48,611 nt of DNA from a bacterium. GTDB lineage: Bacteria; Vulcanimicrobiota; Vulcanimicrobiia; Vulcanimicrobiales; Vulcanimicrobiaceae. The notes beneath the pieces are model-generated. The model was given only the letters and a program-made list of their open reading frames with translations, made no database searches and was not told the origin of the DNA. Below, in pieces: positions 1 through 48,611 of the stretch. The stretch covers positions 1-48,611 of the forward strand of contig JAJYFM010000006.1 of NCBI GenBank assembly GCA_021790895.1. Reading direction: 5' to 3'. Numbering within the stretch: position 1 is the first letter of the stretch; each line of letters begins with the position of its first letter. The translations under genes and the position numbers were made by a program.

Positions 1-1381
1 CCATCAGCGCGAGCGTCGATCCGCAGACCGAGGCCATCGATGAGGAACCGTTCGATTCGAGCACTTCGCTCATCAAACGCATCGTGTACGGGAACTCTTC
101 CTTCGGCGGAAGCACGGGCAGCAGCGCACGTTCGGCAAGATGTCCGTGGCCGATCTCACGACGGCCGGGGCCGCGCATCGGGCGCGTTTCGCCGACCGAG
201 AAGGGCGGGAAGTTGTAGAAGTGCATGTAGCGCTTGTCTTCAAGCGCGACGATGCCGTCGAGCCGCTGCGCATCGCTGGTCGAACCGAGCGTCGCCGCGG
301 TGAAGACCTGCGTTTGTCCGCGCGTGAACACGCCCGAGCCGTGGACGCGGGGCACGTAATGCACCTTCGACCAGATCGGACGGATCTCGTCGGGCTTGCG
401 GCCATCGGGACGAATCTTCTCGTCGACGACCATCGTGCGCAGTTCGTCTTCTTCCATCATCTTGATGATTTTACCGAACTCTTTTGCGCCCGCAGAGGTC
501 TCGAGCAGCAACTTGACTGCTTCGTCTTTCTTCGTGCAACGTTCGATCGCACTCTCGACGCTGAGCGTCGCGAATGCGGCTTCACGCTCGCCCTTTTCGA
601 TGACGCGCATCGCTTTGGCGACATCTTTGGCAAAGGCTTTGCGCATCCACTTTTCGAGATCGGCGTTCGGCGTCTGCACCGGGAAGGCACGTTTCTTCTT
701 GCCGACTTTTTTGGCGAGTCCGTCGATCGCTTTCACGATCTTCTTGATCTCTTTGTGCGCGAATTCAACTGCGCCGAGGAAATCGTCTTCCGAAATCTCG
801 TCGCCGCCGCCTTCGACCATCATCACCGCATCGGCAGTGCCGGCGATAACGATATCCATGCCGCCGGTCACGTATTGCGGCAGCGTCGGGTTGCAGATAT
901 ACTCGCCCTCTTCATCGCGGCCGACACGCACGGCAGCGACCGTTTTATCGAACGGAATATCGGAGAACGCGAGCGCAGCGCCGGCGGCGCAGACGCCGAT
1001 GACATCGGCATCGAGCTCGGGGTCGACCGAGAGCACCGTTGCGACGATTTGCACGTCATTGCGGAAGCCGTCGGGGAAGAGCGGACGGATCGGGCGATCG
1101 ATCTGGCGCGAGCTGAGCACGGCGTGCTCGGGCGGGCGCCCTTCGCGTTTGATGTATCCACCGGGGATTTTGCCTGCCGCGTACATCTTCTCTTCGAAGT
1201 CGCAGGTCAGGGGGAAAAAGTCGATACCTTCGCGGGGTTTCGCGGAGGCGGTGACGGCGCAGAGCACGACGTTTTGGTCGCCATAACGAACCAGGGCCGA
1301 ACCGTTTGCCTGCTTGGCAAGTTCGCCGGTTTCGATGACCATCGTGCGCCCGCCGATCTCTAATGAGATGCTTTCGGGCAC
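1..1381 (-). CDS. pnp: polyribonucleotide nucleotidyltransferase (C-terminus cut by window edge)
   Basis: Reverse-strand translation from a GTG at 1381 reads PESISLEIGGRTMVIETGELAKQANGSALVRYGDQNVVLCAVTAS...FFPLTCDFEEKMYAAGKIPGGYIKREGRPPEHAVLSSRQIDRPIRPLFP, characteristic of PNPase. Absent from the ORF track because it is open at the window edge. Confidence 0.95.
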   Translation of the reverse strand, partial: MPESISLEIGGRTMVIETGELAKQANGSALVRYGDQNVVLCAVTASAKPREGIDFFPLTCDFEEKMYAAGKIPGGYIKREGRPPEHAVLSSRQIDRPIRPLFPDGFRNDVQIVATVLSVDPELDADVIGVCAAGAALAFSDIPFDKTVAAVRVGRDEEGEYICNPTLPQYVTGGMDIVIAGTADAVMMVEGGGDEISEDDFLGAVEFAHKEIKKIVKAIDGLAKKVGKKKRAFPVQTPNADLEKWMRKAFAKDVAKAMRVIEKGEREAAFATLSVESAIERCTKKDEAVKLLLETSAGAKEFGKIIKMMEEDELRTMVVDEKIRPDGRKPDEIRPIWSKVHYVPRVHGSGVFTRGQTQVFTAATLGSTSDAQRLDGIVALEDKRYMHFYNFPPFSVGETRPMRGPGRREIGHGHLAERALLPVLPPKEEFPYTMRLMSEVLESNGSSSMASVCGSTLALM

Positions 1382-1562
1382 GGGGACTCCTTACAGAGGG
1401 GTGTTTTGTTTATTCTTTTTTGAACCGCTCTCTCTTCGGGGGCGCGCGGGCGAAGCCCTATGGGAATACCCCCGGAGGCTCTCTAGCAAAGAAGCGCATA
1501 CCTGTTCAGCGCCGTCAGCGGGCCCCCGGGCATAATCTGGGCTGAGGGCGAACGAGTCGAGC

Positions 1563-3305
1563 ATGCAACGCCTTGCCCGCCCACTGCTCGCCGCCCTCTC
1601 CGCCCTCTCGCTACTCGGCGTCGGCCCGTGGCCGCGGCCGAAGATGGCGATCTCTCCGCCGATGGGGATCGGCCGCCACGGGATGGTGGTGACCGAGCAG
1701 CGCTACGCATCGCAGGTTGGGCTCGACGTCCTCAAACACGGCGGCAACGCCGTCGATGCGGCGGTCGCGGTCGCCTATGCGCTCGCGGTCGTCGACCCGT
1801 GCTGCGGGAATATCGGCGGCGGCGGCTTCATGTTGGTGCGCATGCACGACGGGCGCAGCGCCTTCATCGACTTTCGCGAAGTTGCGCCGGCGCGCGCGAC
1901 GCCCTCGATGTATCTCGACAAGCACGGCAACGTCGTGCCCGGGCGCTCGACGAAAGGCTGGCTCTCCATCGGCGTTCCCGGCACGGTCGCCGGCATGGAG
2001 ACGGCGCGCAAACGCTTCGGCACGATGTCTCGCTCCGCGCTGATGGCGCCCGCGATCTCGCTGGCGAAAAACGGTTTTACCTTTGTCGGCGGCGACCTCA
2101 TTCCGTTCCGCGGCTCGCTCGCCGAAGGCTACAGCGGCGCCTACACGTTTGCGAAGCAGCCGAATCTCCGCGCGATCTGGATGCCGAACGGACACTTACC
2201 GGTGCCGGGACAGGTCGTGAAACAACCGGAGCTTGCGCGCACGCTCGAAGAGATTTCGCGCGGCGGCGCGGCGGCGTTCTATCGCGGCCCGATCGCGCAC
2301 GCGATTGTCGCTGCAAGTACCGCCCACGGCGGCATTCTCTCGCTGCGCGATTTCGCCGATTATCACACCGTCGTCAGCACGCCGACCGTTTGCGATTACC
2401 ACGGCTACAAAATTATTTCATCGCCGCCGCCGAGTTCAGGCGGGGTGACGATCTGCGAAATATTGCATATCGTGGCGCCCTATCCGTTCACGCAGTGGGG
2501 ATGGCATTCCATCAAAGAGACGCATTACTTAGTCGAGGCCGAACGGCGCGCGTATGCCGATCGCAACGCCTATCTCGGCGATCCCGCCTTCGGTGCCGAG
2601 CCGATCGCGCAGTTGCTCTCGCAATCGTACGCCGCGAAATTACGCGCGCAGATTTCACCGACGCGCGCTACTCCGTCGAGCCAAGTGCATCCCGGGCTCG
2701 GCGTCCACTGGCACGAGCATCGCGATACCACGCACTTTTCGATCGTCGATCGCTGGGGGAATGCAGTCGGCGTTACCTACACGCTTAACGACTGGTTCGG
2801 CGCAGGGGTGATGGCCGGCACGACCGGGTTCTTTCTCAACGACGAGATGGATGATTTCACCTCGAAGCCCGGCGTGCCGAACATGTACGGCTTAGTCCAG
2901 GGGAAAGTCAACGACATCGAACCGTTCAAACATCCGCTCTCGTCGATGTCGCCGACGATCGTGCTGCATGGCGGCAAGCTCTTCATGGTGACCGGGAGCC
3001 CCGGCGGATCGCGCATCATCACCATCACGCTCGAAACGATTCTCAACGCGGTCGATTTCGGTATGGACGCGATGCAGGCCGTCGATGCGCCGCGCATTCA
3101 CATGCAGTGGCTCCCCGATGAGATTCAATACGAGCCGGGCGCCTTCGCACCGACCGTCATTCTCGCGCTTGAAAAAGAGGGCTATAAGCTCGTGCAGATT
3201 CCCACCTGGGGCTCGGCGCAAGCGATCGTCGTCGATCCGAAAACCGGTCTCCTCGAAGGCGGGAGCGATCGTCGCCACCCCGCCGGTGCGGCGCTGGGGT
3301 ACTAA
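1563..3305 (+). CDS. ggt: gamma-glutamyltranspeptidase
   Basis: 580 aa; GMVVTEQRYASQVGLDVLKHGGNAVDAAVAVAYAL, GNIGGGGFMLVR, and TTHFSIVDRWGNAV with the nucleophile Thr region. Confidence 0.95.
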   Translation: MQRLARPLLAALSALSLLGVGPWPRPKMAISPPMGIGRHGMVVTEQRYASQVGLDVLKHGGNAVDAAVAVAYALAVVDPCCGNIGGGGFMLVRMHDGRSAFIDFREVAPARATPSMYLDKHGNVVPGRSTKGWLSIGVPGTVAGMETARKRFGTMSRSALMAPAISLAKNGFTFVGGDLIPFRGSLAEGYSGAYTFAKQPNLRAIWMPNGHLPVPGQVVKQPELARTLEEISRGGAAAFYRGPIAHAIVAASTAHGGILSLRDFADYHTVVSTPTVCDYHGYKIISSPPPSSGGVTICEILHIVAPYPFTQWGWHSIKETHYLVEAERRAYADRNAYLGDPAFGAEPIAQLLSQSYAAKLRAQISPTRATPSSQVHPGLGVHWHEHRDTTHFSIVDRWGNAVGVTYTLNDWFGAGVMAGTTGFFLNDEMDDFTSKPGVPNMYGLVQGKVNDIEPFKHPLSSMSPTIVLHGGKLFMVTGSPGGSRIITITLETILNAVDFGMDAMQAVDAPRIHMQWLPDEIQYEPGAFAPTVILALEKEGYKLVQIPTWGSAQAIVVDPKTGLLEGGSDRRHPAGAALGY

Positions 3306-3394
3306 GAGCGACCGTTCGCCGGGCTCGCACGTATCGGAGGGCATCCCGACCTTCCCGCGAGGGCCGGCGGGGCATCACCTGGTATAACGCGGGG

Positions 3395-4252
3395 ATGCAG
3401 ACCCTGACCCCCCAACGCTTGAGGGAGCTTGACCTCAAGGCGACCGACGTGCGCGAAGGTATCATCCGCGCGCTGCTCGCCGCGGGCTCCGGCCATTCCG
3501 CCGGCTCGCTCGACATGGCCGACATCTTCACCGCGCTCTACGGACACGTGATGCGCCACCGCCCCGAGGAGCCGACCTGGCCGCAGCGCGACCGACTGCT
3601 GCTCTCCTGCGGGCATATCGCTCCGGTGCGCTACTCGGCGATGGCGAACTTCGGCTACTTTCCGGTCGACGAATTGCTGACGCTACGTAAATTCGGTACG
3701 CGTCTGCAAGGGCACCCCGAGCGCGTGACGCTCCCGAGTGTCGAAACGACCTCGGGTCCGCTTGGTGAGGGGCTCGCGCAGGGCGTCGGCATGGCGCAGG
3801 GTGCAAAGATGGACGGCGCCGATTATCGCGTCTACGTCGTAACCTCCGATGCCGAACATCAATGCGGCCTGCATTGGGAGGCGATGATGACGGCGGCGAA
3901 ATTCAAACTCGATAATCTGCTCTGCATCATCGACCGCAACTTCATTCAGATCGACGGCAGCACCGAAGAGATTATGCCGCTCGAACCGCTCGCCGATAAA
4001 TACCGCGCCTTTAATTGGGAAGTTTTCGAATGCGACGGGCACGATATCGCCGCGTTCGTTGCGACCGTGGAGCGCGCGCATGCGGTGAAAGACAAGCCGC
4101 AGGTGATCATCGCGAAAACGATTCCCGGTAAGGGCGTGAGCTACATGGAGGGTGATTACACCTGGCATGGACGGCCGCCGAACGCCGAGCAGGCAAAAAA
4201 CGCACTCGCCGAGCTCGCGGCTACGCGGGAGAGGATTCTCGCGCATGTCTAA
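3395..4252 (+). CDS. transketolase, N-terminal (ThDP-binding) subunit
   Basis: AAGSGHSAGSLDMADIFTALYG, GHPE..., GPLGEGLAQGVGMAQGAKMDGADYRVYVVTSDAEHQCGLHWEA; next gene encodes the C-terminal half. Confidence 0.93.
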   Translation: MQTLTPQRLRELDLKATDVREGIIRALLAAGSGHSAGSLDMADIFTALYGHVMRHRPEEPTWPQRDRLLLSCGHIAPVRYSAMANFGYFPVDELLTLRKFGTRLQGHPERVTLPSVETTSGPLGEGLAQGVGMAQGAKMDGADYRVYVVTSDAEHQCGLHWEAMMTAAKFKLDNLLCIIDRNFIQIDGSTEEIMPLEPLADKYRAFNWEVFECDGHDIAAFVATVERAHAVKDKPQVIIAKTIPGKGVSYMEGDYTWHGRPPNAEQAKNALAELAATRERILAHV

Positions 4253-5261
4253 CACGCAAACCCTCGATCGCGCCGCGCAAGCGATGAACTTGATCGATTA
4301 TCGCGATACTGCAAACCTCAAACAATTGCCGACGCGAAACGGCTTCGGCGAAGGGCTGCTCGAGGCGGCGCAGGCGAATCGGAACGTGATCGGCATCTGC
4401 GCTGACCTTTCGGAATCGACGCGTTTCGAAGCGCTCAAGAATACGCTCCCCGAGCAATATTTAGAGATCGGCGTCGCCGAACAGATGCTCGTGGCGATGG
4501 CGGGTGGGCTCGCGGCGGTCGGCAAGATCCCGTGGATCGCCAGCTACGCGATGTTTAACCCCGGGCGTTCGTGGGAGCAAGTCCGCACCATCATGGCGCT
4601 CAACCAGAGCAATGTGAAGATTGCGGGCGCGCACGCCGGCGTCTCGGTCGGCCCCGACGGAGCGACCCATCAGGCGATCGAAGATATCGCGATCATGCGC
4701 GTGATTCCGCACATGTTCGTCGTCGTTCCCTGCGACAGCGTGCAGACGAAAAAAGCGACGCTCGCGCTCTCGCAGACCTTCGGACCGACCTATCTCCGCT
4801 TCGCCCGCGAAAAATCGGCGATCATTACGAGCGAAGCGACGCCTTTCGAGATCGGCAAGGCGCAGATCTTCCGCGAAGGCGCCGATGTTGCCATCGTCGC
4901 TTGCGGCATCCTCGTCTACAACGCGCTGATCGCTGCCGATAAACTCTCGCGCGAACGCGGTATCGAGTGTCGTGTGGTCAACAACCACACCGTCAAACCG
5001 ATGGACGAAGCGGCGATTCTCGACGCGGCGAAGACTTGCGGCGCGGTGGTGACGGTCGAAGAGCACCAGGTGCACGGCGGCATGGGCTCGCGCGTCGCCG
5101 AGATTCTCTCCGCGCAGCACCCGACACCGATCGAATTCATCGGCGTCGACGATCGTTTCGGTCAGTCCGGCGATCCCGTCGAACTGATCGAACATTACGG
5201 TATGGGCAGCGCGGCGATTGAAGCCGCGGTGCTGCGAGCGCACGCGCGCAAACGCCCGTAA
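4245..5261 (+). CDS. transketolase, C-terminal subunit
   Basis: ATG at 4245 overlaps the upstream stop; RNVIGICADLSESTRFEALKNTLPEQYLEIGVAEQMLVAMAGGLAAVGKIPW is typical of the transketolase pyrimidine-binding half. Confidence 0.93.
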   Translation: MSNTQTLDRAAQAMNLIDYRDTANLKQLPTRNGFGEGLLEAAQANRNVIGICADLSESTRFEALKNTLPEQYLEIGVAEQMLVAMAGGLAAVGKIPWIASYAMFNPGRSWEQVRTIMALNQSNVKIAGAHAGVSVGPDGATHQAIEDIAIMRVIPHMFVVVPCDSVQTKKATLALSQTFGPTYLRFAREKSAIITSEATPFEIGKAQIFREGADVAIVACGILVYNALIAADKLSRERGIECRVVNNHTVKPMDEAAILDAAKTCGAVVTVEEHQVHGGMGSRVAEILSAQHPTPIEFIGVDDRFGQSGDPVELIEHYGMGSAAIEAAVLRAHARKRP

Positions 5262-5280
5262 CGCTCGCAGCGATAAAAAA

Positions 5281-5628
5281 CTACGGAAGCGTTTGCGTTG
5301 GTGCAGGCGGCGGAGTCTGCTGTGCCTCCAACGTGATGAGGAAGCCGCCCGTCCATCCCGCGAAGAGATTGTAGAGCGCGGTCACGATGGCGAGCGCGAT
5401 AAAGGCGAAGATGCCGTAGAAGATCGGAAAGATCACGATGATCAACGGGCCCATCATCAGGAGTGGGAACGCGTAGGGCATCGGCGCTCCAAAATGGCCG
5501 ATCATCGCCCCGATCATCGAGGAAGACAGAAAGATGAGGATCGCGATGACGAGCGCGATGCCGGCGTAGAGCAGCGCGCCGATCGAGGCGACGCTGATAA
5601 CATCAAGGTGTTTGAGTCGGTAGTTCAT
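5281..5628 (-). CDS. small multi-spanning membrane protein (possibly DUF3566-like)
   Basis: 115 aa with several hydrophobic segments; family assignment is tentative. Confidence 0.6.
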   Translation of the reverse strand: MNYRLKHLDVISVASIGALLYAGIALVIAILIFLSSSMIGAMIGHFGAPMPYAFPLLMMGPLIIVIFPIFYGIFAFIALAIVTALYNLFAGWTGGFLITLEAQQTPPPAPTQTLP

Positions 5629-5679
5629 GGGAGCGACTTCGCGCCGCCCCCATGGAGACCTGGATTCTGCGAGCGGTCT

Positions 5680-5949
5680 TTAGCGGCGCAGACCGAGATC
5701 GGCGATGAGCTGCCGATATTTCTCGATATCTTTGCGCTGCAGATAGCTCAGCAAGCGACGGCGCTGCCCGACCTGCAGTAAGAGGCCGCGGCGGCTGTGA
5801 TGGTCTTTTTTATGAATCTTGAGGTGCTCGGTCAATTGATTGATCGAGTGCGTGAGAATCGCGACTTGGACCTCCGCCGAACCGGTATCGTTGGTTCCGC
5901 GACCGTATTTGCCGGCGATCTCCGCCTTTTGTTCTTTGGTTAATGGCAC
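5680..5949 (-). CDS. rpsO: 30S ribosomal protein S15
   Basis: [89 protein letters not shown]. Confidence 0.98.
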
Positions 5950-6073
5950 GAAGGGCTCCTTACAACAGGATAGGCTCGCTCGGGTGCAGAGATTCCGCCC
6001 CGGCGACTGAGGGACTATACCAGAGAATCGCCCTCGGCGCCAAGCAGGGGGGCCTTCCGGGAAGAGCTCAAGG

Positions 6074-6418
6074 TTAGGGAATCGCGAGGAGGCGCCGTAC
6101 GAGGCTTCGCACAGCGTTGGTGGTTGCGATGTTGGCTTTCCCGGCGATCTCGGCTTTTCTCGTTCGCCAGTCGAGACTTTTTAGCTGATCCGAGAGAGCA
6201 ACACCCTCCACGCCCTCGACGCCGCTTACGCAAACTTCAAATGGGTAGCCCTTCCTTATCGAGGTGATCGGACATCCGACGACGAGCAAGGTTTTTTGGT
6301 TATAGTCGCGCGGCGAGAGGACTAAGAACGGCCGACGACCCCGTTGCTCGTGCCCCAGCGTTGGGTCGAACGTGAGCCAGAGCACGTCTCCGTCGCCGGG
6401 TGCCTCCTCGGTTACCAA
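6074..6418 (-). CDS. MazF/PemK-family mRNA interferase toxin
   Basis: [44 protein letters not shown]...[13 protein letters not shown] is PemK/MazF-like. Likely TTG start at 6418 overlapping the antitoxin stop; the track's 210-aa version is an upstream extension. Confidence 0.85.
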
Positions 6419-6654
6419 AGCTCTGCCCCGTGGATCTGCGCGAAGGTTTCGCGATGGAGGTTTTCGGGTGAGATCGCGGCTACGAGTTCGGCGAGTGATT
6501 GCTCGCTGTGCCGGGGTACGAGGGCGATGGTTCCGTTTTGCACGGTCACGTCGACCACGCTGCCCGCCTCGAGATGAGCCTGGTGAAGCGCATCTTTTGG
6601 AAGCCGCACCGCGAGACTGTTGCCCCATCGCGCGATCGTTGCTTTCACAGACAT
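6412..6654 (-). CDS. AbrB/MazE-family antitoxin
   Basis: 80 aa MSVKATIARWGNSLAVRLPKDALHQAHLEAGSVVDVTVQNGTIALVPR..., SpoVT/AbrB swapped-hairpin pattern (WGNSLAVRLP). Confidence 0.88.
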   Translation of the reverse strand: MSVKATIARWGNSLAVRLPKDALHQAHLEAGSVVDVTVQNGTIALVPRHSEQSLAELVAAISPENLHRETFAQIHGAELW

Positions 6655-6685
6655 CTCCGTATGTTCGGTGCGCGGCGTTATCAAT

Positions 6686-6704
6686 GTATATCCGGAGTAT
6701 ATCC
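6686..6704. repeat. tandem 8-bp direct repeat, candidate TA operator
   Basis: GTATATCC-GGA-GTATATCC: two identical 8-mers with 11-bp periodicity (about one helical turn), about 30 bp upstream of the antitoxin ATG. Confidence 0.55.
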
Positions 6705-6740
6705 AAAAGATGTTCCGCGCGCCACCTCTTCCGGCGGCCG

Positions 6741-7115
6741 CTAGCGCAGCGGGGTCGGGTGCCCGTTCTCGTCGACAGCGACCATGACGAAGGTGCCGAC
6801 CGTGGCGAGCCGCCGCTCCCCGTTGCCGGGGTTCTCGGCCCAGAGCTCGACCTCGAGCGTCACCGAGGTGCGGCCGACCCGGGCGATGCGGGCGGTCGTC
6901 TCGGCGAACTCGCCGACCTTGATCGGGGCGCGGAAGTCGATCCGATCCATCGAGGCGGTCACGAAGGTTCGCCGGAAGGCCCGGGCTGCGGTGATACCCG
7001 CGACGACATCCATCATCGCCAGTGCCTTTCCGCCGAAGAGCGTTCCATGGTGATTCGCGTCGTTGGGGAAGACGATCTCGGTGCGACGCTCGACGACTTG
7101 CTCGGGTTCTATCAT
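6741..7115 (-). CDS. acyl-CoA thioesterase (hotdog fold, YciA-like)
   Basis: FPNDANHHGTLFGGKALAMMDVVAGITAARAFRR...TASMDRIDFRAPIKVGE. Confidence 0.9.
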   Translation of the reverse strand: MIEPEQVVERRTEIVFPNDANHHGTLFGGKALAMMDVVAGITAARAFRRTFVTASMDRIDFRAPIKVGEFAETTARIARVGRTSVTLEVELWAENPGNGERRLATVGTFVMVAVDENGHPTPLR

Positions 7116-7117
7116 AG

Positions 7118-7846
7118 GTGGATAGTATCATCACTCAACGGAGCGGCGCACGTGCCTACTTCGATCACGGCTGGCTGAAAACGTATCATTCGTTCAGCTT
7201 TGCTGATTATTACGACCCCGAGAATCTTCATTGGGGCGCGTTACGCGTCTTCAACGACGATGTGATCGAAGCCGGCGAAGGCTTCGGCACCCACCCGCAC
7301 CGCGACATGGAGATCCTCACCTACGTCCTCGACGGGGAGCTCGAGCATCGCGACTCCATGGGAAACCACGGCGTGGTAACGCCGGGCGGCGTACAGTATC
7401 TCTCGGCGGGTACCGGCATCACGCATTCGGAGTTCAACCATTCGAAAGAGCACCCCGTGCATCTCGTGCAGATGTGGGTAATGCCGCACGCGAAAGATCT
7501 CGCGCCGCGCTACGGCCAAGTCGATTACACGCGCGCCGAGCGTCTGAATCGTTGGTTGCCGATCGCGACCGGGCAGCCGGGTATCGATTCGCGCATTGCG
7601 ATCTGGCAGGATGCGACGTGCTACGTCGCGCGCGTCGAAGGCGCTCCGCTCACGTTCTCGCTCGGAGCCGATCGTTACGGATTTCTCTTTCTCGCAAGCG
7701 GCGAAGCAGAGGTCGCGGGCGAGCGATTGAAACCGGGCGATGCGCTGCGGTTGCAGGGACCGTTCGAAGGCGCGATTCACGCCGCGGGCGCCGAGTTGGT
7801 TTTCTGGGATACGCCCTCGATGAGCCAGGCACGGCACGGCCGATAA
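7118..7846 (+). CDS. pirin family protein
   Basis: GTG start; ARAYFDHGWLKTYHSFSFADYYDPENLHWGALRVFNDDVIEAGEGFGTHPHRDMEILTYVLDGELEHRDSMGN. Confidence 0.93.
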   Translation: MDSIITQRSGARAYFDHGWLKTYHSFSFADYYDPENLHWGALRVFNDDVIEAGEGFGTHPHRDMEILTYVLDGELEHRDSMGNHGVVTPGGVQYLSAGTGITHSEFNHSKEHPVHLVQMWVMPHAKDLAPRYGQVDYTRAERLNRWLPIATGQPGIDSRIAIWQDATCYVARVEGAPLTFSLGADRYGFLFLASGEAEVAGERLKPGDALRLQGPFEGAIHAAGAELVFWDTPSMSQARHGR

Positions 7847-7865
7847 ACGAAGCGCTCGCAGCACT

Positions 7866-8447
7866 ATGGGGAACACGATCGCCGTCGTCTACGGGTCGGT
7901 ACGCAGCGAACGGCAGGGTCTGCGCGTAGCGCGATTCATCGTCGAGGCGCTGAAGGCGCGCGGCGACACCGGCATCCTCGTCGACCCGCTCGAGTATCGT
8001 TTGCCGTTGCTCGACCGCATGTATAAAGAATACGAACGCGGCAGCGCACCCGCGGTGATGGAGCGGCTTGCCGATGTTTTCCGCAGCGTCGATGGCTTTC
8101 TCGTCGTCTCGGGCGAGTATAACCACGGTATTCCGCCGGCGCTCAAAAACATGTTCGATCATTTCATGAACGAATTTTTTTGGCGCCCGGCAGGATTGGT
8201 CACCTATTCGAACGGTCGCTTCGGCGGTGTGCGGGCGGCGATGCAACTGCGCGCCACGCTCCCCGAACAGGGCATGATCACGATTCCTTCATTACTTCCA
8301 TTCGGCAATGTTGCCGAAACCTTCGACGAAAACGGGGTGCCGCATGCCGACTACGTTCGCGCCTCCACGAAGACGTTTCTTGATGAATTCACTTGGTACG
8401 TCGAGGCGCTGCGCGCCCGTCGCGTCGGCGGCGTTCCGTATGAATAG
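7866..8447 (+). CDS. NADPH-dependent FMN reductase
   Basis: IAVVYGSVRSERQGLRVARFI... and VSGEYNHGIPPALKNMFDHF. Confidence 0.88.
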   Translation: MGNTIAVVYGSVRSERQGLRVARFIVEALKARGDTGILVDPLEYRLPLLDRMYKEYERGSAPAVMERLADVFRSVDGFLVVSGEYNHGIPPALKNMFDHFMNEFFWRPAGLVTYSNGRFGGVRAAMQLRATLPEQGMITIPSLLPFGNVAETFDENGVPHADYVRASTKTFLDEFTWYVEALRARRVGGVPYE

Positions 8448-8456
8448 CGGGCGCCG

Positions 8457-9221
8457 ATGAATTCGCCACGGCGCGTCGCGCTCGTCACCGGAGCGAGCAG
8501 CGGGCTCGGCGCAGCCTGCGCGCTCGCACTCGCGCGCGAGGGGCACATCGTCGCACTCGCTGCACGTCGTCGCGACGCGCTCGAAACGATCGCCGCGCAA
8601 GCGCGCGCCGCCGGCGCTTTCGATGCGCGCGCCTTTCCCTGCGATTTGAACGACGACGGCGAACGCGATCGACTGATCGACGATGTCGGCTCGACGTACG
8701 GAAGCATCGATATCCTCGTCGCCAACGGCGGCGGGCCGAAACCGGGAAACTTTGAAAAATTAACGCTCGACGATTGGGACCTTGCCTATCGGACGGTGCT
8801 CCGCTCGATGCTCGCGCTCACCTATCGCGTCCTCCCGCTCATGCGCGAGCGCCGATGGGGGCGTATCGTCGCGCTGACGTCGACGAGCGTGAAGCAACCG
8901 ATCGGCAATCTCGCGCTCTCCAATGCGTTGCGCACCGCACTCGTTTCAGCGCTGAAGACCGCGAGCAACGACGTCGCCGCGGCCGGGATTACCATCAACA
9001 GTATCGCGACCGGACGCTTCCTTACCGACCGGCTGCGCGCGCTCTATGGAAGCGATGAAGCGTTGGAATCCGCCGCTCGCAACGAGGTGCCGATGCAGCG
9101 CGTCGGTTCGCCCGAAGAGCTAGCCGAGTTCGTCGCATTTCTTTGCAGCGAGCGAGCATCGTACCTGACCGGGCAGACGATCTCGGTCGACGGCGGCCTC
9201 ACGCGCGCCCTCTTCGGTTAA
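8457..9221 (+). CDS. SDR family oxidoreductase
   Basis: [31 protein letters not shown]-terminal [12 protein letters not shown]. Confidence 0.92.
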
Positions 9222-9544
9222 TGCGCGAGGGTTTCGTCTGCGTCGCCGATCGTTCAACGCTCGCGCGAAATGCGACGATCGTCTGCAACGTCGGAAACTA
9301 TGAAGTCGCGATCTTCGATGTCAACGGCGAGCTCTTCGCGTTGGAGAACGCGTGTCCGCATCAAGGCGGCCCGCTCGCCGAGGGAAGCGTCGAACGGGGC
9401 ATCGTCACCTGCCCGTGGCACGCGTGGCGCTTCAATCTGCGCACCGGTTGCATGACGTTGGGAGATTTTGCGCGCGTTCCGCGCTTCGCCGTTATCGCCG
9501 ACGAGGGGCGAATCTGGCTCGGCGAGGAACCCATCGAAGAATGA
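9221..9544 (+). CDS. Rieske [2Fe-2S] ferredoxin
   Basis: ATG at 9221 overlaps the SDR stop; CPHQGGPL...CPWHAWRF cluster-binding motifs. Confidence 0.9.
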   Translation: MREGFVCVADRSTLARNATIVCNVGNYEVAIFDVNGELFALENACPHQGGPLAEGSVERGIVTCPWHAWRFNLRTGCMTLGDFARVPRFAVIADEGRIWLGEEPIEE

Positions 9545-10047
9545 ATCAGCAGATACCGGTTTGGGATGCGCGCCTCGGGACCGCCGGCGGTCCGACATTC
9601 GGCGATGCGCTTCGAGCGCTCGCGCGCGAACGCGGAGTTGAGGACGCGCAACTCGTCGATGCGCTCGGCATCGCTCCCGAAGAACTCGCGGAGCTCTACG
9701 CCGGCACGAGGAGAGTCGCGCCCAGCATGCTCGCACGGCTCGCGCACGCGTTGCGGCTACGACCGATCGAGTTCATGCAGAAGAGCGCGCTCCTTTCGCT
9801 CGATGTCTATGCCTTCGGCCTCGACCCGCTCTTCTTTCTCCCCGAAGGGCAGCTCCGCTACGATGCGCGCATCTACATGCGCGAGATCAATCCGCGCCAT
9901 GCCGTTCCCGAGGGCGACATGACGAAGCGGAACCCGCTCCTCAATGCGCTGGGAGAGGATTCCCTGCTCGATGCGCTCGGCCGTATCGAAATCGAGCTCA
10001 CCTACCTCCTCCGGGTCGCCTCGCAGGCGACCGGTGGGAGGCTTTAG
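9541..10047 (+). CDS. helix-turn-helix (XRE-like) domain protein
   Basis: ATGA overlap with the Rieske gene; FGDALRALARERGVEDAQLVDALGIAPEELAELYAGTRRVAPSMLARLAHALRL resembles an HTH_XRE core. Confidence 0.65.
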   Translation: MNQQIPVWDARLGTAGGPTFGDALRALARERGVEDAQLVDALGIAPEELAELYAGTRRVAPSMLARLAHALRLRPIEFMQKSALLSLDVYAFGLDPLFFLPEGQLRYDARIYMREINPRHAVPEGDMTKRNPLLNALGEDSLLDALGRIEIELTYLLRVASQATGGRL

Positions 10048-10094
10048 CTCCGGAAAGCAGAGGTTCGCACCCTCCAGCGCGAACCGCCCCTGCC

Positions 10095-10652
10095 ATGCAA
10101 GGAGTTCAAGGTAAACGCATCGCTGCGCTCGCGGGCGATGGATTCGAAGAGATGGATTTAACCGAGCCGCGCCGCGCGCTCGAAGAGGCCGGCGCGATCG
10201 TCACGATCGTCGGCATCGACGAGCGGGCGCGCGCCCGCATTCGCGGGAAGCGGGGGCTCGACGACGGCATCCTGGTGAAAGCCGAGGAGCTCGTCGGCGA
10301 TTGCACCGCGGAGGATTTCGACGCGCTGCTCGTCCCCGGTGGGCTCTCGCCCGACCGCATTCGTGCCGACGCGGAGGTCCAGCGCTTCGTGCGTGAGTTC
10401 GATGCGGCGAAGAAACCGATCTTCTCGATCGGGCACGGCGCGCAGGTGCTGATCTCGGCGCAGTTGCTGCGCGGGCGTCAGTTGACGGGCGCGCATGCGA
10501 TCGCCGACGATATCCGCAATGCCGGCGGGCTCTATCGCGATCAACCGACGGCGCAGGACAGCAACATCATCAGCACGCGCGGGGGAGAGGATCTTCCGCA
10601 ATTCAATCGCGCGATGATGGAAAAACTCGCACTCTCCTCCGCTGCGGTCTAA
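10095..10652 (+). CDS. DJ-1/PfpI family protein (nucleophile Cys replaced)
   Basis: KRIAALAGDGFEEMDLTEPRRALEEAGAIVTIV, DFDALLVPGGLSPD, RFVREFDAAKKPIFSIGHGAQVLISAQLLRGRQLTGAHAIADDIRNAGG; the usual ICHG is IGHG. Confidence 0.88.
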   Translation: MQGVQGKRIAALAGDGFEEMDLTEPRRALEEAGAIVTIVGIDERARARIRGKRGLDDGILVKAEELVGDCTAEDFDALLVPGGLSPDRIRADAEVQRFVREFDAAKKPIFSIGHGAQVLISAQLLRGRQLTGAHAIADDIRNAGGLYRDQPTAQDSNIISTRGGEDLPQFNRAMMEKLALSSAAV

Positions 10653-10675
10653 CCTTCGCAAAAGCACGCGCCGCG

Positions 10676-11485
10676 ATGGGTGAGGATGCTCGAATTCGGG
10701 TTCTCGCTCTTCACGGCGAAGATGGTGTTGAAAGTGGGCTTCGTGTCGCCGGGTCTTCGGGCCCGGCGATACTCTTCGTTCATGGTGTCGGTTCGACGGC
10801 CGCCATTTGGGATCGGCAGTTACTCGCATTCGCGCCGCGCGCGCGTTGCGGTGCGCTCGAATTACGTGGAAATGGAGCCGTTCCCGAGCCCGCACCGGCG
10901 ACGATCACGCGCGCCGGCTACGCGCTCGATGCCATCGCCGCGCTCGACGCACTCGGCGTGGAGCGGGCCGTCATCGTCGGGTGCAGTCTCGGCGGCGTCG
11001 TCGCATTCGAACTCGCGCGCCGGATTCCCGAACGCCTCGCCGGTCTGGTTTTCGTCGGAAGTTTTGCGAAGTATCCGGATGCGGAGAATTACGTACGGCG
11101 CATTCTCGCGGCGGTCGACGCGGCGGGCGATATGGAGACCTTCGCGCGCGCTCGCGCGGCGCAACTCGGATTGCCGGCGGAGCGTGAACGCGAGACCATC
11201 GCGCAAATGGCGTGTAAGCGTCGCACCTCCTACGAAGCGGCAACGCACGCAACCTGGACCGGCGATTATCGCGCCGATCTCGCTGCGATCGCGGTTCCGA
11301 CGCTCGTCCTCGTCGGCGAGCGGGATACAATCGCGCCGCGCGCGCTCTCCGAAGAGATCGTTGCGGGAATCCCCAACGCGCGTTGTCGCGAAATTGCCGG
11401 TGCGGGTCATGTCGCTAACGCCGATGCTCCCGAGGCTTTTAACCGTCACCTCCTCGCGTTTCTCGAAGAGGTCGTCGTTCGATGA
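10676..11485 (+). CDS. alpha/beta hydrolase
   Basis: ILFVHGVGSTAAIWDRQLLAFAPRARC, GCSLGGVVAFELA nucleophile elbow, GAGHVANADAPEAFNRHLLAFL. Confidence 0.9.
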   Translation: MGEDARIRVLALHGEDGVESGLRVAGSSGPAILFVHGVGSTAAIWDRQLLAFAPRARCGALELRGNGAVPEPAPATITRAGYALDAIAALDALGVERAVIVGCSLGGVVAFELARRIPERLAGLVFVGSFAKYPDAENYVRRILAAVDAAGDMETFARARAAQLGLPAERERETIAQMACKRRTSYEAATHATWTGDYRADLAAIAVPTLVLVGERDTIAPRALSEEIVAGIPNARCREIAGAGHVANADAPEAFNRHLLAFLEEVVVR

Positions 11486-14166
11486 GCAGCCCGTATCCGT
11501 TGAGTGAAGAACGGGAGCGTGAACGGCTGCGCGCCCTCGAATCCTATCAAGTGCTCGACACGGGCGACGAGGCGATCTTCGACGCCTTCGTCAACCTCGC
11601 GGCGGAGCTCGCCGACACCCCGATTGCGCTCGTCAGTCTCGTCGACGAGCATCGGCAATGGTTTAAGGCGCGGCGCGGCTTAACGACTCGCGAAACCCCG
11701 CGCGATCAAGCCTTCTGCGCCTACGCGCTCGACGACCGCGTCAACACGTTAGAAGTGAAGGATGCGAGGAGCGACGATCGCTTTAGCTCCAATCCGCTTG
11801 TTACCGGCGATCCCGGAATACGTTTTTACGCCGGGTTCCCGCTGGTGGCTCCCAATGGGGCGCGCCTTGGAACGATCTGCGTGATCGACCGGAAACCCCG
11901 TACCTTGACGGAGCGGCAACGCGATGCGCTGACGGAGCTCTCTCATGCAGTCATGGCGGTGCTCGATGCACGGCGCGAATTTTATAACCTTTTTGAGTCC
12001 GCTCAACTCGACATGCTGACGTTTGATGCAACGACGTTGAAAGTTCAATTTGCATCGGCCGGAGCGGCGAAGCATCTTCGCTACGAACAGCGCGCGCTGA
12101 TGGGAAAGAGCATCTCCGACCTCTACGACAGTCTCTCCTCATCGCGTATGACGGCGGCAATCGAAACAATGCGCGCCGGTCATGCATGGATAGCCGAGAC
12201 GCAGGCACGCCGGAGCGACGGCTCGTCGTTTCCGGTTGAGTTGCGCGCCGATATCAGCGGTCTCGACGGCAAAGAAAGAGTTCTCGCGATCGCTGCCGAT
12301 ATCAGCGAACAGGTGGGCTATCGGCGCCGTCTCGACCTGCTCTCACGAGCGATGAACGAGACCGCCGAGATGTTGCGCATCTTCGAGGTCGACGAACAAA
12401 GCCAAAAGCTTCGGCTCATCTACATGAACGATGCCTTCGAACGCGCGACGGGCTGGCGATCTCCCGATGCAATTGGACGCGAAGTCGACGATTTTCGCTT
12501 TTCGATGCCGGATGACGACGGCATGCGTCGCCTGCGAGAAGCCATTGCGGCCGGATCGGCAGCGCGAGAGCAAGTCGTCTCCTACCGTCGTGACGGCAGC
12601 GGATTTTGGTCGCTCCGTTCGTGTACTCCGATTCGGGATGTCCGTGGAGCGATTACGCATTGGGTCTTCGTCGAACGCGATATTACCGAAGAAGTCGAAG
12701 AGACGGCGCGGCTCGAAGAACAAAACGATCGTTTAGCAGCGCTCGCACGCGCATCGCGGGAGATTGTCGCCGCGCTCGACGGCCGGAGGCTTGTTGAGTG
12801 TGTAGAGTCCGGCGCGCGCGCCGTACTCGGAGCGACGGGCTGCATTCTCGCCAAGCGGAACGACGGTTACGTCGTCGAGGTGCGCGACAGCAGTAGACCA
12901 CTCAACGCGGAAAAAGAAGCCTTCCTCTACGAACCGGCGCGCCGCTTAAACGAAGAACAAGGGCTCATTGTATCCGACGACCGCTTTGACGTGCTCGTGG
13001 GCGTCGGGCGTAGCGACCGCTCCGACCTCGTATTGCGGCTCCACCGCGATATGCGGCCGTTCGAACGGCGCGATATCTTCTTGGTCGACTTGTTTGCGCA
13101 ATTTGTTTCGGTTGCGGTTCGCAACACCGCACTTTATAGTGAGGTCGAACGTCGGCGCAATGCCATCTACGAACTAAGCCGCACGAAGAGCGATCTCATC
13201 GCCATGCTTGCGCACGATTTTCGCGGCCCGCTTACCACAATCATCGGATTCGCCGATCTGCTTGGTGAAGTGGGGGCGCTTACCGAAGAACAGCGTGCTT
13301 TTACGCAAGCAATGAAGCAGTCAGCGCTCGATCTCGCGAATCTCGCCAATGACACCTTGGCGATCTCAAGGTTGGAGCGCAACGAACTCGTGCTTTCGCT
13401 CGCCGAAGTCGACGTCGAGTCGTTATTACGCGATCTCGCCGTGCGCTACGCCTATCGGCGAGAGATCGAAATCACCGCCGATGGGGCGTCGATTATTACC
13501 GGCGACGGCGACCGGCTGGTGCAGATATTTTCCAACCTCATCGACAACGCTATGAAGTATTCTCCTGGCGGCCAACCGATACGCATCCACGTTCATCGGA
13601 AGACCGACGGCATCGTTATAACAGTGCGCGATAGCGGCATCGGGGTTCCACCGTCTGAAATAGCCTCGCTCTTCGAACGATTTACACGAGCCTCGAACGC
13701 CCGCAAACTCAAAATTCCCGGAACGGGGTTCGGCCTCTTCCTTACCCAGCAACTCGTGCGGCTCCATAGCGGAACGATAACCTTGAACAGCGATGAGGGT
13801 CACGGAACGGTCGTCACCGTGAAGTTGCCGTTCGCTCCTGCGCCGAGTCTGCGTCCGCATGTCGTCGCGCTGGTTGGAACGGGGGAGCGAAATATTGCTC
13901 TCGCCGATGAACTGCGCGAAGCCGGTTATCGGGTTCGTATGTCGGAACAAATCGAAGAAATCGAGGCGCTTTTAGAACGCGAGCCGATCGGGGCGGTCGT
14001 TATCGCCTCGCCGTTGCGTGACAGTAGCGACTCAGCGGCGCTACTGCAAACGATGCTGCGCGAACGGGCGATCCCGTCGATCTCCATCGACGGCCCATCG
14101 ACTGCAGATGAGTTGGTACGAATTCTCGACCGCATGCTCGGAGAAGCTCCTCCGCATTCGAACTAA
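11482..14166 (+). CDS. GAF/PAS-domain sensor histidine kinase with C-terminal receiver-like domain
   Basis: 894 aa; N-terminal GAF (LVDEHRQWFKARRGL...FYAGFPLVAPNGARLGTICVID), PAS repeats, HisKA (LAHDFRGPLTTIIGFADLL), HATPase (IDNAMKYSPGG, DSGIGVPPSEI, GTGFGLFLTQQLV), then an about 100-aa tail. Confidence 0.92.
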   Translation: MSSPYPLSEERERERLRALESYQVLDTGDEAIFDAFVNLAAELADTPIALVSLVDEHRQWFKARRGLTTRETPRDQAFCAYALDDRVNTLEVKDARSDDRFSSNPLVTGDPGIRFYAGFPLVAPNGARLGTICVIDRKPRTLTERQRDALTELSHAVMAVLDARREFYNLFESAQLDMLTFDATTLKVQFASAGAAKHLRYEQRALMGKSISDLYDSLSSSRMTAAIETMRAGHAWIAETQARRSDGSSFPVELRADISGLDGKERVLAIAADISEQVGYRRRLDLLSRAMNETAEMLRIFEVDEQSQKLRLIYMNDAFERATGWRSPDAIGREVDDFRFSMPDDDGMRRLREAIAAGSAAREQVVSYRRDGSGFWSLRSCTPIRDVRGAITHWVFVERDITEEVEETARLEEQNDRLAALARASREIVAALDGRRLVECVESGARAVLGATGCILAKRNDGYVVEVRDSSRPLNAEKEAFLYEPARRLNEEQGLIVSDDRFDVLVGVGRSDRSDLVLRLHRDMRPFERRDIFLVDLFAQFVSVAVRNTALYSEVERRRNAIYELSRTKSDLIAMLAHDFRGPLTTIIGFADLLGEVGALTEEQRAFTQAMKQSALDLANLANDTLAISRLERNELVLSLAEVDVESLLRDLAVRYAYRREIEITADGASIITGDGDRLVQIFSNLIDNAMKYSPGGQPIRIHVHRKTDGIVITVRDSGIGVPPSEIASLFERFTRASNARKLKIPGTGFGLFLTQQLVRLHSGTITLNSDEGHGTVVTVKLPFAPAPSLRPHVVALVGTGERNIALADELREAGYRVRMSEQIEEIEALLEREPIGAVVIASPLRDSSDSAALLQTMLRERAIPSISIDGPSTADELVRILDRMLGEAPPHSN

Positions 14167-15077
14167 AAGGGACCGGAGAAGCGGAACGTATTTTTCCCGG
14201 AGGATTTCGCGTCGTAGAGCGCCTTGTCGGCGGCTTCTAGCAGGGAGGCTTCGCTGATGCCGTGCCAGGGATAGACCGCGATACCGATGCTCAAGCCCAC
14301 TTTCAGATCGACCCCACCGATGGGGAAAGGCTCTTGGAGCGCTTCGATGAGCTTTTGGGCGAGCGTCGTGGCATCCTCGGGAATACGAGTGAGTTGTTGC
14401 AGCACTGCAAACTCATCGCCGCCGAGGCGAGCAAACGTATCGCTTTCGCGCAATATATAGCCGAGGCGTTCGCCGAAACTACGAAGCAGGGCGTCGCCGG
14501 CAGCATGTCCGTGAACGTCGTTAACGCTCTTGAAACCGTCCAAATCGAGAAATAAGAGAGCAAACGGTCGATTGTAACGCTTGGCGCCGGCGATCGTCTG
14601 CGCGAGACGATCTTCGAAGAGCGCTCGGTTCGGCAAGCGTGTCAAAGGGTCGTAAAATGCGAGGTTATGCAGGTGTTGGTGCGCGATGCGCTCCGCAGCG
14701 ATATTTTTAACGATCGCCGAAACGCCGATAATTTCATCTTCGATGCGGAGCGGCGTAAAACGAAGACGAACCGGCATCGACGGCATCTCTCCCGACGCTC
14801 GAAGAACGCTGTCAAACTCCTGCGCTTCACCGACGAGTGTTTGGCTGAACGCTTCCCGCGCTTCAGGTTCCGCGATTGCTTCCAAGTACTCGAAGAATGA
14901 TTTGGAGACGGCTTCATGCGGCGCGAGCTCGAGCATCTCCTCAAACATCAAATTCGCCTGCAGAACCTCTCCCTCAAGGCCCAAGAATGCGATCGAATCG
15001 ACATTATGGACGAAGAACGAGCAAAAACGAGCGTGCTCTGCCGCCGAAGGATCCGCATCGGAGAGGTTGCGTTCCAC
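14163..15077 (-). CDS. PAS-GGDEF diguanylate cyclase
   Basis: DPLTRLPNRALFEDRLAQTI, ARLGGDEFAVL; RESD (RxxD I-site) lies five residues before GGDEF. Confidence 0.92.
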   Translation of the reverse strand: MERNLSDADPSAAEHARFCSFFVHNVDSIAFLGLEGEVLQANLMFEEMLELAPHEAVSKSFFEYLEAIAEPEAREAFSQTLVGEAQEFDSVLRASGEMPSMPVRLRFTPLRIEDEIIGVSAIVKNIAAERIAHQHLHNLAFYDPLTRLPNRALFEDRLAQTIAGAKRYNRPFALLFLDLDGFKSVNDVHGHAAGDALLRSFGERLGYILRESDTFARLGGDEFAVLQQLTRIPEDATTLAQKLIEALQEPFPIGGVDLKVGLSIGIAVYPWHGISEASLLEAADKALYDAKSSGKNTFRFSGPF

Positions 15078-15127
15078 CCCGAGCCCTTCGCCGAGTGCCT
15101 CCTCGTGTCATACGAGAAGGGAGTCCT

Positions 15128-15976
15128 TTAGCGCACCCGCCCCTCGGCGCTGTAGACGTTGGCGCGGTGCCCGCGTAGAAAGCCGATCAGCGTAATTCCG
15201 AAGCGCCTGCCGAGATCGACGGCGAGACTACTCGGCGCGGAGATCGAGGCGAGCATGGGAACCTGGGCGGCGATCGCCTTCTGCACCAGTTCGAAACTCG
15301 CGCGTCCGCTCACCAAGGCGATGCGCCCTTTCAGCGGCAGTTTATCGGCGAGGAATGCCTCGCCGATGACTTTATCGAGGGCGTTATGGCGGCCGATGTC
15401 TTCGCGCAGGACGAGCAACTCCCCGGAAGCATCGAAGAGCGCCGTTGCATGCAGGCCGCCGGTGCGTTCGAAGATGGGTTGTGCTGCGCGCATTCGCTCC
15501 GGCAACGCATAGAGCGTCTCCGTAGCGACCGTCGTCGCATCGTCGATTCGGTCGAGCCCCCGAGCCTCAAGCGCATCGATGCTTTCGCGCCCGCAAATGC
15601 CGCAAGCACCGTAGCCGGTAAAGAGGCGCGTATGCGCGCTTAAATCCGGCAACGATCGTGCGCGCAACTCGACGTTCACGATGTTGTAGCGCTGTTCTTG
15701 CTCGATATCGTCGTCGAGACAATAAGAAATGCCGACGATCTCCTCGCGCGATTTCACGATCCCTTCGTTGAAGAGAAAGCCCGCCGTAAGTTCGAAATCG
15801 TGCCCCGGCGTTCGCATCGTGAGCGCGAGCGAGCGGCGCTCTGCGCCTGCAGCCAATCGGATCTCCAGCGGCTCTTCGACCGCAACACGATCGTCGTGGC
15901 GAGTGCGCACGCCGTCGTCGATGACGATGGTCGTGAGGTCGGCGCTGCGGCCGGGGCGCGTCGAGAATTCGTTCAC
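15128..15976 (-). CDS. fdhD: formate dehydrogenase accessory sulfurtransferase FdhD
   Basis: TMRTPGHDFELTAGFLFNEGIV, GYGACGICGRESIDAL (CxxC), DIGRHNALDKVIG, SGRASFELVQKA. Confidence 0.94.
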   Translation of the reverse strand: MNEFSTRPGRSADLTTIVIDDGVRTRHDDRVAVEEPLEIRLAAGAERRSLALTMRTPGHDFELTAGFLFNEGIVKSREEIVGISYCLDDDIEQEQRYNIVNVELRARSLPDLSAHTRLFTGYGACGICGRESIDALEARGLDRIDDATTVATETLYALPERMRAAQPIFERTGGLHATALFDASGELLVLREDIGRHNALDKVIGEAFLADKLPLKGRIALVSGRASFELVQKAIAAQVPMLASISAPSSLAVDLGRRFGITLIGFLRGHRANVYSAEGRVR

Positions 15977-16893
15977 GAAGGCTGTCGGAAAGCAACGTGC
16001 GGGTCGTTTGCGGAGAGTTTCCCCGCTTCGATGAGGCTTTCGCGAAGGACGTATCCGCCGACGAGCGTCAACGTCGATGCAGCAATACTCCGCAGCGCAT
16101 CGAGAGACTTCGGCAGTTTAAAAGCGCCGCCGATCGCATTCAAGGCAAACGGTACGACGATGCCTCCGAGAATAGTGAAGTCGCGAAGGCGTGTGCCGAC
16201 GCGCCCTTCAAAAAATGGAGCGGTCGCGGCACCACCGCGCCGACGGAAATCCGCGATAAGCGCAACTTCAAGGGCCGATGCCGCCATTTCGAGGCGCTCG
16301 AGGCGTGGAATGACGTCGTGATTCCCTTGAAGCGTCGAGAGCAGCGTTGCGAGGGCGCTCGCGCTCGCCGCGCCGGAGCAGACGGAGAAGGCCGGAATAT
16401 GGCGCTTTCCGGTCGCCCAGAACGGAATTGCCGTCGCGCTAATAAGGACGCCGGTATAACCGGCCATGAAGGCACCCAAGAGCGCTTGAATGGGAACGGT
16501 GGCGCTCGGCGCGATGTAGCGGAGCATTTTCGGAACGATTCCATCGTCGGCGAGTTCGCGCACCGCATTTGCGCCCGCCGCGCCGGAATAGAGTACGAGC
16601 CCCCAGACGCCGAGCGACATCGGCGATTTGAATTTGACGATGCGCAACATATTGAAGAAGCGTTCGGGGCGTCCGAGGTGCGAGATTAAAATCGGCGGAT
16701 TGATTGCCGCTAATGCAAATGCGGTGTAGCGCGTCGCTTTGCGCAGTTTTTTCATCTCCGGCTCCGGCCGGTCGTCGGCGAGGAGGGAGATGAGGCCGAG
16801 CCCACCCATGATGCCGCCAAGGAACAGGTAGGTAACGACATTCGAGCCCCAGTGCGGGCCCTTCAGCAAGGGACGGTCGTAGTAGCTCTTCAT
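15973..16893 (-). CDS. NrfD/PsrC-type membrane subunit
   Basis: YYDRPLLKGPHWGSNVVTYLFLGGIMGGLGLISLL... multi-spanning; located between fdhB and fdhD. Confidence 0.88.
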   Translation of the reverse strand: MKSYYDRPLLKGPHWGSNVVTYLFLGGIMGGLGLISLLADDRPEPEMKKLRKATRYTAFALAAINPPILISHLGRPERFFNMLRIVKFKSPMSLGVWGLVLYSGAAGANAVRELADDGIVPKMLRYIAPSATVPIQALLGAFMAGYTGVLISATAIPFWATGKRHIPAFSVCSGAASASALATLLSTLQGNHDVIPRLERLEMAASALEVALIADFRRRGGAATAPFFEGRVGTRLRDFTILGGIVVPFALNAIGGAFKLPKSLDALRSIAASTLTLVGGYVLRESLIEAGKLSANDPHVAFRQPS

Positions 16894-17753
16894 GCTGCAC
16901 CTCCCTCGCCGCGGAAGATCGCCCAGCCGATCGTTGCCAGCGTCAGCGCCGCAAAGGCGGCTGCGGCGTAGCCCATCGCCTGTCGCGTCGAGGGAAGTAC
17001 CGGCTCGGCAGGCAGATTGTAGGCCTCGGGGCTATCGGTAAGAAGAAAAAATGCGTTGAGCGCGCCGATGCCGCCGCCGACATCATCGGCGCCGTATAAG
17101 CGTGCATCGACGCCGCGTGCTTGCAACGTTTCGACACGACGCTTCGCTCGCTCGCGTAAGTCGTCGATCTCGCCGAATTGAATCGATTCGGTCGGGCAGG
17201 CCTTCGCACAGGCCGGTACCATACCGACACGTTGACGGTCGTAACAGAGCGTACACTTTCCGGCGACGCCGCCGGTCGCTTGCACGGCGGTCTTCCGTTC
17301 GTTGAGACGATCGTCATGCAGGGTGGCGACGCTATATTTCGCCGCATCGTCGCCGCGCCCGACCGCTTCGATAAGGTCGATGACGCCGAATGGGCAAGAA
17401 ACGACGCAGTACCCGCAGCCGTTGCAGATATCGGGCTGGACGAAGACGCTACCGAATTCGTTGCGAATGATCGCGCCGGTCGGACAGGCCTCCAAGCATC
17501 CGGCATGCGTGCAGTGCTTGCAGACATCGCTCAGCATCGACCAACTCGTGGCGATTCCCTCTGCGTCGACCGATTCGCGTTCGACGAAGTCAACGTGTCG
17601 CCAGGTCGTTCCTGAGAGCTGGCTGGTGTTGTCGTACGAGTTACCGGTAAATTCGAAGCCATCCGAAGGGAGCTCGTTCCACTGTTTACACGCGACTTCG
17701 CAGGCCTTGCAGCCGATGCAGAGCGTGGAATCGGTAAAGAAGCCGGTTGCCAT
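16890..17753 (-). CDS. formate dehydrogenase iron-sulfur (4x[4Fe-4S]) subunit with C-terminal TM helix
   Basis: CIGCKACEVACKQWNELP, CKHCTHAGCLEACPTGAI, CNGCGYCVVSCPFGVI, CTLCYDRQRVGMVPACAKACPTESI; one C-terminal hydrophobic helix. Confidence 0.94.
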   Translation of the reverse strand: MATGFFTDSTLCIGCKACEVACKQWNELPSDGFEFTGNSYDNTSQLSGTTWRHVDFVERESVDAEGIATSWSMLSDVCKHCTHAGCLEACPTGAIIRNEFGSVFVQPDICNGCGYCVVSCPFGVIDLIEAVGRGDDAAKYSVATLHDDRLNERKTAVQATGGVAGKCTLCYDRQRVGMVPACAKACPTESIQFGEIDDLRERAKRRVETLQARGVDARLYGADDVGGGIGALNAFFLLTDSPEAYNLPAEPVLPSTRQAMGYAAAAFAALTLATIGWAIFRGEGGAA

Positions 17754-20700
17754 CAGCGTCGTTCTCCGGCGTCGACTCCGTGTGCTGCTCCGGCACCGTA
17801 TTCATGTCGCTGCGCATCGGGAACCGCAGCCTCGATGCTTCCGGCGATGCGCGCCGCGCGCCGACCGGGGCGAATCGCGCACGTTAAGGATTTCGCTTCG
17901 TGGATGGAGACATTCGGATCCATCGAGAGCGCGATCAGCCCCCCCGGTGAATCTCCGCGCGCAAAACCGACCATGCGACCGTAATTATACGGAATGCCGA
18001 TTTGGTGAATGCGTTGCCCCTTCCCAATGCGCAAGGGTTGCATGCGGCCGCTCACCAGCGCGCGCGCTTCCATCTCGCCGAGCGCCGTCGAGATCGTGAC
18101 GTAGCTGCCGTTGGCGATGCCTTTTTCAACGGCGAGCTCGGGATCGATCTCGCAGAACGCCTCCGGTTGCAGTTCGGCAAGCCAAGGAATATAGCGTGTC
18201 ATAATGCCCGACATCTCCGTTATGCGATAGGTCGTCAGAACGTAGGGAAAATCGGGATCGACCGCGCGGTTGTAGCGATTGTCGTCACGTTTCCATTCGC
18301 GCAGCAGCGGATTACTCTGTTGTCCGTACAGCGGATTCTCGATGACCGATTGTAACGGTTCGTAATGCGCCGGAAGCGGAGCGTCGACGAGCGCGCCGGC
18401 CACGAAGAGTTGCCCGCGTCCGTCGAGGTTCATAATGAACGGGTCGGCACCGGAGTGCGCATCGATACCGATCGCATCTGCGCGCGCCGGCGTCGCCGGA
18501 TCCTTCCCTTTTGGAAAATCCGGTACATCATCGCCGGTCCATTCGCGTCGTTGCGCGTCCCACCAAATATATTTTTTTCGCTCGCTCCACGGATTACCGG
18601 CGGGATCCGCCGAGGCGCGGTTGTAGAGGGTGCGCCGATTCGCAGGCCACGCCCAGCCCCATCCGGGTGAACTCGTTCCGTCGGCGATGCGTCCGCGGGC
18701 GCGGTTCGTCGTTGCATCGGGGCAGACGCCGGAGTAAATCCAGCAGCCGCTCGCGGTGCTGCCGTCATCGGCAAGATCGGCGAAGCCCGCGACCTGCCGC
18801 CCGTCGGCGACGGTAAACCCATTGATCTCGTGAAGGACGCGCAAGGCCGAAGGTTCGCCGGAGGCGCGCTCGCGTTCATCTTCGTGATCGTAGTTCCAGG
18901 TCATATCGAGAATCGGCCGATCTTTTGGGTCCTGCGAGTCGGCGTAGAGTGCTTTGAGCCGTTTCCCGAGATCGTAAAAATACCAAAGATCGCTTTTCGC
19001 GTCGCCGAGCGGTTCGATCGCACGGTCGTGCCATTGCAGCACGCGTGAGGTTTGCGTCATCGTCCCTTCTTTTTCGAGCACCGTTGCTCCGGGAAGGAAG
19101 AAGACCTCCGTGCCGATCGTTGTTGCATCGGCGCCTTCGCGTTTCCAGAACGAGACCGTCTCGTTGTCGAAAAAGTCGATGTTCACCAACCAATCAAGGC
19201 GTTCCATCGCCGAACTCACTAATTCGGCATTCTGCCCGGAGGCGCCGGGGTTCTGACCGATGACGAAGTAGCCTTTGACCGACCCGTCTTTCATCGCAAA
19301 CGTAGTCGGAAGTACCGAATGGTCGCCGACGAGTTGTGGAAGATAAGCATAGCAGAACTCGTTCTCTGCGCGCGCGGCGTCGCCGTAAAACGCTTTGAGT
19401 AATGAAACGACGTACTTCGGCGTATTCGCCCACCAGCCGGTTTTTTTCGTGTTCTTCTCCAGGTACCGAGTGAGTGTCTGTTCGTCACGCAACGCCGACG
19501 GCATCGGCAGATAGCCGGGCAACAAATCGTAGAGCGTGGGTACGTCGGTCGCGCCTTGAATATCGGCATGCCCGCGCAGGGCCATGATGCCGCCGCCGGG
19601 ACGCCCGATATTGCCGAGCAAGAGCTGCAAAATTGCTGCGGTTCGAACGAATTGCACGCCGGTCGTGTGCTGCGTCCAGCCGACGGCATAGGCGAATGCC
19701 GAGGTGCGCTCTCGCCCGCTATTGCTCGCCAACAGCTCGGCGATTTTTAAGAACAGGTGTTGCGGCGTACCGCAGACGCGTTCGACCATCTCCGGAGTAT
19801 AGCGAGAGAAATGACGACGAAGAACGTTGAGTACGCAGCGCGGATGCTGCAAGCTAACGTCGCGCCGAAGCGACCCGTCCTCATTTCGTTCAAAACTCCA
19901 GCTTGAGGTATCATAGGAGTTCGTCTCGGCGTTCCAGCCTGAAAACATGCCGTCGAGATCTTCGGTGTCGACGAAATTATCACTCACGATCGAGCCGGCG
20001 TTGGTATATGCGGCAACGTAGTCGCGAAAGTAGCGCTCGTTCGAGAGAACGTAGTTGATGATGCCGCCTAAGAACGCGATATCCGTTCCGCTGCGGATCG
20101 GCGCATAGAGATCGGCGACCGCCGACGTGCGCGTAAAACGGGGATCGACGTGAATAATGGTAGCACCGCGTTCCTTTGCCTTCATGACGAAACGGAACGC
20201 GACCGGATGCGCTTCAGCGAAGTTCGATCCCTGAATGAGAATGCAGTCGGCGTTTTCGAGATCGGGGAGCCAAACGGTTGCTCCGCCGCGGCCGAACGAG
20301 GTGCCCAGACCGGGCACCGTCGAGGAGTGTCATATTCGCGCTTGGTTTTCGATCGCGACGACGCCGAGACTATGCATCAATTTGCCGAGGAGGTAGTTCT
20401 CCTCGATGCCGAACGTTGCGCCGCCGAGCGAAGCAATGCCCAACGTATGATTGAGGCGCTTCCCATCGTGCTCGCGAACGAAGGTGGCGTCGCGCGTCTC
20501 CTTCACGCGGGCGGCGATGCGCTCGAGTGCCCATGCAAGCGGTTTCTCTTCCCAGTGCGTTGCATACGGAGCGCGATAGTGGACGGTCGTCCAACGTCGA
20601 TCGTTGATCGTCATGCCGAAGATCGCCGATCCCTTCGGACAGAGATGCCCGGCATTGATCGGGCTATCGGGGTTCCCTTCGACGTCGAGCAATTTGCCCG

Positions 20701-20905
20701 AGTCATCGACATAGGCGAGCGTGCTGCAACCGACGGCGCAGTACGGGCACACGCTGGTGACCGCCTTCGCGCCGTCGATGCGAGCCCGGAGGTGTTGAGT
20801 GCGTTGCGAGGCGACGTTCGGCAATTCGCCGATGCGTTCGTTCAAGATAGAACGCGTGCTGCGATCGGTCGCGAGCCCGGTAATGTCGATCGTCGTTTTC
20901 GCCAT
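17753..20905 (-). CDS. selenocysteine-containing formate dehydrogenase alpha subunit (UGA at 20332..20330 read as Sec)
   Basis: ORFs 20330..20905 and 17753..20317 share a frame and are separated only by TGA: ...GVVAIENQARI-[UGA]-HSSTVPGLGTSFGRGGATVWLPDLENADCILIQGSNFAEAHP, matching the NQARV-U-H context of FdnG/FdhF-type enzymes. N-terminal CPYCAVGCS...CPKG [4Fe-4S] motif. 3153 nt = 1050 aa with Sec. Confidence 0.93.
20300..20318 (-). promoter_or_regulatory. bacterial SECIS hairpin of fdhA
   Basis: RNA sense: UGA-CACUCCUCGAC(11 nt)-GGUGCCC-GGUCU-GGGCACC; perfect 7-bp stem, GGUCU apical loop. As I recall, E. coli fdhF SECIS has the same loop and spacing. Confidence 0.9.
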
Positions 20906-20928
20906 GCCTCTCTCCTACGGTTGTTGCG

Positions 20929-22237
20929 TTATGCGTTCGATGGTATTTGCGGTTTTTTAATGAGGAATGGGATGACCGCAGCGATGACGAGCATGATGGC
21001 GATCGTCGAGAGCGCACCGGTGTACGAACCCGTCTTGTCTTGCACGAATCCAGCGATCGCCGGCCCGACGACGCCGCCGAGGCCCCACGCCGTGAGGATG
21101 AAGCCGTAGATCTCGCCCATGTTCGCAGTGCCGAAGTAATCGGCGTTAAATGACGGCATAACGCCGAAGCCGCCGCCGTAGCAGAGCAGAACGATTGCGA
21201 AGCAGATGAGGACGCCGGTGAGGCCGGCAACGTGCCCTACGGTGAAAAAGATCACCACTTGAATGAGATACATTACCGTATAGGTGAGATTTCTTCCGAG
21301 TCGATCGGAGACCGACCCCCAGAAGAATCGCCCGAGGCCGTTAAAAACGGCGATCAAACCGTACCAGAGCGCCGCAGTCGGAATACCGACCGCCGCGAAT
21401 TGGCTGATCATCGGCACGGCATTGGAGATCACAAAGATGCCGGCGGTGACGTTGAGGAAGAGTAATAGCCAGAGACCATAGAGCTGCGGCGTTTTGAAGG
21501 CCTGCGCCATGGTAAAACCATTGCCCGAGGATGTCGCTGTTTGCGGTGTCGGCGGATTTTTCAGCGCGAACGCTGCGATACCACCGAGCACGATGAAGAC
21601 GATTCCCGAGACGAGAAGGATGCTCATCAACCCGTGCATGAGGTCGTGCGAGAGCTGATAGGACGTCGGGTCGAACGGAGTCCCGGCTTTGATCGATGCG
21701 TCGCGCGCTTTCACGTAGGCGAGCGCAGGTTTTGCAATCGCGGCGTATGCCGCCATGCGCGTGACGACCTGATTGTAGAAAAATGCGCCGAGTCCGAAAC
21801 CCATCACGACGAGGCCGCTGCCCAAGCCGCGCATATCGGGGAACCATTTCGTGACCATCGCCACCGGCGTGACATAGGCCATGCCGTTGCCGAAGCCGCC
21901 GATAACTCCGTAGGTGACGAGCATCCACGTATGCCCGAAGTGTTGCGTGCCGAGGCCGGCGAGAAAGACGCCGACTCCCCAAACGAGTGCGCCGACGATC
22001 GTGACGGTGCGCGGCCCGACGCGGTCCTGCCAACGTCCGCCGACGAAGGCTCCGAGACCGAGAAAGAAGATTGCGGTTTCGAACGGCGTTGTCGCTTGCT
22101 GCGTCGACCAATTAAATCCGGCGATGAGCGCGTTGGTGAAGATACTCCACGAATAAACGGTTCCCAGGCAGATCATCACGATGATGCCTGCAATCGCGAT
22201 TCCCCAGCGGTTGGAACCCGGAGCGGTTGCGTCCATA
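20929..22237 (-). CDS. MFS transporter, oxalate/formate antiporter (OxlT)-like
   Basis: MDATAPGSNRWGIAIAGIIVMICLGTVYSWSIFTNALI... from ATG at 22237; 12-TM pattern; adjacent to fdhA. Confidence 0.88.
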
Positions 22238-22346
22238 GTTCTCTCCTTCAGGTGCGGTTGCGCCTCAGCAAACGGGCGCGTGCAAACTACAAACAAGCCT
22301 ACTGCGGCGCGGTTGCAAGGGCCTGGAAAGACGTTGCTAGATTTAT

Positions 22347-23063
22347 TTAGCGATTGCTCGGCGCGCGCAGTCGGAGAATACTCGCATACGAAATCAGGAG
22401 CGTCGCCCCGATCAACACGGCGATGCTCCCGTCGCCGAGCGGAGAGACGAAGCCCAGTCCGGTCGCGCTCCAAAAGAGCCCAAGCGAAACGAGCATCGTG
22501 CCGACGATAAATTTCAGCGCGTTTTCGGGAACGTTCGTCAACGGAGCGTGGGCGACGATCGCGGCGATCGCAACCAGAACGGCAGCCAGCGCGGCACCGC
22601 CGATCGACCAATCGAGCGCGCCGTGCGCCGTCGCGGCAAAACTCACGACGATGATCGCTACCTCGAAGCCTTCGAGGAGAACTCCCTGGAACGCCATCGC
22701 CATCCCGACGCGGTCGTCGTGCGCTCCGCGCAGTCGTTCGTTATCGCGTTGAAAGTTCGCGGCCTCATCGCGCATGGGAATGCGCCCGGCATAACGATAG
22801 ATTGCTTTTCGGAGCCATTTCCATCCGAAATAAAGCAAGAAGAGCCCAACGATCGTTTCTATATACGGCAACGCGCTCGCGCGCACCAACAGAGCGCCGA
22901 ACGCGGCGATAAATATGGCCAGCGCGATCAGTGCGCCGAACGTGCCGAGCAACGCGACGCGTAATCCTCGCGTCAACGCGACGGCGAGAACGATCGTTGC
23001 AGCCTCCACGCACTCCACCGCTGATGCGACGAAGGTCGTTCCGGCGAGAACGGGTCCGGTCAT
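22347..23063 (-). CDS. integral membrane protein, COG4280/FTR1-like
   Basis: TM segments carrying VECVEAATIVLAVALTRG and LLEGFEVAIIVVSF, resembling the paired REGLE-type motifs of FTR1/EfeU. Confidence 0.65.
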   Translation of the reverse strand: MTGPVLAGTTFVASAVECVEAATIVLAVALTRGLRVALLGTFGALIALAIFIAAFGALLVRASALPYIETIVGLFLLYFGWKWLRKAIYRYAGRIPMRDEAANFQRDNERLRGAHDDRVGMAMAFQGVLLEGFEVAIIVVSFAATAHGALDWSIGGAALAAVLVAIAAIVAHAPLTNVPENALKFIVGTMLVSLGLFWSATGLGFVSPLGDGSIAVLIGATLLISYASILRLRAPSNR

Positions 23064-25324
23064 TGTTTCCCTCCATAGAGATCCCAGAGAACATCGTTTG
23101 CAACCGTTGGATCGACGGCGTCGGGAATCGCAAAATTCATGGATGCGCTACGGCGAACGCCGATCCCTCGGCTGGGGTTACGCGCGTTGAGGCGCGTTTG
23201 CGGCGCGACGGCGGTAAACGGAGCGAAATTCGCTTTTTCGGTGAAGGCCGCGTCGAGCGGACGCGCCGAGGCATCGTAGATCGAGAGCGGCTTCATCCCA
23301 AGAATGAGTTCGATCGTGCGGAGAACGCTCGCAGTATCGTATCGCTTCGAGATCACGCCGCCACGTGCATATGGGCTCGCAATATAGAATGTCGAGCGTT
23401 GGTCGCTGACGTGGTCGGGGCCGTTTTGCGCGTCGTCTTCCACGATAAAGACCGCCGTGCTGTGCCAATACGGCGAGTGCGAGAGCGTGGCGATCAAGCG
23501 ACCAACGGCGAGATCGTTTTGCGCGACGTAGGCCTTCGGCGTCCAGGCGCCGGCGCGCGCGGCCTCGGTGTGGTCGTTGGGAAGATAGACGATCTCCAAC
23601 TGCGGTAGCGTATGCGCGGCGACGAAACCGTGAAACTCGCGTGCCCACTCGGCTTCGCGAAGGAGATCGCTGTAGTGCAGATTCCAGCCTTCGTAACGAG
23701 GGTCGAAATGGCCGCGCAAGCCGGGCATGTTCCCGGCAAGATAGTTCGCGCTCGTAGATTTCGGGATGCCGGTATCCTCGCCATAGTCCCGAAAAGTGAC
23801 TCCGCTGCGCAAGGCGTCGTCCCAAAGATAGCCGCCTTGCGGCACGACCGGGCTCGCTCCGTTTTGGAAATCGTAGAGCGCTCGCCGCCCGCCGTAATTC
23901 GGCGGCCAAAAGCGTTCGACATAATCGTTGGCGAAAGCGGCGTCGGTCCAATTATGGCCGTCGGCGCTTACCTGTGCGTCGGTGTAGGCGTTATCGAGAA
24001 TGCCGAATCGTCGCGCGATGGCGTGTTGATTTGGCGTAACGCGTTCGCCGAACCAGGCCAGCCGCGTATCGCCGTTCGCGCGTTTGATATCGCCGAGCAC
24101 TTGATCGTAGGTGCGGTTCTCTTTGATGATGTAGATAACGTGCCGAATCGGACCGCCGACGCGAAGAACCGTATCGGCGGGGCGATGCTGCGGCTTGGGA
24201 ACGAGCGCAAGAACGGCGTTCCCGTTTCGCGCGTCGACTCGCTGAAAATCCGCAAACGCAATACGGCGGAGATCCCCGGCCGTGAGAATCGCGACGTACT
24301 GCGCATACGTGGAACGCTCGAGCGGACGGAAGCCCGGGTTGGCGTGCATGCCCTCACCCTTCCCGTCGGCAACGTAGAGTTCGTTGCCGTCGAGTGCGAG
24401 CGCGTCGGGATACCACCCGACCGGAATGCGAGCGACGACGCGATCTCCGCGCACGAGTGCGAGTTGGTTTTCGCCTGCGAGGGCGACGACGAGATCGCCG
24501 TCGGGCGCGAAGGCGAGTGCATCGGGCGAGCTTCCGAAGGTGTTGCCGAAGCCGAAATGCGGCGCGACCGAGATATGCGCGATCGATCGATAGGGTGCTT
24601 GCGTCGCGTAGAGATCGATGCGTCCGGCATCGCTTGCCGCGACGGCAAAACTCTTCCCGTTCGGCGCGATGGCGATTGCGGCGGGATGGGCGTCAGTGCT
24701 CCGCCGCATCGTTAAAACGCCGGAGCGATTGAAGAAACTGATGGTTGAAGCTGCGCGTGAAACGACGGCAAGCGTTCCGTCGGGAGCGAATGCGAGTGCC
24801 GAGGGGTGCGCGCCGACGGACGCGCTCCACAAGCGCGCACCGCGACGATTGAAGAGCACAACGCGGTGATTTCGGTCGCCGACGGCGGCGATGCGCGAGC
24901 GATGCGGCGAGAGAGCGATAGCGGCGCACCAACTGCCCCTACCGAGCGAGCCGATATCGGTGACCGATCCGTTGCGCAGATCGACGCGGAGAATTGCGTC
25001 GCTCTTTCCGCCCGCAATGGCGATCCTCTCGTGGCCGAGCCAGATCGGCGCGCCGAAACCGTCGGAAAGCTTCACGATGCGCAGCGAGCGAAGCGAGGTG
25101 CTATCGAGGATATGTAACGACGAGGGAGCAGCACCGGCGTCGAGCACGGCGATGCGCTTGCCGCCGGGCGAGAGGGCGACTCCTTGCGGCATCGTCCCGA
25201 CACCGACGCTCGCGCCGACCGGGTGCAGGTGCCACGAATTCGGCAGTCGATGCACGCTCGGGGGCGCGTCGGCGCTGCATGCGAGCCCGACGAGCGCCGC
25301 TGCAAGGATCGCGCGATACCACAT
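23060..25324 (-). CDS. YncE-like beta-propeller plus phosphoesterase/alkaline phosphatase-type protein, exported
   Basis: Signal peptide MWYRAILAAALVGLACSA; beta-propeller repeats; IRHVIYIIKENRTYDQVLGD...NAYTDAQVSADGHNWTDAAFANDYVE; FIVEDDAQNGPDHVSDQRSTFYIASPYA. Confidence 0.85.
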   Translation of the reverse strand: MWYRAILAAALVGLACSADAPPSVHRLPNSWHLHPVGASVGVGTMPQGVALSPGGKRIAVLDAGAAPSSLHILDSTSLRSLRIVKLSDGFGAPIWLGHERIAIAGGKSDAILRVDLRNGSVTDIGSLGRGSWCAAIALSPHRSRIAAVGDRNHRVVLFNRRGARLWSASVGAHPSALAFAPDGTLAVVSRAASTISFFNRSGVLTMRRSTDAHPAAIAIAPNGKSFAVAASDAGRIDLYATQAPYRSIAHISVAPHFGFGNTFGSSPDALAFAPDGDLVVALAGENQLALVRGDRVVARIPVGWYPDALALDGNELYVADGKGEGMHANPGFRPLERSTYAQYVAILTAGDLRRIAFADFQRVDARNGNAVLALVPKPQHRPADTVLRVGGPIRHVIYIIKENRTYDQVLGDIKRANGDTRLAWFGERVTPNQHAIARRFGILDNAYTDAQVSADGHNWTDAAFANDYVERFWPPNYGGRRALYDFQNGASPVVPQGGYLWDDALRSGVTFRDYGEDTGIPKSTSANYLAGNMPGLRGHFDPRYEGWNLHYSDLLREAEWAREFHGFVAAHTLPQLEIVYLPNDHTEAARAGAWTPKAYVAQNDLAVGRLIATLSHSPYWHSTAVFIVEDDAQNGPDHVSDQRSTFYIASPYARGGVISKRYDTASVLRTIELILGMKPLSIYDASARPLDAAFTEKANFAPFTAVAPQTRLNARNPSRGIGVRRSASMNFAIPDAVDPTVANDVLWDLYGGKQ

Positions 25325-25446
25325 GGCTCCTGCCTTTCCGTTCGCAATCCGAATCCCTGCGCGCGCCTTGCGTTCCCCAAGACGGGATGCGCGTTCGACG
25401 TTCGCGAAGCGTGCGTTCAAGAACCCAAGAGCTGTCAATCGGGAGT

Positions 25447-26385
25447 ATGTACGTGTCGGTCGATCTTTCGAAACTCACCGTCTATCGTGATGGAACCTTC
25501 TCCAACTACAACGATGCGAAGGTGGGGTTACTCACGCACGGCCTCCAGTACGGCACCGGATGTTTTGAAGGCATACGCGGTTTCTGGGTTCCTGAAGATC
25601 GCGAGCTCTATCTCTTGCTTCTTCGCGAACATTACGAACGCTTATTTAATTCGGCGAAGATTTTGTTGATGGATCTTCCTCACAGCGTCGACGAGTTAAT
25701 CGATATTACCGTCGATCTTTGCCGACGGAATGCCTTCGAAACGGATGTCTATATACGTCCTTGTATTTTCAAGTCGGCAGAAGATATCGGCGTTCGTTTG
25801 CATGGTGTACCGGCGAGCTTTGCGATGATTGCATTGCCGTTCGAGAAATACTTCGACGCATCGGTCGGGCTGAAAGCCTGCGTGAGTTCGTGGCGCCGTG
25901 CCGACGACACGATGGCCCCTCCACGAGGAAAGCTCACCGGGCTTTATGTAAATTCGGCGCTCGCGAAGAGCGAAGCGGTGCTCAACGGCTACGACGAAGC
26001 GATTATGCTCTCGCAGGATGGGCACGTTGCCGAAGGATCGGCGGAAAATATTTTTCTCGTTCGTCATGGAGCGCTCTACACGCCGGATCCATCGCAAAAC
26101 GTCTTGGAAGGTTGCACGCGACGCGCGGTGATGCACATCGCCACGGAGGTTCTCGGGTTAAAGGTCATCGAGCGCTCGATCGATCGCGGCGAACTTTATG
26201 CCGCCGACGAAGTCTTCTTCAGCGGCAGTGCGGCGGGTCTCGTTCACGCCTCCTCGGTCGATGGTCGTCGCGTCGGCGATGGAGCCTTGGGCCCGGTCGC
26301 GCGCAAGATTATGGAGGTCTACGAACGCGCCGTTCGCGGTCGCGAGCCGCGCTACATCGGTTGGGTGACGCCGACCTACCGCTAG
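25447..26385 (+). CDS. ilvE: branched-chain amino acid aminotransferase
   Basis: HGLQYGTGCFEGIRGFW, KLTGLYVNSALAKSEAVLNGYDEAIMLSQDGHVAEGSAENIFLVR; the track's upstream extension is not needed. Confidence 0.92.
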   Translation: MYVSVDLSKLTVYRDGTFSNYNDAKVGLLTHGLQYGTGCFEGIRGFWVPEDRELYLLLLREHYERLFNSAKILLMDLPHSVDELIDITVDLCRRNAFETDVYIRPCIFKSAEDIGVRLHGVPASFAMIALPFEKYFDASVGLKACVSSWRRADDTMAPPRGKLTGLYVNSALAKSEAVLNGYDEAIMLSQDGHVAEGSAENIFLVRHGALYTPDPSQNVLEGCTRRAVMHIATEVLGLKVIERSIDRGELYAADEVFFSGSAAGLVHASSVDGRRVGDGALGPVARKIMEVYERAVRGREPRYIGWVTPTYR

Positions 26386-27380
26386 CCGCCGCTGCCGACC
26401 GAGAGCGTCTGGCCGGTCCAGTAGCGGACGTCGGGAGCCTCGGGAATCGCCTGCGGCGTAATGATTTCGGCGAGGCGATTCGGCAGCCCGAGTGAGGCTC
26501 GTAACTCGGCAAGCTGCGCCATTGCGTTGAAGCTCAGCAACGACGCTTGTCGCACGATATCGCGCCCGAGTTGCGCGTCGGGGAGTCCGCTCGTCATCGC
26601 CGCAATCGCGAAGGGCGCCCCGGGTTCGTAAACGATGCCGACATCGGCCATCACGTTGTGTAACGACCCGGTCTTGTGCGCGATCGTCGTTCCGTCCGGA
26701 AGCGGCTCGGGCAGCAGCGTATCGATCTCTTGACGCGCGAGAATCTCCAGCATCGCATGTGAGGACCACGCGTCGACGAGTTTTCCGCGCGCCATACGCA
26801 CCAGCAGCGTCAGCATATCGAGCGGAGTCGTGCGAAGGTTCGTCTCCACTGCAGAAACATTCGTGCGTATCGCCGTGCGCAGATAGGTGTGGTGGCATCC
26901 GTAGATCTGCATTGCCTCATTGATGCGCTCGCGCCCGACAAGCCTGATGAGCATGTTCGCCGCCGTATTGTCGCTGATGTCGATCATTTTCGAAAGTAAT
27001 CGTTCGACGGTTATCGGGGTGCCGACCGGTGCGTACGCGAGATCGCCGGAACCGTAATCGCGATCCTCGGCGCGGAGATGCATGACGTGACCGAGCGTAA
27101 AGCGTCCGCGAGCCATGCGGCGGAAGACCTCGATCATCACCGGAATCTTAATCGTCGATGCCGCGGGCATCGAGCGATTGAGGTTGTACCCGGTGATCGC
27201 TCCGGTAGCGAGATCCTCAACGGCGATGCCGACGTTCGCGTCGCTCGAACGCGCAAGCGAACGAAACGAATCACGGAGCGACCGCATCGGTGGCGGAATC
27301 GCTGCGACGCATGGAATCGCTCCGGCCCATCCGAGCGAGGCGATGAGGAGGGCCGGAACGATCGAACGCATGCGAATCAT
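26382..27380 (-). CDS. class A beta-lactamase-related serine hydrolase, exported
   Basis: STIK (SxxK), SDN, HKTGS motifs; N-terminal signal peptide MIRMRSIVPALLIASLGWAGAIPCVAA. Confidence 0.88.
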   Translation of the reverse strand: MIRMRSIVPALLIASLGWAGAIPCVAAIPPPMRSLRDSFRSLARSSDANVGIAVEDLATGAITGYNLNRSMPAASTIKIPVMIEVFRRMARGRFTLGHVMHLRAEDRDYGSGDLAYAPVGTPITVERLLSKMIDISDNTAANMLIRLVGRERINEAMQIYGCHHTYLRTAIRTNVSAVETNLRTTPLDMLTLLVRMARGKLVDAWSSHAMLEILARQEIDTLLPEPLPDGTTIAHKTGSLHNVMADVGIVYEPGAPFAIAAMTSGLPDAQLGRDIVRQASLLSFNAMAQLAELRASLGLPNRLAEIITPQAIPEAPDVRYWTGQTLSVGSGG

Positions 27381-28243
27381 GGATAGGGCTTCCCTTCGGC
27401 AGCGGGTGGACGATATCTGCCGCTCGCACCGAGCAGCGCAATGAGGGCGGCGATGTAGGGGAGCGCTTGCAAGAAGTCGCTCGGTAACCATGCGATGTTG
27501 CCTTGTAAAGCGAACTGCAACGCTTCCAGCAAACCGAAGATCAAGGCGACGCCCGCCGCGCCGAGCGGCGTCCACCTTCCGAAAATCACCGCCGCGAGTG
27601 CGATGAACCCACGCCCGGCGATCATTCCGTCGGAGTAGAGATTGAGCTCTCCGAGCGCGAGAAAGACGCCGCCGAGCCCGGCGAGCGCGCCGGCGATCGC
27701 GCTGGCGGCGAGTCGCACGGCGAGCGGATCGATGCCGGCGGCGCGCGCAGCGTGCGGGTTTTCACCGCAGGCGCGCAGACGCAGACCGATCGGCGTTCGT
27801 GAGAGCGCCCATTGGAGCACCGCAGCAAGCAGTATTCCGAGAATGACCAACGGCCAGAGCGCTTGATTGATTGCCGGAACTTGCGGCGTCACACCGGCTT
27901 GATTGAAGACGAAGATGAGGCCGAATGCCGCACCGCCGGTGCAGATGAGGTTGATGCCCATTCCGGCAACGATTTGGTCGACGCGCCAACGCGTCGCCGC
28001 GAAACCGAGCACGAAGCCGACCGCTGCTCCGACGGCAACACCTCCGATCGCGCCGATCCACGGATCGCGCGTGAAGAACGAAATCAATGCCGCGGCAAAG
28101 GCGCCTGCCGTCATCTCTCCTTCGAGTGCGATGTTGACGATGCCGGCGCGCTCGGAGAGCACGCCGCCGAGCGAGGCAAGGAGAATCGGCGTCCCCCGAA
28201 CCAACGCGAGTGCGAGTAACGAGAGAACGAGCGAGAGCGTCAT
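27377..28243 (-). CDS. ABC transporter permease (nucleoside/BMP type)
   Basis: ILLASLGGVLSERAGIVNIALEGEMTAGAFAAALISF...; paired with a second permease and an ATPase. Confidence 0.92.
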   Translation of the reverse strand: MTLSLVLSLLALALVRGTPILLASLGGVLSERAGIVNIALEGEMTAGAFAAALISFFTRDPWIGAIGGVAVGAAVGFVLGFAATRWRVDQIVAGMGINLICTGGAAFGLIFVFNQAGVTPQVPAINQALWPLVILGILLAAVLQWALSRTPIGLRLRACGENPHAARAAGIDPLAVRLAASAIAGALAGLGGVFLALGELNLYSDGMIAGRGFIALAAVIFGRWTPLGAAGVALIFGLLEALQFALQGNIAWLPSDFLQALPYIAALIALLGASGRYRPPAAEGKPYP

Positions 28244-29256
28244 TGCGTGGTTGCTCCCCGCGCGCCGAGATAACGGCGCGCAGCAAGCGCAAAAACGAGC
28301 AAACCTTCGATGACGTGAATGGCATCTTTCGGTACCGCGGCGGCGGCTTGCAATGCGAGTCCGCCCGACTCCAACGCGCCGAATGCGAGTGCGGCGACGC
28401 AGATCGCCAACGGCTCGAGCCCGCCGACGAGAGCGACGGCGATCGCGATGAAGCCGTATCCCGGCGAGAGTTGCGTGTTGAAGCGATGCAACTCACCGGC
28501 GACGAGCGCGGCGCCGCCCATGCCGGCGAGAGCGCCCGACCACGCCATCGCCGAGAGTGCGACGCGCGATAACGAGATGCCGGCGCGGCGCGCGGCCTCG
28601 GGTGCTTCCCCCGCGGCGCGCAAGCGATAGCCGAACCAGGTGCGGTTGAGGACGTATCGCAACGCAAATGCGAGGAGCAGTGCGATGGGGAGCGCTATCG
28701 TTGCGCGCGTCTGCGGCAGCAACGTCGGTAACCAATACGCATGTGGAAGCAACGAGAGTTCGGGGCCGGCTGCATCGGGTGCGCGCAGCGGCCCCGTCAC
28801 CAGATAGAGCGCGAGCGATGCGGCAATAAAATTGAGCATCAACGTGGAGATGACTTCGTTCGCGCCGCGAGCGGCCTTGAGCCACCCGGCAATCGCTCCC
28901 CACACGGCACCGCCGAACGCGCCGGCGAGAAAGATCGCCGCTATCGCAAGCGCCGGTGCGACCTCGATACGCGTTCCAATCCAACCCGCAAGCAGACCGC
29001 CGACGAGCAACTGTCCCTCGGCACCGATATTAAAGAGCCCGGCACGAAATGCAATCGCAATGCCGAGTGCCGGAAAGAGCAACGCCGTCGTGCTCGCGAG
29101 CGTTTCGGCGATCTCTTGTTTGCCGCCGAAGGCGCCGTAGAAAAACGCATTGAAGCCGAGAATCGGCGAGACATGCGACGCAAGCATCGCCAGCGACATC
29201 GCTGCGACCACGCCGAGCGTCCCGAGCAGCAGCGCCTTCATGCTCTCGCGCTTCAT
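28240..29256 (-). CDS. ABC transporter permease (nucleoside/BMP type)
   Basis: ALGIAIAFRAGLFNIGAEGQLLVGGLLAGW...; overlaps neighbours by 4 nt on both sides. Confidence 0.92.
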   Translation of the reverse strand: MKRESMKALLLGTLGVVAAMSLAMLASHVSPILGFNAFFYGAFGGKQEIAETLASTTALLFPALGIAIAFRAGLFNIGAEGQLLVGGLLAGWIGTRIEVAPALAIAAIFLAGAFGGAVWGAIAGWLKAARGANEVISTLMLNFIAASLALYLVTGPLRAPDAAGPELSLLPHAYWLPTLLPQTRATIALPIALLLAFALRYVLNRTWFGYRLRAAGEAPEAARRAGISLSRVALSAMAWSGALAGMGGAALVAGELHRFNTQLSPGYGFIAIAVALVGGLEPLAICVAALAFGALESGGLALQAAAAVPKDAIHVIEGLLVFALAARRYLGARGATTQ

Positions 29257-30599
29257 GCGCTCACCATTAAACGGCCGATTGCGTCGCGATCAAAATGTCG
29301 ATCCGTAAATTCTCCGCGTAGTGCGCCGCGCGCGATGACCACGATGCGATCGGAGAGCGCGAAGAGTTCGTCGAGTTCGAACGACACAAGCAAAATCGCA
29401 GCGCCGCGATTGCGCGCGGCAAGCAGTTCGCCGTGCACGGTGGCGGTCGCACCGATATCGATGCCGCGCGTCGGATTGTATGCGATAACAAACGCCGGGT
29501 TATCGATCAACGCTCGCCCAACGACGAGTTTTTGCTGGTTTCCCCCGGAGAGCGTCGCCAGCGGTGCGTCGATGCTTTCGGTGCGTACGTCGAAGCGCTC
29601 GACGATCGCGGTGCACTGCGCTCGCGCGGCGGCGCGGTCGATCCGCCAAGAACCGTTTCCCGCAGCGCGCTCGCGCCCCAACATCGCATTCTCGACCAGC
29701 GACCACGCGGGAATCACCGCCTCGAGCAAGCGATCCTGGGGAATGATGCCGATCGCTGCCGGGCGATCGATCGTGCCGCGAAAAGGGGTTAAACCCGCGA
29801 GTGCGTCGGCGAGCGCGCTCTGTCCGTTCCCTTCGACGCCGGCGACGCCGAGAATCTCTCCGGCGGCAATGTGCAGCGAAAGGTGTTCGATCGCCCCAGG
29901 AACTGCGAGATCTTCGACGCGCACGACCACTGCGCCGTTCGTCGGCTGATGCGACGGAATCGAGGGAATATCCCCGCCGATCATCGCGCGCGCGACTTGG
30001 TCGCGCGTGATCTCGGCGACGGGGCGTCGTTCGACGACGCGTCCGCGCCGCAGTACGGTGACGCGCTCGGCGTGGGCGAAGACTTCATCGAGTTTATGCG
30101 TGATCACCAGCGCGCCGACGCCGTTCTGCGTCAGTCGCGCGACTGTGGAGAAGAGTCTCTCCACCTCGCCCGGTGAGAGCGCTGCGGTCGGCTCATCGAG
30201 AATTAAGATGCTCGGATCGCGCGCGAGCTCGCGCAGTAATTCGACGCGCTGCCGGATACCGACCGGGAGATCCTCCACCAAGGCATCGGGATCGACGTCG
30301 AGCCCGTAACGCTCGCCGAGATCGCGAACGAATGCGCGTGCCGCGCCGCGATCGATCGTCGCGAGTCGTCGCGGCTCGCGTCCGAGCACGACGTTTTCCC
30401 AGACGCAGAGACGGTCGATCAACGCAAAGTGCTGGTGGACCAAACCGATGCGCCCGTTCCGTTCGATCTCGCCGGTATCGGCACTGAGCTCTCCCGCGGC
30501 GATTGCAGCGAGCGTCGATTTTCCCGCTCCGTTCTCGCCGACTAGCGCGTGAATCTCACCCGCTTCGCAGGTGAGATCGACAGCGTCGAGCACTTGCAA
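29253..30599 (-). CDS. ABC transporter ATP-binding protein, two NBDs (nucleoside/BMP type)
   Basis: Walker A GENGAGKST, LILDEPTAALSPGE, second half LSGGNQQKLVVGRALIDNP. True start is probably slightly upstream (in-frame LRLRGISKHYGQLQVLD precedes the listed Met). Confidence 0.92.
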   Translation of the reverse strand: MQVLDAVDLTCEAGEIHALVGENGAGKSTLAAIAAGELSADTGEIERNGRIGLVHQHFALIDRLCVWENVVLGREPRRLATIDRGAARAFVRDLGERYGLDVDPDALVEDLPVGIRQRVELLRELARDPSILILDEPTAALSPGEVERLFSTVARLTQNGVGALVITHKLDEVFAHAERVTVLRRGRVVERRPVAEITRDQVARAMIGGDIPSIPSHQPTNGAVVVRVEDLAVPGAIEHLSLHIAAGEILGVAGVEGNGQSALADALAGLTPFRGTIDRPAAIGIIPQDRLLEAVIPAWSLVENAMLGRERAAGNGSWRIDRAAARAQCTAIVERFDVRTESIDAPLATLSGGNQQKLVVGRALIDNPAFVIAYNPTRGIDIGATATVHGELLAARNRGAAILLVSFELDELFALSDRIVVIARGALRGEFTDRHFDRDAIGRLMVSA

Positions 30600-30643
30600 C
30601 TGCCCGTAATGCTTCGAGATTCCCCGGAGGCGTAACGAGCCGC

Positions 30644-31660
30644 TCAGAGCTTCACCGGCCGAAACGTCGCAAGCGCGCGCAAGGTCGCCGGAGGAACGAT
30701 GCGCCCATCGACGATCGCTGCGCGAATACGCGCGAGCCGGGCGATCCGTGCGGGGCCGATTTTTGCGCGCGTGTACTTGAAATTCGTCAGCGAAACGCCA
30801 CCCTCTCGTAATCCGAACACGACGTGCCCATGCATCGGCTTTCCATCTTGATACGCCTTCGCGACATCGAAGACCGCAACGTTCACGCGCTTGACCATCG
30901 AGGTGAGCACTTTCCCTGGTGCGAGGCCATCCTGGTTCGAATCGACGCCGATGGCGTACGCGCCTCGCCGCGTCTCGACCGCTTCGATCGCCCCCATTCC
31001 CGCCTTCCCGGCGGCGGCGTAGATGATATCGGCGCCGTCGTTGAGTTCGACATCGGCAAGCTCTTTGCCGGCGGCGACGTCATCGAAGCTACCGATATAT
31101 TTCGCGTCGACCTTTATGCGCGGATCGATCTCACGTGCACCGGCGATGTAGCCGGCCTCGAACTTGTGTAATAGCGGAATATCCTGCCCGCCGAGAAAAG
31201 CGATGTGTTTGTTCGCGCTCATCATCGCGGCGAGCGCCCCTGCGAGAAAAGAGCCGTCTTGCTCGCGAAAAGTGATCGAGACGACGTTGGGCTCGTTGAC
31301 AACCGCATCGACGATCGCAAAATGGGTGTGCGGATGGTCTTGCGCGATCTGGTCGAGGTCTTTGCTCATGAGAAAACCGATCGCATAGATAACCGAAAAG
31401 CGTTCGTTGGCGAGCGCTTCAAGATTCGGTTGGTAATCGGCTGCGGAGCGCGATTGGAGAACCGAGATATGCGCCCCGAGTAGTCGGTGCGCGTGAAGCA
31501 GCCCTCGATAGGCCGAATCGTTGAACGATTTATCGCCGAGTCCGCCGATATCGGTGACCATGCCGAGCGAGAGGCCGCGCCCGCTCTCGGTGCTCGGTGC
31601 GCACGAGATGACGAGTGCCGCAAGGGCGCAGGCTGAGATCGCGCGTGCGAGGATTCTCAT
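30644..31660 (-). CDS. BMP family (PnrA/Med-like) substrate-binding lipoprotein
   Basis: Lipobox LVISC; LGMVTDIGGLGDKSFNDSAYRGL; FLAGALAAMMS; DIIYAAAGKAGMGAIEAV. Confidence 0.94.
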   Translation of the reverse strand: MRILARAISACALAALVISCAPSTESGRGLSLGMVTDIGGLGDKSFNDSAYRGLLHAHRLLGAHISVLQSRSAADYQPNLEALANERFSVIYAIGFLMSKDLDQIAQDHPHTHFAIVDAVVNEPNVVSITFREQDGSFLAGALAAMMSANKHIAFLGGQDIPLLHKFEAGYIAGAREIDPRIKVDAKYIGSFDDVAAGKELADVELNDGADIIYAAAGKAGMGAIEAVETRRGAYAIGVDSNQDGLAPGKVLTSMVKRVNVAVFDVAKAYQDGKPMHGHVVFGLREGGVSLTNFKYTRAKIGPARIARLARIRAAIVDGRIVPPATLRALATFRPVKL

Positions 31661-31719
31661 TCAGAACCCTGCTACGACGGACGGAGGCGCGTGCCTGCGT
31701 CGAGAAGCGATGGGGCAAC

Positions 31720-32178
31720 ATGGAAAGAATCGATCTGACCCTCGCTCCCCCGCGCCGATGGAGCGACGAACTCGGCGGCATCCGCTGGCTTCCCCGCATG
31801 ATCGACAAGGCGCGCGCCGCAATCGGCGGCGCGTTGGGGAGCTACCTCTACGGTCAGAGCCCGGGCGACGAAATGCTTCTGCGCGTCCTGGGTGCCGATT
31901 ATCCGACGTTCACGCGCATCGTCCGAGAGGCGCCCGATGACGCCGCGATCCTCGCAGTGCTCGAAGCGCGCTTTCCGGACGGGGTCGCACGCGCGCGCCG
32001 CTGGTCGAGTCGCCCCGTGCCGTTGTTTTTACGGTCGGCGACCTGGATGCTCGATTTCGACGACGGCTATATCGATGGGCCGCTCGCCCCGGCGCGCAAG
32101 CCGATTCAAGCGCTCTATACGCTCGTTGCGTACGCGGTGCGCGCCGTGCGGAAAAACGCAGCGAAAGGAGCCCTATGA
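31720..32178 (+). CDS. DUF5069 family protein
   Basis: DLTLAPPRRWSDELGGIRWLPRMIDKARA...GSYLYGQSPGDEMLL matches my memory of DUF5069. Confidence 0.75.
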   Translation: MERIDLTLAPPRRWSDELGGIRWLPRMIDKARAAIGGALGSYLYGQSPGDEMLLRVLGADYPTFTRIVREAPDDAAILAVLEARFPDGVARARRWSSRPVPLFLRSATWMLDFDDGYIDGPLAPARKPIQALYTLVAYAVRAVRKNAAKGAL

Positions 32179-33062
32179 TCGCCGTGGAGCGAGCGATGCG
32201 CGAGCGCGTCGATATCGTCGGCGTTCCGATGGACTTGGGCGCGAGCCGCCGCGGCGTCGACATGGGGCCGTCGGCGGTCCGTTATGCACGGCTGCACGAA
32301 AAATTGCGCGCGATCGGCGTCACGCACATTGAAGATCGCGGCAACCTGCACGTGCCGATTCGGGAATCCCTTGCGGTGACCGATCCCCATGCGAAGTATT
32401 TCGATACGATCGATGCCGTCTGCTCCGAGCTCGCCGATATCGTCGAGCGCATTCTCGCCGAAAATGGCTTTCCAATCGTGTTAGGCGGCGATCATTCCAT
32501 CGCGATGGGCACGCTCGCCGGCTTGACGCGCGCGCGCGGCGCCGCTCCGGGCATCGTGTGGATCGATGCGCACAGCGATATCAATAGTCCGAAGAGCTCG
32601 CCATCGGGGAACGTGCATGGAATGCCGCTCTGGTTCGCATTGGAGAAAGGTTACGCGGATCGCAGCCGAACGGTGCAGATCGGTCTGCGCGACGTCGATG
32701 CGGTGGAGAAAAAAAATCTCCGCGAATCGGGAGTGCGCGCGTTCACGATGACCGATGTCGACCGGCTCGGCATCTCGCGCATTATGGAAGAAGCGATCTC
32801 GATTACGGGCGCCGCAGGCTCGATTCACATCTCGTTCGATATGGACGGCGTCGACCCGAGTGAAGCGCCGGGCACCGGCACGACGGTAAAGGGCGGATTG
32901 AGTTTTCGCGAAGCGCACCTCGTGATGGAGATGCTAGCAGCGAGCGGGAAGGTCGGATCGCTGGAGATGGTCGAGATCAATCCAATTCTCGACCATCGCA
33001 ATCAGACCGCTGCACTCGCCGTCGGCCTCATTTGCTCGGCGCTCGGGCAATCGATTCTGTAA
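32175..33062 (+). CDS. rocF: arginase (ureohydrolase family)
   Basis: [61 protein letters not shown]. Confidence 0.9.
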
Positions 33063-33072
33063 TACGACGCGC

Positions 33073-33747
33073 TTAGAGACGAATCGTCGTCTCGCCGGTA
33101 CAGGCGAGCCCACCGCCACAGACGGCGGGATCCCACGACGCGTCGGCAAGTAGCGCGAGGACGCGCTCGCGACTCGCGGCATCGATCGGCGGCGTGAACG
33201 AGAGCGCGACGATGCGGCCGCTTCCGTCGACACGCACCCGCATCGTTGCGTGGAGCGCTAGCGCGCGCAGGCGGCGTGCGGTGCGTTCGTCGAGCACCGG
33301 CTCTGCCTGACGCGCTCCGAACGGCATGTAACCGCCGCGGTCGAGCCGCTCCGTGCTGGCGAGCCGAACCGGCATGGGGCTCGCCGTCGCCGGCGGCCCG
33401 GGCGTCGCGCTCGGCGCGGGGCGCGGCGGAGCGGGTGCTGCCGTGTGCGCGATCGGCGCGCTTGCGATCGTTGCGCGATGCGGCGCCGGCCGTAAGGATG
33501 CCGGAGCGGGGGCGACCGGGCGCGGATGTGCCGGGGTCGGCGAGGAGCGCGGCTGCGGCGTACGCCGGGTGCGGGCGAGCTCGATACGCGTGACCTGGGC
33601 GAACGCGATCGTCGCGACGCTCGGGCGCCGCGAGCGCACCGCGACGAGTGAGGGGAGAAGCGCGATCAGGCCGAGATGGAGCGCGAGCGAGGCGGCGAGG
33701 GCCGCGCTCATCCGTCGCCGTCGGTCGTCGCTGCGTTCGAGCATCAT
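33073..33747 (-). CDS. TonB family energy-transducer-like protein
   Basis: N-terminal TM, Pro/Ala-rich middle, C-terminal LRALALHATMRVRVDGSGRIVALSFTPPIDAASRERVLALL. Confidence 0.65.
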   Translation of the reverse strand: MMLERSDDRRRRMSAALAASLALHLGLIALLPSLVAVRSRRPSVATIAFAQVTRIELARTRRTPQPRSSPTPAHPRPVAPAPASLRPAPHRATIASAPIAHTAAPAPPRPAPSATPGPPATASPMPVRLASTERLDRGGYMPFGARQAEPVLDERTARRLRALALHATMRVRVDGSGRIVALSFTPPIDAASRERVLALLADASWDPAVCGGGLACTGETTIRL

Positions 33748-33843
33748 CGAAAGTTCGGCTGGAAGCCCTGCGACTTTCGACGGAGCGAAGCGAGAATGCT
33801 CTTGCTAGCAGGGGCGGCGCGCGATTTTGCCTATTCATTCCCT

Positions 33844-34092
33844 ATGATCGCGACCGAAATCGTTCTCTATCAGGCCGAATGGTGCGGCTACTGCGCGCGC
33901 GTGCGGGCGGTGATGACCGATCTTCTGCTCGATTATCGTATCGTCAACGTTCCCCGGGGGCATGGAGAGCGGGCGATCGTGAAAGAGATCTTCGGCCGCA
34001 CGGGGATTCCCTCGCTCGTCGACGGTGACGTGAAAATCGCTGACGACGACGACGCAATCATCGCCTATTTGCGCAAGACCTACGGAAAGTAG
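33844..34092 (+). CDS. glutaredoxin-like protein
   Basis: IVLYQAEWCGYCARVRAVMTDLLLDYRIVNVP...TGIPSLVDGDVKIADDDDAIIAYL. Confidence 0.85.
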   Translation: MIATEIVLYQAEWCGYCARVRAVMTDLLLDYRIVNVPRGHGERAIVKEIFGRTGIPSLVDGDVKIADDDDAIIAYLRKTYGK

Positions 34093-34823
34093 CGCGCGCG
34101 TAATGCGAGAACGGCGACGCTCGCGCATGCACCCACGAACGTAGAGCTGCAATTTACCGCGTCGTTGCGAAAACCGGAGAGGCCGCGGATGCGCCGCGTC
34201 GGCGCGCCGCAGAGATGCGGGTCGGTCTCGCAGTCGCGCGCGCAGCGATCGCAGGTGCGACGCTCTTGTACGCTCGCTCCGAGGTAAGAGTCGGCGAAGG
34301 CGCCGATGATGCCGCCGATCGCGCCGGCAACAAACGGCGCGAGCGCGAGCAGCGCCGCAGTTGCGGCAACGATCGCCGCCCCGACAAACTCCGCTAGCGT
34401 TCCTAGCGTCGTGATGCCGCCGGAAAGTCCGCTGATATCGCGGCGAAAGCCGAGCACGGAGCGCGCGTTGCTCCCGTAACGCGTGCCGATCTCCGTTCCC
34501 CACGTGTCGGCCGACGCCGTCGCGAAGGCGCCGAGGAATGCAGCTGCGGCGATGCCGTGCAACTGCGGGAAAAAGAATGCGACGAGCGCCGCTGCCGCTG
34601 CAACCCCTCCATTGGCAAGAACCTGTCGCGCATCGCGCGGGCCCTGTTTATCGACATCGCGGATTCGCTCGGCGTGCGGATGCGCAAGGTGCGAGAGTGC
34701 GACGGAGGGCACGTAAAACGCGAAGAGCACCAACGCACCGGCCAGGTGAAATCCGAGCAGGGTTGCGGCGCCGACGCATGCGGCGGCCAACGTCCCGCCG
34801 CGCGTCAGCGCGCGATGCTTCAT
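34080..34823 (-). CDS. DUF92 family membrane protein
   Basis: FATASADTWGTEIGTRYGSNARSVLGFRRDISGLSGGITTLGTLAEFVGA is typical of DUF92. Confidence 0.88.
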   Translation of the reverse strand: MKHRALTRGGTLAAACVGAATLLGFHLAGALVLFAFYVPSVALSHLAHPHAERIRDVDKQGPRDARQVLANGGVAAAAALVAFFFPQLHGIAAAAFLGAFATASADTWGTEIGTRYGSNARSVLGFRRDISGLSGGITTLGTLAEFVGAAIVAATAALLALAPFVAGAIGGIIGAFADSYLGASVQERRTCDRCARDCETDPHLCGAPTRRIRGLSGFRNDAVNCSSTFVGACASVAVLALRARYFP

Positions 34824-36334
34824 CCGTCGGCGGAGAGCTGCGCTGCGAACGCGTCGAGCAGCGCATCGGTCGTCGCGACGTCGGCAACGAGATCGAGCCG
34901 GAACCCGAACGAGCGAGCCGCCGCTGCAGCGATCGGTCCGATTGCGCCGATGCGCTTTCCGCGAGCGCTCTCGAGGGCGGCCTCCACATTCGGGAATTGT
35001 TCGACAAATCCACGCACCGTCGACGCGCTGGTAAATGCAAGGAGATCGGCGCGCGCCGCTTTCTCCGCGAACTGCGGATCGCGCGCGAAGCGCGTGCGAT
35101 AGGCGGCGACATCATCGACCTGCAACCCCGCTGCAGCGAGCAATTTCGGCAGGACGTCGCGCCCTTCTTGAGCGCGATAGAGCAGAACGCGTGAGGCCGG
35201 GCGCGTGCGGTGGAGGATCTCCGCCGCAAGTTCTTCGGCGACCGCCGTTGCAGGCACGAGATCGGCGTGGACGCCGAACTCCGCGAGGCGTTCGGCGCTC
35301 TTCGCTCCGATCGCCGCGATTCGCGCCGCGCCGAATGCGCGCGCATCGCGCCCGACTTCCCGCAAACGCTGAAAACAGGCATCGATGCCGTTGCGCGACG
35401 TGAAGAGTACCCAGGCGTAACTTGCGAGGTTATCGACGGCATCGTTCGCCGCCGTCGGATCGTCGGGGGGAGCGATCTCGATCGTCGGGGCGAGAATCGG
35501 CTCGATTCCGCGTGCGAGCGCGCGTGCAGCGAAATCCTCCGCCTGCTCGGCCGGGCGCGTTATCAGCAATCGTTTCCCAAAGAGTGGCGAGCGATCGAAC
35601 CAGCGCAACTCGTCGCGCAAACGAACGACCTCACCGACGATGAATATGGCGGGTGCCGCCAAGCCGGCGCGCTGCGCCGTTTCGGCGATCGTCGCTAAGG
35701 TTGCCGTCACCGTACGCTGCGACGGACGCGTGCCGTTTTCGATGACCGCCGCGGGCGTCTGCGCCGCCAAGCCGTTCTCTTGTAAGCGGCGCGCGATCTC
35801 GTCGAGATTCCCCATCGCCATCAACAGCACCAGCGTTCGATGCGGGTCGGCGAGTTTTTTCCAGTCTAACGTGTTTTCGGCTTTGAGCGGATCTTCGTGC
35901 CCGGTAGCGACCGTAAATGCGACGTTGCAGTCGCGGTGCGTGACCGGAATGCCCGCGTATGCCGGCGCAGCGATCGCCGAACTGATGCCGGGAACGATCT
36001 CGAACGCGATTCCCGCTGCATGCAGGCGTTGCGCCTCTTCGCCGCCGCGCCCGAAAACGAGCGGATCGCCGCCTTTGAGGCGAACGACGCGCTTGCCTTC
36101 ACGTGCGCGCGCGATCATCAGTGCTTCAATCTCTTCCTGCGGCATCGCATGGTTTCCGCCGCGCTTTCCGACGAAGGTTCGTTCGCAGCTCGGTGAGGCA
36201 AGCGCAACGACGGCATCGGATGCAAGCGCATCGTAGAGCAGCACCTCGGCCTCTCGTAACGCACGCGCTCCGTGCAGCGTCAGCAATCCGGGGTCGCCGG
36301 GGCCCGCGCCGATAAGGCTAACGAAGCCGGCCAT
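34820..36334 (-). CDS. uroporphyrinogen-III C-methyltransferase / uroporphyrinogen-III synthase fusion
   Basis: VSLIGAGPGDPGLLTLHGARALREAEVLLYD...VRLKGGDPLVFGRGGEEAQ (CobA) followed by LFGKRLLITRPAEQAEDFAARALARGIEPILAPTIEI... (HemD). Confidence 0.94.
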   Translation of the reverse strand: MAGFVSLIGAGPGDPGLLTLHGARALREAEVLLYDALASDAVVALASPSCERTFVGKRGGNHAMPQEEIEALMIARAREGKRVVRLKGGDPLVFGRGGEEAQRLHAAGIAFEIVPGISSAIAAPAYAGIPVTHRDCNVAFTVATGHEDPLKAENTLDWKKLADPHRTLVLLMAMGNLDEIARRLQENGLAAQTPAAVIENGTRPSQRTVTATLATIAETAQRAGLAAPAIFIVGEVVRLRDELRWFDRSPLFGKRLLITRPAEQAEDFAARALARGIEPILAPTIEIAPPDDPTAANDAVDNLASYAWVLFTSRNGIDACFQRLREVGRDARAFGAARIAAIGAKSAERLAEFGVHADLVPATAVAEELAAEILHRTRPASRVLLYRAQEGRDVLPKLLAAAGLQVDDVAAYRTRFARDPQFAEKAARADLLAFTSASTVRGFVEQFPNVEAALESARGKRIGAIGPIAAAAARSFGFRLDLVADVATTDALLDAFAAQLSADG

Positions 36335-37616
36335 TTTGCGTGCCGTCGAGCGAGAAGAGTTCGCCGAGCAATCGCGTGAAGGCGAGCGCTTCGCTGCGGT
36401 CGCTCCCGGCTTTTTCGCGAATCGTCGTGACGGCGGGGTGCAAGAGTTTTGAAAGGATCGTCAGCGACGAACCGACGATCAACATGCGTTCGCGCGGCGT
36501 GAGATCGGGAAGGCGCGCGAAAAGGCGTTCGATCTCGCCGTTACGGATCGTTTCGGCACGCTCGGTTAAGGCGGCGATCGTCGGCACCGTCGTGCGCGCT
36601 TGGTACCACGTGCGGAAGCGTTCCATATATTCAACGATGATCTCTTCGACCTGAGGGATCGCTTGTCGGCGTCGCTCCAAGCGATCGTCGACCACTGATT
36701 TGAGCGTATCGATGTCGAGTAAAGTCACGCCGTCGATATCGGCGATGTCGGGGTCGCTATCGCGCGGCACCGCAATATCGAGAATGAGTAGCGGACGTTG
36801 CGGGCGGCGTGCCATCGCTTCGGCGACGTCGTTCGTCGACAGTACGAAGGTGCTCGCTTCGGTCGAACTGATCACGACGTCGGCAGCTTCGAGAATCGAA
36901 ACGAGCTCGCTTAAATCGTGCGCGACCCCCGAGCCGATCTCGCCGATCAATTCTTGCGCGCGCGTATGCGTGCGGTTGGCAACCAACAACGTCCCGACGC
37001 CGCGGCTGCGCAGGCGCCGCGCGGCGCTGCGCCCCATCGCTCCCGCGCCGATCACTGCGGCGCAACGATCTTCCAGCGAGCCGAGACGCGCTTCGATAGA
37101 ATCGACGGCGGCGGTGGCGACGCTCGCCGATTCTTCGCCGATCGTGGTCTGCGTGCGCGCCGCCTTTCCGGCGTTGAGCGCTTCGCGAAAGAGTTTGTGC
37201 ATGCTACTGCCGCAGGCACCGGCGCGCTGCGCGTGGAGGTAGGCGCTTTTCACCTGCCCGAGAATCTCCGCTTCTCCGATCAGCATCGAATCGAGCCCGG
37301 TCGTGACGCGCAGGAGATGTTCGACCGCTTCGCGCCCGAGATGCGTGTAGAGATAGGATTCGAGATCGTAGGCAATCATGCCGTGACGGAACTGCGTGAG
37401 GAATGTTTTTATCTGCTCGGCACCGCTTTCGAAGTCATCGACTTCGGCGTAGATCTCGAGCCGGCCGCAGGTCTGCAGCATGACCGCTTCTTTCACGGCG
37501 TCGTAGGCATGAAGCATCTGCAACGCTTCGGTCATGCGCGCGGTCGGGAAGGCGTGACTCTCGCGGACGCTCACCGGCGCGGTGTGATGCGAGAGCCCTA
37601 TACAGAGAATCGGCAT
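36318..37616 (-). CDS. hemA: glutamyl-tRNA reductase
   Basis: MPILCIGLSHHTAPVSVRESHAF...LQTCGRLEIYAEV; HLLRVTTGLDSMLIGEAEILGQVK. Confidence 0.96.
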   Translation of the reverse strand: MPILCIGLSHHTAPVSVRESHAFPTARMTEALQMLHAYDAVKEAVMLQTCGRLEIYAEVDDFESGAEQIKTFLTQFRHGMIAYDLESYLYTHLGREAVEHLLRVTTGLDSMLIGEAEILGQVKSAYLHAQRAGACGSSMHKLFREALNAGKAARTQTTIGEESASVATAAVDSIEARLGSLEDRCAAVIGAGAMGRSAARRLRSRGVGTLLVANRTHTRAQELIGEIGSGVAHDLSELVSILEAADVVISSTEASTFVLSTNDVAEAMARRPQRPLLILDIAVPRDSDPDIADIDGVTLLDIDTLKSVVDDRLERRRQAIPQVEEIIVEYMERFRTWYQARTTVPTIAALTERAETIRNGEIERLFARLPDLTPRERMLIVGSSLTILSKLLHPAVTTIREKAGSDRSEALAFTRLLGELFSLDGTQNGRLR

Positions 37617-37623
37617 CGCTGCG

Positions 37624-38919
37624 CTACTCGTTCCCCATTGAAGCGAGCGCTTCGTCGGCGGCATGTAAGGTCTGCTCGATCTCGTGCGTCGTGTGCGCCG
37701 ACGAAAGAAAACCCGCCTCGAACTGCGAGGGTGCGAGGTAGACCCCGCGCTCGGCCATCGCATGGAAGAAGGCGGCGTAGGCTTGCGTATCTGCGCGCAT
37801 GGCACCGTCGAGATCGAAAACCGGCTCGTCGGTGAAATAATACCCGAACATCGAACCGGCATATCCACCGGTAAATGGGCGTCCGTGCTTGGCAAATATC
37901 TCGCGCATACCTTCGATGAACAAACGCGCAAGAATCTCCAAACGTTCGTAAAGCGTCGCATCGTTGCGAACCGTGCGCAGCGTCGCAAGCCCTGCCGCCA
38001 TCGCCAGCGGATTACCGGAGAGCGTCCCGGCATGGAAGATTTTGCCGTCGGGGGTAAGTTGCGACATAATCTCGGCGCGTCCGCCGAAAGCGCCGACGGG
38101 CAGGCCGCCGCCGATGACCTTGCCCAGCGTCGTCAGGTCGGGGCGGATGCCGAGCCGTTCTTGCGCTCCTCCGCGGGCGACGCGAAAGCCGGTCATCACT
38201 TCATCGAAAATCAGCAACGCATCGTGAGCGTCGCAGATCGCGCGCAGTCCCGGCAGAAACTCGGCGCGCGGCGCGATGTATCCCATGTTGCCGACGAACG
38301 GCTCGACGATAATCGCCGCAATCTCTTTGCCACGTTCGGCAAAGACCGCGCGCACCGCATCGATATCGTTATACGGAACGACGATGGTATCGGCTGCCGT
38401 GCCGCTCGTAACGCCCGGCGAGTTCGGAACCCCGAGCGTCAGCGCGCTCGACCCGGCCGCGATGAGAAACATATCGGCGGCGCCGTGATAGCAGCCGGCA
38501 AACTTGACGATCTTTGCGCGGCCGGTAACGCCGCGAGCAAGACGAACCGCGCTCATCGTCGCTTCGGTGCCGCTTGAGGTGAAGCGAATCCGTTCGATCG
38601 ATGGAACCATCGAGACGATCGTTTCGGCGAGCTCGCTCTCCGCTTCGGTCGGCGTTCCAAAGGAGCTTCCGCGCGCGGCAGCCTGCGCGATCGCTTTAAC
38701 GACGGTCGGGTGCGCGTGCCCTAAGATCAGCGGACCCCACGAAAGCACGTAATCGATATACTGGTTGCCGTCGATATCGAAAATATGCGCTCCCGATCCA
38801 CGCTGCATAAAAATCGGATTGCCGCCGACGGATTTAAACGCGCGAACCGAAGAGTTAACGCCTCCGGCGATGCTGTTTCGCGCTCGCGCGAATGCCGAAA
38901 TCGAACGCTCGTAACTCAT
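37624..38919 (-). CDS. hemL: glutamate-1-semialdehyde 2,1-aminomutase
   Basis: AGGVNSSVRAFKSVGGNPIFMQRGSGAHIFDIDGNQYIDYVLSWGPLILGHAHP; IFDEVMTGFRVARGGAQE. Confidence 0.97.
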   Translation of the reverse strand: MSYERSISAFARARNSIAGGVNSSVRAFKSVGGNPIFMQRGSGAHIFDIDGNQYIDYVLSWGPLILGHAHPTVVKAIAQAAARGSSFGTPTEAESELAETIVSMVPSIERIRFTSSGTEATMSAVRLARGVTGRAKIVKFAGCYHGAADMFLIAAGSSALTLGVPNSPGVTSGTAADTIVVPYNDIDAVRAVFAERGKEIAAIIVEPFVGNMGYIAPRAEFLPGLRAICDAHDALLIFDEVMTGFRVARGGAQERLGIRPDLTTLGKVIGGGLPVGAFGGRAEIMSQLTPDGKIFHAGTLSGNPLAMAAGLATLRTVRNDATLYERLEILARLFIEGMREIFAKHGRPFTGGYAGSMFGYYFTDEPVFDLDGAMRADTQAYAAFFHAMAERGVYLAPSQFEAGFLSSAHTTHEIEQTLHAADEALASMGNE

Positions 38920-39494
38920 CGTGAATAATCTTGTTCCTGCAATTGTGACCAGTCAGTCTCGGTGTTGACGTTGAGAAAGAACGCCTTCGGAAAGTCGACA
39001 TAGGCGACGCGCAATCTCTCGAGTAAGGCTCGGGGCCCTTCATTCGCGCTCGATCCGGCCGCGGCCCGCAGTGCGGCGCCGCGCTCGTAGAGCGCGCAAA
39101 GGGGCTCGATGCCCGCGTCGTGCCGAGGGACGACCGCTTCGATCCCCGGTGCGCGGCACGCGAGAAGCCTCCGGGGCACCTCCGGCGTCACTGCGGGAAG
39201 ATCGGCGGCGAGGGCGAGCACCCAGGGCCCTTCGAGCGCGGCGAAGGCGTCGAGGAGCGCGGGCAGCGGGCCGCCCCGCGGTCGCGTATCGGCGAGAAAA
39301 GGCACGCCGAAGCGTGTGGCCTCCGCGCGCTGATCCTCGCGGCCGAGTAAGACGAGCGGCCCGAGCGAACGCCCGAATGCGACGGCGCGCTCCATGAGGG
39401 TGTCGGCCCCCAGCGATCGCGTGAGTTTGTCGGGGAATCGCCGTGCTTCACCGCCGAGAAGCAACGCGACCGTGAAATCAGCGGCCTCGGCCAT
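38916..39494 (-). CDS. mobA: molybdenum cofactor guanylyltransferase (MobA-like)
   Basis: TVALLLGGEARRFPDKLTRSLGADTLMERAV...LALAADLPAVTPEVPRRLL...PLCALYERG...FLNVNTETDW. Confidence 0.85.
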   Translation of the reverse strand: MAEAADFTVALLLGGEARRFPDKLTRSLGADTLMERAVAFGRSLGPLVLLGREDQRAEATRFGVPFLADTRPRGGPLPALLDAFAALEGPWVLALAADLPAVTPEVPRRLLACRAPGIEAVVPRHDAGIEPLCALYERGAALRAAAGSSANEGPRALLERLRVAYVDFPKAFFLNVNTETDWSQLQEQDYSR

Positions 39495-40452
39495 GACGAA
39501 GCGCGTAATCGGCGGCAAAGTAACTGATGATGATGTCGGCACCGGCGCGCGTGAACGATGCCATTAATTCGTCGATGCTGCGTTCGCGTTCGAGCCATCC
39601 GCGTTCGAAGGCCGCTTCCATCATCGCGTACTCTCCGCTGACGTTATAGACCGCGATCGGCGTTTCAAAACGGTCGCGAGCGCTGCGAACGATATCGAGA
39701 TAGGGGAGCGCCGGCTTCACCATGACGATATCGGCGCCTTCGTCGATATCGAGCGCGATTTCGCGCATCGCTTCGCGCGCATTCGGTGGATCCATTTGGT
39801 AACCGCGACGATCGCCGAACTGCGGCGTCGAACCCGCCGCCTCGCGAAATGGTCCGTAAAAAGCCGATGCGTATTTCGCGCTATACGCCATAATCGCAAC
39901 CTCCGAAAAACCGTCGCCGTCGAGCGCGCGGCGAATCGCGGCAACACGCCCGTCCATCATATCCGACGGCGCGACGACATCGACGCCCGCGCGCGCGTAG
40001 GAGCGAGCGACTTCGGTGAGCAGCGCGACGGTTTCGTCGTTACGAACCTCGCCGCGTTCGTCGAGGAGACCGCAATGGCCGTGATCGGTGTATTCGCAGT
40101 TGCAGAGATCGGCGATCGTCAGCATCTCCGGAACTGCGGCTTTAATTCCGGCGATCGCGCGTTGTACGATTCCATCGTCGTCGGCGTTCCGGGAAGCAAC
40201 GGCATCTTTGTGCGCGGGAATCCCGAAGAGCAGCACCGCGTTGATCCCCAAGCCGAAGAGGCGTTCTGCCTCCGCGATGCATTGCGCGAGCGTATGGCGT
40301 GCGATCCCGGGCATCGAGGAGATCGGCCCCGCATCGCTCTCGCGCTCGACGACGAAGAGCGGCATCACCAACGCTTCGACCGGCGTTCGATGCTCGCGAA
40401 CGAGGGCGCGCAGAGCGGGGGTGCGGCGCAGGCGCCGGGGACGATGAAGCAT
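39478..40452 (-). CDS. hemB: delta-aminolevulinic acid dehydratase
   Basis: MLHRPRRLRRTPALRALVREHRTPVEALVMPLFVVE...DLCNCEYTDHGHCGLL...APSDMMDGRVAAIR...MVKPALPYLDI; ORF extends upstream but 40452 is the natural start. Confidence 0.96.
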   Translation of the reverse strand: MLHRPRRLRRTPALRALVREHRTPVEALVMPLFVVERESDAGPISSMPGIARHTLAQCIAEAERLFGLGINAVLLFGIPAHKDAVASRNADDDGIVQRAIAGIKAAVPEMLTIADLCNCEYTDHGHCGLLDERGEVRNDETVALLTEVARSYARAGVDVVAPSDMMDGRVAAIRRALDGDGFSEVAIMAYSAKYASAFYGPFREAAGSTPQFGDRRGYQMDPPNAREAMREIALDIDEGADIVMVKPALPYLDIVRSARDRFETPIAVYNVSGEYAMMEAAFERGWLERERSIDELMASFTRAGADIIISYFAADYALRHGRGR

Positions 40453-40456
40453 ACCG

Positions 40457-42370
40457 TTAGGGTGCGTCGAGGAGGCGCACAATGCAAGCGGTAAAGGCGT
40501 CGATCTCGGGATTCGTGGCGATCCCGTCGGGGCGCAACCCGGCGCGCTCGATCGCCGTCGCCGATTCCGGCCCCATCGCCGCGACGAGCGGGCGCAGGCC
40601 GCGCTCGCGCCAGCGGGCGATCCAGGGCGCCGCAACCGCGGCGGCACCGCTCGACGGAATGACCAGCAGATCGACGGGGGCGCCGTCGGGCTCCTCACCG
40701 GCGCGAATCTCGGCGACCTCGGCACCGAGGGCGCGCAGGCGCGGTGCGATGCGGCTGCTCCGCTCGACGGTGCGGGGGAGCAGAATCCGTCGCCCGGCGA
40801 GCGGACCGCCCTTCGCGAGTAGTCCGGCGGCGCCGCGTTGGAAGAGCAGGCGGGCGAGGGCGCGGCCGAGCTCCTCGGCCTCCTCAAGCGCGCTGCATCG
40901 CCCGCGAAGCTCGGCGGCGAGCGCGGGGCGCCCGTCCTCGCTCCCGATGCTGCCGCGCAGCACGAGCTCCTCGCCTTCGAATGCGCCGTAGATCCCGACC
41001 GGAGCGGTGCAGCCGGCACCGAGCTCGCGGAGTGCGGCGCGCTCGGCGCTCACCGCGCGTTCGGTCGGCTCGTGGTTGAGTGCGGCACGCAACGCCGCTG
41101 CCAGCGGTGCGTCGAGCAGCGTCTCGACCGCGAGCGCGCCCTGCCCCGCCGCCGGGACGAGGCTCTCGATCGAAAAGGGGACCGCATAGGTCGCCCGCAG
41201 TCCCAGCCGCCGGAGCCCGGCTGCGGCCAAGACGATCGCGTCGTACTGCCCCTCGCGCAGTTTGCGCAGCCGCGTGTCGACATTTCCGCGAATATCGAGG
41301 TACTCGAGATCGCTGCGCAGTGCGAGTAATTGCGCGCGGCGCCGCGGGCTCGAGGTGCCGACGCGCGCGCCGGCCGGAAGCTCTTCGAAGCTCGCAAAGC
41401 GTTCGCTGCAATAGAGATCGCGAACATCTTCGCGCTCCGAGATCGCACAGAGTTGCATGCCCGGCGGCAGAGCGCTCGGGAGATCTTTTGCCGAGTGAAC
41501 GGCGTAATCGGCGCGCCCATCGGCGAGCGCGCGTTCGAGTTCTTTTACGAAGATCGCTTGCTGCCCCATCGCCGCGAGCGCGCTGTTTCGGTCGCGGTCG
41601 CCGACGGTCGATATCTCGAGCATCGTCGATGCGATGCCGCTGCGCGCGAGGCGCGAAGCGACGTGTCGCGATTGCCACAATGCAAGCGCGCTGGCGCGCG
41701 TTGCGCAGACGGCGCTCCCGGTCGCCGGAGCGATGCCGTCGGCGAGCAGCGTCGCGGCGGTCGCTTCGACGAGATCTTCGATACGGTTGCGATCCATCGT
41801 TGCGAGCTCGTCGAGCGGCAATTCGGAGAGCGCGCGCATGACGATGGTCCGCTGCTCCGAGGAGAGCGTCTCGCGCACGTAACTGCGTGCTATGGCGAGC
41901 GTGCGTGCGGCGGCGTCGTAGCGCGCATCGAAATGGAGCGCGATCTCGCGTGCGACACGTTTCGAAAATGCGGGCGTGCCGACGCCGGAGTCGATGCTGA
42001 AGGTGAGCCCGCCGACCTTGACGACCGCCGGCATCGTCGCATCGCCGCGCGTCGATTCGGTCGAATCGATGGTGAGAATTCCGCGCGCGCGCGCATCGCG
42101 CACGACGCGTTCGTTCACCGCGCCGTTGTCGGTGGCAACGACGCAGAGGAAGGCACCGGCAAGGTCCTCCTCGCGGTAGGCGCGCCGTTCGCAACGCACC
42201 GCGGGGTTTGCCGCGAGCAGCGCCTCCATCGCCTCCCCGACTCCCGGGGAGACGACGAAGAGGTCGGCACCTGCTTCGATGAACGAGCGGGCTTTTCGGG
42301 CGGCGACCGAGCCGGCGCCTACCAGCACGATGAGTCGCCCCGCGAGGCGAAGGGAGAGCGGAAGCGACAT
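40457..42370 (-). CDS. hemC: trifunctional-like fusion: precorrin-2 dehydrogenase (Met8/CysG-N)-like + porphobilinogen deaminase (HemC) + shortened uroporphyrinogen-III synthase (HemD)-like
   Basis: One uninterrupted frame: LIVLVGAGSVAARKARSFIEAGADLFVVSP...CVVATDNGAVNERV; then VKELERALADGRADYAVHSAKDLPSALPPG...LEYLDIRGNVDTRLRKLREGQYDAIVLAAAGLRRLGL...LRELGAGCTAPVGIYG; then GPLAGRRILLPRTVERSSRIAPRLRALGAEVAEI...AAMGPESATAIERAGLRPD. Confidence 0.9.
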   Translation of the reverse strand: MSLPLSLRLAGRLIVLVGAGSVAARKARSFIEAGADLFVVSPGVGEAMEALLAANPAVRCERRAYREEDLAGAFLCVVATDNGAVNERVVRDARARGILTIDSTESTRGDATMPAVVKVGGLTFSIDSGVGTPAFSKRVAREIALHFDARYDAAARTLAIARSYVRETLSSEQRTIVMRALSELPLDELATMDRNRIEDLVEATAATLLADGIAPATGSAVCATRASALALWQSRHVASRLARSGIASTMLEISTVGDRDRNSALAAMGQQAIFVKELERALADGRADYAVHSAKDLPSALPPGMQLCAISEREDVRDLYCSERFASFEELPAGARVGTSSPRRRAQLLALRSDLEYLDIRGNVDTRLRKLREGQYDAIVLAAAGLRRLGLRATYAVPFSIESLVPAAGQGALAVETLLDAPLAAALRAALNHEPTERAVSAERAALRELGAGCTAPVGIYGAFEGEELVLRGSIGSEDGRPALAAELRGRCSALEEAEELGRALARLLFQRGAAGLLAKGGPLAGRRILLPRTVERSSRIAPRLRALGAEVAEIRAGEEPDGAPVDLLVIPSSGAAAVAAPWIARWRERGLRPLVAAMGPESATAIERAGLRPDGIATNPEIDAFTACIVRLLDAP

Positions 42371-42416
42371 GATGCGGCATGGATTCCGCACCGCCGTGCG
42401 AAACTCTGCTCCGCGC

Positions 42417-44063
42417 ATGCAACGTCCCACTCGCGCTGCGCTTCTCGGTGCGCTCGCCTCGGCGCTCCTGGTGCTGCCGGGGCTCGGAGCGGGCACTCTT
42501 TGGGACAATAGCGAGACGATCTACGGTGAGGTGGCGCGGGAGATTCTGCTCACCCACGACTGGATCGTGATGCACTACAACGGCCTGCCCTGGTTCGTTC
42601 AGCCGCCGCTCTACTTCTGGGTGGCGGCGCTCTGCGCGAAGATCTTCGGGCTGACCTCTTTTGCGATGCGCCTCCCGGCTGCGTTGGCGACCATCGCGAT
42701 GGGGGCGATGACCGGCTACGCGGTCGCCCGCCAACTCGGCTCGCGCGTCGGCGTCTTTGCGGCGGTGATTCTCTCGAGTTCGCTCATGCAGGCGATTATC
42801 GGGCGCCTCGCCATCATGGATGCGTTGCTCGACTGCGCGGTTGCGATGACCGTGTTCTGGTGGTTTCGCGGCCTTCAGACCGGCAAACGTCGCTACTATA
42901 TCTTCGGCGCGGTCGCGGCGGGATTCGGTTTCCTTGCAAAGGGCCCGGTCGCGCCGGTGGTCGCATTGATCGTCTTGCTCCCGTACGCATTTTGGAGCGC
43001 GAGGGTCGAACGCATCGCCTGGCCGCGGCTCTCGACGTGGTGGTGGGGAACCTTTGCTTTCGCGGCGACCATCGCTCCGTGGTTTATCGCGCTCGTCATG
43101 CGCACCGGATTCGCTTCGCTCGTCACCCTGATCGGACACTACACGATCGGTCGCTACACCGGAGTGATCGAGAATCAGTCGGGACCGATTTGGTATTATC
43201 TGCCGGTACTCGTGGTCGGGTTCTTCCCGTGGATCGCATTACTGCCCAGCGCCGTCGTCGGCGGAATCTCGCGCTTGAGACTCGGTGAGAACGACGAACG
43301 GGCGCGCGTCTTACGGCTGGCCTTTTGCTGGGCGGTCGTGCCGTTGCTCTTCTTTTCATTCGCGCGTACGAAGCTGCCCAACTACATCGCGTTGGAATTT
43401 CCGGCGATCGCCGTCATCTGCGCCATCTATCTCGACGGATTGCTGGAGCGCTCTCGCGTTCGCGCCGCGCTCGTCGCAACGTTAGCGGTGCCGTTGGTGA
43501 TCGGGTTATTGGCAATCGCGGTTGCGATCTTCGCTCGCGACAATCATCTCGACGAACCCCTCGCGGTGCTGCGTCCGGCATTAATCGCGATGGGTGTGAC
43601 CATCGCGCTGGGAGGCATCGTGATGGTGGCGATGCTGATGCGACGCGCGAGTGCTCCCTTCGCACCCTTCGCGTTGGCGCTGGCAATGGCGGTCGCGGTC
43701 GACGTGCTCGGCCTCGTCGCGCTGCCGCGCGCGGAGCTCTTCAAACCCGTGCCGCGACTCGCGCGGATCGTCGACGCGTTGCGTCGCCCCGGCGATGTCG
43801 TGGTCGACGGCGGTATCGTCGGCGGCGGCTCGCTGCTGTTCTACACGAAGCCGCCCGTCGCGCTCCTCGCGCTCTTTAATGCCGATGTCGGCGTCAATAC
43901 ACCGACCCTGCGTGACGTCGTCTGCAGTGCGCCGCGCGCCTTCGTGTTCTATACCGGCACCTCGGTCGCTTCGCAACCGAGCTTCGGCCGCGCGACGCGC
44001 GTGATCGCACGCAGCGGCAACGTCGCCGTCATGCGCTATAGCGGGCCGCCCTGCACGAAGTGA
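42417..44063 (+). CDS. ArnT/PMT-like membrane glycosyltransferase (GT-C)
   Basis: LWDNSETIYGEVAREILLTHDWIVMHYNGLPWFVQPPLYFWVAALCAKIFG, multiple TM segments. Confidence 0.88.
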   Translation: MQRPTRAALLGALASALLVLPGLGAGTLWDNSETIYGEVAREILLTHDWIVMHYNGLPWFVQPPLYFWVAALCAKIFGLTSFAMRLPAALATIAMGAMTGYAVARQLGSRVGVFAAVILSSSLMQAIIGRLAIMDALLDCAVAMTVFWWFRGLQTGKRRYYIFGAVAAGFGFLAKGPVAPVVALIVLLPYAFWSARVERIAWPRLSTWWWGTFAFAATIAPWFIALVMRTGFASLVTLIGHYTIGRYTGVIENQSGPIWYYLPVLVVGFFPWIALLPSAVVGGISRLRLGENDERARVLRLAFCWAVVPLLFFSFARTKLPNYIALEFPAIAVICAIYLDGLLERSRVRAALVATLAVPLVIGLLAIAVAIFARDNHLDEPLAVLRPALIAMGVTIALGGIVMVAMLMRRASAPFAPFALALAMAVAVDVLGLVALPRAELFKPVPRLARIVDALRRPGDVVVDGGIVGGGSLLFYTKPPVALLALFNADVGVNTPTLRDVVCSAPRAFVFYTGTSVASQPSFGRATRVIARSGNVAVMRYSGPPCTK

Positions 44064-44941
44064 GGATCGCCGCATTTCATCAATGCGACGTCTTTACCGA
44101 TCGGCTCTTCGGTGGGAATCCGCTCGCCGTCGTTCCGAATGCCGACGGAATCGCGAGCGCAACGATGCAGGCATTCGCCCGCGAGATGAATTGCTCGGAG
44201 AGCACCTTCGTACTCTCTGCGCGCGATCCGCGCGCCGCCTTTCGCGTCCGCATCTTTACCCCGGGGCGCGAGTTACCGTTCGCCGGGCATCCGACGATCG
44301 GTACGGCATGGACGTTGCACCGCCTTGGGTTGCTCGATGCGGTCGATTTCGCATTCGAAATGGAGATTGGACTCGTTCCGGTGCGGCGCGAGGGATCGCG
44401 CTTCTGGATGCGTCCTCCGCTTCCGATCCTCGGCGTGCCGCTCGGCGATCGATCGTTTGCGGCGGCGCTCGGTGTAGCGGAATCGGAGATCGTCGGCTCT
44501 GCTCGCAGGTCGGGTCCGTTCTTTTGCGTTCGCGTGGCGAGCATCGATGCTCTGGCGACGATGGAACTCGATCGTCGCGCGTTACGCTCGCAGTGCGAGC
44601 GAAGCGTCGCCGACGGAAACATCCTCGTCGTGCACTACGACGCCGGGCGAGCCACGGTGCGGATGTTTGCTGCAATCGCCGATGATGTCGGCGAAGATCC
44701 CGCGACCGGAAGCGCGGTCGCGCCGATGCTCTCTTTTCTCGCCGCCGCCGGCGCGCTCGGCGCGGATCGACGAGCGGTCGAGATCGAACAGGGGCGCTGG
44801 ATCGGGAGAACGAGCGCGCTGCACGCGCGTCTATCGTGGACGGGGAGCACTATTTCGCAGGTCGAGGTCGGCGGTGATTGCGTGCATGCCTTTTCCGGCG
44901 AAATAGCGCTGGAGGGTGCCGGACCTAGCGACGCGCGGTAA
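44060..44941 (+). CDS. PhzF family isomerase/epimerase-like protein
   Basis: IAAFHQCDVFTDRLFGGNPLAVVPNADGIASATMQAFAREMNCSESTFVL; ELPFAGHPTIGTAWTLH; GEDPATGSAVAPMLSFL. Confidence 0.94.
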   Translation: MRIAAFHQCDVFTDRLFGGNPLAVVPNADGIASATMQAFAREMNCSESTFVLSARDPRAAFRVRIFTPGRELPFAGHPTIGTAWTLHRLGLLDAVDFAFEMEIGLVPVRREGSRFWMRPPLPILGVPLGDRSFAAALGVAESEIVGSARRSGPFFCVRVASIDALATMELDRRALRSQCERSVADGNILVVHYDAGRATVRMFAAIADDVGEDPATGSAVAPMLSFLAAAGALGADRRAVEIEQGRWIGRTSALHARLSWTGSTISQVEVGGDCVHAFSGEIALEGAGPSDAR

Positions 44942-45434
44942 AGCTGAGGTCGACGCTCCAATCTTCGATCGCGTCGCTCCCAGGCGTCCCATCGCGTACG
45001 TTGCGCATCGTGAATTTCCACGTTGTGGTTTTTCCGGGGCGTGCGGGTAGCGCGGGCGGAGCGACATGCCCGGTGGGAAATCGGCCGCCGAATCCGGTTC
45101 CGCACATCGGCGCCGAGCCGGAGCCCTCGCCGAGGAGTTGCCCCGGCGCGATCAACGTTCCGAGAAATTCATGTTGAGCGGTGCGCGTGAGGAAGATCGA
45201 ACCCGAGATCGGCGTCGTCATGTCGCCGAAGGTTCCGGTGCAGGGCGGCGCATTCTCCCGCACCTTGTAGATCGCCGGGGCTTCGAATTGGAGTATCCCG
45301 CGGTCGATCGTCGCGCGCGCATTGCGGACGCGTTGAACGTACACGCCGTTTTCTCCGGTGTCGGCGTTCCGAACGTGCACCGTGATCGTGCCGTTCATCA
45401 TGATGCTCAACGCGACCGCAGCGAGCAGATGCAT
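44925..45434 (-). CDS. secreted protein of unknown function
   Basis: 169 aa with hydrophobic N-terminus; adjacent to and co-oriented with the next secreted protein. Confidence 0.65.
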   Translation of the reverse strand: MHLLAAVALSIMMNGTITVHVRNADTGENGVYVQRVRNARATIDRGILQFEAPAIYKVRENAPPCTGTFGDMTTPISGSIFLTRTAQHEFLGTLIAPGQLLGEGSGSAPMCGTGFGGRFPTGHVAPPALPARPGKTTTWKFTMRNVRDGTPGSDAIEDWSVDLSFTARR

Positions 45435-45435
45435 G

Positions 45436-45987
45436 TTACGGTGTCAGAACCGGATGCAGCAAGCGATAGGCGGGCGGATAACCGGGGTCATTATTGGCGG
45501 TGTATTTCAGCAATAATTTCACCAGCGGATTCGCCTTCGTCGGTATCGGCACGTTCACGATCGCGTAATAGACCGTCATGCCCTGCCCCGGGAAAAGGTT
45601 CTTCTGCGATAACGGCGTGCCCGTCTTCGAGAACGGTATCTCGTTGCTCGTCGCTTCGGTACCGTCTTTATAGAAGGCGGTGATATCGAGCCCGGGAACT
45701 CCGGCCTCGCCGCTCTGCGTGTTCTTCACGGGGACTTCGAAGACGAGGTAACCGTTCGGGGCGTTCGCCGTCGCCACGTAGGAGACGATCGCTTGCGCGA
45801 ACGAATCGCTTGGCGCGATCCAGCGAATCGCATGGATGCGGTAGTTGAAACCGGTAATGTGAAATTGCTGGTTCATCCGAACCATATCGCCCTTCAATGG
45901 GGCGCGGCCGGGGACGCTCGGCGCGGCGGAGACCGCAGTGAGCGTGCATGCAAGAAGTGCTGTCAAAGCGAGTAGGCGATTCATCAT
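45436..45987 (-). CDS. secreted protein of unknown function
   Basis: 183 aa from ATG 45987; signal peptide MMNRLLALTALLACTLTAVSA. Confidence 0.72.
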   Translation of the reverse strand: MMNRLLALTALLACTLTAVSAAPSVPGRAPLKGDMVRMNQQFHITGFNYRIHAIRWIAPSDSFAQAIVSYVATANAPNGYLVFEVPVKNTQSGEAGVPGLDITAFYKDGTEATSNEIPFSKTGTPLSQKNLFPGQGMTVYYAIVNVPIPTKANPLVKLLLKYTANNDPGYPPAYRLLHPVLTP

Positions 45988-46032
45988 GGAGCCACCCTGC
46001 GACGAACGTCGGCTTGGCTCCTGTAGCAAAGC

Positions 46033-46070
46033 AAGAAGGGGGCCGCCCGTGCGAGCGACCCCCTTTCTTT
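46033..46070. terminator. GC-rich hairpin with T/A flanks, candidate intrinsic terminator
   Basis: AAGAAGGGGG ... CCCCCTTTCTTT near-perfect inverted repeat, just downstream of the cytochrome b-c stop (46086). Confidence 0.7.
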
Positions 46071-46085
46071 TGGAACCGAGCGAGG

Positions 46086-47588
46086 TTAGGGTTTGTAGCC
46101 CGCTACCGCGGCAACGGTGACGGCGGAGGCCTTGTTCGGCCCAAGCCCGCCGCGGATATAGCTGATGACGGCAGCGATATCCTTATTCGAGAGCGTGCCT
46201 TTCCAGGCGGGCATCTGTCCGTTGAAGGCGGCGCCGTTGACGGTGATCGCGCCGCTCTTGCCGTCGAGGAGCACCCCGATGACCGCGTGCGGATCCGCGG
46301 TGACGAACGGGTTCCCGGCGAGCGGCGGAATCGCTCCGGGCTGCCCCATACCGTTGGCGGCGTGGCATCCGGCGCAGTTGCTGGAATAGACCGTTGCGCC
46401 CGCGGCGATTAAGGGGTTTGCCGCCGAGGCGGAGGCGCCGGCGGGGGCCGCTGCTGCGCCTGGGGCACTTGCCGGGGCGGCAGCGCTCGGTGCATTCGCC
46501 GTTGCGAGCACCTGCGCTTGGCTCAGCGAAGGCGGCGCGGCGGCCTGCTTCGCTTGAATCGCGATCTGGCTATAGATCGAGAGCCCGACGATGGCGACGA
46601 GTGCGACGACCGTGCTGACCATCAGACCGCCGCGCGAGGCAATCGAACGCGTCGTGCTGCGGTCGAGCCACGGAATCGCAATGACGACGATCAGGAAGAG
46701 CGTCGGAACGACGATCGTCGCGAGGAGATCGAGCGAGGGCGGCACGACGGTGAGCAGCCCGAAGAGCGCGAGGAAGTACCACGCCGGATACGGGATGAAC
46801 GAGGTGTTCGTCGGGTCGGCCTTCACATCGAGGAAGGGCGGCGCGATGAACGCGAGTGCAACGATAATCGCGAAGATGATCAGCGAGACGAAGCCGTCCA
46901 TGAACATCTGGTCGGGCCAGAAGCGGCCGTTCTTCAGTTTGCGGGGATCCTCGGAGATCGGGCCGGCGGGGCCGTTCCAGCGGAAGATGGCAAGGTGAGC
47001 GCCGACCAGCAAGACCATAACGGCCGGCATCAACCAGACGTGGAGACCGAAGAAACGATTGATCGTCTCGGTGCCCATCGCGCCGCCGCCCTGGGCGATC
47101 TGCTGAATGAGCGGGCCGGCGATCGGTGCGGTGCCGGTAATATTCAGTGCGACCTGCGAGGCGAAGTAGGCGTCCATATCCCACGGTAGCAGGTAGCCGG
47201 TCAACCCGAGCACGAGCGTCACCAGCAATAAGATGACGCCGACGACCCACTGCAACTCGCGGGGAGATTTATAGGCACCCCAGACGAGCACTTGCAGTAA
47301 GTGCAAGAAGACGAGCGCAATCATTGCCGACGCGCCCCAATAGTGAATCGCCAGAATTAAATGCGGCCAAAAATGCGTGTAGATCCACGCCGTCGATTCC
47401 CACGCCGTGTTCGCCGACGGCGCGTAGAAGAATGTCAAGAAAATACCGGTGACGATTTGGAGGATCATCGCGAAGACGGTCGCGCTTCCAAATACGTACC
47501 AGTAGCTCGCTCCGCCCGGGATGTCTTCGACGAGGAATTCTTTCGTCATCGAAATGAAGCCGGTACGAGATTCAATCCAGTTCAGCAT
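46086..47588 (-). CDS. cytochrome b (b6f/bc-type) fused to C-terminal cytochrome c
   Basis: HYWGASAMIALVFLHLLQV...LTGYLLPWDMDAYFASQV...HVWLMPAVMVLLVGAHL; PYPAWYFLALFGLL; Ala/Pro linker; NCAGCHAANGMGQPGAIPPLAGNPFV...MPAWKGTLSNKDIAAVISYIR. Confidence 0.94.
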   Translation of the reverse strand: MLNWIESRTGFISMTKEFLVEDIPGGASYWYVFGSATVFAMILQIVTGIFLTFFYAPSANTAWESTAWIYTHFWPHLILAIHYWGASAMIALVFLHLLQVLVWGAYKSPRELQWVVGVILLLVTLVLGLTGYLLPWDMDAYFASQVALNITGTAPIAGPLIQQIAQGGGAMGTETINRFFGLHVWLMPAVMVLLVGAHLAIFRWNGPAGPISEDPRKLKNGRFWPDQMFMDGFVSLIIFAIIVALAFIAPPFLDVKADPTNTSFIPYPAWYFLALFGLLTVVPPSLDLLATIVVPTLFLIVVIAIPWLDRSTTRSIASRGGLMVSTVVALVAIVGLSIYSQIAIQAKQAAAPPSLSQAQVLATANAPSAAAPASAPGAAAAPAGASASAANPLIAAGATVYSSNCAGCHAANGMGQPGAIPPLAGNPFVTADPHAVIGVLLDGKSGAITVNGAAFNGQMPAWKGTLSNKDIAAVISYIRGGLGPNKASAVTVAAVAGYKP

Positions 47589-47616
47589 GTCGCTCTTCCT
47601 TGTGACTTTCGTGCAG

Positions 47617-48312
47617 CTACGCGAGATAGGAAACGACGATGCGGTCGGGCGTCGTCGAGCGGTAGTGAATCCACATCACCTCTGCCTGGCCGCTTTGATC
47701 GCGCAGCGGCAATGGGTCGAGCCCGCGCGGTGCGGGGCCGGCTTCATGCGTACCGTCGAAATTAAACTGCGAACCGTGGCAAGGGCAGAGGAACTTGTTC
47801 GTGTCGCCGTTCCAGTTGAAGCGACAACCGAGGTGTGGGCAGATCGGCGACATAATGACGAAGTTCATCGTAATGACGTCGTAGGGAACGCCTGCCGGTG
47901 AACCTTTCTGAAAGAGGTTCGGGCGTTTTGCTTCAAATTTTGCAGGGTCGACTTTAATGCCCCAGACGTACTCCGGCGAATCTTGCTCGGGAAGGTAGTT
48001 GTCCTTGCCTTTGAGCGTGAAATCGAGTTTGATCGGCGTCTTGGTCGCGCTGTCGAGTTGCGCGAATTCTTTCGGGTCGAGCGGAGACCAAATTCCCTTC
48101 GAGTTTGCGTCGGGAATCAGCGAGCCGACGATGGGGATTGCCAGCGAAAGGCCGATAACTCCACCGATCGCGAGGGTGGCGTTCGCCATAAAGCGTCGGC
48201 GGGTGATCTCTTCGGGGGTTCCGGGGTCGTCGTAGGCGCTGGGCGCGCCACGGTGGACGCCCGATGAGGCGTCTCCAGCTTTCGACACGATGCTCTCCTG
48301 CAAATTTATCAA
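47617..48312 (-). CDS. Rieske iron-sulfur protein of the cytochrome bc/b6f-type complex
   Basis: RRRFMANATLAIGGVIGLSLAIPIVGSL (Tat-like N-terminus); CPHLGCRFNWNGDTNKFLCPCHGSQFNFDG. Start uncertain. Confidence 0.93.
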   Translation of the reverse strand: MINLQESIVSKAGDASSGVHRGAPSAYDDPGTPEEITRRRFMANATLAIGGVIGLSLAIPIVGSLIPDANSKGIWSPLDPKEFAQLDSATKTPIKLDFTLKGKDNYLPEQDSPEYVWGIKVDPAKFEAKRPNLFQKGSPAGVPYDVITMNFVIMSPICPHLGCRFNWNGDTNKFLCPCHGSQFNFDGTHEAGPAPRGLDPLPLRDQSGQAEVMWIHYRSTTPDRIVVSYLA

Positions 48313-48386
48313 TGAGGGTGATATGGGCGGATTCTACCCGCACCCGGGGTGGCCTCCCTACGACTAGCGGCGTCTTGCCTCGGGGG

Positions 48387-48611
48387 TTAGACCTTGTAGC
48401 TGTGAAGGCCGCTGATCCAGATGTTGACGCCGAGATAGCAGAAGATGATCGAGACGAAACCGATCACGCTCACCCAGCTGGTACGGAGCCCGCGCCATTG
48501 ATTGCGGGTGTGGAGATGCATGTACGCTGCATAGATGATCCACGAAAGGAGCGCTGCAGTCTCCTTCGGGTCCCACTGCCAGTAGGCACCCCATGCTTCC
48601 TTCGCCCACAT
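48387..48611 (-). CDS. ccsA: cytochrome c biogenesis protein CcsA (N-terminus cut by window edge)
   Basis: WAKEAWGAYWQWDPKETAALLSWIIYAAYMHLH is the CcsA WWD-region signature. Confidence 0.88.
   Translation of the reverse strand: MWAKEAWGAYWQWDPKETAALLSWIIYAAYMHLHTRNQWRGLRTSWVSVIGFVSIIFCYLGVNIWISGLHSYKV

Follow-up and report, generated by a model that had tools for sequence, protein, structure and literature searches.

Predicted selenocysteine recoding of a formate dehydrogenase gene in a genome of Candidatus Eremiobacterota

In the window (the whole stretch of DNA analyzed, 48,611 nucleotides), a minus-strand formate dehydrogenase gene is interrupted by an in-frame TGA, raising the question of whether this codon ends the protein or encodes selenocysteine (Sec). 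A plain, mechanical ORF call with table 11 divides fdhA into two products, 20905..20330 (191 aa, ATG start) and 20317..17753 (854 aa, internal GTG start). A sequence-only reading had proposed that the TGA at 20332..20330 joins two same-frame ORFs at the Sec/Cys active-site position, and this proved exact: the UGA links a 191-codon frame to one of ~857-859 codons in a single fdhA and lies in NQARI-U-HSSTV at residue 192. Translated with TGA as Sec, the gene yields one protein in which this context continues as NQARI-U-HSSTVPGLG. In the window, TGA joins 26 pairs of frames that each exceed 100 codons; the fdhA pair has the longest downstream frame among them (859 codons) and carries a 7-bp stem at SECIS spacing. 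The features concerned are as follows.

17756..20905, minus strand: fdhA/fdnG-like formate dehydrogenase alpha subunit, 1050 residues with predicted Sec192, TGA stop at 17755..17753
20330..20332, minus strand: in-frame UGA, predicted selenocysteine 192 (translation with TGA as U; TGA in all homologues read)
20300..20318, minus strand: predicted bacterial SECIS stem-loop, 7-bp stem, GGUCU loop beginning 18 nt past the UGA

FdhA scores above cut-off against the models for formate dehydrogenase-N alpha (TIGR01553, 1003.6 bits vs 814.2) and formate_DH_Act (NF041513, 1435.5 bits vs 1400), and its closest solved structures are the Sec formate dehydrogenases 9qm0 and 6sdv and E. coli FdnG (1kqf), with E < 1e-230. 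The enzyme had earlier been described as FdhF/FdnG-type; the FdnG half of that label holds, the protein being FdnG/FdoG-like by its TIGR01553 score and not FdhF-like. Homology to E. coli FdnG (1kqf)/FdoG is near full length (E 6e-234). E. coli FdnG/FdoG is a Sec enzyme with a SECIS just past its UGA. The Sec FdhAB of Desulfovibrio (6sdv, 9qm0, 1h0h) provides the closest solved structures, its QARI-[Sec]-HS-TVP aligning with FdhA, and in the PDB comparison the fdhA UGA falls at the position of Sec in the solved selenocysteine formate dehydrogenases. Relatives under NF041513 in Ktedonobacteria, Mycolicibacter, Corynebacterium and Kocuria share ~49-55% identity with FdhA and all have TGA at the site; FdhA differs from these Actinomycetota and Ktedonobacteria proteins in coming from another phylum and in sequence divergence only.

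Three genes follow fdhA on the same strand with overlapping ends.

16890..17753, minus strand: FdhB-like 4Fe-4S electron-transfer subunit (best match TIGR01582, 163.7 bits, short of the equivalog cut-off of 334.7; Fer4 domains)
15973..16893, minus strand: NrfD-type membrane subunit (Pfam NrfD, 71.5 bits)
15128..15976, minus strand: fdhD, sulfurtransferase for formate dehydrogenase maturation (NF001943, 287.4 bits, and TIGR00129, 168.5 bits, both above cut-off)

The NrfD-type subunit is presumably quinone-reacting. Relative to Desulfovibrio FdhAB, the operon adds this NrfD-like third subunit and fdhD. It also differs from the E. coli FdnG/FdoG systems, in that no twin-arginine (RR) motif was found by eye in the FdhA N terminus MAKTTIDITGLATDRSTRSILNERIGELP, and the operon contains no FdnI-type cytochrome b gamma subunit, its third gene being NrfD-type. 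Because the N terminus lacks a visible twin-arginine motif, the complex is likely to face the cytoplasm and to be coupled through NrfD. Directly upstream of fdhA on the same strand lies an MFS transporter gene (20929-22611, minus strand) matching oxalate/formate-antiporter and lactate-transporter families (NF049980, 331 bits, above cut-off; TIGR00890, the oxalate/formate family, 210 bits, below); because TIGR00890 aligns from residue 135 onward, the true start probably lies downstream of the called one. Elsewhere in the window, 26382-27575 (minus strand) encodes a protein with a domain of the beta-lactamase family (Pfam PF13354, 205 bits) that stays below all the NCBIfam cut-offs listed for named beta-lactamases.

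An alignment of FdhA homologues for Cys versus Sec had been suggested, and in it TGA occupies the site in every homologue readable there (~72 distinct contexts), with no Cys or other sense codon. This figure counts distinct contexts after removal of duplicates from two partly overlapping sets. One, from public genomes, comprises 32 loci with the codon read by alignment and L048 with it read by motif, and spans Eremiobacterota, Ktedonobacteria and other Chloroflexota, Actinomycetota, Evansella (Bacillota) and a Gemmataceae MAG, all with TGA; the other, a search of the phylum, gave TGA in 50 of 50 loci, the window's own copy included. Fifteen phylum members in which the match stopped short of the UGA region were suspected of carrying Cys versions, and the DNA upstream of the match has TGA in all 15. 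The phylum also holds a second, more distant formate dehydrogenase type (L103, L104, L105 and L106; 40-43% identity) with QQARV or NQARV-U-HGPTV, in which TGA precedes a shorter SECIS-like stem. In a further match, L078 (G095:C51:16318-19512), there are two TGA codons, the Sec codon and another that is possibly the terminal stop, as the match reaches query residue 1051.

Codon differences between fdhA and seven close relatives number 56-71 synonymous and 11-18 non-synonymous upstream of the UGA, and 297-336 synonymous and 51-81 non-synonymous downstream of it, with no other stop. Because changes fall mostly at third positions on both sides of the UGA, the downstream part is translated and selected, and by these counts the frame is under the same purifying constraint on either side.

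The hairpin was likewise found exactly as described, a perfect 7-bp GGUGCCC-GGUCU-GGGCACC structure (20318..20300) that begins 11 nt past the UGA. On the minus strand the TGA is followed by those 11 nt (20329..20319), GGTGCCC (20318..20312), GGTCT (20311..20307) and GGGCACC (20306..20300). Each strand of the window has 54 perfect 7-bp hairpins with 3-8 nt loops, or roughly one every 900 nt; by chance, a given UGA would therefore have such a hairpin at the right spacing in ~2-3% of cases. A 47-nt segment folds with an MFE of -18 kcal/mol, and its z of -1.68 against shuffles is unremarkable for a single sequence. Given the frequency of chance hairpins and a z of only about -1.7, the hairpin alone is weak evidence, and, fold energy by itself being unremarkable, support for a SECIS comes from covariation and codon conservation.

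Covariation was scored over 23 distinct sequences, with 500 shuffles and the stem slid by 1-3 columns as controls. Stem cells were paired in 94.4% of cases, compared with 80.4% in shuffles and 30-55% in slid stems, and 17 cells had changed on both sides, compared with 4.4 in shuffles and at most 7 in slid stems. The stem's covariation score was reached in 0 of 500 shuffles; these ignore the relatedness of the sequences, while the slid control retains it and agrees with them. Pair 18-30 occurs as GC, UA, GU, CG, AU and UG and pair 21-27 as CG, GC and UA, three of the seven stem pairs being invariant. The loop reads GGUCU, AGUUU or AGUCU across homologues. In the bacterial SECIS model a G stands among the first two loop positions, 16-37 nt from the UGA (PMC13188914), and the fdhA hairpin agrees in both loop and spacing. 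Rfam SECIS_3 (RF01989) matches it end to end (1-59, 33.8 bits, E 3.5e-6). The hairpin would work like SECIS_3, but it stays under the gathering score of 63 bits and does not count among the members of that family. Searched with a covariance model built on the formate dehydrogenase SECIS, the window's own genome gave one confident match, the window copy (E 2e-13); weak matches at C1:22729 (E 0.016) and C28:1980 (E 2.9) were set aside as chance, their surroundings showing nothing Sec-like on inspection.

Genes for Sec synthesis and insertion had been predicted elsewhere in the genome, and all four are present in the same assembly above their cut-offs. The assembly is a MAG of 2.10 Mb in 154 contigs (84% complete, 0.11% contamination), and the membership of the sel contigs in the genome rests on this binning. 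Adjoining selA (474.7 bits vs 267.9) and selB (302.8 bits vs 242) lie on contig C91, selD (363.6 bits vs 125) on C50 and the tRNA-Sec gene (67.4 bits vs 47) on C74, the last also called tRNA-SeC with anticodon tca by ARAGORN. By eye, the tRNA-Sec(UCA) has an 8-bp acceptor stem (GGGAGAGU/ACUUUCCC, with one G-U) and a 5-bp T stem, and this 8+5 architecture is the bacterial form of tRNA-Sec. Neither selA nor selB of this genome contains an internal TGA; a selA match with one internal TGA was seen at G134:C21:69523-70815.

The selD gene (G000:C50:22402-23322; L018:1501-2421) has an in-frame TGA of its own at L018:1531-1533, in LSSCAG-U-ASK, at its active-site position, which we take to be that of Cys17 in E. 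coli SelD. Two strong hairpins lie past it, the second of which, GCGCAG-GUU-CUGCGC, stands ~30 nt downstream at SECIS spacing, and many selD genes of the family likewise have one internal TGA. By codon and hairpin, selD is a second predicted selenoprotein gene of this genome, itself in the selenocysteine pathway.

Since the window belongs to a draft MAG, the TGA might be put down to faulty sequencing or to a nonsense mutation, the gene being in truth a pseudogene or one for a Cys enzyme. We consider this extremely improbable: the same TGA occurs in all independent homologues read, from isolates as well as MAGs, without a single sense codon, and the codons downstream of it are under purifying selection. 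Since the TGA is kept in homologues of several phyla, error or a broken gene is excluded as its source. It is just as improbable that UGA has been reassigned throughout the genome, for example to Trp or Gly. Nothing was found in favor of this, and the frame is open with TGA read as any residue; against it, fdhA itself terminates in TGA, selA and selB are free of internal TGA, the 8+5 tRNA-Sec(UCA) is present, and the UGA stands at a known Sec site with a covarying SECIS.

The hairpin could still be incidental, with conservation of the VPGLG peptide forcing a palindrome and the UGA decoded without the hairpin or through another downstream signal. The stem does overlap the conserved V-P-[GS]-L-G, and its three unvarying pairs would fit such an origin, but synonymous positions co-vary at pairs 18-30 and 21-27 where the peptide makes no such demand, and no shuffle attained the observed score. 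We therefore regard an incidental hairpin as very unlikely.

Recoding by Sec, as the sequence-only reading had it, thus draws support from the invariant UGA together with compensatory pair changes. Codon, conservation, covarying hairpin, complete sel set, protein family and operon were each observed directly in this analysis, and fdhA is almost certainly a bona fide selenoprotein gene whose UGA-192 is predicted to be read as Sec through SelB and the GGUCU hairpin. The gene belongs to a common family of bacterial selenoproteins, in which it is nothing unusual, and both the kind of gene and the recoding mechanism are textbook.

Beyond these observations, we infer that Sec is incorporated, which metal is bound, that formate is oxidized in vivo and that the complex couples to quinone. 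With the ribosome at UGA-192, SelB carrying Sec-tRNA-Sec would bind the GGUCU hairpin just downstream and deliver Sec in place of termination, the Sec-tRNA-Sec having been made by SerRS, SelA and SelD. Like E. coli FdnG and Desulfovibrio FdhAB, FdhA would then hold its Sec, Sec192, at a Mo/W bis-pyranopterin active site and oxidize formate to CO2. The Fe-S subunit would hand electrons on to the NrfD-type membrane protein, from which they would probably enter the quinone pool, and FdhD would sulfurate the cofactor.

The nearest named relatives, at 91% identity, place the genome in Candidatus Eremiobacterota. Among 149 species of the phylum searched (formate dehydrogenase counted at E <= 1e-150, selA above cut-off), 73 have the dehydrogenase and 121 have selA. 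The two go together: selA is present in 71 of the 73 dehydrogenase-bearing species and 50 of the 76 others (Fisher p = 2.8e-7, a test that assumes independence among species although they are related). The two genomes with the dehydrogenase and without selA or an above-cut-off selB, G085 and G120, are 70% and 83% complete, and assembly gaps are the likely explanation.

In the open-licence literature we found no paper joining Eremiobacterota with selenocysteine, an absence that is not proof; the sole WPS-2 match was unrelated, and papers pairing Eremiobacterota with selenium or formate seemed, from their titles, abstracts and term counts, to do so in passing. A phylum-wide Sec trait thus seems unreported in that literature. 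On balance we favor, with appreciable doubt, the view that Sec use, with a Sec-containing SelD and an FdnG-like formate dehydrogenase of Sec type, partnered by an NrfD-type protein, at its center, is a widespread and undescribed trait of Eremiobacterota.

Plain ORF calling halves the catalytic subunit and can thereby hide formate dehydrogenase from metabolic reconstructions of Eremiobacterota MAGs. The present locus confirms by sequence a predicted selenium-dependent formate dehydrogenase in an almost uncultured, little-studied phylum where the Sec trait is common, and, if the wider view is true, formate oxidation in Eremiobacterota would be selenium-dependent.
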